Below are positions 1-54,962 of a stretch of DNA of 54,962 nucleotides, in pieces. This stretch comes from Gemmatimonadota bacterium. Lineage in GTDB: Bacteria > Gemmatimonadota > Gemmatimonadetes > Gemmatimonadales > Gemmatimonadaceae. The notes below the pieces were generated by a model. That model made no database searches. It saw only the letters and a program-made list of their open reading frames with translations, and was not told where the DNA came from. The DNA lies in assembly GCA_023249375.1 (NCBI GenBank), contig JAHFCT010000007.1:5152-60113 (forward strand), read 5' to 3'. The stretch's first letter is position 1. Each line of letters begins with the position of its first letter. Position numbers and translations under genes: made by a program.

Positions 1-107
1 GCGGACGTAAAGCTAGGCCCACGGGGGCATCCGACGCCAATTGAGACGCCGCACCCTTCATAATGTTAACGCGCCCAGGTCCCGCCGGCGTTGCCGCCTC
101 GGCCGCG

Positions 108-146
108 CCCCCCTTCCGCGCCCCGCTTCCGCGCCCCCCTTCCGCG
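108..146. repeat. 13-bp tandem repeat, three units
   Basis: Three consecutive 13-base units of the form CCCC(C/G)CTTCCGCG occupy 108-120, 121-133 and 134-146, with one base different in the middle unit. They lie just downstream of the decarboxylase gene, which is read on the other strand and ends at 170. Bases 1-107 show no convincing gene. Function is unknown; slipped-strand expansion is the simplest origin. Confidence 0.7.
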
Positions 147-169
147 CTCCCCGGCCGCAGGCTGCCGGC

Positions 170-1597
170 TTACGGCACGGCCTCCCGCAGCAGCGTCCAC
201 GCCCGTTCGAGCGTGGCTTCGGTGGTTCGCAGGTTCCCGATGGCCACCCGCAGGACGTACTGGTCGCCGAGCTTGGTGTGCGAGATGAAGATGTCACCGC
301 TTTCGTTCACCCGCGCCATGATGGCGGCGTTGTGGGCGGCGATCTCGGCTTCGTCCGTCTCGTTCTCCGGCACGTGCCGGAAGCAGACCGTTGAGAAGGG
401 TACGGGGGCACAGACGCTCCACCCATCACCGTTGGCCCGCACCCAATCGGCGAACGTCCGCGCCAACTGGCAGTGGTGCCTGATTCGCTCGGCGATTCCA
501 TCAGCGCCGAAGGCGCGAATCACCATCCAGAGCTTGAGCGCACGAAACCGGCGTCCGAGCTGGACGCCGTAATCCATGTAATTGAGTACGTCGTCGCCGT
601 CGGCCGTGGTGAGATATTCCGGCACCAGCGAGAAGGCGCGCCGCAGGACCTTGGGCTGCCGCGTGAAGAGCACCGAGCAGTCCATGGGTGTGAAGAGCCA
701 TTTGTGCGGATTCACCACGAGCGAGTCCGCACGGTCGAGCCCCGCAAACAGCGCTCGCATCTCGGGAACCGCCATGGCCGAGCCACCGTAGGCGCCGTCC
801 ACGTGCAACCACAGACTCTCGCGCTGGCAGATGGTGGCGATGTCGTCGATGGGATCGATGCTCGTCATGCCCGTCGTGCCTGCGGTGGCGACTGCGGCGA
901 GCGGGCGGAAGCCCTGCGCTCGGTCCGCGAGAATGGCGCGCGCGAGCATCTCCGGCTTCATGCGGAAGTCGGCGTCGCAGGCGATGTGCACGACGTTTTC
1001 AAGTCCCATGCCGAGCGTCATCACCGCCTTGTCCACCGACGAATGCGCGTGCTCGCTGCAGTAGACGCGCAGCCGAGGCAGGTCAGCGCGGCCGGCCATG
1101 CCGCGCTGGCGAATGCCGAGCGCTGGATCACGTTCGCGCGCGGCGGCGAGTACGTACATCGTCGAAATCGACGCCGTGTCGGTGATCATGCCGAACCAGC
1201 GGTCACCCATGCCGAAGAGCTGGCGCAGCCAGTCGGTGACCACCTGTTCGAGTTCGGTAGCGACCGGCGACGTGCGCCAGAGCATGCCGTTGAGATTCAG
1301 CGCGGCGGTAATCATTTCGCCGAGTATGCCGGGCACGGACGCCGTGTTGGCGAAGTAGGCGAGGAAGCCCGGGTGGTTCCAGTGCGTGGCGCCGGGAAGC
1401 ACCACGCGATCCAGATCGGCGATGATGTCGTCGAGTGATTCCGCGGCGGCGGGCGGCGCCTTGGGCAACTGCGCGCGTATACTGCCCGGCTTCACGTGCG
1501 AGAGCACGTCGTAGTCGCCGACGTCGCGCAGGTAGGTGGCGATCCAGTCGGCGAGACGATGCGCGTGCCGGCGGTATTCGTCGGGAGAGATATCCAT
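170..1597 (-). CDS. PLP-dependent group II (aromatic L-amino-acid) decarboxylase
   Basis: 475 aa cytosolic enzyme predicted to remove the alpha-carboxylate from an aromatic or similar L-amino acid. The motif NPHKW places the Schiff-base lysine at residue 299. HVDGAYGG supplies the pyridine-nitrogen aspartate (267), and AHSSVDKA matches the conserved AHSSV block of this family. Length agrees with aromatic amino acid/tyrosine decarboxylases. The frame stays open 25 codons further upstream, but family homology begins at MDISPDEYRRHAHRLADW, so I chose the ATG at 1597. It is divergent from the DUF2157 gene, sharing a 148-bp promoter region. Substrate (Dopa, Trp, Tyr, Phe) cannot be fixed from sequence; the family assignment is firm. 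Confidence 0.9.
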   Translation of the reverse strand: MDISPDEYRRHAHRLADWIATYLRDVGDYDVLSHVKPGSIRAQLPKAPPAAAESLDDIIADLDRVVLPGATHWNHPGFLAYFANTASVPGILGEMITAALNLNGMLWRTSPVATELEQVVTDWLRQLFGMGDRWFGMITDTASISTMYVLAAARERDPALGIRQRGMAGRADLPRLRVYCSEHAHSSVDKAVMTLGMGLENVVHIACDADFRMKPEMLARAILADRAQGFRPLAAVATAGTTGMTSIDPIDDIATICQRESLWLHVDGAYGGSAMAVPEMRALFAGLDRADSLVVNPHKWLFTPMDCSVLFTRQPKVLRRAFSLVPEYLTTADGDDVLNYMDYGVQLGRRFRALKLWMVIRAFGADGIAERIRHHCQLARTFADWVRANGDGWSVCAPVPFSTVCFRHVPENETDEAEIAAHNAAIMARVNESGDIFISHTKLGDQYVLRVAIGNLRTTEATLERAWTLLREAVP

Positions 1598-1745
1598 GTG
1601 AGAAACCTGCCAGCGCACGTCGCGAAACGACAGAGTGTGAGGGCGGGGCGTGCCGAGCGGGACGTATGGCACGGCAGTCAGTCTGGCGGTAAATCTCTAG
1701 CAGATTGTCGGTTGCCGTCGCTTCGCATTCTCCCCCGAGGAGATC

Positions 1746-2981
1746 ATGGAATACCGTTCCCTGCTCGAGCAGGGTGTCGCACGTGGCATCATCACGGCGG
1801 AGCAGAGCACGGCGCTGCTCGCGCTGGTCAGTCCGGACGAGTCGGCGGCGCGCACGTCGCGTGAGGCGCCGCGCGCGTTCAATGGGATAACCATCGCGTA
1901 CGGGCTTGGCGCGCTGGTGGTGCTGTTTGCCTTCGCCTGGTTCATGGTGGACCGCTGGCGGGTACTCGGCGATTCCGGTGTGTTCGGATTGTCGGTCGCG
2001 TATGGGGCGGTGTTCCTGTTGGTGGCGCATGTGCTGCATCGCGAAGGGTTCAGCACGGCGCGCGGCGTGGCGCTTCTGCTGGCCGTGGGCATGGCACCGC
2101 TGGCGATCCGCGCGCTGCTGCGGTGGACCGGGATCTGGACGCCGGAAATCGAGCTCATGTGCAACATGCGCGAGCATCCGTTCGGCGCCTGTCAGGGCGA
2201 GCCGCTGGCGATTGAGTTTGCCGCGGTGGGCGCGGCGCTTGTTGCGCTGCGCACGATGGCATTCTCGCCGTTCATGATTCCCATTGCGGTGGTCTGCGTC
2301 ACGCTGCCCGAACGGCTCATTCGGGAGATGGGCCCGTGGCCCGACACGAATGGTGTGGTGATGGGCTGGCGCTGGGTGATTGTCGCGAGCGTGCTTGGCA
2401 CCGTGTCGTACCTCGTGGAGCAACGCCGGCGGGACGAGGACTATGCATTCTGGCTGTGGATTGCCACGGCGTGCGCGACGCTCTTCGGCGGAATCGTGGT
2501 CTTTCAGCTCGACGCGGCGTTGCGTCCGTGGCTTGGCCCGGTGGCGATCCTGGTGATCATGGCATCGGTGTATCTGCGCCGGCGGGCGGTGCTCATTACG
2601 GGGCTGGTGGGCGTGCTCGGATTCCTGTCGTGGCTGGCCAACGACGTGTTCAAGGTGACGACGGCGTTTCCGCTGGTGCTGGCGCTGCTGGGCGTGGCGA
2701 TCATCATCGTGACGGTCTGGCTGCAGAAGCGCTTTCCGGACGTGATTCGCCGGATGGGAGGCGATCCATCAAAGCCGCCGCGATTGCCGGGGGGTGTCTT
2801 TGCGTTGATCGCTCCCGCGATCCTCGGCTTCATGCTGATGCAGGACGCGACGTCGATCGACCGCGACCGCATCGCCAGCCAGCGCAGCCATGCCCGCGCA
2901 AGCACGTCGAGAAACAAGGCACGACGCGACTCGATTGCCGTGGAACGCGCGATGCGGAGGACGCCGCAGCAGCGGCCGTAG
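1746..2981 (+). CDS. DUF2157-type polytopic membrane protein
   Basis: 411 aa. The N-terminal about 50 residues (LLEQGVARGIITAEQSTALL) form the small helical segment that opens DUF2157 proteins. From about residue 55 to 375 there is a long series of hydrophobic helices, roughly ten or more, with short loops. The last about 40 residues are basic (RSHARASTSRNKARRDS). AGGAG at 1738-1742 sits 3 bases before the ATG, closer than ideal. No biochemical role is established for this family and I cannot infer one here. It is followed by a 129-bp gap in which I see no gene, then the outer-membrane protein gene. Confidence 0.75.
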   Translation: MEYRSLLEQGVARGIITAEQSTALLALVSPDESAARTSREAPRAFNGITIAYGLGALVVLFAFAWFMVDRWRVLGDSGVFGLSVAYGAVFLLVAHVLHREGFSTARGVALLLAVGMAPLAIRALLRWTGIWTPEIELMCNMREHPFGACQGEPLAIEFAAVGAALVALRTMAFSPFMIPIAVVCVTLPERLIREMGPWPDTNGVVMGWRWVIVASVLGTVSYLVEQRRRDEDYAFWLWIATACATLFGGIVVFQLDAALRPWLGPVAILVIMASVYLRRRAVLITGLVGVLGFLSWLANDVFKVTTAFPLVLALLGVAIIIVTVWLQKRFPDVIRRMGGDPSKPPRLPGGVFALIAPAILGFMLMQDATSIDRDRIASQRSHARASTSRNKARRDSIAVERAMRRTPQQRP

Positions 2982-3110
2982 CGGCGGGAGGGACGGCGGT
3001 CCGGAGCGCCGATCGGGCCGGTATGGACCATCGAGAAGACGAAACCAGCCGTACGGGACGCGCGTACCAGAGAGTGACCAATTGACCGGCCACCTTCCGG
3101 GAGCTTTCGC

Positions 3111-5522
3111 ATGCTGCTGCCCCTGCTGCCACTTATTCTCGCCGCGTCCCTTCAGGTGCAAGTCAAGGCCGGGGTGAGCCGCCGCGCGACCGACAGCACG
3201 AAGGTGCGCACGAAAATCGACTCCGTGAAAACGGCCAAATCGGCCAAGGGCGAGGCGAGCTTCAACCTGCAGATCGGCGGCGGCGATGATGAGGAACGCG
3301 AACCCGCCAAGCGCATTCCCGTCACCGACGAAATGCGCCGCACCGCCTTCAAGGATCCGGTGGCGCGCGAACTGCTGCTCCGCGCGCGCAAGGCGCGGCT
3401 GACGCAGGATTCACTGCTGACGAGCTACGACGCGCGCGCCTATCAGCGTTTCTCGGTCGGAATGGGGCTGCGCGCCTTCGGGCGCGACCGCGTGCTGATG
3501 CGCCACGAGGACGTGAGCCACGTGCAATGGCACCGGTCGCGCGGCGCGTGGGTGGACGTGAAAGGCTCGCGCACGGCGATGCCGGTGGCCGACAACGACG
3601 CCGAAGTCGAGAACATGGATATGGCCACCGATCCGCCCATTCCGTACTACCCGGGGCGCGAACAGCTCTGGATTGGCAGCGGCATGGCGCAGACCGAGGT
3701 CAACGAACGCGAACTCGTGCACCCCATCGCCGAAGGATCCGAGGCGTACTACACGTACGAAACGGGCGACTCGGTGATCATGACGCTGCCCGACCAGAGC
3801 CGGATCACGCTCCGTGAAATCCGCGTCGAAGCGCGCGCCCCCAAGTGGAACCTCGCCGTCGGTTCGTTCTGGTTCGACCAGACCTCGGCGCACCTGGTGC
3901 GCGCGGTCTACCGGCTCAGCGTGCCCATCGACATCTGGTCGATGGACGAGACCAAGAACGACATGAAGGACGTGCCGTTCTGGGTGAAGCCGATGATCTC
4001 GCCGCTGAAGGTGAGCGTGGACGCCATCAGCATCGAGTACGGACTGTACAACGGGCGGTTCTGGATGCCCAAGCTGCAGGTGCTGGAAGCCGGAGCGCAG
4101 GTGAGCTTGATGCGCGTGCCGGTGCAGGTTGAGCAGCGGTTCCGCTACGCGTCGGTGAACGGGCTGGATTCACTGCCCAAGTTTCCGCGCACGCCCGTGC
4201 GCTATGCGTCGGTGCGCGACTCGCTACGCAAGGCCGGCGTGGATTCGCTGACGCGCGACTCGCTCATGAAGGACTTCCGCAAGAAGCGCGACGAGACGGC
4301 CAAGGCGGAACGCGCGCAGGAATGCGCGGCCAGTGGCACGTACACGCGCATGCAGACGCGGTACAACGGCAACCTCACGATGGCGGTGCAGCTGCCGTGC
4401 GACAGCACCAAGCTGTCGCGGTCGCCGGAGTTCGTGGGATCGCTGATGGATGCCGGCGAGTCGATCTTCGGCACCAATGACATCGAGGATCTCAAGAAGG
4501 CGCTGAACTTCAACCTGCAGGCGGCGTGGGTGCCGCAGAAGCCGGTGATCGAGTGGGGGCTGCCGCTCACGCGCTACAACCGCGTGGAAGGCTTCAGTAC
4601 GGGCGCGCAGGCCTCGATGACACTCGGCCGCGGCTACACCGCGTTTGCCGGCGCGCGCGGATCGTGGGCCGATCGCCAGCTAAACGGCGACCTTGCGCTC
4701 GAACGCAGCAACGGGCGCTCGACGCTGCGCGGCACGGTGTATCGCCGACTCGCCGTGGCGAGCGACTTCGGGTCGCCGCTGTCGTTTGGCGCCGGGCTCG
4801 CGTCGCTCCTCTACGCCGGTGATGAAGGGTTCTACTATCGCGCGTGGGGTGGTGAACTGTCCGGCGTCACGCCGATGCTTGGTCATACGGAGTGGCGTTT
4901 GTTCGCCGAACAACAGTGGAACGCACCGATGAAGACGCGCTTTACGCTCTTCCGCGGCGCGCAGGATGACCGTGTGTTGCCGAACCTCACCGCCGACAAG
5001 GCCTTCGAAGCGGGCGCGGCGGTGCGTGTGCAGCACGGGTGGGGACTCGATCCACGGCTGCTGCGGGTGAGCGCGGATTTCAGGGCGGAAGGCGCCACGG
5101 GCGACTTCAAATATGGCCGCGGCCTGCTCGATCTCACGGTGTCGCACGGACTGCCGTTCGGCAGCGAGTTTGCGATCACCGGTTCAGCAGGCGGCACCGC
5201 GGGCACGGCGCCGGCGCAGCGAGCCTTCCTGCTGGGCGGCTTGCAGACGGTGCGCGGCATCAAGCCGGGGACGATGAGCGGCGATGCGTTCTGGATGGGC
5301 CGCGGCGAGCTCGCGTTCTCGCGCGGGGCGGTGAAGCCGGTGGTCTTTGGCGACGTCGGCTGGGCCGGCGCCCGCACGAATTTCTCGTCGCCGGGGCGGC
5401 CGATGAGCGGGGTCGGCGTGGGCGCGTCGGTGCTGGACGGGATGATCCGTCTCGACGTGGCGCGCGGGCTGTATCCGCAGAAAGCGGTGCGTGTTGACCT
5501 GAGTGTCGAGGCACGGTTCTAG
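3111..5522 (+). CDS. Outer-membrane beta-barrel protein with BamA/FhaC-like C-terminus
   Basis: 803 aa, with a hydrophobic N-terminus (LLPLLPLILAASLQVQVKAG) that looks like a signal peptide. About 450 residues of soluble, charged sequence follow. The C-terminal about 300 residues alternate polar and hydrophobic residues as in a beta barrel. They contain FLLGGLQTVRGIKPGTMSG and a GDVGWAG strand typical of Omp85/hemolysin-activator (ShlB/FhaC) barrels, and the protein ends in phenylalanine, the usual outer-membrane C-terminal residue. No POTRA domains are evident, so a secretion partner role is not shown. GGGAG lies just upstream of the ATG. It could equally be a lineage-specific surface protein. 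Confidence 0.7.
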   Translation: MLLPLLPLILAASLQVQVKAGVSRRATDSTKVRTKIDSVKTAKSAKGEASFNLQIGGGDDEEREPAKRIPVTDEMRRTAFKDPVARELLLRARKARLTQDSLLTSYDARAYQRFSVGMGLRAFGRDRVLMRHEDVSHVQWHRSRGAWVDVKGSRTAMPVADNDAEVENMDMATDPPIPYYPGREQLWIGSGMAQTEVNERELVHPIAEGSEAYYTYETGDSVIMTLPDQSRITLREIRVEARAPKWNLAVGSFWFDQTSAHLVRAVYRLSVPIDIWSMDETKNDMKDVPFWVKPMISPLKVSVDAISIEYGLYNGRFWMPKLQVLEAGAQVSLMRVPVQVEQRFRYASVNGLDSLPKFPRTPVRYASVRDSLRKAGVDSLTRDSLMKDFRKKRDETAKAERAQECAASGTYTRMQTRYNGNLTMAVQLPCDSTKLSRSPEFVGSLMDAGESIFGTNDIEDLKKALNFNLQAAWVPQKPVIEWGLPLTRYNRVEGFSTGAQASMTLGRGYTAFAGARGSWADRQLNGDLALERSNGRSTLRGTVYRRLAVASDFGSPLSFGAGLASLLYAGDEGFYYRAWGGELSGVTPMLGHTEWRLFAEQQWNAPMKTRFTLFRGAQDDRVLPNLTADKAFEAGAAVRVQHGWGLDPRLLRVSADFRAEGATGDFKYGRGLLDLTVSHGLPFGSEFAITGSAGGTAGTAPAQRAFLLGGLQTVRGIKPGTMSGDAFWMGRGELAFSRGAVKPVVFGDVGWAGARTNFSSPGRPMSGVGVGASVLDGMIRLDVARGLYPQKAVRVDLSVEARF

Positions 5523-5606
5523 CGCGTTGTGGCAGCCGGTGGGTTGCGTAAGCAGGGGGATTGGAGTCAAATCTTCACTAGTCAGCCCCACGCAAATCCA
5601 AACGCC

Positions 5607-6890
5607 GTGACCGAACCCACCCACGCCACCGGCGATGCCGCTGCGCGCGCTGAAATCCTGATTTGGCAGCGCGGGTATCGGATTGGCCTGGCGGTGGCCG
5701 TTGCCGGCAGCGCGCTGTTGCTGCGGGCGCTGCACGTCGTCTCCGCCGACTCGGTGGGCGCGCGCCGGTTCGGGGTGACGGAAGCCGCCCTGTGGTTTGC
5801 CGCCGTCACCGCGGCGTACATCCTGCTTACGACCGCCATCTACTGGCATCTCCAGCGCCGTCGCGCCGCGTCGCGGGCGGTGCTGTGGACGCAGCTCGTG
5901 ACGGACGTTTTCGTCGTGCATGCCTGCGCGCTCCTGCTCACGCCGCCCGGCCAGTACGACCGCACGCTGATCCTCTCGATGTTCCTGGTGCAGTTCACGC
6001 AGCTCTACTTCGGGTGGCGCGCGACGTTGATGGAGCTGGGTGCCGTGGCGATCAGCTATACCACGATCGTGACGCTTGCCAACTCGGCCCACATGATTGG
6101 CGCGCCGAGCGAACAGCTATGGACGTTTGCGCTGTTCTGTCTGGGGTCGCTGGCGTACGCGTGGCTGTTGGGCCATCAGGGCGTGCGGATGCGGCACCTC
6201 ACGGAGCTATTCGAGAAGGCGCGCGAGGGGGATTTCGGCGAACCGTACGAAGACGGCCGCGACCGGTTTCCCGATTACATCACGCAGATCGGCCGCGCGT
6301 ACAACAACCTGCGCGGGCATCTCGAGACGATCATCCTGACGGATCCGCTGAGTGGCTGCTTCAACCGCCGCGGCTTCGAGCAGATGACGAACCGGGAAAT
6401 TTCGCGCGGCATTCGCGCCAAGTGGCGCGTGGCGATGCTGGCGCTCGATGTCGACCACTTCAAGCAGATCAACGACGACTTCGGGCATCTCACCGGCGAT
6501 GAGGCCATCAAGGAGATTGGCGCCGTCATCCGCGAGACGGCGCGCGCCGGCGACGTGGTCGCGCGCACGGGTGGCGAGGAGTTCAGCGTGCTGGCACCGG
6601 ACACCGATGAAGAGGGCGCGATGCACCTCGCGGGGCGCATCATGCACGCATTCCGCACGCGGAGCTTTGTGAGCCTGCGCGGACAACTGGCCATCACCAT
6701 CAGCATTGGCGTGGCGTCGGACGATGCGTGGATGGACGACGTGGTGCGCGTGCTCACGGCGCGCGCCGACGAGGCGCTCTACGCCGCCAAGCGAAGTGGC
6801 CGCGATCAGGCGGTGCTGTGGAAGACGGGCCTGCGCGCGTTTGACGCATCCGGAGGGCGTCTGTCGCGCGAGATCGAACGGCTGCCGTGA
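5607..6890 (+). CDS. Membrane-bound diguanylate cyclase (GGDEF)
   Basis: 427 aa. Five or six transmembrane helices fill residues about 25-190, then a short linker leads to a C-terminal GGDEF domain (about 240-410). The active-site loop reads GGEEF (322-326), an active variant. RAGD (313-316) lies exactly five residues before it, an intact RxxD inhibitory site, so the enzyme should synthesise c-di-GMP from GTP and be product-inhibited. The open frame reaches back to a GTG at 5529, only 7 bp past the previous stop, but those 26 residues look non-coding. I chose the GTG at 5607; neither start has a strong ribosome site. No EAL or HD-GYP partner is nearby. Confidence 0.85.
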   Translation: MTEPTHATGDAAARAEILIWQRGYRIGLAVAVAGSALLLRALHVVSADSVGARRFGVTEAALWFAAVTAAYILLTTAIYWHLQRRRAASRAVLWTQLVTDVFVVHACALLLTPPGQYDRTLILSMFLVQFTQLYFGWRATLMELGAVAISYTTIVTLANSAHMIGAPSEQLWTFALFCLGSLAYAWLLGHQGVRMRHLTELFEKAREGDFGEPYEDGRDRFPDYITQIGRAYNNLRGHLETIILTDPLSGCFNRRGFEQMTNREISRGIRAKWRVAMLALDVDHFKQINDDFGHLTGDEAIKEIGAVIRETARAGDVVARTGGEEFSVLAPDTDEEGAMHLAGRIMHAFRTRSFVSLRGQLAITISIGVASDDAWMDDVVRVLTARADEALYAAKRSGRDQAVLWKTGLRAFDASGGRLSREIERLP

Positions 6891-6928
6891 GCTCGCGCAT
6901 TTGTGAAGGGGCGAGTCTAACTGACTTC

Positions 6929-7056
6929 CCCGGATGACACGGATTGAACGGATTGGCACGGATCAGACAACAATAAACAAAAAGGGGGCCCGCTCTGCAG
7001 GCCCCCTGTTTGTTCGTCGTATCCGTGTGCATCCGTCCAATCCGTGTCATCCGTGG
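6929..7056. repeat. Long imperfect inverted repeat with nested terminator hairpin (copy 1)
   Basis: Arms at about 6929-6963 and 7021-7056 are built of CACGGAT/ATCCGTG blocks and pair almost completely: GGATGACACGGATTG is shared exactly, followed by ACGGAT and CACGGAT. Inside the loop a second hairpin, AGGGGGCC (6983-6990) with GGCCCCCT (7000-7007), is flanked by A-rich and T-rich runs and would end transcription in both directions. It sits between two convergent genes ending at 6890 and 7088. A related element occurs at 47801-47903. Confidence 0.85.
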
Positions 7057-7087
7057 AAGGCCGTAAGAGCCAGCTCCCCGCCGAATA

Positions 7088-7999
7088 TCAGATCGCCATC
7101 GTGCCTTCCGACACGAGCACGGCGTGGCCACCCACGCGCAGCGCAACGGCGGTCCCTTCAACCTTGTCGGCTTCGATCTCGAGACGGCTCGGCCGCCCCA
7201 TCTCGAAGCCCTGGTCGATGGTCCACGTCAGCGTGCCATCGCGCATCGCGGAACGCGCCGCGAGATAGCCGGCGAACGTCACGCCCGCTGATCCGGTGGC
7301 CGGATCCTCGGGCACGCTGATGCCGGGAGCGAACATGCGGGCGCGGTAATGGTGCTCGCCGCCCGCTGCATCGGCGGCGTACACCCAGATCATCGACGCC
7401 CACGCGTTGGCGAGCGTCTCCTCCCATCGTTCCACATTCACCCGCGACTTGCTCAGTGCCTTGACGCTCGTGAGCGGCACGATGAGGAACGGCAGGCCGC
7501 ACGAGACCGCCTGCGGACGCTCCGATGTCGCCATCACGTCTTCCGTCGTCAGACCGAGCATGCGCGCCAGCGTCGCGCGCGACGGCACCGGCGGTCCGAT
7601 CTCCGGCATTTTCGCCGCCGACAGCTGCGCCCAGCCACCGCCAGCGTGCACGCCGCGAATCAGCACCGGCACCGGGCCCACGTTTTCTCCGAGTACGATC
7701 TTCGCTTCGCCGTCGTTGGTCGGAATCTCTCCCATGGCGGCCAGCACAATCGCGGTGCCAATGGTGGGATGTCCGGCAAATGGCACTTCACCACCCGGCG
7801 TGAAGATGCGCACGCGGCGCGTCGTGCCCGGCTGCTCTGCTGGGTAGACGAACGTTGTTTCCGAGTAGTTGAACTCGCGGGCGATCGGAAGGAGCAGCTC
7901 CTCCGGAATGCCCGTGGCGTGCGGAATGACGGCCAGCTGATTGCCGCCAAACCGCGCGTTCGTGAAGACGTCCGTCGTGATGAAGCGAATCGTGGACAA
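7088..7999 (-). CDS. PhzF-family isomerase/epimerase-like protein
   Basis: 303 aa cytosolic protein of the PhzF fold (two diaminopimelate-epimerase-like halves). FGGNQLAV near the N-terminus, NYSETTF with the conserved acid at Glu47, FAGHPTIGTA, and EDPATGSAG in the second half are the family signatures. PhzF itself isomerises trans-2,3-dihydro-3-hydroxyanthranilate, but no other phenazine gene is here, so the substrate is unknown. The start is 6 bp downstream of the pyrroline-5-carboxylate dehydrogenase stop, so the two are probably cotranscribed. A role in amino-acid-derived isomerisation is possible but is only an inference from position. Confidence 0.88.
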   Translation of the reverse strand: MSTIRFITTDVFTNARFGGNQLAVIPHATGIPEELLLPIAREFNYSETTFVYPAEQPGTTRRVRIFTPGGEVPFAGHPTIGTAIVLAAMGEIPTNDGEAKIVLGENVGPVPVLIRGVHAGGGWAQLSAAKMPEIGPPVPSRATLARMLGLTTEDVMATSERPQAVSCGLPFLIVPLTSVKALSKSRVNVERWEETLANAWASMIWVYAADAAGGEHHYRARMFAPGISVPEDPATGSAGVTFAGYLAARSAMRDGTLTWTIDQGFEMGRPSRLEIEADKVEGTAVALRVGGHAVLVSEGTMAI

Positions 8000-8005
8000 C
8001 GTCTG

Positions 8006-9649
8006 CTACTCCTCGGCCATGAACGGATAACGGTAGTCGGTGGGCGGCACGAACGTCTCCTTGATGGTGCGGGCGCTCACCCAACGCATCAGGTTCATCT
8101 TCGACCCGGCCTTGTCGTTGGTGCCGCTGCCGCGCGCACCGCCAAACGGCTGCTGGCCAACCACCGCACCGGTCGGCTTGTCGTTGATGTAGAAGTTGCC
8201 GGCCGCGTTGCGCAGGTACGTGTGCGCTTCGAGCACGGCCTTACGCTCGCGCGCGAAGACCGCGCCGGTGAGCGCGTACGGCGACGTGCTGTCCACCAAC
8301 TGCAGCGTCTCAATCCACTTGGCGTCGTCGTAGACATAGACCGTCACCACCGGGCCAAAGATCTCCTCGCAGAGCAGACGGTACTTGGGATCCTTGGTCT
8401 CGACAATCGTCGGCTCGATGAACCAGCCCTTCTCGCCATTCGCCTTTCCGCCGGTGTGCACCGTGGCGTTCTTGTTGGCGTCGCCCAGATACTCGCTGAT
8501 GCGCTCGAACGACTTCTTGTCGATCACCGCGCCCATGAAGTTTCTGAAGTCGGCCACGTCGCCCATCTTGATGTCGGCCACCATCTCCTTGATGTAGCCG
8601 AGCGTCTCTTTCCATAGCGACTTGGGGATGTACGTGCGGCTCAGCGCCGAGCACTTCTGCCCCTGGTACTCGAACCCGCCGCGCACGATGGCCACGGCCA
8701 GCGCCTTGGCCTCGGCCGATGGGTGCGCGACGAGGAAGTCCTTGCCGCCCGTCTCGCCGACGATGCGCGGATACGAGCGGTAGCGGTCCATGTTCTTGCC
8801 GATCGTCTCCCACATCGAGTTGAACACCTCGGTGGAGCCGGTAAAATGCACGCCGGCGAGATCGGGGTGCGTGAGGACGGCGCCGGAAATCGCCGACGCG
8901 TCACCCGGCACGAAGTTGATGACGCCCGGCGGCAGGCCCGCTTCGACGAAGAGCTGATACATGTACCACGACGACAGCGTGGCCGTGCTCGCCGGCTTCC
9001 ACACGACGGCGTTGCCCATCAGGGCCGGCGCCGACGTCAGGTTCCCGCCGATGGCCGTGAAGTTGAACGGCGACACCGCGTAGACGAAGCCTTCAAGGCC
9101 GCGGTAGTCGGTCTGGTTCCACATGCCGGGCGACGAGAACGGCTGCTCGGCGTAGAGCTCCTGCGCAAAGTGCGTGTTGAACCGCAGGAAGTCGGTCATC
9201 TCGCAGGCGGCGTCGATTTCCGACTGGAAGATGGTCTTGGACTGGCCGAGCATCGTCGCCGCATTCAGCGTGCTGCGCCACGTCGTGGCCAGCAACTCGG
9301 CGGCGCGCAGCATGACGGCGGCGCGATCTTCCCACTTCCACGACGCCCAGTCCTTGCGAGCCTCGGTGGCGGCCGCAATCGCCGCGGCGACGTCCTCGGG
9401 GCGCGCCTTGTGGAACTTGGCGATGACGTGCTGGTGGTCGTGCGGGGAGCGCACGTCCACCGTGTTGCCGGTGCGGATCTCCTTGCCGCCCACCACCACC
9501 GGGATATCGGGGCACTCGCCCGACATCGCCGCGAGGCGGCGCTTGAGGTCCGTCTTCTCGGGCGAGCCTGGGGCGTACGACTTGACCGGTTCATTGACCG
9601 GCGGCGGGACGCGGCGCGTGCCGTTCACGGGCGCGGCGGGGGTATTCAT
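8006..9649 (-). CDS. Delta-1-pyrroline-5-carboxylate dehydrogenase (L-glutamate gamma-semialdehyde dehydrogenase)
   Basis: 547 aa aldehyde dehydrogenase of the ALDH4 type, oxidising glutamate semialdehyde to glutamate with NAD(P)+ in proline catabolism. The cofactor-site segment SPFNFTAIGGNL, the general base in GETGGKDF (Glu299) and the nucleophile in YQGQKCSALS (Cys333) are all present. The length and N-terminal extension match stand-alone P5C dehydrogenases rather than the PutA fusion. No proline dehydrogenase lies in the window. I start at the ATG at 9649; an in-frame ATG 13 codons earlier is possible. Divergent from the receiver-domain gene. Confidence 0.92.
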   Translation of the reverse strand: MNTPAAPVNGTRRVPPPVNEPVKSYAPGSPEKTDLKRRLAAMSGECPDIPVVVGGKEIRTGNTVDVRSPHDHQHVIAKFHKARPEDVAAAIAAATEARKDWASWKWEDRAAVMLRAAELLATTWRSTLNAATMLGQSKTIFQSEIDAACEMTDFLRFNTHFAQELYAEQPFSSPGMWNQTDYRGLEGFVYAVSPFNFTAIGGNLTSAPALMGNAVVWKPASTATLSSWYMYQLFVEAGLPPGVINFVPGDASAISGAVLTHPDLAGVHFTGSTEVFNSMWETIGKNMDRYRSYPRIVGETGGKDFLVAHPSAEAKALAVAIVRGGFEYQGQKCSALSRTYIPKSLWKETLGYIKEMVADIKMGDVADFRNFMGAVIDKKSFERISEYLGDANKNATVHTGGKANGEKGWFIEPTIVETKDPKYRLLCEEIFGPVVTVYVYDDAKWIETLQLVDSTSPYALTGAVFARERKAVLEAHTYLRNAAGNFYINDKPTGAVVGQQPFGGARGSGTNDKAGSKMNLMRWVSARTIKETFVPPTDYRYPFMAEE

Positions 9650-9754
9650 GGAAGGACGGGCCTCAAACGATTGGGTTGGTTGGACCATTCAAAGATAACC
9701 GTCGTTTCGCCCGCTTGTCCCGCGACGCGCGGCGGTCATGGGCGCCCCCCTGGT

Positions 9755-9787
9755 CGCCCTGTCGTCGCCCTGTCGTCGCCCTGTCGT
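9755..9787. repeat. 11-bp tandem repeat, three units
   Basis: The unit CGCCCTGTCGT is present three times in perfect tandem at 9755-9765, 9766-9776 and 9777-9787. It lies in the 221-bp gap between two divergent genes (9650-9870), in which I see no other gene. Its spacing of about one helical turn could matter for protein binding, but no function is shown. Confidence 0.75.
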
Positions 9788-9870
9788 CGTCCTGCGGCGG
9801 CTTCTTCGGCCCCCCTCGCGGCACGCGGTGAGCCTAGGCAGATTCCTTTCAACTATTCCACCGTGGTCAC

Positions 9871-10578
9871 GTGCTCGTTCTTCTGGCAGATGACGACGCC
9901 TTCATGCGGCTGCTGCACGAGGAAGTGCTGCGGGCGTGCGGGCATGAGCCGATCGTGGCGAGCGATGGCATCGAGGCGTGGGCGACCTTCGAGCGCCAGA
10001 CCCCGCCGATGGTCATCCTTGACTGGCAGATGCCGGGGCTTGATGGCCTGGAAGTCTGCCGGCGCATCCGCGAACATCCGCAGGGCGATACGACCTTCGT
10101 GCTGGTCGTCACGGCCCGAGACGGCGCCGACGACCTCACGACGGTGCTCGACGCCGGCGCCGACGACTATCTGTCCAAACCGGTGACTCCCGACAACCTG
10201 CAGGCGCGGCTGCGCATCGCCGAACGCCGCATCGAGGTGTCGCGGGCCCGCAAGACGGCCGAAGAGGAGCTGCGCCGCGCGCGCTACATGGCCGGGATCG
10301 GCGAGACGACGCTGACCATTCAGCACGAGATCAACAACCCTCTGGCGGCGCTCATGACCAATGCCTCGCTCATTCAGAGCGGCGTCCTGAGCGACGAGGA
10401 AGTGAAGGAATCGGTTGCCGTGATCGAAGAGCAGGCGCGCCGCATCGCCGAGGTCGTGAAGCGCCTGCGGCAAATCCAGCGTGAACAGCGGGCGGCGTCG
10501 GTGGAGTACATGGGCGAGCAGCGCATGATCGACCTGCGCGGCGACGGCGGTCCCACGGCCGCGGGCCGACGGAAGTGA
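9871..10578 (+). CDS. Response-regulator receiver plus HisKA-like dimerisation domain, no ATPase domain
   Basis: 235 aa. Residues 1-115 are a CheY-like receiver: acidic triad ADDD, phosphoacceptor Asp51 in LDWQMPGLDG, Thr81 in the VTA segment and Lys103 in YLSKP. Residues about 125-205 form a two-helix DHp-like segment with an H-box, TIQHEINNPLAALMTNASL, placing a candidate phospho-histidine at 152. The protein then ends without N, G1 or G2 boxes, so it cannot bind ATP by itself. It may act as a phosphorelay intermediate or be phosphorylated by another kinase. GTG start at 9871. Its stop overlaps the next gene (nfo) by GTGA, implying translational coupling. Confidence 0.85.
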   Translation: MLVLLADDDAFMRLLHEEVLRACGHEPIVASDGIEAWATFERQTPPMVILDWQMPGLDGLEVCRRIREHPQGDTTFVLVVTARDGADDLTTVLDAGADDYLSKPVTPDNLQARLRIAERRIEVSRARKTAEEELRRARYMAGIGETTLTIQHEINNPLAALMTNASLIQSGVLSDEEVKESVAVIEEQARRIAEVVKRLRQIQREQRAASVEYMGEQRMIDLRGDGGPTAAGRRK

Positions 10579-11477
10579 GGCGGCTGCTCGGGTCGCACCC
10601 GAGCGACGCCGGCGGCATCGCCATGGCGGCGCGCCGGGCCGTGTCGGCGGGGATGACCACCCTGCAGGTCTTCACGGCGCCGCCCACGTACTATGGCGAC
10701 AAGGCGGGGATGAAGGCCGACAAGGCCGCCAAGTTCCACGCCGCGCTCTCCGAGGGCGGCATCAACCCCGGCGACGTGCTGGTGCACGCCGCGTACGTGC
10801 TGAACACCGCGTCGCCGGAGGAAGAGAAGGCGATGCGCGCACGCGCCGGGCTCACCAAGGAACTGGAGCGGACGCAGGCACTGGGCGCGCTCGGGTGTTG
10901 TTTTCATCCGGGTTCGGCGGTCACGAGCGATCCCGAACGGGCGGCCATCCAGGTGGGCGAGACGATTCGCCATGCGGTACAGAGCGTCGCGGGCACCGCG
11001 CGGGTGCTGGTGGAGAACACGGCCGGGGCCGGGAAGACGATGGGACGCACGGCCGAGGAGATTGCGCTGATGTTGGCGCAGGTGCCGTCCGAGTTTCGTC
11101 ATCGCACCGGGTACGGCCTCGATACCTGCCACCTCTTTGCGGCCGGCCACGACATTGCGTCGAGCGCGGACGCCCTGCGCGGCGTGCTTGATCGATTCGA
11201 GCAGGTGATTGGCGAACCGCCTGCCTTTTTCCATCTGAACGACAGCCAGCATCCGCTCGCGTCGAACAAGGACCGGCACGCGCTGCTGGGTGAAGGCGCG
11301 ATCGGCGCCGCGCCGTTCCAGTGGTTGCTCGCCGACCCGCGCGCTGCCGGCGTGCCCTGCATTCTCGAGACGCCGCACGATTATGACGAGGTGGCGGACG
11401 ACGCCTCCGACGCGGATACGGCCGACTTGCGGATGATGCAGCTGCTGCGCGCGTGGACCGGCGCCGGCACGCCGTAA
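10575..11477 (+). CDS. nfo: Endonuclease IV (AP endonuclease family 2)
   Basis: 300 aa TIM-barrel enzyme that cuts DNA 5' of abasic sites in base-excision repair. All nine zinc ligands of the family can be placed: His71 (LVHAAYVLN), His111 (CFHPGS), Glu147 (LVENTAG), Asp183 and His186 (GLDTCHLFAAGHD), His220 (FFHLND), Asp233 and His235 (NKDRHALLGEG) and Glu265 (ILETP). The N-terminus (LLGSHPSDAGG) matches the usual opening strand. The GTG start lies inside the stop of the receiver/DHp gene. A tail of 240 bp without a gene follows, up to the SWIB gene. Confidence 0.93.
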   Translation: MRRLLGSHPSDAGGIAMAARRAVSAGMTTLQVFTAPPTYYGDKAGMKADKAAKFHAALSEGGINPGDVLVHAAYVLNTASPEEEKAMRARAGLTKELERTQALGALGCCFHPGSAVTSDPERAAIQVGETIRHAVQSVAGTARVLVENTAGAGKTMGRTAEEIALMLAQVPSEFRHRTGYGLDTCHLFAAGHDIASSADALRGVLDRFEQVIGEPPAFFHLNDSQHPLASNKDRHALLGEGAIGAAPFQWLLADPRAAGVPCILETPHDYDEVADDASDADTADLRMMQLLRAWTGAGTP

Positions 11478-11484
11478 ACACGGT

Positions 11485-11639
11485 TTTCCCTCTGACAAAC
11501 TGATTTGCAACGGGCGTTGGGCGCTTCGTCGGAGCGCGCGGCGCCGGCGGCGCCGGGCGGGTTTCCCTCTGGAGATTGGCCGGCCGGGCCGAAAATTCGG
11601 CGATTTTCAGAGGGAAACGCTATTGCGCTCAGAGGGAAA
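11485..11639. promoter_or_regulatory. Four copies of CAGAGGGAAA upstream of the SWIB gene
   Basis: The 10-mer CAGAGGGAAA occurs four times between nfo and the SWIB gene. Two copies are on the minus strand (11485-11494 and 11562-11571) and two on the plus strand (11608-11617 and 11630-11639). The last two are 22 bp apart, two helical turns, so they would face the same side of DNA. The inward-facing arrangement suggests a protein-binding cluster controlling the downstream gene, or RNA hairpins formed by pairing opposite copies. I recognise no known regulator for this motif. Confidence 0.6.
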
Positions 11640-11719
11640 TACTTTACTTTCGAGGCGTCGGGGCGCGTGTTCCACCGGGGGAGCGCCGACCGCGAACATC
11701 CTTTCTAGGAGATACCAGA

Positions 11720-12058
11720 ATGGCTGCCAAGAAGAAGGCCGCAAAGAAGCCGGCGAAGAAGGCCGCGAAGAAGGCCGCGAAGAAGCCCGCCAAGAAGAAG
11801 ACCGCTCGCAAGCCGAATGCGGCGTTCATGAAGCCGGTTCAGCCTGATGCGATCCTCGCTGCCGTAGTCGGCGACAAGCCGCAGCCGCGCACCGAGATCA
11901 TGAAGAAGACCTGGGTGTACATCAAGAAGTACAACCTCCAGGACAAGAAGAACCGGCGCCAGATCAACGCCGACGACAAGCTCAAGGCGCTGTTCGGTGG
12001 CAAGGCCAACGTGACGATGTTTGAGATGACGAAGTACATCTTCAAGCACGCCAAGTAG
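11720..12058 (+). CDS. SWIB-domain protein with Lys/Ala-rich histone-H1-like tail
   Basis: 112 aa. Residues 1-35 are almost wholly Lys, Ala and Pro (repeated AAKK and PAKK), like the tails of bacterial histone-H1-like proteins, and should bind DNA non-specifically. Residues about 36-112 are a SWIB/MDM2-fold domain (AFMKPVQPDAILAAVVG ... INADDKLKALFGG ... FEMTKYIFKHAK), better known from eukaryotic SWI/SNF-associated proteins and chlamydial proteins. A nucleoid or chromatin role is inferred. AGGAGA at 11707-11712 lies 7 bases before the ATG, which fixes the start. The gene is a single transcription unit, with the CAGAGGGAAA cluster before it and a strong terminator after it. Confidence 0.9.
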   Translation: MAAKKKAAKKPAKKAAKKAAKKPAKKKTARKPNAAFMKPVQPDAILAAVVGDKPQPRTEIMKKTWVYIKKYNLQDKKNRRQINADDKLKALFGGKANVTMFEMTKYIFKHAK

Positions 12059-12076
12059 GCACGCCTGCGCGACGGT

Positions 12077-12104
12077 AAGGGGCGCCCCTCTGGGCGCCCC
12101 TTTT
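12077..12104 (+). terminator. Rho-independent terminator of the SWIB gene
   Basis: Perfect 9-bp GC stem, GGGGCGCCC (12079-12087) with GGGCGCCCC (12092-12100), a CTCT loop and a TTTT run at 12101-12104, beginning 19 bases after the stop codon. Confidence 0.92.
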
Positions 12105-12145
12105 CTGTTGCGGTACATTCGCGTGGCTCCCCGCGAGGTCTCGCC

Positions 12146-12988
12146 GTGAACCCAGAAGAGATTCCTACTCGAGATCGCGTCTTCCTGCTCGTCGGAGCCA
12201 GCGTCTGGATTGCGCTGACCGGCGCACTGGATTACCTCACGGGCGTCGAAATCCGGGTCTTCCCGCTCTACTTCATTCCGATCTGCCTCGTCGGCTGGCG
12301 GCTCGGCTACGGCCTGACGCTCTTCACGGCGTGGCTGAGCGCGGCGACGTGGCTCGTGTCGAATTTCGAAGCCGGCCTGCAGTACTCGACGCAGACCATT
12401 TGGGTGATCAACTCGCTGACGCAAGCGCTGTCGTTCAGCTTCATCGGCGCGCTGGTGGTGTTTTCGCGGCAGAACTACCGGCTGGCGGAAGCGCGTAGCC
12501 GCACGGACGCACTCACCGGCTTACTGAACGCGGGCGCGTTCAGCGCTGAGGCCGGCCGGATTGCGGCGCTCTGCGGGCGTCACGGCCGGCCGGTCACCGT
12601 GGTGTATCTCGACCTCGACGACTTCAAGCAGGTCAACGACCGCCACGGCCACGCGCAGGGCAACATGGTGCTGGCCACGGTCGGCCGCACGCTGCTCGAG
12701 GCGGGGCGCGGCACCGACGTGGTGGCGCGCGTGGGTGGCGACGAGTTTGCGATGGTGCTGGCCGAGACGGACGAAGCCGGGGCGGAGATCATGCTGACGC
12801 GGCTGCGCGGCATGGTGGCGCATGCGCTCTCCACCGCGCCTCGCGCCGTGACCATGAGCGTCGGCGCCGTCACCAGCCAGCCGCCGCACGCCTCCATCGA
12901 CGCCCTGCTCAAGAAGGCCGACGCGCAGTTGTATGCGGCCAAAGCAGCGGGCAAGGACCGCTACTCTGTCTCTGCCGCGAATCCCTGA
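12146..12988 (+). CDS. Membrane-bound diguanylate cyclase (GGDEF), short sensor
   Basis: 280 aa. Residues about 10-108 hold three or four transmembrane helices with very short loops, so there is little periplasmic sensing domain. A coiled linker (YRLAEARSRTDALTGLLN) leads to the cyclase domain. The signature is canonical GGDEF (197-201), and RGTD (188-191), five residues before it, is an intact inhibitory site. It should make c-di-GMP at the inner membrane. GTG start at 12146. It is the second cyclase in this window and no phosphodiesterase domain is visible. Confidence 0.88.
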   Translation: MNPEEIPTRDRVFLLVGASVWIALTGALDYLTGVEIRVFPLYFIPICLVGWRLGYGLTLFTAWLSAATWLVSNFEAGLQYSTQTIWVINSLTQALSFSFIGALVVFSRQNYRLAEARSRTDALTGLLNAGAFSAEAGRIAALCGRHGRPVTVVYLDLDDFKQVNDRHGHAQGNMVLATVGRTLLEAGRGTDVVARVGGDEFAMVLAETDEAGAEIMLTRLRGMVAHALSTAPRAVTMSVGAVTSQPPHASIDALLKKADAQLYAAKAAGKDRYSVSAANP

Positions 12989-13029
12989 GCACGCGCCCTT
13001 GAACGAAGGCTCGCGCCCGCCAGATTCCT

Positions 13030-13863
13030 ATGGGTTCGCCCGTTGCCTATCCCGTAGCGCGAGTTTCCGTGGCCAAGAAGAAAGCTGACAAGCCCAAGAG
13101 CGCCGTTGCCGCTGCCCGCGGGGGCGGAGGCAAGCCGTTTGCCCGCCGCGCCTGGGAGAATTTCAAATCGATCGCCGGCACGCTCGCGATCTTCCTGTTT
13201 CTGCGCGCCTTCTTCGTGGAGGCATATCGCATTCCGTCGGGCTCGATGATCCCGACGCTGCTCATCGGCGATTGGCTCTTCGTCAACAAGCTCGTGTACG
13301 GCCCGCACGTGCCGTTCACGTCGACGAACCTGCCCGGATACTCGGATCCCAAGCGCGGCGACGTGGTGGTCTTCGTCTCGCCGTACCAGCCGGACGAAGC
13401 CGAGCGCAACGAGGATCCCACGCCGACGCTCGTCAAGCGGCTGGTGGGCATGCCGGGCGATACCATCTTCATGCGCGCCGGGCTGGTGCACATCAACGGC
13501 ATCCCGCAGCGGCAAGGCTACGGCGCGGACGACAACCCGAAGGGCGATCCGGACGAGGTGAACCCGCTGTTCGACTGGCAGAAGAAGGTGGGGATCATCA
13601 AGTCGCGCTTTGGAGAGGCGCCCGCGCAGCCGACGCACGACAACTGGGGACCGTTCGTCGTGCCGGCCGGCCACTACTTCATGATGGGCGACAACCGATA
13701 CAACTCAAAAGACTCGCGCTATTGGGGCTTTGTCCCGCGCGCGAACGTCCGCGGGCGCCCGATCTTCATCTATTACACGTATGTGCCGCAGAACGAGTCG
13801 GACCGGGCGTTGTCGTTCGTCACGGACATTCGGTGGGGACGGATTGGGCACGTCATCAGATAG
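13030..13863 (+). CDS. lepB: Signal peptidase I
   Basis: 277 aa inner-membrane serine protease that removes signal peptides from exported proteins. After a basic, Ala-rich N-terminus there is one membrane anchor (about residues 46-63). The nucleophile follows in RIPSGSMIPTL (Ser72), the general base lysine in VKRLVGMPGD (Lys136), and the C-terminal box GDNRYNSKDSRYWGFV is present. A single anchor and the long basic cytosolic lead are simpler than the E. coli enzyme. The start may be the ATG at 13030 or the GTG at 13069. A microsatellite-like repeat begins at its stop codon. Confidence 0.93.
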   Translation: MGSPVAYPVARVSVAKKKADKPKSAVAAARGGGGKPFARRAWENFKSIAGTLAIFLFLRAFFVEAYRIPSGSMIPTLLIGDWLFVNKLVYGPHVPFTSTNLPGYSDPKRGDVVVFVSPYQPDEAERNEDPTPTLVKRLVGMPGDTIFMRAGLVHINGIPQRQGYGADDNPKGDPDEVNPLFDWQKKVGIIKSRFGEAPAQPTHDNWGPFVVPAGHYFMMGDNRYNSKDSRYWGFVPRANVRGRPIFIYYTYVPQNESDRALSFVTDIRWGRIGHVIR

Positions 13864-13912
13864 ATGGTAGAGGGCAGATGGCAGATGGCAGATGGGAGAT
13901 GGGAGTAGATGG
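13862..13912. repeat. ATGGTAGA/ATGGCAGA-type microsatellite (copy 1)
   Basis: About 50 bases made of imperfect 7-9 base units (AGATGGTAG, AGATGGC, AGATGGG) directly after the lepB stop. The same sequence type occurs at 32561-32597, 33241-33275 and 52151-52246, so it is a dispersed family and not a single chance run. Confidence 0.8.
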
Positions 13913-13934
13913 AGACCTCTTTTCGGGGCGAACC

Positions 13935-14411
13935 ATGCGCATGATGCGTCTTGTTCTTGTGGCGACGGTGGGCGCACTGGGTGCGTGCCGCGCCAGCGTC
14001 GCTACCAGACCCGCGGCTGAACCCACGGGCGACGTCGCCTTCCTGCATCCCTTTGGCGCGCCGACGCGCCCGTTCTCCCCGGCTGTTCGGGTAGGGAACA
14101 TGCTCTACCTCGCCGGACAAATCGGCACCGACGCCTCGGCGAGCGGCGCGGTGGTGAGCGGCGGCATCGCCGCCGAGACCAGGCAGACGCTGGAGAACAT
14201 CAAGCAGACGCTGACGGCGGTGGGGTCGTCGATGGACCGCGTGGTGAAGTGCACGGTGTTCATGGCCGACATGAAGGAGTGGGACGCGATGAACGCGGTG
14301 TATCGCACGTATTTCACGGCTCCCAACTATCCGGCGCGCTCGGCGTTCGGCGCCACCGGCCTGGCCCTCAATGCCCGCGTTGAGATCGAATGCATGGCGG
14401 CGGCGAAGTGA
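13935..14411 (+). CDS. Exported RidA-family (YjgF/UK114) lipoprotein
   Basis: 158 aa. The N-terminus is a lipoprotein signal: MRMMRLVLVATVGALGAC with a perfect LGAC lipobox. The rest is a RidA domain. RidA proteins hydrolyse reactive enamine/imine intermediates in the cytosol; the conserved arginine is in the segment PARSAFGATGLALNARVEIE. Here the export signal would place the domain outside the cytoplasm, where the usual cytosolic substrates are not expected. The start ATG at 13935 gives the complete signal peptide. It overlaps the following esterase gene by GTGA, so the two are coupled. Confidence 0.88.
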   Translation: MRMMRLVLVATVGALGACRASVATRPAAEPTGDVAFLHPFGAPTRPFSPAVRVGNMLYLAGQIGTDASASGAVVSGGIAAETRQTLENIKQTLTAVGSSMDRVVKCTVFMADMKEWDAMNAVYRTYFTAPNYPARSAFGATGLALNARVEIECMAAAK

Positions 14412-15421
14412 GAAGTGGCGCTGAGAGCACCGGGCACACGGCGCGCGCCGTCGCACTCGCCCTGCTCATTGCCGTCATGACGCCAGCGGCGGTCGGCGGC
14501 CAGGCGGTCCGCGCCGGCCGCGTGATCACCGATTCGCTCTGGTCGTACGCGCTCGGCACGTACAAGCACGTCGTCGTGTATCTGCCGCCGTCATACGGCG
14601 AGTCGAATGCGCGCTATCCGGTGGCGTACTATCTGCACGGCTGGAGCGGAAACGAGAACAACTGGGTGAAGGCAGGACAGATCGACACGTCCATGGACAC
14701 GCTGGTTTCACGAGGCGGGCGCGAAATGATCGTCGTGATGCCTGACGGCGACGATTCATGGTGGATGACGTCGAACTCGCTCCCCGACGTTCCCGGATGC
14801 CAGCGAACGCTGCCGGCGTATGCGGGCGATGCCGGCACGTACTGCGTGCCGTGGCCGCACTATGATGACTATGTGGCCTACGACGTGGTGCGGTATGTGG
14901 ACCGCACGTTCCGCACGGTCGCCGACCGCGCGCACCGCGGCATCGCGGGCCTCAGCATGGGCGGCTACGCCGCGATGATGCTGGCCCTGCAGTATCCGGA
15001 GGTCTTTGGCGCGGCGGCGTCGCACTCGGGTGTGGTGTGGCCGCTCGAGTGGGCACCGGTGGGCGTGCTGACTCGTCCGGCGGGGACGGCCGACTCCACG
15101 TGGACGCGCATCTGGAACAATGCGGTGGGACAGAGCATGCGCTCGGTCTTTGGCCGCGACACCTCGGCGTGGTTCGCGCGTGATCCCGTGCACCTGTTCG
15201 ATCGCGCCCGGGCGCGGCATGCCACGATCCCGGCCCTCAAGGCTGACTGCGGAACAAGCGATCCATTTCTCGCGGGCAACCGCGCCTTTCGCGACGCGCT
15301 GGCCGCACGCGGCGTGAAACTGACATACGACGAGTTCCCCGGCGCGCACGACTGGCCGTACTGGCGCGCGCACTCGCGCGAGAGCCTGGCCTGGCTCGCC
15401 GCGCAGATGCCGCCGCGCTAG
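14408..15421 (+). CDS. Secreted alpha/beta-hydrolase of the esterase D family
   Basis: 337 aa with an N-terminal signal peptide (residues about 11-31, LALLIAVMTPAAVGG). The hydrolase core shows VAYYLHGWSG with the oxyanion-hole region, the nucleophile elbow GLSMGGYAAM (Ser183), a likely acid in the DCGTSDPFL segment, and His314 in GAHDWPYW. The family hydrolyses carboxylic, acetyl or feruloyl esters; the substrate is not predictable. Start GTG at 14408 lies within the RidA stop. The ATG six codons upstream is less likely because it would overlap more and lacks a ribosome site. Confidence 0.85.
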   Translation: MRSGAESTGHTARAVALALLIAVMTPAAVGGQAVRAGRVITDSLWSYALGTYKHVVVYLPPSYGESNARYPVAYYLHGWSGNENNWVKAGQIDTSMDTLVSRGGREMIVVMPDGDDSWWMTSNSLPDVPGCQRTLPAYAGDAGTYCVPWPHYDDYVAYDVVRYVDRTFRTVADRAHRGIAGLSMGGYAAMMLALQYPEVFGAAASHSGVVWPLEWAPVGVLTRPAGTADSTWTRIWNNAVGQSMRSVFGRDTSAWFARDPVHLFDRARARHATIPALKADCGTSDPFLAGNRAFRDALAARGVKLTYDEFPGAHDWPYWRAHSRESLAWLAAQMPPR

Positions 15422-15461
15422 TCGAGTAACATGACGCGCCGTTCCTGCGTATCTTCCGACC

Positions 15462-16028
15462 GTGGCTGATTTCTTCCCTCGCAAGACGATCGCATGGGAG
15501 GTCGTCGAGGATCCGGCGGCCATCCGGCGGCTGTCCAACTCGCTGCCGGAGATGGCGCTGCTGACGGGCGTCCCGCTTCGCCTGTACCGCGCCTACGTGC
15601 TGTCGCACGGGTCGCCCGAAAGCGGTTTGTGGGTGGGGACAACGCTCGTCCTCTTCGCCATTCTCCTGCTCGTGATGCTCACCGCGCACCTGGCCAACTA
15701 CACGGTGCGGCACTGGTGGTGGCGCGCGCCGATGTTCGCGGCGCTCGAGGCCGGCACCGAGATCATGATGTCGCTGGCGCTGACGGCGGTGGGCATGGAG
15801 AAGATCGGCAGCGGCGTGGCCGAACTTAGCGACTGGCTGCCGGGCGCGGCGCAGGTGCTGATGTGGCGCATGGCGCTCGTCATTCCGTTCACCGTGGTGC
15901 TCGCCGTGCTGGTCACGGTAGTGCGCCGCATTCTGCTGTCGCGCGAAAACCGCACCTCCACGGCGCTCCGGGTGTCCGAAGCCCGCCGCGTCGTCATCGA
16001 CGAACCGCCGGCACCGCCGGCGTCGTAG
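15462..16028 (+). CDS. Membrane protein of unknown function
   Basis: 188 aa beginning with a GTG 40 bp after the esterase stop. Three hydrophobic segments can be seen at about residues 56-80, 90-112 and 130-155, with a charged C-terminal tail (RRILLSRENRTS ... VVIDEPPAPPAS) probably in the cytoplasm. The N-terminal about 50 residues are amphipathic. I recognise no domain. The same-strand position between the esterase and the M24 peptidase suggests, but does not prove, cotranscription. Confidence 0.65.
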   Translation: MADFFPRKTIAWEVVEDPAAIRRLSNSLPEMALLTGVPLRLYRAYVLSHGSPESGLWVGTTLVLFAILLLVMLTAHLANYTVRHWWWRAPMFAALEAGTEIMMSLALTAVGMEKIGSGVAELSDWLPGAAQVLMWRMALVIPFTVVLAVLVTVVRRILLSRENRTSTALRVSEARRVVIDEPPAPPAS

Positions 16029-16049
16029 TCCCAACTTCCGGGCAGGTCC

Positions 16050-17462
16050 ATGTCACGATGCATGCGTGCTTCGTTCGCCGCTGCCGCACTGCTGGCGGCG
16101 CTGCCACTGTCCGCGCAGCGAGCCCCAACGCGGATCTCCGACCGGCCGCACCCGTTCGGCACACTCCGCGAACAGGCCGAACGGCAGCAGCGCTGGCTGG
16201 AAACGCGCATGCAGACGGTGCTCCCCGCGCTGATGCGCGCGCAGGGCATCGACATGTGGATCGTGCCGATGCGCGAGTACGCGGAGGATCCGGTTTTCTC
16301 GTCGCTTGTCTCGCCCACCACGTTCTCGGCGCGGCGCCGCACCATTTACGTGGTCTTCGACAAGTGCTCGGCAAGCGGACGCACCGACACCGGCGATGGC
16401 GCGTGCCTTGAGCGCATTGCGCTCGGCGGGACGTCGCAGGGCGGCGTCTGGGAAGCCAAACGCTCGACACTCGCCGTGGATGCCGCCGTCGGCGGCCGTC
16501 AAGCGGAGCTCTGGGGTGACGAGCAATGGAAGCTGCTGCGCCAGGTCGTGGAGGAGCGAAACCCGCGCGTGATCGGCATCGACTACTCCAAGGTCTTCGC
16601 GTTCTCCGACGGGCTCACGCACGGCGAGTACCTTGGAATGACCGAAGCGCTCGGCGACCGTTGGAACGCGCGGCTCAAGAGCGCCGAGGAGCTGCCGCTG
16701 CAGTTCATCGCGTCGCGGGTCGCCGACGAAGACGCGTTCTACGGGCAGCTCCAGCAGGTCGTGTGGGAACTCGTGGGTGAGATGTACTCGGGCAAGGTGA
16801 TCGCAGTGGGGAAGACGCGCACGAGCGATCTCGTCTGGTGGTGGCGCCAGCGCGTGCACGATCTCGGACTGGGCACGTGGTTCCAGCCGAGCATTGAGGT
16901 GCAGCGGCAGGGGCGGACGGAAGAGCAGCTCGGCAGCGATCCGCTGATTCAGTGGGGCGACGTGCTCCATTGCGACGTCGGGATCACGGCGATGGGGCTC
17001 AACACCGACACGCAGCACATGGCGTATGTGCTGCGGCTCGGGGAGAACGACGCGCCGCCGGGACTGAAGCAGGCGCTGGCGAATGGCAATGCGCTGCAGG
17101 ACCTGCTAATGGCGGAGATTCGTCCCGGGCGCAGCGGCAATGACGTGTTGGCGGCGGCGCGCGCGTCGATGAAGGCCAAAGGGATCGACGGCACCATCTA
17201 CTCGCATCCCATCGGAAGGCATGGGCACGGTGCGGGGCCGCTGATCGGGCTGTGGGATTATCAGGATGGCGTGCCGGGCCGCGGCGACGCGAAGGTGATG
17301 GCGAACATGTGGTATTCCATCGAACTGCAGGCCACGACGCCAGTCGCCGACTGGAAAGGACAGCCCGTGCGCATGGCGCTCGAGGAAGACATGGCGATTG
17401 GCACCGATGGCACGCCGCGCTGGGTGCACGGTCAGCAGAAGAAGCTCTGGCTGGTGAAGTAG
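16050..17462 (+). CDS. Secreted M24-family metallopeptidase (Xaa-Pro aminopeptidase-like)
   Basis: 470 aa with a signal peptide (ASFAAAALLAALPLSAQ). Residues about 35-210 form a creatinase-like N-terminal domain and about 225-465 the pita-bread catalytic domain. The dimetal ligands can be placed: Asp309 (LHCDVG), Asp320 (NTDTQHM), a His in IGRHGHGAGP (391 or 393), Glu425 (YSIELQ) and Glu445/446 (LEEDMAIG). It probably cleaves N-terminal Xaa-Pro bonds or similar outside the cytoplasm. Secreted M24 proteins of this style feed peptide scavenging; the exact substrate is not known. Confidence 0.88.
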   Translation: MSRCMRASFAAAALLAALPLSAQRAPTRISDRPHPFGTLREQAERQQRWLETRMQTVLPALMRAQGIDMWIVPMREYAEDPVFSSLVSPTTFSARRRTIYVVFDKCSASGRTDTGDGACLERIALGGTSQGGVWEAKRSTLAVDAAVGGRQAELWGDEQWKLLRQVVEERNPRVIGIDYSKVFAFSDGLTHGEYLGMTEALGDRWNARLKSAEELPLQFIASRVADEDAFYGQLQQVVWELVGEMYSGKVIAVGKTRTSDLVWWWRQRVHDLGLGTWFQPSIEVQRQGRTEEQLGSDPLIQWGDVLHCDVGITAMGLNTDTQHMAYVLRLGENDAPPGLKQALANGNALQDLLMAEIRPGRSGNDVLAAARASMKAKGIDGTIYSHPIGRHGHGAGPLIGLWDYQDGVPGRGDAKVMANMWYSIELQATTPVADWKGQPVRMALEEDMAIGTDGTPRWVHGQQKKLWLVK

Positions 17463-17491
17463 TGCCTCCCCGAACGGTTGATCATCGAGCC

Positions 17492-17839
17492 ATGAAGAAA
17501 GAACTGATTGTGGTTGGCGACCGCGTCCTCATTCGCGTGGAAGACGGCGAGGAACGCACCAAGGTGGGCCTCTACCTGCCGGCGACGGCGATGGAGGGGC
17601 AGCAGGTGCAGGGCGGGACGATCGTGGCCACCGGACCGGGAACGCCGCTGCCGGCCGTGGAGGATCATCTCGAGGAGCCGTGGCGCATCACGTCGGGCCG
17701 CGACATGCGGCACGTGCCGATGCAGGCGCGGGTTGGCGATTACGCGCTGTTCTTTCGCAAGGCAGCCGTGGAAATCACCTTCGATGATGAGCGGTTCCTG
17801 GTGGTGCCGCAGGCGGCGATTCTCACGCTGGCGCGGTGA
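17492..17839 (+). CDS. GroES-like (Cpn10) small protein, solitary
   Basis: 115 aa. It begins KKELIVVGDRVLIRVEDGEE, the usual Cpn10 opening strand, followed by a loop (RTKVGLYLPATAMEGQQVQG) in the place of the GroEL-binding mobile loop, then TIVATGPG and a C-terminal barrel segment (VGDYALFFRKAAVEI). It is longer than GroES by about 18 residues because of an insert around residues 55-75. No groEL is adjacent, so it may be a divergent co-chaperonin or a Cpn10-fold protein with another job. The gene starts 29 bp after the M24 peptidase stop. Confidence 0.75.
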   Translation: MKKELIVVGDRVLIRVEDGEERTKVGLYLPATAMEGQQVQGGTIVATGPGTPLPAVEDHLEEPWRITSGRDMRHVPMQARVGDYALFFRKAAVEITFDDERFLVVPQAAILTLAR

Positions 17840-17961
17840 GGTTCGTGCGGTGAGGTGTCCGACTGCCACTCGGCGGCCTCTTCGGTGGTTATCTTCAAAT
17901 GCAGATGCAGATGGCGGTTCGTCACGCCAGTGCCTGGACCCCCCAACCTGGAACGTGCAAG

Positions 17962-18396
17962 ATGATGTATCCCGAACCGATGATTGCGCCGATGCGTGAT
18001 GAGCTGACCCGCCTTGGCGTGCAGGAGCTGCGGACGGCGGCGGAAGTGGCCGAGGCGCTGGGCAATGCCAAAGGCACGGCGCTCGTCGTGGTGAACTCGG
18101 TGTGCGGTTGCTCGGCGCGCAATGCGCGTCCCGCCGTGGCCACGGCGCTGCAGCGCGACGTGAAGCCCGAGCATCTCTACACGGTATTCGCCGGGCAGGA
18201 TCTTGAAGCGACCAAGGCGGCGCGCGCATTCTTCACCGGGTATCCGCCCTCATCGCCGTCGATCGCGTTGCTCAAGGATGGGCGGATCGTCACGATGCTC
18301 GAGCGCCATCAAATCGAAGGACGCACCGCGACCGATGTCGCGAATGACCTCGCCAGCGCGTTTGACCGCCATTGTGCGGCCGGTGCGGCGTCGTAA
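17962..18396 (+). CDS. Bacilliredoxin (BrxA/BrxB, YphP-type thiol-disulfide protein)
   Basis: 144 aa thioredoxin-fold protein with the diagnostic CGC active site in VVNSVCGCSARNARP. The C-terminal part (TGYPPSSPSIALLKDGRIV ... ERHQIEGR) matches the family throughout. Bacilliredoxins remove bacillithiol from S-bacillithiolated proteins after oxidative stress, so the gene implies bacillithiol in this organism. I start at the ATG at 17962 (MMYPEPMIAPMRDEL); an open frame extends 21 codons further but is not family-like. Length agrees with known members. Confidence 0.9.
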   Translation: MMYPEPMIAPMRDELTRLGVQELRTAAEVAEALGNAKGTALVVVNSVCGCSARNARPAVATALQRDVKPEHLYTVFAGQDLEATKAARAFFTGYPPSSPSIALLKDGRIVTMLERHQIEGRTATDVANDLASAFDRHCAAGAAS

Positions 18397-18507
18397 AGAA
18401 TTTTCAGAATTACTCTGGCGCGAATTGACGGAGTGATTATACCTTTTTCGTTACCAATGCCATCAATGCATTGGATCTCGCGCGGTTTACGCCGTGCGCA
18501 GACAAGA

Positions 18508-18543
18508 GGACCGGCTTCCGGGAGCCGGTCCTTCTTGTTTTGC
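18508..18543 (+). terminator. Strong intrinsic terminator
   Basis: GGACCGGCT (18508-18516) pairs perfectly with AGCCGGTCC (18523-18531) around a 6-base loop, followed by the T-rich CTTCTTGTTTT. It lies 111 bases after the bacilliredoxin stop, so a short 3' UTR or a small independent transcript within 18400-18508 is possible. I see no gene in this AT-richer gap. Confidence 0.88.
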
Positions 18544-18600
18544 GGCAGATCGTGCGCGTCTCCGCCTATCGTGGCGACGCGATCGTCTTTATAATTCAAA

Positions 18601-19206
18601 GTGCCAATGCGTTCTCCTGACTCCCGCCCGAGCGCGACGCTCGCCGATCACGCCGCCGACCAGCTCGCGTTCATTCGCGACACGATGGTGCGTGCGGGAC
18701 GGTTCACGGCCGTCTCGGGCGCGGGGACGATGATCACGGGTGTTGTCGGCCTTACCGCGGCGCTGGTGGCGCCGCGCGCCGAGTCGTCGGCGTCGTGGTT
18801 GATCACCTGGCTGCTGGCGGCTGCCGTTGCCGTCCCCGTGTCGCTCGTAGCCGTGGCGCGAAAGGCGCGGCGCTCGGGCCAGTCGCTGCGGGCGGGACCG
18901 GCGCGCACGTTCGCGCTGGCCTTTGCACCGTCGCTCGCCGCTGGTGCGCTGCTGACTGCGGCGCTCGTACTGGCCGGCGCGTGGCAGCTGCTTCCCGGCG
19001 CGTGGCTCGTGTGCTACGGGGCGGCGGTCGTATCAGGCGGCGCGTTCTCGGTCCGTACGGTGCCCGTGTTCGGCACCGTGCTGGTGATACTCGGCGCGGC
19101 CACGCTGTTTGTTCCAGTGGCGGCGCATGCGTGGCTGCTCGGCGCCGGTTTTGGCGTGGCGCACTTGTTCTTCGGCTTCTTCATCGCGAGGTACCACGGT
19201 GGCTAA
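18601..19206 (+). CDS. Polytopic membrane protein paired with a winged-helix regulator
   Basis: 201 aa (GTG at 18601; an ATG two codons in is equally possible). After about 25 soluble residues (ADHAADQLAFIRDTMVRAG) come five or six hydrophobic helices to the C-terminus, ending FFGFFIARYHGG. I recognise no catalytic domain. Its stop overlaps the start of the following DNA-binding gene by 8 bp, so expression of the two is coupled. Similar membrane protein/winged-helix pairs suggest the membrane protein is the regulated or regulating partner. Confidence 0.75.
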   Translation: MPMRSPDSRPSATLADHAADQLAFIRDTMVRAGRFTAVSGAGTMITGVVGLTAALVAPRAESSASWLITWLLAAAVAVPVSLVAVARKARRSGQSLRAGPARTFALAFAPSLAAGALLTAALVLAGAWQLLPGAWLVCYGAAVVSGGAFSVRTVPVFGTVLVILGAATLFVPVAAHAWLLGAGFGVAHLFFGFFIARYHGG

Positions 19207-19588
19207 GGCTCAATCAACGGCCGCAAAACGCGGCGATCGCAAGCCAGCGAGTCCGGCGCCCGCACTCGTGCCCGTGCTCGGCGGCGAACCCGTGCCAACG
19301 GCGCTCGACAAGCTCATCCACGACCGCGTGCGGCTCGGCATCATCAGCGCGCTCGCCGTGAACGACCGCCTGAGCTTCACGGACCTGCGCGACTTGCTGG
19401 CGCTGACCGACGGCAATCTCAGCGTGCACGCGCGCAAGCTTGAGGAGGGCGGGTACGTCACATGCCAGAAAGGCTTCGATGGCCGCGTGCCCAAGAGCGA
19501 GTTTCGGCTGACGGCCGCCGGCAAACGTGCGCTTGAGCGCTATCTGGGACACATGGAAGCGCTGATCGAAGCGACGCGGGGCCGGTAG
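19199..19588 (+). CDS. Winged-helix transcriptional regulator (HTH_34/MarR-like)
   Basis: 129 aa. Residues 1-38 are a variable Ala/Pro-rich lead. Residues about 40-125 form a winged helix: LDKLIHDRVRLGIISALAV, then the recognition region FTDLRDLLALTDGNLSVHARKLEEGGYV, and the wing GFDGRVPKSEFRLTAAG. This pattern is that of the PF13601-type winged-helix proteins, which usually act as small dimeric repressors. The GTG start lies inside the end of the preceding membrane protein gene. Target genes are unknown; autoregulation of the pair is a reasonable guess. Confidence 0.85.
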   Translation: MAKAQSTAAKRGDRKPASPAPALVPVLGGEPVPTALDKLIHDRVRLGIISALAVNDRLSFTDLRDLLALTDGNLSVHARKLEEGGYVTCQKGFDGRVPKSEFRLTAAGKRALERYLGHMEALIEATRGR

Positions 19589-19638
19589 CGGCATCGCACG
19601 TCCACTTCTGGCGACGCGGGGCCGATATCGGCATCCGC
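19571..19638. repeat. Direct repeat duplicating the end of the regulator gene
   Basis: 19571-19598 (last codons and stop of the winged-helix gene) recurs at 19611-19638 with few changes: GCGACGCGGGGCCG is identical, then a variable TAG or ATATC stretch, then GGCATC. The offset is 40 bp. The second copy contains the palindrome GCCGATATCGGC. It looks like a local tandem duplication just past the stop. Confidence 0.7.
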
Positions 19639-19658
19639 AAGCCGTCGAATGCGAAGAC

Positions 19659-19694
19659 GAAGCGCCGCACGGGCATTGGCCTGTGCGGCGCTTC
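19659..19694. terminator. Bidirectional terminator hairpin
   Basis: GAAGCGCCGCAC (19659-19670) pairs perfectly with GTGCGGCGCTTC (19683-19694) around a short loop. It lies between two convergent genes (ends 19588 and 19726), so it can serve both. There is no long T-run on either side. Confidence 0.8.
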
Positions 19695-19725
19695 GCGACT
19701 AACACGGCGTGTCGCTTGTCGCGCG

Positions 19726-20223
19726 CTACTGCTTGTCTCCGAGCGAGGCGACGGCCGCTTCAAGCTCGGCGCGCGAGACGGGCGAGGGGAACCTGATGCC
19801 GCGCTCACCCGGCTTGGACGGGACAACGGTTGAGGCCACGCTGCCGTCGGCCGCGAGCTTCACGAGCGCAGTCGCCGTGTTCCACTCACCTTCGCCCTGT
19901 GTCACATGGAGAGCGAGCAGCCAGCGCCCTTCGTCCGGCCACTGCTTCCTGAGCGCAAAGGTGCCTTCGCGCCGCAACGGCTGGAACTGCAGCACGATCG
20001 TACGCCGCTTGCCGTTCACGACGCCTTCGGCGGTACCACTGACCGGAAGTCCCACCGGCGTGTTGTGGTGAAACGAGTGCACCACGAGAAAGGCGTCGCG
20101 GACCTCCTGATCAAACGGATTGCCCGGATACTCGATGGTGATCCACGGCGGACCCGCCAGCGCGGGTGACGCGACGACGAGCAGCATCGGGATAACGGCG
20201 AGGCGCAGCATTCGATTCAGCAT
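19726..20223 (-). CDS. Secreted protein of unknown function
   Basis: 165 aa with a clear signal peptide (MLRLAVIPMLLVVASPALAG, cleavage after ALA). The mature part has two beta-rich stretches (WITIEYPGNPF; FLVVHSFHHNTPVG, GKRRTIVLQFQPL, WLLALHVTQGEG) and no motif I recognise. It is the last gene of the sigma factor/anti-sigma/DUF4097 cluster, 82 bp after the DUF4097 stop. A role in the same envelope response is an inference from position only. Confidence 0.65.
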   Translation of the reverse strand: MLNRMLRLAVIPMLLVVASPALAGPPWITIEYPGNPFDQEVRDAFLVVHSFHHNTPVGLPVSGTAEGVVNGKRRTIVLQFQPLRREGTFALRKQWPDEGRWLLALHVTQGEGEWNTATALVKLAADGSVASTVVPSKPGERGIRFPSPVSRAELEAAVASLGDKQ

Positions 20224-20305
20224 CGATCCTCCCTGTGCAGTGGGACGCCTCCGCCCCGCACCCGCACCATCGTGCGGGCGTCCGTGGAGCGGCGTAGGTG
20301 CAGAG

Positions 20306-21169
20306 CTACGGCGAGGCCGCGGTCACTCGCCCTTTGAATGTCCGAACCGTGATGGTCGCGCCGGCGCTGGCGCCGCCAACTTCCCTGACCACGCTCGATG
20401 GCGACTTGCCTGGATCTCCGATCGACCGCAGTCCAAACAGATCACTCGTCGCGGCGGTGACGATCAGCGTCGCGTTCGTGGACTTCGGCAAGACGAGATC
20501 CACATGCCCGGCGTGCGTGTCGATGGCGAGCGCACCACCGGCACCAATGCCGCCCTCGTACCGCACGTCGCCCGTCACCGTCTCGATGCGGCCGCGCCGT
20601 GTCATGCCACCATGCACGGTGACGCGGCCGCTGACGGTGCTGATACCGCCGTCTTCGCCCGTGCCCGTCCAGTCCACGCGGCCCGTCGCCGTCTTCAGAC
20701 GCATGTAGCTGGGCGAGCCGACGAGCACGAGATCGCCGCCCATCGTCTCGGCGGTGACTTCATCGGAGTTGCCCTGGATGCGCACGCTGCCGGACGCCGA
20801 ACTGCAGTCGAGCGCGCCGCTCATGCCGTCGATGCGCACGTCTGCCTCGCCGCCGCGCACCCACAAGCGCGCGCGCCGCGGCACTTTCACCGTGAGATCG
20901 GCCATCGCTTCGACGCCCTCTCCTTCCACAGCGCCCTTCACGCCCGAATGGCCGCCGCCAACGAAGAACTGCGACTTCGACGAGATGGTGCCGGTGACGA
21001 CGATGGAATCGACGTCCCAGCCGATGACGCGCACCGCGCCGGAGGCGACGAAGAACTTGAACATGCCGTTCGCGTCGAGTGCGAGCCGGCGATCAATCTT
21101 CTGCTGCGCGGGCAGCGACGTGAGTGGCGCGAGCGCGCCAGCGAGGAGCACAAGTGAGCGAAGGCGCAT
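20306..21169 (-). CDS. DUF4097-type secreted putative adhesin
   Basis: 287 aa with signal peptide (LVLLAGALAPLTSLPAQ). The mature protein is a run of short repeating beta strands (GAVRVIGWDVDSIVVTG, GGEADVRIDGMSG, ASGSVRIQGNSDEV, GRVDWTGTGEDGGIST), the right-handed beta-helix pattern of DUF4097. Members are often encoded next to ECF sigma and anti-sigma genes, as here, 9 bp after the anti-sigma stop. A structural or surface role is likely; no enzymatic residues are evident. Confidence 0.85.
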   Translation of the reverse strand: MRLRSLVLLAGALAPLTSLPAQQKIDRRLALDANGMFKFFVASGAVRVIGWDVDSIVVTGTISSKSQFFVGGGHSGVKGAVEGEGVEAMADLTVKVPRRARLWVRGGEADVRIDGMSGALDCSSASGSVRIQGNSDEVTAETMGGDLVLVGSPSYMRLKTATGRVDWTGTGEDGGISTVSGRVTVHGGMTRRGRIETVTGDVRYEGGIGAGGALAIDTHAGHVDLVLPKSTNATLIVTAATSDLFGLRSIGDPGKSPSSVVREVGGASAGATITVRTFKGRVTAASP

Positions 21170-21178
21170 GATGGAGTC

Positions 21179-21769
21179 CTAGCTGGAGCGCAGCGGCAGG
21201 GCATTGGCCCGCCGCAAGAGGTCGAGTTTCTGGCGATAGACGGAATCGAGCAGGTCGAGCATGTCCTGGCTGGCGGGATCTGCTTCAAGGACGGCCCGCG
21301 CCTCGCGAATGGCCTGGTCGATGGCGCGCAGGCTCTCCTCGAGCACGCGCACTGTGGCGGGCGACAGCCGGCTGCGGCGTTCCCGCAGCACGCCTTCGAG
21401 GTCGCTCGCCGCCGCGTCGTAATTGTTGCAGACGTCGATGACGAGCTTACGCCGGTCATTGACGAGGCGCAGCATGCCCGACGTCGACGGGGCGCTCACG
21501 GCCGCCGCGCGCGGCGCCTCACGACGAACGGCGCGCATCGTGATGGCCGACGTGACCAGCACCAACACGGCGGCGGCCGTCACGAGGCGCCACGGGAGTG
21601 ACGGCCGGCGTGCGACTCGTCCGCTGCCGGGCAGCGGCACCACACGCGCCGATTCAATGCGGGCGCGAATGGCGGGCCACCCGTCGTCGGCAGGCGGGAC
21701 GTCGCGTGGCAATGCGCTGACGGCGGCGCGCAGCCGATCGGGCATCGGGTCCGGTTCGTATGTGGTCAT
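21179..21769 (-). CDS. Putative anti-sigma factor, single-pass membrane protein
   Basis: 196 aa. Cytosolic residues 1-58, one membrane helix at about 61-79 (RLVTAAAVLVLVTSAITM), then a periplasmic region that is mostly alpha-helical and charged (DLEGVLRERRSRLSPATVRVLEESLRAID), probably a coiled coil. It lacks an obvious HC2 zinc-finger CxxC motif, so it is called from topology and position. Its start overlaps the ECF sigma gene stop by ATGA, the common arrangement for a sigma factor and its inhibitor. Confidence 0.72.
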   Translation of the reverse strand: MTTYEPDPMPDRLRAAVSALPRDVPPADDGWPAIRARIESARVVPLPGSGRVARRPSLPWRLVTAAAVLVLVTSAITMRAVRREAPRAAAVSAPSTSGMLRLVNDRRKLVIDVCNNYDAAASDLEGVLRERRSRLSPATVRVLEESLRAIDQAIREARAVLEADPASQDMLDLLDSVYRQKLDLLRRANALPLRSS

Positions 21770-22320
21770 CGATCAAGTTCCTCCATCAACAGCTTGCGGG
21801 CGCGATGCAGTTGCGTGCGCACGGTGGCGGCGGCAATGCCCTGCATGCCGGCGATCTCTTCGTGGCTGTACCCTTCGATGTCGTGCAGGACAAACGCCGC
21901 ACGCGCCCCCTGCGGCAGCAGCGAGATGGCGCGCTCGAGATCCAGGCGTGCGTCGGGGTCGTCCACCGCATAGCCATGCGCTGGATCCAGCGGGAGTTCG
22001 TCGGATTGGTCGGACGACACAACTCGCTGCTCCCGCCGAAGTTCGCCGCGTCGCGCGATCAGGAAGACATTCACGGCGAGTCGGTGAACCCACGTGCTGA
22101 ATGCGCTCTCGCCGCGGAAGGTGGGCAGTTTCTCCCAGACGCGAACAAACACATCCTGCAGTAGCTCGTCAGCGCCCTGACCCGCAGTGAGGCGGAGGCA
22201 AAGCGCGTTCACCCGGCCAATCTCCGCTCGGTACAGCCGCTCGAACGCGTCCACGTCGCCGCGCTGGGCAAGCGCGATATCACCGTCGATCGGCGAGGGG
22301 CGGGGGGACGGGAGGGGCAT
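21766..22320 (-). CDS. ECF-family RNA polymerase sigma factor
   Basis: 184 aa. Region 2 reads DVDAFERLYRAEIGRVNALCL ... DELLQDVFVRVWEKLPTFRG ... FSTWVHRLAVN, the usual core-binding and -10 helices. Region 4 has LLPQGARAAFVLHDIEGYSH followed by EEIAGMQGIAAATVRTQLHR, a helix-turn-helix for the -35 element. Start taken at the ATG at 22320 (MPLPSPRPSPIDGD); the open frame reaches 47 codons further but is not sigma-like. It should direct transcription of this cluster under release from the membrane anti-sigma. Confidence 0.93.
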   Translation of the reverse strand: MPLPSPRPSPIDGDIALAQRGDVDAFERLYRAEIGRVNALCLRLTAGQGADELLQDVFVRVWEKLPTFRGESAFSTWVHRLAVNVFLIARRGELRREQRVVSSDQSDELPLDPAHGYAVDDPDARLDLERAISLLPQGARAAFVLHDIEGYSHEEIAGMQGIAAATVRTQLHRARKLLMEELDR

Positions 22321-22448
22321 GGTCGTAGATACGATACCGCTCGGCGCCCAACTGTTCGAATGCCTAGCGGCGCTGCGCGACGCGATACGCACCGAACCCC
22401 GGCAGGCCAACTGGTCGCCGGGGTTCGCTGAACCTATCGCCATCGCCA

Positions 22449-22500
22449 TCCGAAATCGCAATCCGTAATCGAAATCCGTGATCCCTGTCCGAAATCGCCG
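22449..22500. repeat. 13-bp tandem repeat, four units
   Basis: Units 22449-22461, 22462-22474, 22475-22487 and 22488-22500 share TCCG(A/T)AATCG-like sequence (TCCGAAATCGCAA, TCCGTAATCGAAA, TCCGTGATCCCTG, TCCGAAATCGCCG). They abut the stop codon of the ABC permease gene and lie upstream of the sigma gene. The remaining 22321-22448 shows no gene. Confidence 0.8.
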
Positions 22501-23787
22501 CTATGACTGTCTTATCCAACGCGCGACTTCCCGCAGACTCGGCCGTTTGCCGTACATGAGCAGGCCCACACGGTAGATGCGCGCCGAGAGCCAGACGCAG
22601 AGGGCGCAGGTGAGTGCCACGCCCGCGAGCGTCGCCGTCAGCTCATACCACGGCACCGAAATGGCGCTCATGCGCAGCGGCATGATCACCGGCGCCGAGA
22701 ATGGAATCCAGCTGACGATCTCGGCGAGCCGGCCCGTCGGGTTGAGCATCACCGGCTGGGCGAAGATGATGCTGAAGACGAGCAGCATCACCACCGGCTG
22801 CGCTGCCTGATTGGCGTCTTCCTGGCTCGAGACCATGGCGCCGACGGCGGCGAACAACGCCGCGTACAGGCCATACCCGAGGATGAAAAAGAGCACCAAC
22901 GCCACGATCAGCATCGGCGGCACCTGCGGCAGCGGAAAATTGGGCATGGCCGGCATGCCAAGCGACACAAAGATCTGCGAGCGGAAGTGATAGAACGCCG
23001 CGCCGCTCGCCAGCCACACGGCCTGCTGGAGCAGCCCCACCGCCCCAACGCCAATCACCTTGCCGGCCAGCAGGATGTCGGTGGAGACCGACGAGACGAT
23101 GACTTCCGCCACCCGCGTCGTCTTCTCCTCGAGCACGCCGCGCAGGATGTTCTGGCCGTAGAGCACGATCATCATGTACAGCAGGAACGCGATGATGAAG
23201 CCGAAGATGGCGCTGCCGATCCCCGAGCCGCCGCGCCCGGAGTCGGTGATGCGCTCGGCGTTCATGTCGACCTTGACGCGGGTCAGCGCTTCGACGCGCT
23301 TGGGGTCGAGTCCTTCCTTCTCGAGCCGCTGGCCGAGGAGGGCGGAGTGCAGTGCGTTCTCGATAATCTGGATCTCACTCAGCGAGGACGCATTGCGACC
23401 GGCATACGAGGCCTTGTGCCGCGAAATGGTGAGCGAGTCGAGCACCAGATAGCCGCGCCGGCTCTTGTGCATGACATCGAGCGTGGCGGTTGACTCCGCC
23501 TCCGCGAGCTTCGCCGGCTCCACCACGACCACCTGTGTACCGCTGGCGTCGCCCATCGGGCCGCCGCCAAGGCGCGTCGCCACGCGATCGCCCAAGCCAG
23601 TGCCCGTGGCGTCGATGATGCGGATGTCGGCCACCTTCACGTCCTTCATGCCCTTCACCGACAGATACGCCGGCAGCACCATGATGACGCCAAAAAAGAC
23701 CGGGCCAAACACCGTCACGATGATGAACCACTTGGTGCGCACGCGTTCGAGGAACTCGCGCTTGATGACCGTCCAGAGCTTAGCCAT
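22501..23787 (-). CDS. ABC-2 type export permease (NatB-like)
   Basis: 428 aa. It has one N-terminal membrane helix (WFIIVTVFGPVFFGVIMVLP), a large extracytoplasmic domain (about residues 45-180), then five or six helices. Among these are FIIAFLLYMMIVLYGQNI, ILRGVLEEKTTRVAEVIVSSV and VVMLLVFSIIFAQPVMLNPTGR. This layout matches the NatB/YhaP permeases, which export sodium, drugs or lipids. Start at the ATG at 23787; the ATPase gene stop overlaps it by 8 bp. The natural partner is the ATP-binding protein encoded next to it. Confidence 0.88.
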   Translation of the reverse strand: MAKLWTVIKREFLERVRTKWFIIVTVFGPVFFGVIMVLPAYLSVKGMKDVKVADIRIIDATGTGLGDRVATRLGGGPMGDASGTQVVVVEPAKLAEAESTATLDVMHKSRRGYLVLDSLTISRHKASYAGRNASSLSEIQIIENALHSALLGQRLEKEGLDPKRVEALTRVKVDMNAERITDSGRGGSGIGSAIFGFIIAFLLYMMIVLYGQNILRGVLEEKTTRVAEVIVSSVSTDILLAGKVIGVGAVGLLQQAVWLASGAAFYHFRSQIFVSLGMPAMPNFPLPQVPPMLIVALVLFFILGYGLYAALFAAVGAMVSSQEDANQAAQPVVMLLVFSIIFAQPVMLNPTGRLAEIVSWIPFSAPVIMPLRMSAISVPWYELTATLAGVALTCALCVWLSARIYRVGLLMYGKRPSLREVARWIRQS

Positions 23788-24745
23788 GACCGGACATTCC
23801 CTCCTCGACGCCCGCCGCCCCGACCTTGTCGAGGAAGATCTGGTGCAGCGACGGCTGGATGAGTTCGAAGCGCTGGACCTCGGCGCCGGCGCCGACGAGG
23901 CGCTGCAGCAGCAGCTGCGGATTGCCGCTGGCCGCCATTTCGATTTCGAAGTAGCGGTTGTTGTCGTCCATGCGAGAGACCAGGGAATGGTCGGCGAGGA
24001 TCGCCGACACGTCATCGGACGGCGCACCGGCCAGCGCGAGCGCAATGTTGCGCTTGTTATGCTCAGACTTTACGCCGGAGACCGTGCCGTCGAGCACCTT
24101 CTCGCCGCGCGCGACAATGCAGACCGAGTCGCAGAGGCGTTCGGCGTTGTCCATCAGGTGGGTGGAAAAGACCACGGTCTTGCCGGCCCGCTTGAGATCG
24201 ACCACCGTGTCCTTGAGCGCCTGCGCGTTGATGGGGTCGAGCCCGCTGAACGGTTCGTCGAGTATGATGACCTCGGGATCGTGCAGCAGCGTGCCGATGA
24301 ACTGGACCTTCTGCTGCATGCCGCGCGAGAGTTCGTCCACCTTGGCGAGGCCCCAGTCCTTCTCGGGGCTGCGCAGCGAAAGCCGCTCGAGCCATTCCGT
24401 AATGCGGCGATCGGCCGTCTTGGCATCAACGCCTTTCAACTCGGCGAGGAAGCGGAGGAGGCGCCGCACCTGCATCTTCTTGTAGAGGCCGCGCTCCTCG
24501 GGGAGATACCCGAGCCGGTCGAGCAGGCCAGGCGAAGTGTTGGGCTGGCCAAGCAGCGTAATCGAGCCCGAGTCGGGTGCGATCACGTTGAGGATCATCC
24601 GGATGGTCGTTGTCTTGCCAGCGCCGTTGGGACCAAGCAAGCCGTACACCGAGCCGCGCGGCACTTGAAGCGACAGCTCACGGACGGCAACGTGCTCCGC
24701 GAACCGTTTGGTGATTCCCCGGAGTTCTAGGGCGAGATCAGACAT
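23780..24745 (-). CDS. ABC transporter ATP-binding protein (NatA-like)
   Basis: 321 aa. Walker A GPNGAGKT (38-45), signature LSRGMQQK, Walker B VIILDEPFSGLDP and the H-loop STHLMD are all present. After about residue 215 there is the long C-terminal extension typical of ABC-2 exporters of the NatA/YhaQ type. ATP hydrolysis by this subunit should drive the adjacent permease. The start chosen is MSDLALELRG at 24745; the open frame extends 41 codons further but is GC-rich filler. Divergent from the tungstate operon across 130 bp in which I see no gene. Confidence 0.93.
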   Translation of the reverse strand: MSDLALELRGITKRFAEHVAVRELSLQVPRGSVYGLLGPNGAGKTTTIRMILNVIAPDSGSITLLGQPNTSPGLLDRLGYLPEERGLYKKMQVRRLLRFLAELKGVDAKTADRRITEWLERLSLRSPEKDWGLAKVDELSRGMQQKVQFIGTLLHDPEVIILDEPFSGLDPINAQALKDTVVDLKRAGKTVVFSTHLMDNAERLCDSVCIVARGEKVLDGTVSGVKSEHNKRNIALALAGAPSDDVSAILADHSLVSRMDDNNRYFEIEMAASGNPQLLLQRLVGAGAEVQRFELIQPSLHQIFLDKVGAAGVEEGMSGHG

Positions 24746-24875
24746 AGAGGCGGGTTGAGGGTCGGATCGAATATATGCCGCAGCGGGCACGGGGAAGGGG
24801 CACGGTGGGGGAAGATCAAGCGACAGGGGACGACAGTACCTTGAGCCGTTCCTGCAATTGGGTGACACTACGCAT

Positions 24876-25808
24876 ATGACGCGCCATCTGATTCTGGGGC
24901 TGACGACGATGCTCGCCGCCGCCTGTGCCGGTACGCGGGGCGATCAGGCGCCGCGCACCATCGTCGTCTTCAATGCGGGCTCGCTGGCGCGGCCACTCCG
25001 CGCGGCGCTCGACTCCTTCGCGGCCCGCCAGGGAGTGCAGGTGTCGCAGGAAAGCGCCGGCTCGCTGGAATCGGCCCGCAAGCTCACCGAGCTCGGCAAG
25101 ATCCCCGACGTCATCGCGCTGGCGGACGAAGACGTCTTTCCGCAGCTGCTCGTTCCGGCGCACGCGTCGTGGTACGTCCGTTTCGCGCACAACCGGATGG
25201 TGCTGGCGTACACGCCGAAATCGCGCGAGGCGGCCACCATCACGTCCGCCAACTGGTGGCAGGTGCTCACCCGACTCGGCGTCGAAACGGGACGTTCCGA
25301 TCCACAACTCGATCCCAATGGATACCGCACGCTGCTGGTGCTGCAACTGGCCGAGCGGATGTATGCCAGGCCCGGACTTGCCGCCGAACTGTTGCGCGCC
25401 ATGCCCGCGCGAAACGTCCGGTCCAAGGAAGCCGATCTGGTCGGACTCCTTCAAGCCGGCGAGTTCGACTACATCTGGTCGTACGAGTCGATGGCGAAGA
25501 ATCTCGGGCTGAACTTCGTCCAGCTGCCCGAGGCCATCGACCTGTCCTCGCCCGCCGACTCGGCGCTTTATGCAGCGGCCAGCGTGCGCGTGCGCGGGAA
25601 GGGGGCCGATTCGGTCACGTTCCGCGGCAAGCCAATCGTGTACGCGCTGTCGATCCCGCGCGGCGCGCCGCATTTTGAATTGGCGGCGCAGTTCGTGCGC
25701 TACCTGCTCTCCGCGGACGGCCGCCGCGTGCTGCGCGCCGAGGGACTTGATGCGCTCGAGGCGCCACGTGTGGTGGGCATCGGCGCGCCGGCGGGATTGC
25801 TGCCGTGA
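24876..25808 (+). CDS. Tungstate/molybdate-binding lipoprotein (WtpA-like)
   Basis: 310 aa. N-terminal lipoprotein-type signal ending LAAACAG. The signature FNAGSLARP at the mature N-terminus is that of WtpA/ModA-group binding proteins; FAHNRMVLAYTPKS and DPNGYRTLLVLQLAERMY support it. It should capture tungstate or molybdate in the periplasm and hand it to the permease. First gene of a three-gene operon with 4-bp overlaps; the start ATG at 24876 preserves the whole signal. WtpA is favoured over ModA because of the NRMVLAY motif; the metal is not certain. Confidence 0.85.
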   Translation: MTRHLILGLTTMLAAACAGTRGDQAPRTIVVFNAGSLARPLRAALDSFAARQGVQVSQESAGSLESARKLTELGKIPDVIALADEDVFPQLLVPAHASWYVRFAHNRMVLAYTPKSREAATITSANWWQVLTRLGVETGRSDPQLDPNGYRTLLVLQLAERMYARPGLAAELLRAMPARNVRSKEADLVGLLQAGEFDYIWSYESMAKNLGLNFVQLPEAIDLSSPADSALYAAASVRVRGKGADSVTFRGKPIVYALSIPRGAPHFELAAQFVRYLLSADGRRVLRAEGLDALEAPRVVGIGAPAGLLP

Positions 25809-26635
25809 GTGCAGGCGCGGAGCCGCTGACGACCGTGCAGTCCTCGCGCAGTGCGCACCGGGTGCTCGCCGTATTCGCGGCACTTGCCAGCTCGCTGCTG
25901 CTGCTCTTTCTCGCGGTTCCCATAGGCAAGCTGATTGGCGCCGGCGGCGTGGCGGGCGTGCGGCAACTCGCGAGCGACGCCGAGTTGCGCGGGGCGCTGG
26001 CCCTGACGACGGTGACCGCGACCGCGGCGACGCTGCTCGGGGTGCTGGGGGGCACTCCGCTCGCGTACCTCCTGGCGCGCAGGGACTTTCGAGGGCGCGC
26101 GGTCGTGTCGGCGGTGCTCGACCTGCCGTTGCTGATTCCACATCCAGTCGCCGGCATTGCGCTGCTGCTATTGCTGGGGCGCGAATCGGCGCTCGGCGGC
26201 GCGCTGCTGTCGGCTGGGCTTCGTGTGGTGGGCACGCCGCTGGGCATTGTGGCGGCGATGCTTTTCGTGGCGGCGCCGCTGTTCATCAGCGGGGCGCGTG
26301 AAGCGTTCGCGCGGGTGAATCCGCGTTACGAGGCGGTGGCCCGCACACTGGGTGATCCGCCGCTGCGCGCCTTTCTTCGCATCACCTTGCCGTTGTCGCA
26401 GCGCGGGCTGATTGCCTCCGCCGTGGTGATGTGGGCGCGCGCCGTCAGCGAGTTCGGCGCGATTGTCGTGCTGACCTACAACCCGAAGGTGGCGAGCGTG
26501 CTCAGCTACGACCGCTTCACCAGTTTCGGGCTGCGCGAAGCGCTTCCCGTGGCCGCGGTGCTGGCGGTGCTGGCCCTCATTCCGCTGACGGCGCTGCGCA
26601 CCCTGCGTGGCGCAGACGACGGGGCGCCGCAATGA
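25805..26635 (+). CDS. Tungstate/molybdate ABC transporter permease (WtpB/ModB-like)
   Basis: 276 aa with six predicted membrane helices. The EAA-type cytoplasmic loop (EAVARTLGDPPLRAFLRITL), which contacts the ATPase, is visible at about residues 178-198. The GTG start overlaps the binding-protein stop by GTGA, and its own stop overlaps the ATPase start by ATGA. All three components of a type I oxyanion importer are therefore expressed together. Confidence 0.9.
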   Translation: MSAGAEPLTTVQSSRSAHRVLAVFAALASSLLLLFLAVPIGKLIGAGGVAGVRQLASDAELRGALALTTVTATAATLLGVLGGTPLAYLLARRDFRGRAVVSAVLDLPLLIPHPVAGIALLLLLGRESALGGALLSAGLRVVGTPLGIVAAMLFVAAPLFISGAREAFARVNPRYEAVARTLGDPPLRAFLRITLPLSQRGLIASAVVMWARAVSEFGAIVVLTYNPKVASVLSYDRFTSFGLREALPVAAVLAVLALIPLTALRTLRGADDGAPQ

Positions 26636-27711
26636 TCGAGTGCCGTTCCCTCTCGGCGCGCCACGGGAGCTTCCAACTCACGGACGTGTCGTTCACAGTG
26701 CCCACGGGTCAGTATGGCGTGGTCATCGGCCCCGCGGGTTCAGGCAAGACGACACTGCTCGAGACGATTGCCGGGATTGTGCCGGCGGTCTCGGGATCGC
26801 TCCGGATGCACGGACGCGACGTCACGTCGATTGCCCCGGAAGCGCGCGGGCTGGGGCTCGTCTATCAGCACGCATTTCTGTTTCCTCACCTGAGCGTCGC
26901 CGCGAACATCGCGTATGGCGCCACCTCGGCCGAGGTCAGCGAGGCGGTAGCGCGCCGCTTTGGCGCCGACGCGCTGACGAATCGTCCGGTGCGCGCCCTC
27001 TCGGGTGGTGAAAGGCAGCTCGTCGCGCTCGCCCGCGCGTTTGCGCGGCGTCCGCCGGTGATACTACTCGACGAACCATTCAGTGCGCTCGATCCGCGCC
27101 GCCGGCTGCACGTGCGCCGTGAGGTGCGCGCGCTGCATCGCGAATGGGAGCTCACGACGCTTCAGGTGACGCACGACTTCACGGAGGCCGGCTTGCTGGG
27201 CGACGTCGCGGTCTTGCTCGACGGCGGACGCGCATTGCAATCCGGCGCGCCCGATGAAGTCTTCCGCCGGCCCGCGTCGCCGTACATCGCCGAGTTCCTC
27301 GGCGCCGAGAACGTGCTGGCGGGCACGGTGCGCGTCCTCGAGGATCGAGCGCCGAACTGGATGGCGGGCGATTCGCTGCCGGTGGCGCAGGAGCATCGAG
27401 CCATCGAGTTCACGGCCGGTCCGCTCACGCTCTACACGGTGGGGGATTTCCCGGCCGGCGATGGTCATGCCGTCATTCGCGCCGAGGAGATTGTGCTTTC
27501 GCTCGAGGCCCCGTCCGGGTCGGCGCGCAACCGGTTCCTTGGCGTCGTGTCGGAGCTTGCCACGCTTGGCGCGCTGACGCGCGTGACGGTCGATGTCGAC
27601 GGGGTGCCACTCGTCGCGTCACTGACCACGCGATCGGCCAAGGAACTCTCCTTGATGGTCGGGCTCCGGGTGACGGCGTCGTTCAAGGCGATGGCGGTCC
27701 ATCTGTGCTAA
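26632..27711 (+). CDS. Tungstate/molybdate ABC transporter ATP-binding protein (WtpC/ModC-like)
   Basis: 359 aa. Walker A GPAGSGKT (33-40), signature LSGGERQLVALARAF, Walker B VILLDEPFSALD and a C-terminal TOBE/MOP-like domain (about 275-359, with AVIRAEEIVLS and TRVTVDVDGVPLVASL) that may sense the oxyanion. It should energise the permease encoded just upstream. Its stop overlaps a glycosyltransferase start by 7 bp, which is odd because the two have no known functional link. Confidence 0.92.
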   Translation: MIECRSLSARHGSFQLTDVSFTVPTGQYGVVIGPAGSGKTTLLETIAGIVPAVSGSLRMHGRDVTSIAPEARGLGLVYQHAFLFPHLSVAANIAYGATSAEVSEAVARRFGADALTNRPVRALSGGERQLVALARAFARRPPVILLDEPFSALDPRRRLHVRREVRALHREWELTTLQVTHDFTEAGLLGDVAVLLDGGRALQSGAPDEVFRRPASPYIAEFLGAENVLAGTVRVLEDRAPNWMAGDSLPVAQEHRAIEFTAGPLTLYTVGDFPAGDGHAVIRAEEIVLSLEAPSGSARNRFLGVVSELATLGALTRVTVDVDGVPLVASLTTRSAKELSLMVGLRVTASFKAMAVHLC

Positions 27712-29495
27712 CGGCGGACGGTCGCACGGCGCAGGCGCTGCGCGCCCGCCGCGCGCACATTGTCTGTGCAGTCGCGGTGCTGCTTGGCGGCATCCTCCAG
27801 GCGCTGTGGTATCGCCGCACGCTGAATCCCGATGGCGTCGCCTATCTCGATTTGTCGGATGATGTCCTCGCCGGTCACTGGGGAGCGCTTGTCCAGGCGT
27901 ACTGGAGTCCGCTCTATCCGGTGTTGCTCGCCGTTGCTCGCGCGATGGCCGGACGCGACGCGCTGCATGAGACGTTGATCGCACACGGCGTCAACCTTCT
28001 GGGGCTGGGCTTTGCGGCCGCCGCGTGGAGTTTCGTGCTCGTGCAGCTCGCACGCCGCAGCGCGGGACTTGTCTCGTTCGGCTCGCCGTTGGGAATCGCG
28101 GCCGGATACGCGGTCTTCGCATGGGCCATGCTCTGGCTCATGTCGCTTCATTTTGTCACCCCCGATCTCTGGCTTGCGGGGTGGACGTTCATCGCGGCCG
28201 CGCTGGTCCTCAGGCATGACGACACGGCGTTGCCGCGCCATTCGCTGGCGCTTGGCGCGGTGCTCGGAGCGGGATACCTCACCAAGTCCGTGCTGCTGCC
28301 GGTGGCGCCGTTCTTCATTGCGGGCGCGGTGCTGTTGGCGCCGTCCGCCCAGCGACGGCGCTCGGCCATTCGAGCGTGTGCGGCGCTGGCCCTCGTGGCG
28401 GGACCGTGGATTGCCGCCATCTCGATGCATGAGGGCCGAGCGACCTTTGGCGACAACGGACGCTTCAACTACGGCTGGTTCGTGAGCGGCGATCGCTGGC
28501 TGTCGCCCGATCCCGTGCGTGAGACAGGGCAGGGCGCGGCAGTCTTTCCGCGCATCTACAACTCGCCCGCCACGTACGCGTGGTCAAACGCGCCTGGCAC
28601 GTACGCTCCGTGGCGCGATCCTTCCTCGTGGCACGGCGCGATGGCACCGCCGGTGATCGCGGCGCGGCAAGCGCAGGTGCTGTCGAGGTCATGGCACCTG
28701 CTGGCGTTCTGGCTGGCGCCGTGGGGGGTCGTGCTGGCGCTCGTGCTCGTTGCGGGTGCAACGCTGGCGTCAGACCAGCGGCGGGCAACGCTCGCGCTGC
28801 TTGTGCCATCGTTCATTGCGCTGACGGGCTATGCCGCGGTCTTCGTGGAAGGCCGCTATGTCGCGCCGTCCCTTGCGCTGCTCATTGTGGGCGTCGTGTC
28901 GGCGTTGCGCATTCCCTCCGCGATCAGTGTGCGCCGCGTTGCTTTGGCACTTCTGCTTGCCGCCGTGCTTTGGGCGGCGCTCGATATTCCGATTCCTGGG
29001 CTGCTCGAGCTGTCGTTTGGCGTGCTGCTTTACCTCGTGCTCGTGTCGAGAGGCGCCCCGGCGCGTTCACTTGCCACCATCGCCGGCGCTGCCCTGGTGA
29101 CCGTGGGCTGTGCGCACGTCTTCACCCGCGCGGCGGGAGATGCCGCACGGCTTACTAACCATCAGTCAATGGTCGACGGCGCACTCGGCGCGCGCACCGC
29201 GCTGCGCACGGAGCAGTTCCCCGAAGGACGCCGCATCGGCGTGATTGGCGACGGGCCGTCGTGCGCGGTGTGGGCGAGGCAGATTCGTGCGCGCATCGTC
29301 GCCGAAGTGCCAGCCTCGCAGGCGGCACAGTTCTGGGCGTCGCCGGATTCGGTGCGAACGCAGATTGCCCGCGCCATGCGCGCACACGGCGCGCAGGAGA
29401 TCATCGCGTTCGAAAACCTGCCAGGCTCACTCCCCCCCGGCTGGCACCACGTGCCCAATAGCCGCGTGGCGCGCTATGCGCTCGACGAGCCCTGA
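27705..29495 (+). CDS. Polytopic membrane glycosyltransferase-like protein (GT39/ArnT style)
   Basis: 596 aa. The N-terminal motif RTLNPDGVAYLDLSDDVLAG, with an acidic pair in the first extracytoplasmic loop, followed by about ten helices, is the plan of GT-C fold mannosyl/arabinosyl-type transferases, which use polyprenyl-phosphate sugars. The last about 130 residues form a soluble periplasmic domain (RIGVIGDGPSCAVWARQIRA). The donor and acceptor are unknown. GTG start at 27705 inside the end of the WtpC gene; its 3' end overlaps the convergent DUF2304 gene by 22 bp. Confidence 0.7.
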   Translation: MLTADGRTAQALRARRAHIVCAVAVLLGGILQALWYRRTLNPDGVAYLDLSDDVLAGHWGALVQAYWSPLYPVLLAVARAMAGRDALHETLIAHGVNLLGLGFAAAAWSFVLVQLARRSAGLVSFGSPLGIAAGYAVFAWAMLWLMSLHFVTPDLWLAGWTFIAAALVLRHDDTALPRHSLALGAVLGAGYLTKSVLLPVAPFFIAGAVLLAPSAQRRRSAIRACAALALVAGPWIAAISMHEGRATFGDNGRFNYGWFVSGDRWLSPDPVRETGQGAAVFPRIYNSPATYAWSNAPGTYAPWRDPSSWHGAMAPPVIAARQAQVLSRSWHLLAFWLAPWGVVLALVLVAGATLASDQRRATLALLVPSFIALTGYAAVFVEGRYVAPSLALLIVGVVSALRIPSAISVRRVALALLLAAVLWAALDIPIPGLLELSFGVLLYLVLVSRGAPARSLATIAGAALVTVGCAHVFTRAAGDAARLTNHQSMVDGALGARTALRTEQFPEGRRIGVIGDGPSCAVWARQIRARIVAEVPASQAAQFWASPDSVRTQIARAMRAHGAQEIIAFENLPGSLPPGWHHVPNSRVARYALDEP

Positions 29496-29818
29496 CCGGG
29501 CGGCACGTCGGGTGCGGCGAGGGCGCGGTCCTGCACCAGCGACGTGAGCTGGCGTTCCAGTTGCCGAATGCGCGAGGCGCTCGTGGCAAAGTGGAACAAG
29601 CTGAAGATGATGAACAAATAGAAGACAAGATCAGCGCCGCGCCCGATGCCAACGGCGTGCGCAACCACATTGGACGCATCGGGAAAGAGGACGAGCGGGA
29701 CCGCGACGCCCACCATCACGATGTAGAGCAGCCGGTCGCGCGGCGTCGTGCGCAGCCGGAAGAGATAAAGCGCGAGTCCCGCAAGCAGGACAATGAGTAA
29801 GACTTGGCTGCGCAGCAT
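29474..29818 (-). CDS. DUF2304 membrane protein
   Basis: 114 aa. Three hydrophobic segments (QVLLIVLLAGLALYLF, LYIVMVGVAVPLVLFP, ADLVFYLFIIFSLFHFA) and a C-terminal amphipathic helix (SRIRQLERQLTSLVQDRA) are the layout of DUF2304, a small protein nearly always encoded beside a GT2 dolichyl/polyprenyl-phosphate glycosyltransferase. Here the GT2 stop is 5 bp upstream. It probably anchors or assists that enzyme at the membrane. The open frame extends upstream; the ATG at 29818 fits best. Confidence 0.82.
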   Translation of the reverse strand: MLRSQVLLIVLLAGLALYLFRLRTTPRDRLLYIVMVGVAVPLVLFPDASNVVAHAVGIGRGADLVFYLFIIFSLFHFATSASRIRQLERQLTSLVQDRALAAPDVPPGQGSSSA

Positions 29819-29823
29819 GGGGG

Positions 29824-30513
29824 TTACCTGAGGCCGGCGGTGAAAATGTCCCACAGGATGGCCAGTGCGTCCAACGGACGCTGTCCCTTGGCCATGGAAT
29901 AGTCGGTGTACCGAATGGTCACGGGCGCCTCGGCGTAGCGAAGGCCCAGCCGGGCGATCTCGCTGAGCATCTCCGACGCGTGCGCCATGCGGTTGTGGGT
30001 CAGCCGCAGGCGCGAAGCCGCGTCGACCGTGAATGCGCGCAGGCCATTGTGCGCGTCGGTCACGCGCAGTCCCGTCGTGAAGCGCGTGAAGAGCGTCGCC
30101 AGCCGCAGCAACGCGCGCCGCGCGGCGGGAACTTCGCGGGCGCCGCTGTCATCGAGGAAGCGCGAGCCGAGCACCACGTCAACGTGTTCGCGCGTCAGTA
30201 CGCCGATAAGGGCGGCCACGGCGTCCGGCTGATGCTGTCCGTCGGCGTCGTAGGTGACGACGCACTGCGCGTCGCGCTGGCGCTGCACAAACGCGATGCC
30301 GGTGCGCAGTCCCGCGCCTTGACCCAGGTTAATCGAGTGCCGCAGGACGACCGCTCCAGCCGCACGTGCGGCGGCGGCGGTGCCGTCACGCGACCCGTCG
30401 TCAATGACCACCACGCGCCAGCCGCACGCCCGCAGCGGCGCCACGACGTCGCCGATCGTGCGCGCTTCGTTGAGGGCGGGGATGACAATCCAGACGGTGG
30501 ACGCCTCGGGCAT
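29824..30513 (-). CDS. Family 2 glycosyltransferase, polyprenyl-phosphate glycosyltransferase-like
   Basis: 229 aa GT-A enzyme. WIVIPALNEARTIGDVV opens the nucleotide-binding fold. VVIDDGSRDGT and VVTYDADGQHQPD (DxD metal site) follow, then VVLGSRF and the acceptor region TDAHNGLRAF. These are the signatures of enzymes that transfer a sugar from a nucleotide to a polyprenyl phosphate on the cytosolic face. With the DUF2304 protein and the two polytopic transferases nearby, it could supply the lipid-linked sugar they use. Start at the ATG at 30513. Confidence 0.88.
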   Translation of the reverse strand: MPEASTVWIVIPALNEARTIGDVVAPLRACGWRVVVIDDGSRDGTAAAARAAGAVVLRHSINLGQGAGLRTGIAFVQRQRDAQCVVTYDADGQHQPDAVAALIGVLTREHVDVVLGSRFLDDSGAREVPAARRALLRLATLFTRFTTGLRVTDAHNGLRAFTVDAASRLRLTHNRMAHASEMLSEIARLGLRYAEAPVTIRYTDYSMAKGQRPLDALAILWDIFTAGLR

Positions 30514-30587
30514 CAGGTGAAACTGGCGTGGGCGCCACGACGAAGCCAGTCGCCGTGCCCAATCACGGGGGCTAGATTCTCGCGCGA

Positions 30588-32210
30588 ATGCCCTCCCTGC
30601 TTCTCCTCGCGCTGTTGCTCGTCGCTGCCTGGCTTGTGGCGCGAGTTCCGGAGCGTGCACCGTGGCTCGGCGCGCTCGACCGCGCGTTGAACGGATGGCT
30701 GCTTCCCGCGGCGGCGTTCGCCGCCGCGGTGGCGGTGACGGCGTACGTTTGGGGCAGCCTCAATCCGATCGCGGTGTATCACGACGAAGCCGCGTATCTG
30801 CTGCAAGCCGAGCTCTTTGCCCGCTGGCGCTGGACACTGCCTTCGCCAGTGGTGCCACGTGCATTTGAGCAGGCCGCCGTGCTCGTGACGCCCGTGCTTG
30901 CGCCCAAGATGGGACCCGGGCATGCGTTGGCACTCGTTCCCGGCGTCTGGCTGGGAATGCCCGCGCTGATGCCGCTGTTGTTCACGGGCGCCGCCGCCGC
31001 GCTGTTGGTGATGTTGGCGCGTCGCATAGCGGGGGGCGCGGTGGCGCTGCTTACGCTCATCCTGTGGCTGACCGCCTCGGGCAATCTCGTCTGGCGCCCC
31101 ACGTATTTCAGCGAGACATCGAGCAGTGTGGCATGGCTCGGCGCGTGGTGGTGCCTGCTCGAATGGCGCGCCACGCGCCGCACCGGATGGCTGCTGGCGG
31201 TGGCCGCGCTCACCGGATGGGGCGCCATCACTCGGCCGCTCACGTTTGTCGCGTTTGCCATTCCGCTTGGCGTCATCGTGCTGCGCGATGTCGTGCGCAC
31301 CGGCGCGTGGCGCCAGTTTGGCGCCGCCGTCGCAATCGGCACTGCGTGTCTCCTGGTGATACCGCTGCAAGCGTGGCGTGTCACCGGCCATCCGCTCAAG
31401 TCGCCGTTGGGTCTCTACACGCGGATGTATCTCCCCTCGGACGTCATCGGATTTGGCCTGCATGCGGGAGTGCCGGAGCGTGCGCTGCCGGCGGACATCG
31501 CACGCGTGTACGAGGACTTCGACAAGCTGCACGCGACGCATACGTTGGCGGCGCTGCCCAAGACATTTGGCGAGCGCGCGGCCGCCATCTTCAACATGCA
31601 GTTCGGCGGTTGGCGCTGGGTGCTGGCGCCAGTATTGATTGTCGGTGCGCTCGCAGGCATCGCTGAACTGAGTGTTGCGCTCGTCACCGCGCTACTGGTG
31701 ATGCTCTCGTATCTGGCGTACGCGCATGTGGCGCAGTGGACGGTCTATTATGTGGAACTGATGCCAGTGCTGAGCTTCGCTGCGGCGCTCGGGCTTGCGC
31801 GCAGCATGACGTGGCTGAGCACTCGCGTGCGAGGTGCGCCGCTGCCGCAGGGCGCCGCCGCATTGACCGCGGGGCTCGTCCTCCTGATCACCCTGCAGCC
31901 GTCAGCTCTCGAAGTGGACGCGTACCGCCGCCGCATCGAACATCTGACCGCGTACCAACGGGAGTTCTTTGCCGCGATGAACGATCGGACAGATCCGCGG
32001 AAGCTCGTCTTCGTGAAGTACGGCAAGGGGCACAAGCCGCACTACAGTCTCATTCGCAACGTGGCCGACCCGGCCACCGCGCCGGTGATTACCGCGTACG
32101 ACCTTGGTCCGGCGGTCAACGACTCCGTACGCCACGCATTTCCGGATCGCTCTGTCTACTTGCTCGATACGTCGACGCGAACGCTGCAGAAGATCGTGTT
32201 CGCGCCGTAG
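30588..32210 (+). CDS. Polytopic membrane glycosyltransferase-like protein (GT39/ArnT style)
   Basis: 540 aa. About ten membrane helices; the first extracytoplasmic loop carries the acidic HDEAAYLLQAELFARWRWTL motif of the GT-C family. FKLHATHT-type periplasmic content is limited to a short loop, and the C-terminus (about 430-540) is a soluble domain (RKLVFVKYGKGHKPHYSLI). It starts 74 bp from the divergent GT2 gene. Like the other large transferase it probably moves a sugar from a polyprenyl carrier; the substrate is not determinable. Confidence 0.72.
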   Translation: MPSLLLLALLLVAAWLVARVPERAPWLGALDRALNGWLLPAAAFAAAVAVTAYVWGSLNPIAVYHDEAAYLLQAELFARWRWTLPSPVVPRAFEQAAVLVTPVLAPKMGPGHALALVPGVWLGMPALMPLLFTGAAAALLVMLARRIAGGAVALLTLILWLTASGNLVWRPTYFSETSSSVAWLGAWWCLLEWRATRRTGWLLAVAALTGWGAITRPLTFVAFAIPLGVIVLRDVVRTGAWRQFGAAVAIGTACLLVIPLQAWRVTGHPLKSPLGLYTRMYLPSDVIGFGLHAGVPERALPADIARVYEDFDKLHATHTLAALPKTFGERAAAIFNMQFGGWRWVLAPVLIVGALAGIAELSVALVTALLVMLSYLAYAHVAQWTVYYVELMPVLSFAAALGLARSMTWLSTRVRGAPLPQGAAALTAGLVLLITLQPSALEVDAYRRRIEHLTAYQREFFAAMNDRTDPRKLVFVKYGKGHKPHYSLIRNVADPATAPVITAYDLGPAVNDSVRHAFPDRSVYLLDTSTRTLQKIVFAP

Positions 32211-32262
32211 GAATTGGGAAACCGAACACCCTTCGTGTTCGTTGCGTCATCATGCGAAGAAG

Positions 32263-32556
32263 CTACAGCACGTCCAACCCCTCGCGCCCAATCACCGGAC
32301 TCCACGGCAAGAGCTCGTAGTTGGCGAGTCCCTGCTTCCAGAACGGGTCGCCGTCACGCACCGCGTCGAGCGCGGCCGCGGCGTTGTCGTCGCTCACGCG
32401 CAACAGCAGCATGCCGCCGCTGCGCGGGACGAATGGACCAGAAATCAGCAGCGTACCGGCGGCTTTCAGTTCACGCAAATACGCGCGGTGCAGATCGGTG
32501 GCTGCTTCAATCGCTTCGATCGGCGCGCGGTAGCGGATGATGGCGAGGGCGTACAT
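32263..32556 (-). CDS. YciI-like (YCII-related) small protein
   Basis: 97 aa, one ferredoxin-like YCII domain. HRAYLRELKAAGTLLISGPF holds the conserved His and the glycine-rich turn, and DPFWKQGLANYELLPW is the usual end. Members include degradative lactone/dehydrochlorinase enzymes and stress proteins, but most are uncharacterised; the reaction here cannot be named. Standalone between a glycosyltransferase and a microsatellite. Confidence 0.82.
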   Translation of the reverse strand: MYALAIIRYRAPIEAIEAATDLHRAYLRELKAAGTLLISGPFVPRSGGMLLLRVSDDNAAAALDAVRDGDPFWKQGLANYELLPWSPVIGREGLDVL

Positions 32557-32560
32557 TGCG

Positions 32561-32597
32561 GCAGATGGTAGACAGTGGGTGGTAGACGGCAGAGGGC
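32561..32597. repeat. ATGGTAGA-type microsatellite (copy 2)
   Basis: GCAGATGGTAGACAGTGGG followed by TGGTAGACGGCAGAGGGC: imperfect 7-9 base units like those at 13862-13912. It sits upstream of the YciI start and downstream of the gamma-glutamyltranspeptidase gene end. Confidence 0.75.
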
Positions 32598-32613
32598 GGC
32601 AATCAGGATCGTG

Positions 32614-34545
32614 TCACCACCCGATCCCCGTATCCTCGCCGTGGTTCGACGCGGCGCCCCACATCGTCTTATGCTTGAAATCGAACAGGATCGCCGTGAT
32701 CGGCCCCGAGGTGCGCTCTTCGAACTCGAGCGTGTAGCCCATCCGCTTCAGGTCGTTGCGCACGTAGAACGGCAACGACTCGGCCGCGAGCATCCGTCCC
32801 GGCCGGCTCTCGTGCTGACCAAATGACGACCGCATCTGAAACGTGTTGATGTTCGGCGCCTCCACCGCTTCCTGCGGCGTCATGTTGAACTCGGTGACGT
32901 TGAGCAGGAACTGCAGCAGGTTCTGGTCCTGCGAGTCACCACCCTGAACCGAGAAGGCGAGATACGGCGCACCCTGCTTGAGGGCAAGCGTCGGCGTGAG
33001 CGTCACGCGCGGCCGCTTGCCGGGTTCAATCACATTGAACGGCCCGTCGGCCGCATCGGTCACGAAGCTCTGCGCGCGCTGCGAAAGGCCAACGCCCGTA
33101 TGACCCGCAATCACCGCCGGCGGCCATCCGCCGGATGGTGTCACGGAAATCACCCAGCCCTCCTCATCCGCTGCCTGAATGGATGTAGTACCCGCGTAGA
33201 ACGCTTCCTTGAACGCCGAATCAGTCATCTGTCGTGACCGCTCTACCATCTCCCCTCTACCCTCTACCATCTCCAGCGGCACCACCCGATCCTGCTGTCC
33301 ACTCTTCGGCATACCCTGCGGCGCTGGCAGCACCGTCCACGCATCCAGCTGCGCCTTCATCGGGTTGGTGCGCCCCTCAAACGGATACGGATCACCCGGC
33401 TTCACATTCGCATCGTTCTTCATCCAGTCGATCTGCGCGTAGCGCGCCTTGCCGTACTCCTTGCTCAGCAATCCCTTCATCGGCTGGTCCTTCGCGAACG
33501 CGGGATCACCGTAATAGAAATCACGGTCGGCGAATGACATCGACATCGCCTGATACACGGTGTGCAAGTATTTCGCGCTGTTGTAGCCCATCCCCTTGAG
33601 ATCGGCATTCTCGAGGATGTTCAACGCCTGCAACAGCGCCGGCCCCTGCTGCCACTGCTGCAGTTTGTAGACATCAACGCCGCGGTAATTCGTCGAGAGC
33701 GGTTCCTCGATCTTTACCTTCCAGTTCGCGAGATCCTGCATCGTGAACAGGCCGCCTTCCTCCTGCACGCCGCGCACCAGCTCCTGCGCGATGTCGCCCT
33801 TGTAGAAGCGGTCGTACGCCGCGTAGATCGCGTCCTTGCGGCTCTTGCCGGCCTTCAGCGCGTTCTGTTCGGCGTCCACCAGCTTGCGCAGCGTCGCCGC
33901 GAGATCCTTCTGCACAAACACTTCGCCGGCCTCGGGTGCTTCGCGCTTCTCGCCGAGGTGCGGCAGGTAAACGGCGGTCGAGTACTTCCACTTCTTGATT
34001 TCCCTCTTGTTCGTCTCGATCAGGTTCGCCGTCTGTGCCTCGATGGCGTAGCCATCGGCCATCTGAATCGCCGGCGCGAGCACTTCCTTGAGCGAGAGCT
34101 TTCCGTATTCCGCGAGCATGGTCAGCAATCCGCCGGGCGTGCCTGGCGTCACTGCCGCGAGCGGTCCGAACTCCGGCGGATAGCGGTAGCCCTTGCTGCG
34201 GTAGTACGCCGCGGTCGCACCGGTTGGCGCAACGCCGAGCGCGTTGATGCCGATGACCTTCTTGAGCCCGGGGTGATAGATCAGTGCCTGCGTTTCGCCG
34301 CCCCAGCTCAGCACGTCCCACATCGTGGTGACGGCGGCGAGCATGGCGCAGGCGGCGTCGATGGCGTTGCCGCCCTTGGCAAACGTCATCGCCCCCGCTT
34401 CCGCAGCGAGCGGCTTGCCGGTGACCGCCATCCAGTGCCGCGCATGCAGCGGCGGCTTCTGTGTTTTCTGCGCGGCGAGCGGGCTGACGAATCCGCCGAG
34501 CGCGGCAAGAGTCAGAAGAAGTGCAAGCAGCGAACGTCTGCGCAT
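32614..34545 (-). CDS. ggt: Gamma-glutamyltranspeptidase (glutathione hydrolase)
   Basis: 643 aa exported N-terminal-nucleophile hydrolase that splits gamma-glutamyl bonds of glutathione and related peptides. Signal peptide at residues about 5-25 (LLALLLTLAALGGFVSPLAA). The large subunit contains GGNAIDAACAMLAAV and GTPGGLLTMLAEYGK. Autocleavage should occur before Thr453 in AGTTSIQAADEEGW; downstream come GVGLSQRAQSFVTDA and the substrate-binding VQGGDSQDQN. Residues about 424-435 (MVEGRGEMVER) come from an in-frame microsatellite just before the cleavage site. Start at the ATG at 34545. Confidence 0.93.
   Translation of the reverse strand: MRRRSLLALLLTLAALGGFVSPLAAQKTQKPPLHARHWMAVTGKPLAAEAGAMTFAKGGNAIDAACAMLAAVTTMWDVLSWGGETQALIYHPGLKKVIGINALGVAPTGATAAYYRSKGYRYPPEFGPLAAVTPGTPGGLLTMLAEYGKLSLKEVLAPAIQMADGYAIEAQTANLIETNKREIKKWKYSTAVYLPHLGEKREAPEAGEVFVQKDLAATLRKLVDAEQNALKAGKSRKDAIYAAYDRFYKGDIAQELVRGVQEEGGLFTMQDLANWKVKIEEPLSTNYRGVDVYKLQQWQQGPALLQALNILENADLKGMGYNSAKYLHTVYQAMSMSFADRDFYYGDPAFAKDQPMKGLLSKEYGKARYAQIDWMKNDANVKPGDPYPFEGRTNPMKAQLDAWTVLPAPQGMPKSGQQDRVVPLEMVEGRGEMVERSRQMTDSAFKEAFYAGTTSIQAADEEGWVISVTPSGGWPPAVIAGHTGVGLSQRAQSFVTDAADGPFNVIEPGKRPRVTLTPTLALKQGAPYLAFSVQGGDSQDQNLLQFLLNVTEFNMTPQEAVEAPNINTFQMRSSFGQHESRPGRMLAAESLPFYVRNDLKRMGYTLEFEERTSGPITAILFDFKHKTMWGAASNHGEDTGIGW
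33241..33275 (-). repeat. ATGGTAGA-type microsatellite read in frame inside ggt (copy 3)
   Basis: On the minus strand this stretch reads GGAGATGGTAGAGGGTAGAG then GGGAGATGGTAGAG, the same unit as the intergenic copies. In the ggt frame it encodes MVEGRGEMVER-type residues (about 424-435) with no stop or frameshift. The insert falls in the linker just before the autoprocessing Thr453. Confidence 0.85.
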
Positions 34546-34567
34546 GGATGGAATCCTCGGTCGGGGA

Positions 34568-34586
34568 CGCCCGTGCCGTACGGGCG
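34568..34586 (-). terminator. GC hairpin after the kinase gene
   Basis: CGCCCGT (34568-34574) and ACGGGCG (34580-34586) pair perfectly around a 5-base loop in the 104-bp gap between the kinase stop (34650) and the ggt start. There is no clear T-run, so this is a weak terminator call. Confidence 0.45.
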
Positions 34587-34649
34587 GCGTTGGCGGCGCG
34601 CACGCGGCGCCAGCCATCACCAATACTCGATACGAGACCCGAATGTTGG

Positions 34650-36944
34650 CTAGTCGAGCACCGGCGTGACGCCCAGCAACTCGGGCCCGCCGCCACGCGC
34701 AAACACCGTCGCCGCGATGCGCTGCCGCACGCGCGCCTCGGCGATCACCGCGTCAAACCCCGGCCGCGCGCGCAACGGCGCGAGCAACGGGCTGTGCACC
34801 AACAGGCCCGTCGGCGTGAAGCCCGCGCGCACAACCCGCGCCCAGAGTTCGTGCGCCATCTCCCACCCGCCGCCCACCGTCGCGAGCGTGGCGGCGATCG
34901 CGATGGCCTCGGGGTCAACGTGGAACGCCAGCATGGGTTCAATGGCCTCGCGGATATTCTCGGTCTCGCCAGCCACGATGCGCAGGCCGCTGCGCAGGGT
35001 CTCGCGGTACGCTGGCGGCAACTTCTCGAGTTCCCGACTGGTAAAGAGCTTGAGCGCCTCGTCGTTGCGGCCCTGCGACACGAGATAGATAAAGTACGCC
35101 CCGGGGTCGTCCCGCTCGATGTCGACGACGGTCGCGTGGCTCAGATGCGGAGGTCCAAAACTCAGTGTCCACACCGCGCCGGTTCCCAGCGTCGGATCGA
35201 GCCGCCGCGCTTCGCGCCACGCGGCAAGGGACGCATCGGCAAGGCCGGCATACCGGCAGGCGTTGATGAGGCCCGCAAACAGCTGCGCATCGTGACGGTT
35301 GATGCGGATGTGCTGCAGCAGACGGCTGATGGCGTCTTCCGCGAGGCCGCGCTCCGTCTCGGCGTAGGTGAGAAACCGGTGCGCGACCGACAGGTCGGGA
35401 TTCAACGCGAGCGCACGGCGCATGGCACGCTCCCCGCGTTCATCGTTGACCCCGCGGTCGCCCGTGTACTTGCCGATGATGCGATACGCGCGACCCAGCC
35501 AAGCCCACGCCGGCGCGAACGAAGGATCGTGCTCGACCGCCCGCTCGAGGCATTCGCGTGCTTCCTCCGCCGTCGTCAGGCCGCGCGATAACTCGATGCC
35601 GCGCAAGTACTGTTCAAACGCCATCGCGTTTGCGGGCACGTCGGTGCGCCCCATCGGCGAGGTCCGCGCGCCGAGGTGCGAGGCGAGCAGCGCTGAGGCC
35701 GCTTCGGTCATTCGCTCCTCGAGCGCGAAGATGTCATCCATCGATCCCTTCACGTTGGTCGCGCCCAGCACCGTCCCCGATGCTGCCTCAATCAGTTGCA
35801 CCGACGCGCGCAACTGCGTGCCCGACCGGAGCAAGGAACCCATGAGAGCGAGATCGACGTCGGCGTCAGCGGCGAGACGGCGCAAGTCGGCGCCATCCAC
35901 CTGCCAGCGCGCCGCGACCGATGGAGAGCGCACGACCAACCCGCCGATGGCCGCGAGCGATCCCGACATGGCCTCGGCGAGGCCGAATGACAGGAACTGC
36001 GCATCGGCGTCCGCGGCCTGCAGGCGCAGCGGCGGCACCACCAGTCGCATCAATGCGCGCGCCGCATGCGCGCCGCTGTCACCCGCGTGCGAGGTGTCGA
36101 CGGCGCGCAGTGCCGTTGCCATTGCCGCCGCCGATTCAAAGCGGGCAGCCGGTTCTTTTGAGAGTGCACGACGAATCACACGGTCGATCGCGACCACCGT
36201 GTCCGAGCCCTGCAGGGCCGGCGGATGCTCGTTGAGAATGGCGAACAGTAGGTCGATGACGTTGTTGCCCGTGAACGGCGGACGGCCCGCGAGCATCTCG
36301 AACAGCACGCACCCCGCGGCAAACAGGTCGGCGCGCGCATCGAGCGTGTCACCGTTGATCTGTTCCGGCGCCATGTACTTTGGCGTGCCAATGAGCATGC
36401 CCGGCTGCGTCAGCGCGGGCGTCGTGGCGGCGTCCAGTTTCACCGTCTCGTTGCCCACGCTGCGCGCGAGGCCAAAGTCGAGCAGCTTGGCGCCATGCGG
36501 CGTGAGGAAGACATTCGACGGCTTCACGTCGCGATGCACCAGCCCTCTGTCGTGCAGGGCCTGCAGCGCATCAAGCAACTGGCCGGCGAGCGTGACGGCC
36601 TCGGCGGCGGTGCACGCGCCGCGCTGCAGGCGTTGCTCGAGTGACTCGCCCTCGAGCAGTTCCATCGCGAGATAGATCCCGTGTGGCCCTTCGTCGATCT
36701 CGTAGATCTGGCACACATTCGGATGACTCACGCTCGCTGCCGCGCGTGCCTCGCGCCAGAATCGGCTGACCGCCGACGCATCATCCAGGCCGGCGATGAG
36801 CTTGATGGCCACATCGCGCTCGAGCCGCTCGTCGCGTGCGGCAAAGACCACGCCCATGCCGCCACGGCCCAGCCGGCGCGTCAGCTCGTAGCGGCCAAAC
36901 GCGAACGGCAGCGGGATTTCGTCGGAGCGGAGGGAGTCGGTCAT
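34650..36944 (-). CDS. Ser/Thr protein kinase with TolB/FlgO-like and TPR C-terminus
   Basis: 764 aa. Residues about 15-285 are an Hanks-type kinase with glycine loop LGRGGMGVVF, catalytic Lys48 (VAIKLI), HRDVKPSN (137-144), DFG (156-158) and APEQ. A region at about 295-420 (VVPPLRLQAADADAQFLSFG, DLALMGSLLRSGTQLRASVQ) resembles the FlgO/TolB-like domain found with CadC-type regulators. Residues about 430-760 are helical repeats (AREC LERAVEHDPSFAPAWAWLGR, then others) of the TPR type. No membrane helix is visible, so it is a cytosolic kinase probably scaffolding protein contacts. Divergent from the GH9 gene. Confidence 0.88.
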   Translation of the reverse strand: MTDSLRSDEIPLPFAFGRYELTRRLGRGGMGVVFAARDERLERDVAIKLIAGLDDASAVSRFWREARAAASVSHPNVCQIYEIDEGPHGIYLAMELLEGESLEQRLQRGACTAAEAVTLAGQLLDALQALHDRGLVHRDVKPSNVFLTPHGAKLLDFGLARSVGNETVKLDAATTPALTQPGMLIGTPKYMAPEQINGDTLDARADLFAAGCVLFEMLAGRPPFTGNNVIDLLFAILNEHPPALQGSDTVVAIDRVIRRALSKEPAARFESAAAMATALRAVDTSHAGDSGAHAARALMRLVVPPLRLQAADADAQFLSFGLAEAMSGSLAAIGGLVVRSPSVAARWQVDGADLRRLAADADVDLALMGSLLRSGTQLRASVQLIEAASGTVLGATNVKGSMDDIFALEERMTEAASALLASHLGARTSPMGRTDVPANAMAFEQYLRGIELSRGLTTAEEARECLERAVEHDPSFAPAWAWLGRAYRIIGKYTGDRGVNDERGERAMRRALALNPDLSVAHRFLTYAETERGLAEDAISRLLQHIRINRHDAQLFAGLINACRYAGLADASLAAWREARRLDPTLGTGAVWTLSFGPPHLSHATVVDIERDDPGAYFIYLVSQGRNDEALKLFTSRELEKLPPAYRETLRSGLRIVAGETENIREAIEPMLAFHVDPEAIAIAATLATVGGGWEMAHELWARVVRAGFTPTGLLVHSPLLAPLRARPGFDAVIAEARVRQRIAATVFARGGGPELLGVTPVLD

Positions 36945-37097
36945 GGCGCCGGGGGATCACGCAAACTGCAATTGAAGCGCGGCGCGCGCCACCCAAGTGC
37001 GCGTGTTGCACTGGTCGAGCGTACCGCACCACCTGCGCTTGTTCCGTCGGCACGCGACGCTTCTCCCCGCGGCGCGCCGCCGACGGTAGTTTCGAGC

Positions 37098-38897
37098 ATG
37101 ACACGGAATCGCATTCATCTCGCGTTCGTGGCCGCGCTCGCATTCCGCGCCACGGCGATGCTCAACGCGCAGGCACCCACGGCCGACGGCACTCCCGACG
37201 ACGCCATCCGCATCAATCAGGTGGGCTATCTCCCCGACGCGCCAAAGGTCGCGGTGGTCTGCGCGCTGGCGCCGCGCAACATCGATGCATTTGAAGTAGT
37301 CGATGAGAGCGGCAAACGTGTATTTGGTCCGGCGCGTGCAGAGCAGCGCGGCGCGTTCGGACCCTGCGTGCAAACGTATCGGCTCGATTTCACGAAGCTC
37401 GCGAAGGCGGGCACCTATCGCATTCACGCCGGCACGCTGTCGTCACCCGCCGTGAAGATCGGCGCCGGCGTCTGGAATGGCCTCGCCGACATGCCGCTGC
37501 GCTACCTGCGCCAGCAGCGCTCGGGCTTCAATCCGTACTACAACACCGCGGTGCACACGAAAGACGGAATCATCGTCGATCATCCCACCCGTGCCGGCGA
37601 ATATGTGTCCGCAAGCGGCGGGTGGGCGGATGCATCCGATTACCTGCAATACGTCACCACATCCGCCACCGCCACCTACCAACTGCTGCAGGCGTTCCGC
37701 GACAACCCGCGCGCGTTCGGCGACTCATACCAGGCCGATGGACGGGACGGCCCCAACGGCATCCCCGATGTGCTCGACGAAGCGCGCCACGGACTCGCGT
37801 GGCTGCTGAAGATGTTTCCCGACGACTCGCTGATGCTCAATCAACTCGGCGATGATCGCGATCACATGTATTTCGATCTTCCAGCCAACGATTCAAGCGA
37901 TTACGGCTGGGGCAAAGGCGGCGCGCGCCCGCTGTATCCGTGCACCGGCATCGCGCAGGGACTCCTGCGCTACCAGAACCGCGCCACCGGCTACGCCTCC
38001 ACCGCCGGCAAGTTCGCCGCCGCGTTCGCACTCGGCGCGCAGTTGTTGCGTGCGCGCGAGCCCGCGCTGGCCGACACGCTCAAACGCAAAGCGCGCGCCG
38101 CGTACGCGTTGGGCGAGAAGTATCCCGGCGCGTGCCAGACCGCGCCTGCCCGCGGGCCCTACTTCTACGAAGAAGATGATTGGGCGGACGACATGGAGCT
38201 GGGCGCGGCCGCGCTCTTCGCTCTGACCGGCGAAAAGAAGTTCCAGCAGCGCGCGCTATCGTTCGCCGCGCAGGCGAAAGTGAAACCGTGGATGGGCGCC
38301 GACACGGCGAGCCACTACCAGTGGTACCCGTTTCACAACCTCGGCCACTTCGAAGCCGCGCGGCGCAGTGCGGCCCCTTCGCGCACAACACTCGCGGGCT
38401 ACTACCGCGATGGGATGAAGGCCGTCGCGGGCCGATCCAACAACGGATTCAACATCGGCGTCCCGTTCATTTGGTGCTCCAACGATCTCGTGACGTCACT
38501 GGCCGTGCAGGGCATCCTCTACCGGCGGCTCACCGGCGACACGCGCTATCGCGCGCTCGAACAGTCCGCCATCGACTGGCTCTTCGGCGCCAACCCGTGG
38601 GGCATCTCGATGCTCATCGGCGTGCCGGCCGATGGGATCTTCGCCCACGATCCGCACTCGGTACTCTCGCACAAGCGCGCGTACCAACTCGACGGTGCCC
38701 TGCTCGATGGGCCGGTCTACACATCGATCTACAAGCACCTGCTCGGCATTTCGCTCACCAAGCCAGACGCCTTCGCAAATTGGAACACGGGCTTCATCGT
38801 CTACCACGACGACTGGGGCGACTACTCGACCAACGAGCCGATAATGGATGGCTCGGCGAACATGCTGTACCTGCTGTCGTGGTTGGGCAAGCGCTAA
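37098..38897 (+). CDS. Glycoside hydrolase family 9, secreted
   Basis: 599 aa. Signal peptide (LAFVAALAFRATAMLNAQA), an N-terminal Ig-like CelD_N domain (residues about 36-125, IRINQVGYLPDAPKVAVV), then the alpha6/alpha6 catalytic domain. SGGWADASDYLQY carries the two Asp (178, 181) that serve as catalytic base in GH9, where DAGD is usual. NEPIMDGSANMLYL near the C-terminus supplies the catalytic Glu580. It should cut beta-1,4-glucan or a related glycan such as xyloglucan or glucosamine oligomers. Start at the ATG at 37098. Confidence 0.9.
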   Translation: MTRNRIHLAFVAALAFRATAMLNAQAPTADGTPDDAIRINQVGYLPDAPKVAVVCALAPRNIDAFEVVDESGKRVFGPARAEQRGAFGPCVQTYRLDFTKLAKAGTYRIHAGTLSSPAVKIGAGVWNGLADMPLRYLRQQRSGFNPYYNTAVHTKDGIIVDHPTRAGEYVSASGGWADASDYLQYVTTSATATYQLLQAFRDNPRAFGDSYQADGRDGPNGIPDVLDEARHGLAWLLKMFPDDSLMLNQLGDDRDHMYFDLPANDSSDYGWGKGGARPLYPCTGIAQGLLRYQNRATGYASTAGKFAAAFALGAQLLRAREPALADTLKRKARAAYALGEKYPGACQTAPARGPYFYEEDDWADDMELGAAALFALTGEKKFQQRALSFAAQAKVKPWMGADTASHYQWYPFHNLGHFEAARRSAAPSRTTLAGYYRDGMKAVAGRSNNGFNIGVPFIWCSNDLVTSLAVQGILYRRLTGDTRYRALEQSAIDWLFGANPWGISMLIGVPADGIFAHDPHSVLSHKRAYQLDGALLDGPVYTSIYKHLLGISLTKPDAFANWNTGFIVYHDDWGDYSTNEPIMDGSANMLYLLSWLGKR

Positions 38898-38925
38898 GCG
38901 GCTGACGTAAGGGCAGGAACGCGGT

Positions 38926-38978
38926 GAAGGGGGTGTCCGCCGGCTTATGGGTCATGGAAGCCGCCGGACACCCCCTTC
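38926..38978. terminator. Long hairpin between convergent GH9 and CocE genes
   Basis: Arms 38926-38946 and 38958-38978 (GAAGGGGGTGTCCG then CGGCTT) pair over 21 bases with one mismatch around an 11-base loop. It would terminate both convergent transcripts; a strong T-run is absent. Confidence 0.82.
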
Positions 38979-38996
38979 ATCGTGTTCCGTGTCGCG

Positions 38997-40883
38997 CTAC
39001 GGCAGCTGCCGCACGTCGATCCGAGTCGCCTTCAAGGCAGAGTGATACACGCGCATTGTCGCCGTCTTGAAGTCGCCAGGCTTGGCGAAGAAGATGTTCG
39101 GCACGTACGTCTGCGGGTTGCGGTCGATGTGCGGGAACCACGTGCTCTGCACCTGCACCATGATCCGGTGTCCCTTCCGGAACGTGTGATGGATGGACGG
39201 CATCTCGAACCGGATGGAATCGGCCTGGTTGGGCACCATCGCCGACGGTTTCTCCCACGAGCGGCGATAGCGCGCACGGAACGGCTCGCCGCGCACGAGT
39301 TGCTGATAGCCGCCCACCGTGAACCCCGTGTTGTCGCCCGCCCAGTTCTGCGCATCATCCGGGAAGACGTCGATGAGCTTCACAATGAAGTCGGCATCGG
39401 TTCCGGTGGTGCTCACGTGCAGCACGGGTGACACCGGGCCCGTCAGCGTGACGTCTGCCGCGAGCACGTCCGTTTGGTACGTGAGGACGTCGGTGCGACG
39501 CGACGCAAAGCGCTGATCGGCGGTGATGTAATCGCGAGGCATGCCGTTCGATTCGATGCGGTCAACCACCGGCACCGGCTTGGCGGGATCGCTCACGTAT
39601 TCATCAAATGCCGAGCCGCCGTTGGGCGCGGTAAAGCCGAGCTTGCCATCGGGCTGCAGATACAGCGACACCTTCTTCGACTCTGGTGCGGGCCACGTTG
39701 CGTAGCGGTCCCACGTGTCCGCGCCGGTCCGGAAGACCAGTACGCGCGGCGCGTCAGCGAGCGGCGCGCCCTTCAAATGATGCGCGAAGAAGGGATACTC
39801 CACCGAATCGCGGAAGAACGGTCCCGTCTTGTATTGCCACTGCAAGTTGCCGAGCGTCGTGCCGTCACCTCGGCTCCATCCGCCGTGCGACCACGGGCCA
39901 ACGATGACGCGATTGTCCGTTGCCTTGCTCTGCGCGTTGATGCTGTTGAACACCCACCACGGGCCGTGAATGTCTTCGGTGTCGTAGAACCCGCCCACCG
40001 TCAGCACCGCCGCCTTTACGTCATGCAGGTGCGGGCGAACGTCGCGCTCCTTCCAGAACGCATCGTACGTGGGGTGCGCGAGAATGTTGTTCCACAACGG
40101 ACCCGTCGCGCTGTCGATGATCTTGCGCGAACCCGGGCCCACCGGCCCCATGTTCAGATAGAACTGAAAGGCATCGCGCGTGCCCATCGAAAATGGATAG
40201 CGAGGGTCAAAGCCCGGCTCTTTGCGCGGCCCGCGCCCGAAGCCGGTGTAAAACGAAAAGTTGTGCGCCAGCAGGAACGCGCCACCGTGAAAATTGTCAT
40301 CGCCCATCCAGATGTCGGTCATCGGTGCCTGCGGCGAGCAGGCCACCAGCGCCGGATGCCGCGACAGGCAACTCGCGCTCGTGTAGAACCCCGGATACGA
40401 CGTGCCGTAGATCCCGACCTTTCCATTCGTCGGCAGATTCTTCACCAACCACTCGATGGAGTCGTACGTGTCGGTTCCTTCATCGACGTCCGTCGGCTTC
40501 GCGTGAGTCTCGAGCAGGGGCATCATGTCGCGGAACTCGCCTTCCGAGAAATGCCGGCCGCGCGTGTCCTGATAGACGAAGATGTATCCGTCGTCCACGT
40601 ACTTGGAGTTGGCCGACGGGCCGAGTGTGGGTTTGTAGAGCGTGTCGCTGTACGGCGCCACCGAGTACGGCGTGCGCGACATCAGCACGGGATATCGGCG
40701 CGTGGTATCCCTCGGCACATAAATAGATGTGAACAGCTTCACGCCGTCGCGCGCCGGAATCCTCACTTCCATCTTGCGATAGTTCTGGCGAATTCGTGCG
40801 GCGAGCGCAGGGTCGCTTTGTGGCGCGGCGACGGTCGGTGCCGCAAACAGCGCGGCAAGAATCAAGAGCGATGTACGACGCAT
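38997..40883 (-). CDS. Secreted CocE/NonD-type hydrolase (X-Pro dipeptidyl-peptidase S15 family)
   Basis: 628 aa with signal peptide (LLILAALFAAPTVAAPQ). The alpha/beta-hydrolase core contains VYQDTRGRHFSEGEF, the nucleophile GIYGTSYPGFY (Ser162), and a typical C-terminal beta jelly-roll (about 400-628, HTFRKGHRIMVQVQSTWFPHIDRN). Family members hydrolyse acyl esters (cocaine esterase) or cephalosporin/glutaryl amides, or act as X-Pro peptidases. The substrate is not predictable. Divergent from the tyrosine phenol-lyase gene over 244 bp. Confidence 0.9.
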   Translation of the reverse strand: MRRTSLLILAALFAAPTVAAPQSDPALAARIRQNYRKMEVRIPARDGVKLFTSIYVPRDTTRRYPVLMSRTPYSVAPYSDTLYKPTLGPSANSKYVDDGYIFVYQDTRGRHFSEGEFRDMMPLLETHAKPTDVDEGTDTYDSIEWLVKNLPTNGKVGIYGTSYPGFYTSASCLSRHPALVACSPQAPMTDIWMGDDNFHGGAFLLAHNFSFYTGFGRGPRKEPGFDPRYPFSMGTRDAFQFYLNMGPVGPGSRKIIDSATGPLWNNILAHPTYDAFWKERDVRPHLHDVKAAVLTVGGFYDTEDIHGPWWVFNSINAQSKATDNRVIVGPWSHGGWSRGDGTTLGNLQWQYKTGPFFRDSVEYPFFAHHLKGAPLADAPRVLVFRTGADTWDRYATWPAPESKKVSLYLQPDGKLGFTAPNGGSAFDEYVSDPAKPVPVVDRIESNGMPRDYITADQRFASRRTDVLTYQTDVLAADVTLTGPVSPVLHVSTTGTDADFIVKLIDVFPDDAQNWAGDNTGFTVGGYQQLVRGEPFRARYRRSWEKPSAMVPNQADSIRFEMPSIHHTFRKGHRIMVQVQSTWFPHIDRNPQTYVPNIFFAKPGDFKTATMRVYHSALKATRIDVRQLP

Positions 40884-41043
40884 GACGTTCGGATCCGGAA
40901 AGGGTGGCAGCCGGCTGCATCAGGCTGCGTAGCGCATCCACATAGCATGCCCTTCCAGCGGAGACGTCGCCAGATCCCGCTCAGGTCGACCGGAAGTCAC
41001 GAGAAGACAGGCGTTTCCTGACACGATGTCGTGAAAACTCTGA

Positions 41044-42546
<1,503 letters not shown>

Positions 42547-42571
42547 GACGCAGTCGCTGTTGACGGGGACA

Positions 42572-42612
42572 TGCAAGAGAGGCGGCGGCGCAGCATGCCG
42601 CCTCCTCTTGCA
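42572..42612. terminator. Hairpin between convergent tpl and acyl-CoA ligase genes
   Basis: TGCAAGAGAGGCGGC (42572-42586) pairs with GCCGCCTCCTCTTGCA (42597-42612) with a one-base bulge and a 10-base loop. It lies between the stops of two convergent genes and can terminate both. Confidence 0.8.
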
Positions 42613-42626
42613 GTCCGGTCAGCGTG

Positions 42627-44249
42627 TTACGTCATGAGTCGCGCCGCGAACCGCTCGCGCAGCACGTTCTTCAGGAACTTGCCGGCCCCGCTCTTCGGAA
42701 TGGCGTCGATGAACTCGGTGGCGTCCGGCATCCACCACTTGGCAAAGTGTGGCCGGAGGTGTTCGACAATCTCCTCGTGCGTGACGGTCTTTCCCGGCTT
42801 GCACACCACCACCGCGATGGGCCGCTCCATCCACTTGGGCTCGGGTACGCCAATCACCGCCGCCTCCGCCACGGCCGGATGACCCATGATGGCGTTCTCC
42901 AGCGCCACCGAACTCACCCATTCGCCGCCCGTCTTGATCACATCCTTCGACCGGTCGCGAATCTGAATGCTTCCGTCAGCGTGGATGCTCACAATGTCCC
43001 CCGTGCGGAACCATCCGTCCGGCGTGAATCGTTCGGCGCCGTCGTCGGCATGATAGTACTCGCCAACCACCCACGGCCCGCGCACTTCGAGTTCACCCAT
43101 CGCGACGCCGTCCCAGGCGATAAGGCCGGTCTCTTCGTTGCGCGCGCGAATTTCCATGAACGGGACTGGTCGCCCCTGACGCGCACGATACGCGTCCTCG
43201 TCATCCGGCCCAGTCGCGACAAAGCCGTGCGGCAGGCGCGAAATGCTTGCCAACGGCGACGTCTCCGTCATGCCCCATCCCTGCACGACGTCCACCTGAT
43301 GCCGTTCGCGGAACGCCTTGATCATGTGCTGCGGCACCGCGCTGCCGCCGACGGTTGCCATCTGCCAGGCACTGAGGTCGTATGTCCCGGGATTCGCCTC
43401 AAGACCCGCGAGAATCCCGTTCATGACCGTTGGTACTCCAGCGACAATCGTCACCCGCTCGCCGGTGATCAGCTCGAGCAAACTCGCCGCATCGAGGTGC
43501 GGTCCCGGCAGCACCTGGCGCAAGCCGAGCATCGCGCAGGCGTACGGAAAGCCCCAGGCATTGGCGTGGAAGAGCGGCACAATGGCCAGCGCGCAGTCAC
43601 CTTCGCGCATGCCCAGCGCGCTCGACATGCATTCGCCAAAGCAGTGCAGCACCTGGCTGCGGTGCGAGTACACCACGCCTTTGGGCTTGCCGGTGGTGCC
43701 CGACGTGTAGCACATCGCCGCCGCCGCGCTCTCGGCGAGCGCTGGGAACTCGTACGGCCGCGCCGATCCGCGCGCGATGACGTCCTCAAAATCCATCGCT
43801 CCGGGCGGCAGCGCGCCACCGCTGGTGTTGATCACGATCACGTGCTCAATCGGCGTGCGGTCGCGGAACTGCTGCAACAGCGGCAGCAGCACATCGTCCA
43901 CGATGATCGCGCGATCGCCCGCATTGGTGGCAATCCAGGCGAGTTCGTCGGGGTGCAGTCGGAGATTCAGCGTGTGGCAGACAAACCCGCCGCACGGCAC
44001 GGCGAAATACGCTTCGGCGTGCTGCACGCTGTTCCACGCCAGCGTTGCCACACGGTCGCCGCGCGAAAGCCCCAGCGATTCCAGCCCGGCGGCAAGATGG
44101 CGGGCTCGGCGCATCATCTCGCCGTAGGTCGTGCGGTGAATGGACCGGTCGGGGCGGCGCCCCACCACGGCGACGTTCGGAAAGAGCTGTTCCGCTCGGC
44201 GCGCGATTACGTCGAGCGTCAGCTGCACATCCATCATCTGGCCGCGCAT
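42627..44249 (-). CDS. Fatty acid-CoA ligase (acyl-CoA synthetase)
   Basis: 540 aa AMP-forming ligase. The A3 motif YTSGTTGKPKG is at 181-191; VVQGWGMTETSP (A5), DGWFRTGD and the C-terminal lysine motif KSGAGKFLK are all present. The opening GRRPDRSIHRTTYGEMMRRA and lid sequence resemble medium- to long-chain fatty acid ligases of the AlkK group. It activates a carboxylic acid to acyl-CoA via acyl-AMP. The next gene upstream on this strand, 151 bp away, encodes a 2-hydroxyacyl-CoA lyase-type enzyme, which could use its product. Confidence 0.88.
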   Translation of the reverse strand: MRGQMMDVQLTLDVIARRAEQLFPNVAVVGRRPDRSIHRTTYGEMMRRARHLAAGLESLGLSRGDRVATLAWNSVQHAEAYFAVPCGGFVCHTLNLRLHPDELAWIATNAGDRAIIVDDVLLPLLQQFRDRTPIEHVIVINTSGGALPPGAMDFEDVIARGSARPYEFPALAESAAAAMCYTSGTTGKPKGVVYSHRSQVLHCFGECMSSALGMREGDCALAIVPLFHANAWGFPYACAMLGLRQVLPGPHLDAASLLELITGERVTIVAGVPTVMNGILAGLEANPGTYDLSAWQMATVGGSAVPQHMIKAFRERHQVDVVQGWGMTETSPLASISRLPHGFVATGPDDEDAYRARQGRPVPFMEIRARNEETGLIAWDGVAMGELEVRGPWVVGEYYHADDGAERFTPDGWFRTGDIVSIHADGSIQIRDRSKDVIKTGGEWVSSVALENAIMGHPAVAEAAVIGVPEPKWMERPIAVVVCKPGKTVTHEEIVEHLRPHFAKWWMPDATEFIDAIPKSGAGKFLKNVLRERFAARLMT

Positions 44250-44400
44250 GCGAGCCTCGGGGGGCGAGGGACCCGACGAAGCTATGCCGCCATGGTGCGG
44301 CGCGATAGATGCGGCTGTGCCGCGCGATCGCTTTCGCGTACGCGCGCTCTCGCAGTTCCACTCGAACGCTCGCTCGAGGGCGCCCGGTAGTGCGACCGCC

Positions 44401-46149
44401 CTACATGCTCAAACTGCCCTTCCGAAACTCGCTCGTCCCGATCGCCGCGTTGATCAGCACGGGACGCCCGCCGCGTGCCACATCGCGCGCCATATGAAGC
44501 GTGGCTTCAAGGCGCGCCGGATCATCGAGCAGCAAGCCACGTGCGCCAAGCGATTCCGCCGTTTCGTGAAACGCAGTGCGACCGAGCTTCGTGCCCACGT
44601 CATCCCCAAGCATTGGCACTTGGCCGCGCGCGATCTGTGTCCACGCGCCGTCATTGCCGACGACGCAGATGACGGGTAGTCCGTGCCGCACAAACGTGTC
44701 GAGTTCGACGATGCCGTAGCCGGCAGCGCCGTCGCCCCACATGAGCCAGACATCATCGTCAGGGCGCACCAGCTTCGCCGCCATCGCGAAGCCAGCGCCA
44801 ACACCGAGTGTGCCGAAGACGCCGGGGTCAAGCCAACGCATCGGTCCGCGCGGGCGCACCACGTACGACGCCGTGCCAATGAAGTCGCCGCCATCTGCAA
44901 CAATCGTTGAACGATCGGTGAGCAGGTCGTCGATGCCGCGGCACAACGCCAGCGGATTGACCGGGGCCAGCGGTACCGTGGCGTCCGCCGCAATGGCCGC
45001 GTCGCGCGCGGCGTCGCGCTCGGCGAGCCGCGCCGCCCACGGCGCGCACGGCACTCGCACACCGACGCCCGCGAGTTCGCGCACAAACAGGTCGGCATCC
45101 GCGCAGACCGCCAGCGCGCTGCGCCGGTTCTTGTGCAGTTCGCGCTCGTCGCGGTTTACCGAGACAATTGTCGTACGCGCCCCGATGTGACGCCCGTAGT
45201 CGAGGCGAAAATCCATCGGCACGCCGCAGAGCAGCACGAGATCAGCCTCGCGCAGCGCGTCCTTGCGTTGATGGCGAATCTGCAGTGCATCGCCCACGCC
45301 AAGCAAACCGCGCGCCATCCCGGCGAGAAAGACGGGGATGTCGAGTGCGCGCACCGCATCAGCCAGTGCGCCACTCTCCGCTGCACTCTCACACCCCTGA
45401 CTGCCGATCACCAGCACCGGACGTTCGGCGCGCGCGAGCAGCGCGGCCGTTCGTTGCACGGCGCGCGCACTCGGATGCATTCGCAGCACCGTCACCGGAT
45501 CGCGAGGCACCGCGCCGCCCTCGGCAAACACGCGATTCGCGTGACGACTCAGGTACCAGTGCTCCAGTCGCCGCCGCAGTGGTGCGCCCGTTGGCGGCGG
45601 CGATGACAAACCCATCGTCTCGCGAACCAGTGATTCTTCGTAAAGCACGTCGAGCGGAAGCTCCACGAACACGGGACCCTGCACCCCTTCACGCGCAATG
45701 CGAAACGCACGCTCCATCACCGCCACCACATCGGCCACGCGGCGCACTTGTTCCGCGTGCTTCACGTGCGGACGGATCACCGCCATCTGATCGATGTCCT
45801 GCAGCGAGCCGCGCCCGCGCAGCACCGTCGCTGTGGCGCCGCCAATGAGCAGCATCGGCGACCGCGCCATGCGCGCATTGGTAATGGCGGTCAACGTGTT
45901 GGTCACACCGGGCCCGGCCGTCACCACCGCAACGCCGACGCCAGTCAGTCGCGCGGTGGCGTCCGCGGCGAACGCGGCGGTCTGTTCTTGCCGAGTGTCG
46001 ATGACGCGAATGCCGCGCCGCTTTGCCTCGACGAAGATCGGCGCGATATGCCCGCCGGCGAGACCAAACAACGAGCGCACCCCGTGCCGGTGCAACACCT
46101 CGGCCACGAGCTGTCCTCCGCTTCGACGGCTCGACGCGATGTCGGACAT
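44401..46149 (-). CDS. Thiamine-diphosphate enzyme of the ILVBL/HACL type
   Basis: 582 aa with the three-domain layout of acetolactate synthase-like enzymes. Catalytic Glu55 is in [13 protein letters not shown], and the ThDP/Mg site is [19 protein letters not shown] ending at VVGNDGAW. The segment after it ([36 protein letters not shown]) agrees with the human ILVBL (2-hydroxyacyl-CoA lyase 2) group more than with IlvB. It probably cleaves 2-hydroxyacyl-CoA to an aldehyde and formyl-CoA. Start ATG at 46149, two bases after the GHL10 gene stop on the same strand, so they are likely cotranscribed. Confidence 0.82.
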
Positions 46150-46151
46150 TG

Positions 46152-47726
46152 CTACCGCGCCGCCGCGCGCCATGTCACAGCCGGCGACGCGTTCCACGCC
46201 GCATCGTACGCCGTGAGCACCACGACATCGGCTTTGTCAGACGCGCCCGTGAACGAAATATCCATTCCCGTGTTGACGCTCGGCACAAGCTTGGCATTCC
46301 ACGTGGTGGCGTTCCGCCACTGCACCAGCCACCAGCGAATCGGTTCCGCGCCGTTGGCGGTCCACGCTGCGTGCATCGCGCTGCCCTGTGCGGTCACCGT
46401 GAGGTTCGGCACGGGCGGTGCATTGTTGTCGAGCCACGGGTACGCCGGCACGACCGCGACCCCCGGAAAGCCGGTGGACGCCAGTGAATCGGCGACGCCG
46501 CCATAGTTCTTGCGCACCGAAGTCGCGTTGTACAGCAGCGTGCCGCTGCCGCCGCCGGCGTTGGGCCCGGCGCGATACCGCACGACAGCGATCTCGTTGA
46601 CAATCTCCGTCGCCGCATACGCGCTCGACGTGCCATCCGCCACGCGGTACGAGGCGAGCCCCGGCCACAAATGGCGCTTCTGCGAGTTCACCGACATCCA
46701 CCAGTCCGTCAGCGCGATGAAGCTCTGCCCCGTGCTCGAGATCGACCAATAGAGCTGCGGCGCGAGGTAATCCACCCAGCCATTGTCGAGCCACTTCTTG
46801 GAGTCGGCGAAAATCTGCACATACGGATCGAAGCCCGTGATCCCCGCCGGTGTTCCCGGACGCCAGATGCCAAATGGCGAGACGCCAACCTTCACGTACG
46901 GCTTCACCCTGTGCACTTCGCTGTACAGCTTCTGGATCAGCGCGTCCACGTTGGCGCGGCGCCAGTCGGCGCGCACCATCGGTGTGCCGCCCGCCGCGAG
47001 GTACTTGTTGTACGTCGCGTCATCGTTGAACGCCGGCGCACTCCCCACGGGATACGGATAGAAATAATCATCCATGTGCACGGCATCGACGTCGTAGCGC
47101 GTGATGACATCCTTCACGACGTTGATCGTCTGCGCTTGAACGTCGGGCTCGCCGGGATCGAACCAGAGCTGGCCTTCCCAGATGCGGGCAAGATCAGGGC
47201 GCGCTTTCCACAGATGATTGGCCGCCAAACGCGACGTGTCGCTGACGTTGCCCGCGCGATACGGATTGAACCACGCGTGCAGCTCCAGTCCGCGCGCATG
47301 CGCCTCTGACACCCACGAATCGAGCGGATCCCACCCTGGATCACCGCCCTGCGTGCCGGTCAGCACTCTCGCGAACGGCTCAATGTTCGACCGGTACAGC
47401 GCGTCGCCCGCCGAACGCACCTGAACGATGACCGCATTCATGCGCAGCGATTGCGCGCGGTCGAGGATCGCTCGCATCTCGGCCAGCGCCGCGCCTTGCG
47501 ACAAGCCCGTCGCGGTCGGCCAGTCGATGTTCGCGACGGTCGCCACCCACAGTCCGCGGAACTCCCGCGCCACCGCCGGCGGATCAGTACTGGGCGGCGT
47601 GACCGGCGGCGTTACGGGTGGCGTAACTGGCGGTGTGACCGGCGGCGTCGTGGTGCTGGTCGGCGAATCGCCCGAGGCGCAGGCGGCGGCGAACACAACG
47701 GCAGAAAGAAGAACAAAACGGCGCAT
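46152..47726 (-). CDS. Secreted GHL10-family glycoside hydrolase-like lipoprotein
   Basis: 524 aa. Lipoprotein-type N-terminus ([11 protein letters not shown]) followed by a low-complexity linker of PPVT repeats ([15 protein letters not shown]). The catalytic region begins [17 protein letters not shown], the GHL10 (PF02638) opening, and continues with [27 protein letters not shown] and [16 protein letters not shown]. The last about 90 residues look like a fibronectin-type domain ([20 protein letters not shown]). Probable cell-envelope glycan hydrolase; substrate not known. The 12-bp DNA repeat encoding the linker lies at 47590-47648. Confidence 0.87.
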
Positions 47727-47800
47727 GCCTAAGAATGCCCCTGCGGCCAGCGATGTCGCGAGGGGAGAATACGGACGCGTTTGTCTTGGTCAAACTGCTG

Positions 47801-47903
47801 ACCACGGATTGATCGGATGGGCACGGATTTGCACGGATACTGCTCTTTGGAGTTCCTTCCGAGATTGATCCGTGTTTATCCGCTCAATCCGTGTCATCCG
47901 TGG
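47801..47903. repeat. Long CACGGAT inverted repeat (copy 2)
   Basis: Right arm 47868-47903 reads ATCCGTG..ATCCG..CAATCCGTGTCATCCGTGG, whose reverse complement (starting CCACGGATGACACGGATTGA) matches copy 1 at 6929-7056 over about 30 bases. The left arm 47801-47838 has the same CACGGAT units with a deletion. It lies between the suf operon (ends 47912) and the GHL10 gene, so it may also terminate the suf transcript. The 29-base spacer differs from copy 1. Confidence 0.85.
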
Positions 47904-47911
47904 TATGCTGT

Positions 47912-48361
47912 TTACCCATTGTTCCGGTGCTCTATCGCCCCCAACAGCGCCCTCCAGGGGAGCTTCGCGCACTTATGCCGCGCCGGAAACCCCGCCACGC
48001 CCGCCAACGCGCCAAGCTCGCCGAGCGCCTCCTCAGGCTCTCCGCTCGCCAGCATCTCGTCGAAACGCCGCGACAGCAGGTCGATCTCTTCGCGGGTGCG
48101 GCCGCGCACCAGCTCCATCAGCATGCTCGCCGCCGCCTGCATAATGGAACAGCCGATGCCCGTGTACCGCGCATCGATCACCACACCGTCCCGCTGCAGC
48201 ACGCTCACCGTGATGTCGTCGCCGCAGAGCGGATTCTTCTCGCCGTGCACGCCAGTGGCGCGCTCGAGCACGCCCTTGTGGCGCGGATGCCGGTAGTGAT
48301 CGAGAATCCGTTCCTGATACAGCGCCGCCAAGCCTGCGCTGCGGTCCGCCGACGTGGACAT
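47912..48361 (-). CDS. SufU/IscU-type Fe-S assembly protein (second copy)
   Basis: 149 aa. The three conserved cysteines (Cys46 in NPLCGDD, Cys71 in GIGCSI, Cys131 in ARHKCAKLPW) and Asp48 are present, with the insert before the third cysteine typical of Gram-positive-type SufU. It should either act as a scaffold or accept sulfur from the desulfurase SufS. It is the last gene of the suf operon, 8 bp after sufS, and about equally close to the other SufU copy as to any family. Start at the ATG at 48361. Confidence 0.9.
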   Translation of the reverse strand: MSTSADRSAGLAALYQERILDHYRHPRHKGVLERATGVHGEKNPLCGDDITVSVLQRDGVVIDARYTGIGCSIMQAAASMLMELVRGRTREEIDLLSRRFDEMLASGEPEEALGELGALAGVAGFPARHKCAKLPWRALLGAIEHRNNG

Positions 48362-48369
48362 GAATAGCG

Positions 48370-49587
48370 TCAGGCGTGGGCGTAGAAGCGCGCCTTCGCT
48401 TTCTGCAGCGAAGCAACCAGCGCATCCACGTCGGTCGTCGTGTTGTACACATAGAAACTGGCGCGCACCGTCGCCGCCACGTGCAGCGCGCGCATCAGTG
48501 GCTGCGCGCAGTGATGCCCAGCGCGCACGCACACACCGTCCACGTCGAGCATCGTGCTGAGGTCGTGCGGATGGATATCGCCCAGCGTAAAGCTCACCAC
48601 GCCGCTGCGCGACTCGGCGCCCGCCGGTCCATACACCTGCAGGCCGTCAATCGCCGCAAGTTGCTCGAGCGCGTAGCCAGTAAGGGCCACCTCGTGCGCA
48701 CGCACCGCGTCCATCCCCAAGCCATCGAGATACCGCACCGCCGCGGCCAGTCCCACCGCGCCCTCCACATTCGGCGTGCCGGCCTCGAACTTGTGCGGCA
48801 GCGCGTTCCATGTGGTGTCGCCGTCAAAGACAAACTCGATCATGTCGCCGCCAAACTGGTACGGATGCGTCGCCTCGAGCAGTGCGCGCTTGGCGATGAC
48901 GCCCCCGATGCCCATGGGTCCGAGCATCTTGTGCCCGCTAAAGGCGTACGCGTCCACATCCAGCGCATCAAACCCGACACGCAGGTGCGGCGCCCCCTGC
49001 GCACCGTCGCAGAACGCCACCGCGCCGATCGCGTGTGCGATGTGTACGATCTCACGCACATCGTTGATTGTCCCGAGCGCGTTCGAGACATGCCCAAACG
49101 CCACGACCTTGGTGTTGGCGGTCACCAACAGGCGCAGCTGGTCCATGTCCACGTGCCCGTCGGGCGTCAGCTCGCAAATGCGAAACTCGGCGCCGACGTC
49201 GCGCGCCAGCTGCTGCCAGGGCACGAAGTTGGCGTGATGCTCCAGTCTTGTGACCACCACGCGGTCGCCGCGATGCACGTGCTGCTTGCCCCACGCCGTC
49301 GCCAGCAAGTTCATCGACTCGGTGGTCCCGCGCGTGAAGATCAGCGTGTCGGCGTCGGCCGCACCGAGAAAACGCGCGATCTCGCGGCGCGCCCCGTGGT
49401 ACTCCTCCGTCGCCGCGCCACTGAGCCTGTACGCGCCGCGGTGCGGATTCGCGTTCGCGGTCTCGTAATAGTTGCGAATGGCGTCGAGCACCACGCGCGG
49501 TTTCTGCGACGTGGCCGCCGAGTCGAGGTAGAAAAGCGACGGCTGGGCGGCGAGCAGCGGAAAGTCGGAACGCGGCGCGAAACTCAT
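48370..49587 (-). CDS. sufS: Cysteine desulfurase SufS
   Basis: 405 aa PLP enzyme supplying sulfur for Fe-S clusters. PLP lysine in FSGHKMLGP (Lys220) and the sulfur-carrying cysteine in AGHHCAQPLM (Cys360) are both present; TRGTTESMNL and HHANFVPWQQ are type II SufS-group blocks. Between two SufU genes, 7 bp and 8 bp away, which fits the SufS/SufU partnership that replaces SufE in many bacteria. Confidence 0.95.
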   Translation of the reverse strand: MSFAPRSDFPLLAAQPSLFYLDSAATSQKPRVVLDAIRNYYETANANPHRGAYRLSGAATEEYHGARREIARFLGAADADTLIFTRGTTESMNLLATAWGKQHVHRGDRVVVTRLEHHANFVPWQQLARDVGAEFRICELTPDGHVDMDQLRLLVTANTKVVAFGHVSNALGTINDVREIVHIAHAIGAVAFCDGAQGAPHLRVGFDALDVDAYAFSGHKMLGPMGIGGVIAKRALLEATHPYQFGGDMIEFVFDGDTTWNALPHKFEAGTPNVEGAVGLAAAVRYLDGLGMDAVRAHEVALTGYALEQLAAIDGLQVYGPAGAESRSGVVSFTLGDIHPHDLSTMLDVDGVCVRAGHHCAQPLMRALHVAATVRASFYVYNTTTDVDALVASLQKAKARFYAHA

Positions 49588-49594
49588 GCCATCC

Positions 49595-50068
49595 TCACTC
49601 GGTGCTGACGGGCGCTACGGGCGCGGCCTCGCCGGCCGTGGCGTACTGGGCCAGCGCCGCGTGCATCGCGTGCCAGGCCAGCGATGCGCATTTCACGCGG
49701 AGCGGAAAGCGCGACACCCCGCTCAACGCCTTCAGCGACCCCATCGATTCGGCATCCTCTGGGTGCACGCCGGTCACCACGCCGTGGAACTTGCTGAACA
49801 GCCGCTCCGCCTCGTCGCGCGTCTTGCCCTTGATCGTTGCCGTCATCAGCGACGCGCTCGCCTTGGAAATGGCGCAGCCGTGCCCCTGGAACGACACGTC
49901 GCTGATCTGCTCGCCGTCAAACTTCAGCCAGATGGTAAGCTGGTCGCCGCACAGCGGGTTCTGCCCGTCGGCGTGCACGTGCGCGTCATCCATGACGCGA
50001 TAGTTCCGCGGCCGGCGGTTGTGGTCGAGGATGATGCTCTGGTACAGCTCGTCAAGTTCGGCGGACAC
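49595..50068 (-). CDS. sufU: SufU/IscU-type Fe-S assembly protein (first copy)
   Basis: 157 aa, GTG start at 50068 (the frame is open further but is not family-like). Cys40 in NPLCGDQ, Asp42, Cys65 in GHGCAISKAS and Cys127 in RVKCASLAWH are the SufU ligands. GHGCAISKAS is the most typical SufU signature in the window. It probably binds zinc and takes sulfur from SufS, delivering it to the SufBCD scaffold. Spacing from sufD is 10 bp. Confidence 0.92.
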   Translation of the reverse strand: MSAELDELYQSIILDHNRRPRNYRVMDDAHVHADGQNPLCGDQLTIWLKFDGEQISDVSFQGHGCAISKASASLMTATIKGKTRDEAERLFSKFHGVVTGVHPEDAESMGSLKALSGVSRFPLRVKCASLAWHAMHAALAQYATAGEAAPVAPVSTE

Positions 50069-50078
50069 GTGATGGTCC

Positions 50079-51385
50079 TCAGACCGTCTCGGGCGGAATG
50101 AAACGCTCGAACAGCAGCGCTTCGAGCGCCACCTTGAGCGGCTCCAGTTCAATCAACTCGAGCACCTCGGCGGCAAACGCATAAGTGAGTAGCGCACGGG
50201 CGCGGTCGCCGCCGATGCCGCGGCTCTTCAGGTAGAACAGCGCCATCTGGTCCAGACGCCCCACCGTCGCGCCGTGCGTGCACTTCACGTCATCGGCAAA
50301 GATCTCGAGCTGCGGCTTGGTGTCCACCTTGGCGCCGTCGCCGATGAGTAGCGCGTGGTTGGTCTGCTTGCCGTCCGTCTTCTGCGCCTGCGGGTCAACA
50401 AACACCTTGCCATTGAACACGCCGTGCGACGTGCCGTCGAGAATCCCCTTGTACACTTCGCGGCTCGAGCATGAGGGCGCGATGTGCTCCACGAACGTCT
50501 GGTGGTCGGCGTGCTGCGCCTCCTCCAGCGCGTACAATCCGTTCAGCCGCACCTCGGCGTTCTCGCCAAGCAGCTTCGAGTACACGTTGGTGCGCGACAG
50601 CTGCGCCCCGATGGCAAAGGAGAAGGCGTGGTAAATCGAATCGCGCCCCTGCGTGGCCTGCGTTGTCCCCACGTGAAACGCCTCGCCCCCCTCGCGCTGT
50701 ACCTTGTAGTGGTCCACACGCGCGCCGTCGCCCACCACCACTTCGGCCACGTGGTTCGTGAAGTACGTGCCGCCTCCGATCGTCGCAAACGTCTCGACCA
50801 GCGTGACCTTCGCATGCCGCTCGGCCACGACCAACGTGCGCGGATGCTGCGAGGCGTTCGTGGCGTGTGAATCGGTGAGATAGAGAATGTGGATCGGCGT
50901 CTCCAGCTCAATGTCCTTCGGCACGCGGATCACGACGCCGTCGGCCATGAACGCCGTGTTCAGCGCCGTGAACGCCTGCTTGGCCGGCGCCAGCGTGCCC
51001 AGCCGCTCGGCGAGCAGCTCGGGCGCTTCCTTGAGCGCCTCGCCAAACGTCATCACTTGCGCGTCGACGTCCAGTTCGGCAAACGACGAGAGCGCGGGTT
51101 CATAGCGGCCGTTCACGAAAACCAGCAGGTGCCAGTCGTCCTGCCCGTACGTGAAGCGCGCGATGTCGTCGCTCGTGAGCGACGTGGCCGCCGGCCGCGC
51201 CGGACGAAACGTGCGCTCGGCGATCGGCGACACCGACGTGAAGTGCCAGTCTTCGTCGCGGGTCGTGGGAAACCCCACGGCCTCGAACTGCTCGATAGCC
51301 GCGATCTTGAGCTTGGGGAGGAAGTCCTTGGCCGCCGAACTCGCCGCCGCCACCTCGAACAGCTCGCGATAGTTCGAATGCGCCG

Positions 51386-51389
<4 letters not shown>
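50079..51389 (-). CDS. sufD: Fe-S scaffold subunit SufD
   Basis: 436 aa. Typical SufD: RDEDWHFTSVSPIAERTF near the N-terminus, then the beta-helix core (HVAEVVVGDGARVDHYKVQRE, SFAIGAQLSRTNVYSKL) and the C-terminal KCTHGATVGRLDQMALFYLKSRGI segment that contacts SufC. It lacks catalytic residues and forms the SufBC2D complex with SufB and SufC. GTG start at 51389 overlaps the sufC stop by GTGA, so the subunits are translated together. Confidence 0.93.
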
Positions 51390-52144
<755 letters not shown>

Positions 52145-52150
52145 TTATAA

Positions 52151-52246
52151 GAGATGGTAGATGGTAGACGGTAGATGGTGGATCACGGCGAGCGGCAGAT
52201 GGTACGGGGTGATTTCTACCATCCACCCTCTACCATCTACCATCAC
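52151..52246. repeat. ATGGTAGA microsatellite as an inverted repeat between sufB and sufC (copy 4)
   Basis: Left arm about 52151-52182 and right arm about 52214-52246 are composed of ATGGTAGA/TCTACCAT units. A 15-base core, ATGGTAGATGGTAGA at 52154-52168, pairs perfectly with 52229-52243, and the arms continue with a few mismatches. The whole 102-bp gap between sufB and sufC is this element. In the mRNA it would form a long hairpin right before sufC. Confidence 0.88.
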
Positions 52247-53676
<1,430 letters not shown>

Positions 53677-53680
<4 letters not shown>

Positions 53681-54402
53681 CGCGGGGTCTTGGGTGCAGG
53701 TGCGAGGACGCGTGGCGTCACGGGGTTCGGCGCCATGGCGCTCGAAGAGAGCGGGATGGGCGCGGAGGTAGCGCCATACGCACAAGCGCCGCAGCCATCC
53801 TTGAGGTGCGAGAGACGCTCGACCGGTGCGCCGAGTACCGTCTCAATGAACTCCGCCTCGGCGGAGCAGACTTCCGGAAAGCGCAGCGCGATGTCGCGCA
53901 CGGCGCAGTTGTGGTGCTTGATGGTGGTCGGCAAGCCGAGGCCCGACACCGCCTCGGTCATGTAGCCCTCGGCGGCGAGCATTTCGGCGAGGAGCTGGGC
54001 GCGTTCACTTAATGGAAGCGCGGCGAGGCGCGGTTTGGCTGCTTCGGCCAGCGCGTCCCAGCGACGACGGAAGAGCTGAACGACGGCCTCGGTGCCTTCG
54101 CGATCACGCAGCGCTTCGAGCGCATCGACGAGCGGATCGACATACGCGCGTGGAAAGAGTGCTTCGCCCGATTCGCTGAGTGAATACGCAAAGACCGGCG
54201 CGCCCTGGCCGTGGATTTCGCGGCGATAGGCGACGAGGCCCGCGTCAACTAGTTCGGTGAGATGCCGGCGAAGCGCGTTGTCGGTCAGGCCGAACTGCTG
54301 CGCCAGCCGTTTGATGGTCAGCGGCTGCTCCTTTCGGAGCGCGACGAGAATGTCGCCCCGAAGGCCCTTGAATCCGGCAAGTGAGAGGGAGCTGGCTGCC
54401 AT
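53677..54402 (-). CDS. sufR: SufR-like Fe-S-sensing repressor of the suf operon
   Basis: 241 aa. Residues about 10-75 are a winged helix ([40 protein letters not shown]). The C-terminal half carries four cysteines, Cys166 (HNCAVRD), Cys179 (PEVCSAE), and Cys204 and Cys207 in DGCGACAYG. These are spaced CX12C and CX2C, 24 residues apart, the arrangement by which SufR proteins bind a [4Fe-4S] cluster. Loss of the cluster should lift repression of suf. It is the first gene of the operon and overlaps sufB by 4 bp. Start at the ATG at 54402; the upstream open frame is unlike the family. Confidence 0.92.
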
Positions 54403-54549
54403 GTTTGATAAAGCTAGTCGGGATGGGGGAATTTGCAAACGAAAGTGTGTGAGAAATACAACGGTGGCTCGCTGCGCATGGTTGAGCGACAGGGAAATTG
54501 GGAACATCGAGACGGAGGAATACGGCAAACAAATGTAGTCAATTGAGAT

Positions 54550-54576
54550 GTAAACTACTTATTAATAACAGTTTAC
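54550..54576. promoter_or_regulatory. AT-rich inverted repeat in the sufR upstream region
   Basis: GTAAACT (54550-54556) and AGTTTAC (54570-54576) form a perfect 7-bp inverted repeat with centres 20 bases apart, in an AT-rich patch of an otherwise GC-rich sequence. It lies in the 282-bp divergent gap between sufR and the terminal secreted-protein gene. It could bind a dimeric regulator, but its closeness to the latter gene (109 bp) leaves the target open. No other gene is seen at 54403-54684. Confidence 0.45.
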
Positions 54577-54684
54577 TATGCGACAAGTTGCCGATACGCC
54601 GCCAACACTCTTAACGCCGACTCGGACGAGGCGTCCATCTAGGCAACGGGACAGAGAGAGCCCGACGTTCATTAGGAGGCGCAA

Positions 54685-54962
54685 ATGCGCACTATCAAGG
54701 TCCTTGGTCTTGCCGTGGCCATGGCTTGGACAGCAGTGCCGGTGCTGGCGCAGGGTGGTCTTCAACCCGGAGCGTTTCCCGGTATCGATCGCGTCGCCCG
54801 CTTCGAGGCGCAGCGACTCGTGCGCCGCGAACGAGCACAGGAGTTCAGAAATCAGCGTGCGCACCGCATGCACGTGCGCGCATTTGCCGGAGCGCGGCGC
54901 CTCCGCGCGGGCGCTGCACTCCGCGCGCGCCCTGCACTCCGCGCGCGCCCTGCACTCCGCGC
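54685..54962 (+). CDS. Secreted protein, N-terminal part only (runs off the window)
   Basis: At least 92 codons. AGGAGG at 54674-54679, five bases before the ATG, is the best ribosome site seen in the window. Signal peptide MRTIKVLGLAVAMAWTAVPV (cleavage near ALAQ). The mature part is rich in Arg and Ala (RFEAQRLVRRERAQEF) and passes into six-residue ALRARP repeats at the edge. The product is unknown; the C-terminus lies beyond the window. Confidence 0.85.
   Translation, partial: MRTIKVLGLAVAMAWTAVPVLAQGGLQPGAFPGIDRVARFEAQRLVRRERAQEFRNQRAHRMHVRAFAGARRLRAGAALRARPALRARPALR
54914..54962 (+). repeat. 18-bp tandem repeat at the right edge
   Basis: CTGCACTCCGCGCGCGCC is repeated at 54914-54931 and 54932-54949, with a partial third copy to 54962 where the window ends. 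In the gene frame each unit encodes ALRARP. The true repeat number cannot be known from this window. Confidence 0.85.

Follow-up and report, generated by a model that had tools for sequence, protein, structure and literature searches.

The window analysed here, a stretch of 54,962 nucleotides from a Gemmatimonadota bacterium, carries on its plus strand (11720-12058) a gene for a protein of 112 amino acids with a SWIB/MDM2 domain (Pfam PF02201, E=5.6e-26, 90.6 bits against a cut-off of 25). The N-terminal tail of this protein is rich in lysine and alanine and resembles histone H1, its closest solved structure is that of yeast UAF30 (7z0o_G, E=6.7e-12), and the named near relatives of its gene come from Gemmatimonadetes bins; a search of a phage collection for SWIB gave no match. 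A pattern scan places a terminator-like hairpin behind the gene (12077-12102, plus strand). Upstream lies nfo (10575-11477, plus strand; Pfam AP_endonuc_2), which encodes an endonuclease IV-like protein and serves here as context, being outside the operator described below. Because nfo stops at 11477 and the hairpin trails the SWIB gene, the latter forms a single-gene unit, and the motif cluster that is the subject of this study stands alone between that unit and nfo, as the original prediction held.

Stand-alone SWIB proteins are widespread in bacteria, and their recognition and control are poorly known (PMC6426960, PMC12445093). Two of them are, like the product of the window gene, small proteins built on a SWIB domain. 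Plastid SWIB-4 is a DNA-binding protein that compacts nucleoids and rescues an hns mutant of E. coli (reviewed in PMC4154389), and ChIP of the chlamydial (Waddlia) protein Wcw_0377 gives 1920 peaks along the genome (PMC6426960); neither a sequence preference nor an operator was found there for either protein. In Chlamydia trachomatis, a fusion of SWIB to topoisomerase I ties the domain to the control of DNA supercoiling (PMC12445093). None of the papers found establishes that a SWIB domain binds DNA in a sequence-specific manner.

Between nfo and the SWIB gene, the 10-mer CAGAGGGAAA occurs without mismatch at 11485-11494 and 11562-11571 on the minus strand and at 11608-11617 and 11630-11639 on the plus strand, and the starts of the two plus-strand copies are exactly 22 bp apart. 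The predicted number of copies, four with two on each strand, and the 22-bp separation of two of them are thereby borne out. The claim that they point inwards depends on how the motif is read: as CAGAGGGAAA, the left and right pairs diverge, and it is the complementary reading, TTTCCCTCTG, that faces inwards. When one mismatch is allowed, the window contains 6 sites against 1.5 expected, a number reached in none of 100 shuffles. Throughout the draft genome (3.81 Mb in 120 contigs) there are six exact copies, of which four belong to the cluster and two, a background level, lie outside it.

The repeated unit is longer than 10 bp and takes the form of an approximately dyad-symmetric 15-mer, TTTTC-NN-AGGGAAAA. 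Box 1, the outer site, covers 11484-11498 on the minus strand (TTGTCAGAGGGAAAA, centre 11491) and box 2 covers 11561-11575 on the same strand (TCTCCAGAGGGAAAC, centre 11568); boxes 3 and 4 lie on the plus strand, at 11604-11618 (TTTTCAGAGGGAAAC, centre 11611) and 11626-11640 (CGCTCAGAGGGAAAT, centre 11633). All four contain the exact 10-mer. The steps from centre to centre are 77, 43 and 22 bp, or about 7, 4 and 2 helical turns.

Conservation within the genus follows the boxes closely. Of the 11 genus members whose genomes were searched, a set that includes the window's own, 10 yielded a SWIB gene. The 22-bp pair formed by boxes 3 and 4 is exact in all 10 SWIB-bearing members, and its distance to the ATG is nearly constant among them. 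Box 2 departs from the motif by at most one mismatch in 9 of the 10, and an exact copy of box 1 is present in 6, near either -235 or -246 relative to the ATG, with roughly one helical turn between these alternative positions. The sequence that separates the outer boxes is unalignable across the genus, and the box cores are kept. Downstream of the array, the 5' leader of the SWIB mRNA (11655-11719 of the window; L165-L174) is strongly conserved in the genus and is predicted to form a hairpin; the leader in another genus of the family, g23, has a different predicted hairpin with apparent compensatory changes.

Because a scan of the window with the sigma70 consensus called no promoter, the promoter of the SWIB gene was read from conservation across genera, in which CTATTGCG and TTACTTT are retained upstream of SWIB. 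The predicted promoter is sigma70-like and occupies 11623-11650 on the plus strand, with TTGCGC (11623-11628) and TACTTT (11645-11650) on either side of a 16-bp spacer. Read in this way, box 4 falls inside the spacer and box 3 just 5' of the -35 element. A spacer box is also present in several genomes of family f2 and in L106, the box overlaps the -35 region in other genera (TTTCCCTATTG), and in a betaproteobacterium it lies inside TTGACA-17-CATTCT. Two further candidates were set aside. A Bacteroidetes-type promoter, TTG-N19-TAnnTTTG, is not claimed, as the sigma70-like reading fits as well, and a conserved RNA leader was rejected as the mechanism, given that the predicted hairpins differ among genera and that the boxes are 5' of the predicted start.

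The placement of the boxes bears on what they would do. With one site inside the spacer of the predicted promoter and a second one at its -35 element, the array is likely to repress transcription of the SWIB gene. Several loci have upstream boxes only (L031 and L108, for example), an arrangement that would suit an activator acting from phased boxes to recruit RNA polymerase to the SWIB promoter. However, boxes lie in the predicted spacer or over the -35 region in many genomes, which is more typical of repression, and we consider activation improbable.

The box extends well beyond the genus. In a relaxed form, the 15-bp TTTTC-NN-AGGGAAAA is found upstream of SWIB across Gemmatimonadota, and also 5' of SWIB in some Verrucomicrobia, Fibrobacteres, Omnitrophota, Betaproteobacteria and Deltaproteobacteria. 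A site was scored where at least 11 of the 13 defined bases matched within 250 bp upstream of SWIB. By this rule, sites occur in 90% of upstream regions from the genus and 43% of those from other Gemmatimonadota, scores that are partly circular because the consensus was built on some of these sequences, and in 20% of those from other phyla, which make a fairer test, although not a fully independent one, since some of their instances of the motif were already known before scoring. The same rule finds sites in about 1% of dinucleotide shuffles and in 0-0.4% of nearby DNA from the same loci. Fisher's test against nearby DNA gives 3e-35 for other Gemmatimonadota and 3e-9 for other phyla, values in which related genomes enter as non-independent observations. 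One of the eight other-phylum hits (L111) is without the AGGG core and is probably due to chance. Many SWIB genes are free of boxes, including all 11 of the plasmid genes examined, and the two chlamydial loci sampled (L115, L191) yielded no convincing box. The boxed SWIB proteins L072-L075, from among the other-phylum loci L070-L075, are hardly larger than the SWIB domain itself, with the basic Lys/Ala tail missing wholly or for the most part.

The motif is also nearly exclusive to SWIB genes. Among 298 Gemmatimonadota genomes, TTYYCNKAGGGRAAA has 102 matches, 45 of which, in 35 genomes, are located less than 500 bp upstream of a SWIB start. In clades of the same order or closer, a hand count gives 75 matches versus 18 for a reversed control, whereas more distant clades, most of them without SWIB, give 27 versus 33; enrichment of the motif is thus confined to clades in which SWIB is common. 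Boxed SWIB genes of other phyla have unrelated neighbours (ABC transporter, HemN-like, cellulase, TPM, NifU and other genes), and no regulator gene common to these loci was found among them. Thus, the operator follows the SWIB gene. In genome G241, nfo is present, SWIB was not found and no box is left at nfo. Together, the concentration of the 10-mer at the cluster and its conservation upstream of SWIB orthologues support the proposal that it marks an operator for this gene.

A wider regulon was sought among box matches away from SWIB, and these proved to be mostly intragenic and at about the control frequency, except for those before gyrB in genus g23. Several isolated cases deserve mention. 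Genome G241 has a near-perfect box, TTTTCAGAGGGAAAA, on contig C270 near 1992-2006 (L265), flanked by a terminator-like hairpin and a tRNA-Phe-like sequence, and in G004, where no SWIB was detected, a box lies 5' of a phage-type integrase (L263). The Fibrobacteres genome behind L077 (G314) has 37 box matches with one mismatch, versus 5 for the reversed control genome-wide; no regulon is claimed for it because most of the matches read sit in coding sequence. In the Opitutaceae genome G317 (L417-L420), several intergenic regions contain TTTTCAGAGGCAAAA or TTTTCAGAGGTAAAA, which could represent either a repeat or a variant box that marks a regulon.

The spacing of the boxes is governed by the helical repeat. 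Neighbouring boxes are separated, centre to centre, by 21-22, 31-33, 42-45, 54-57, 65-67, 76-77, 87-89 or about 99 bp. With each spacing taken once per genus, a period of 10.95 bp gives a resultant R of 0.82 for 44 same-strand pairs and of 0.85 for 22 opposite-strand pairs, and the phases of both classes lie within 0.3 bp of zero. The corresponding Rayleigh values, 1e-13 and 1.5e-7, are only approximate because genera share ancestry. Repeated spacing on one face of the DNA, proposed originally from the window, thus holds for these genus-level pairs across many genera. In a pair scan of the 298 genomes, phased spacing was seen in 27 of 27 pairs at SWIB versus 4 of 21 elsewhere. The equal phase of the two orientations argues that the bound protein reads each site as a dyad, in keeping with the TTTTC and GAAAA arms, and the site would accordingly be occupied as a dyad from a single face of the DNA.

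These results also bear on the possibility that the cluster arose by chance, is the relic of a mobile repeat, or serves nfo as a terminator or RNA hairpin. In a transcript the inverted copies would be able to pair, and box 1 starts right after the nfo stop codon. Yet the cores are conserved amid unalignable flanks, the phasing holds in both orientations, the inverted copies are not followed by a run of T, and the tie to SWIB persists in unrelated gene neighbourhoods; an origin of this kind is very improbable indeed. We instead hold, with high confidence from the comparison of sequences, that the array in the window is a real, conserved and helically phased operator array for the SWIB gene.

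A second target of the box appears in one lineage. Within genus g23, which belongs to the same family, 9 of 18 regions upstream of gyrB (L283-L302) carry the box, on one strand or the other, against 0 of 384 control pieces; no box precedes gyrB in the window's genus or in 19 further genomes. One g23 genome, G071, has a perfect box before gyrB, and neither SWIB nor a SWIB-linked nfo orthologue was detected in it. This box without SWIB may reflect a missing piece of the draft assembly, loss of the gene in the recent past, or another binder, and it is the main evidence against SWIB as the protein that reads the box. The box before gyrB, taken with the chlamydial SWIB-topoisomerase I fusion (PMC12445093), hints at a connection with DNA topology, although the chlamydial case is a protein fusion and not a common operator.

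The persistence of the G071 box would be readily accommodated if the boxes were the operator of a separate, dedicated dimeric transcription factor, encoded elsewhere, that would repress SWIB and, in one lineage, act on gyrB as well, so co-tuning genes for chromatin and topology. A dyad with arms one turn apart resembles the site of an ordinary dimeric repressor, and some boxed SWIB proteins are without the basic tail. Against such a factor, the box is enriched only in SWIB-rich clades (the 75 versus 18 matches within the order, set against 27 versus 33 farther away), the boxed loci of other phyla have no regulator gene in common, and we found no second conserved target fit to be the factor's own gene. 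We regard a separate factor as possible, at a chance clearly below even.

Arrays of sites at the gene of a DNA-binding protein have well-known counterparts. H-NS and Fis, both nucleoid-associated proteins, are autoregulated, and the promoters of their own genes carry arrays of sites. The SWIB locus is like theirs in that the gene of a DNA-packaging-type protein carries multiple sites, some over its predicted promoter and others 5' of it. In contrast to them, it involves an unrelated protein family and site, and its box is specific and strictly phased, with SWIB only a putative binder. The PhoB and OmpR boxes are phased operator arrays of dimeric regulators, built from 11-bp units with 22-bp spacing, and the SWIB boxes share with them whole-turn repeats on one face of the DNA that permit cooperative binding. 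The likeness drawn here is one of spacing, and the unit of the SWIB box differs in behaving as a dyad whose orientation is irrelevant.

The presence of the same phased motif before SWIB genes in many relatives and in some distant phyla suggests self-control. In the mechanism we propose, a dimer would bind each 15-mer, in which roughly one helical turn separates the TTTTC arm from the GAAAA arm, and the whole-turn spacing would align bound dimers on one DNA face and so allow them to bind cooperatively. Occupied sites in the spacer and at the -35 element would block RNA polymerase, and SWIB, a basic nucleoid-type protein, would set its own level by binding its own operator. SWIB as the reader is easiest to understand because gene and operator travel together across phyla, and boxed SWIB proteins such as L073, which are without the basic tail, are a counterpoint. 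As the binder of its own operator, SWIB is our best single guess, with roughly an even chance of being correct. We place the full reading, a repressing operator array of the SWIB gene with SWIB itself as the likeliest binder, at the midpoint between doubt and belief.

No prior description of such an operator was found in the searchable literature (open-licence papers), and a text search with the 10-mer returned, among the matches listed, animal viruses, human genetics and the like, with no bacterial operator. A broader claim, to which we give slightly less than an even chance, is that the bacterial SWIB domain acts as a sequence-specific, cooperative DNA-binding autorepressor whose phased dyad operator has moved between phyla with the gene and has been recruited to gyrB in one lineage. 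If so, this recruitment would couple a chromatin-like protein to DNA supercoiling, and the box before gyrB offers a possible link of SWIB proteins to DNA topology. The compact, specific operator would, in turn, provide a probe for sequence reading by SWIB, a promoter for reporter assays and a marker by which the regulon can be traced computationally.
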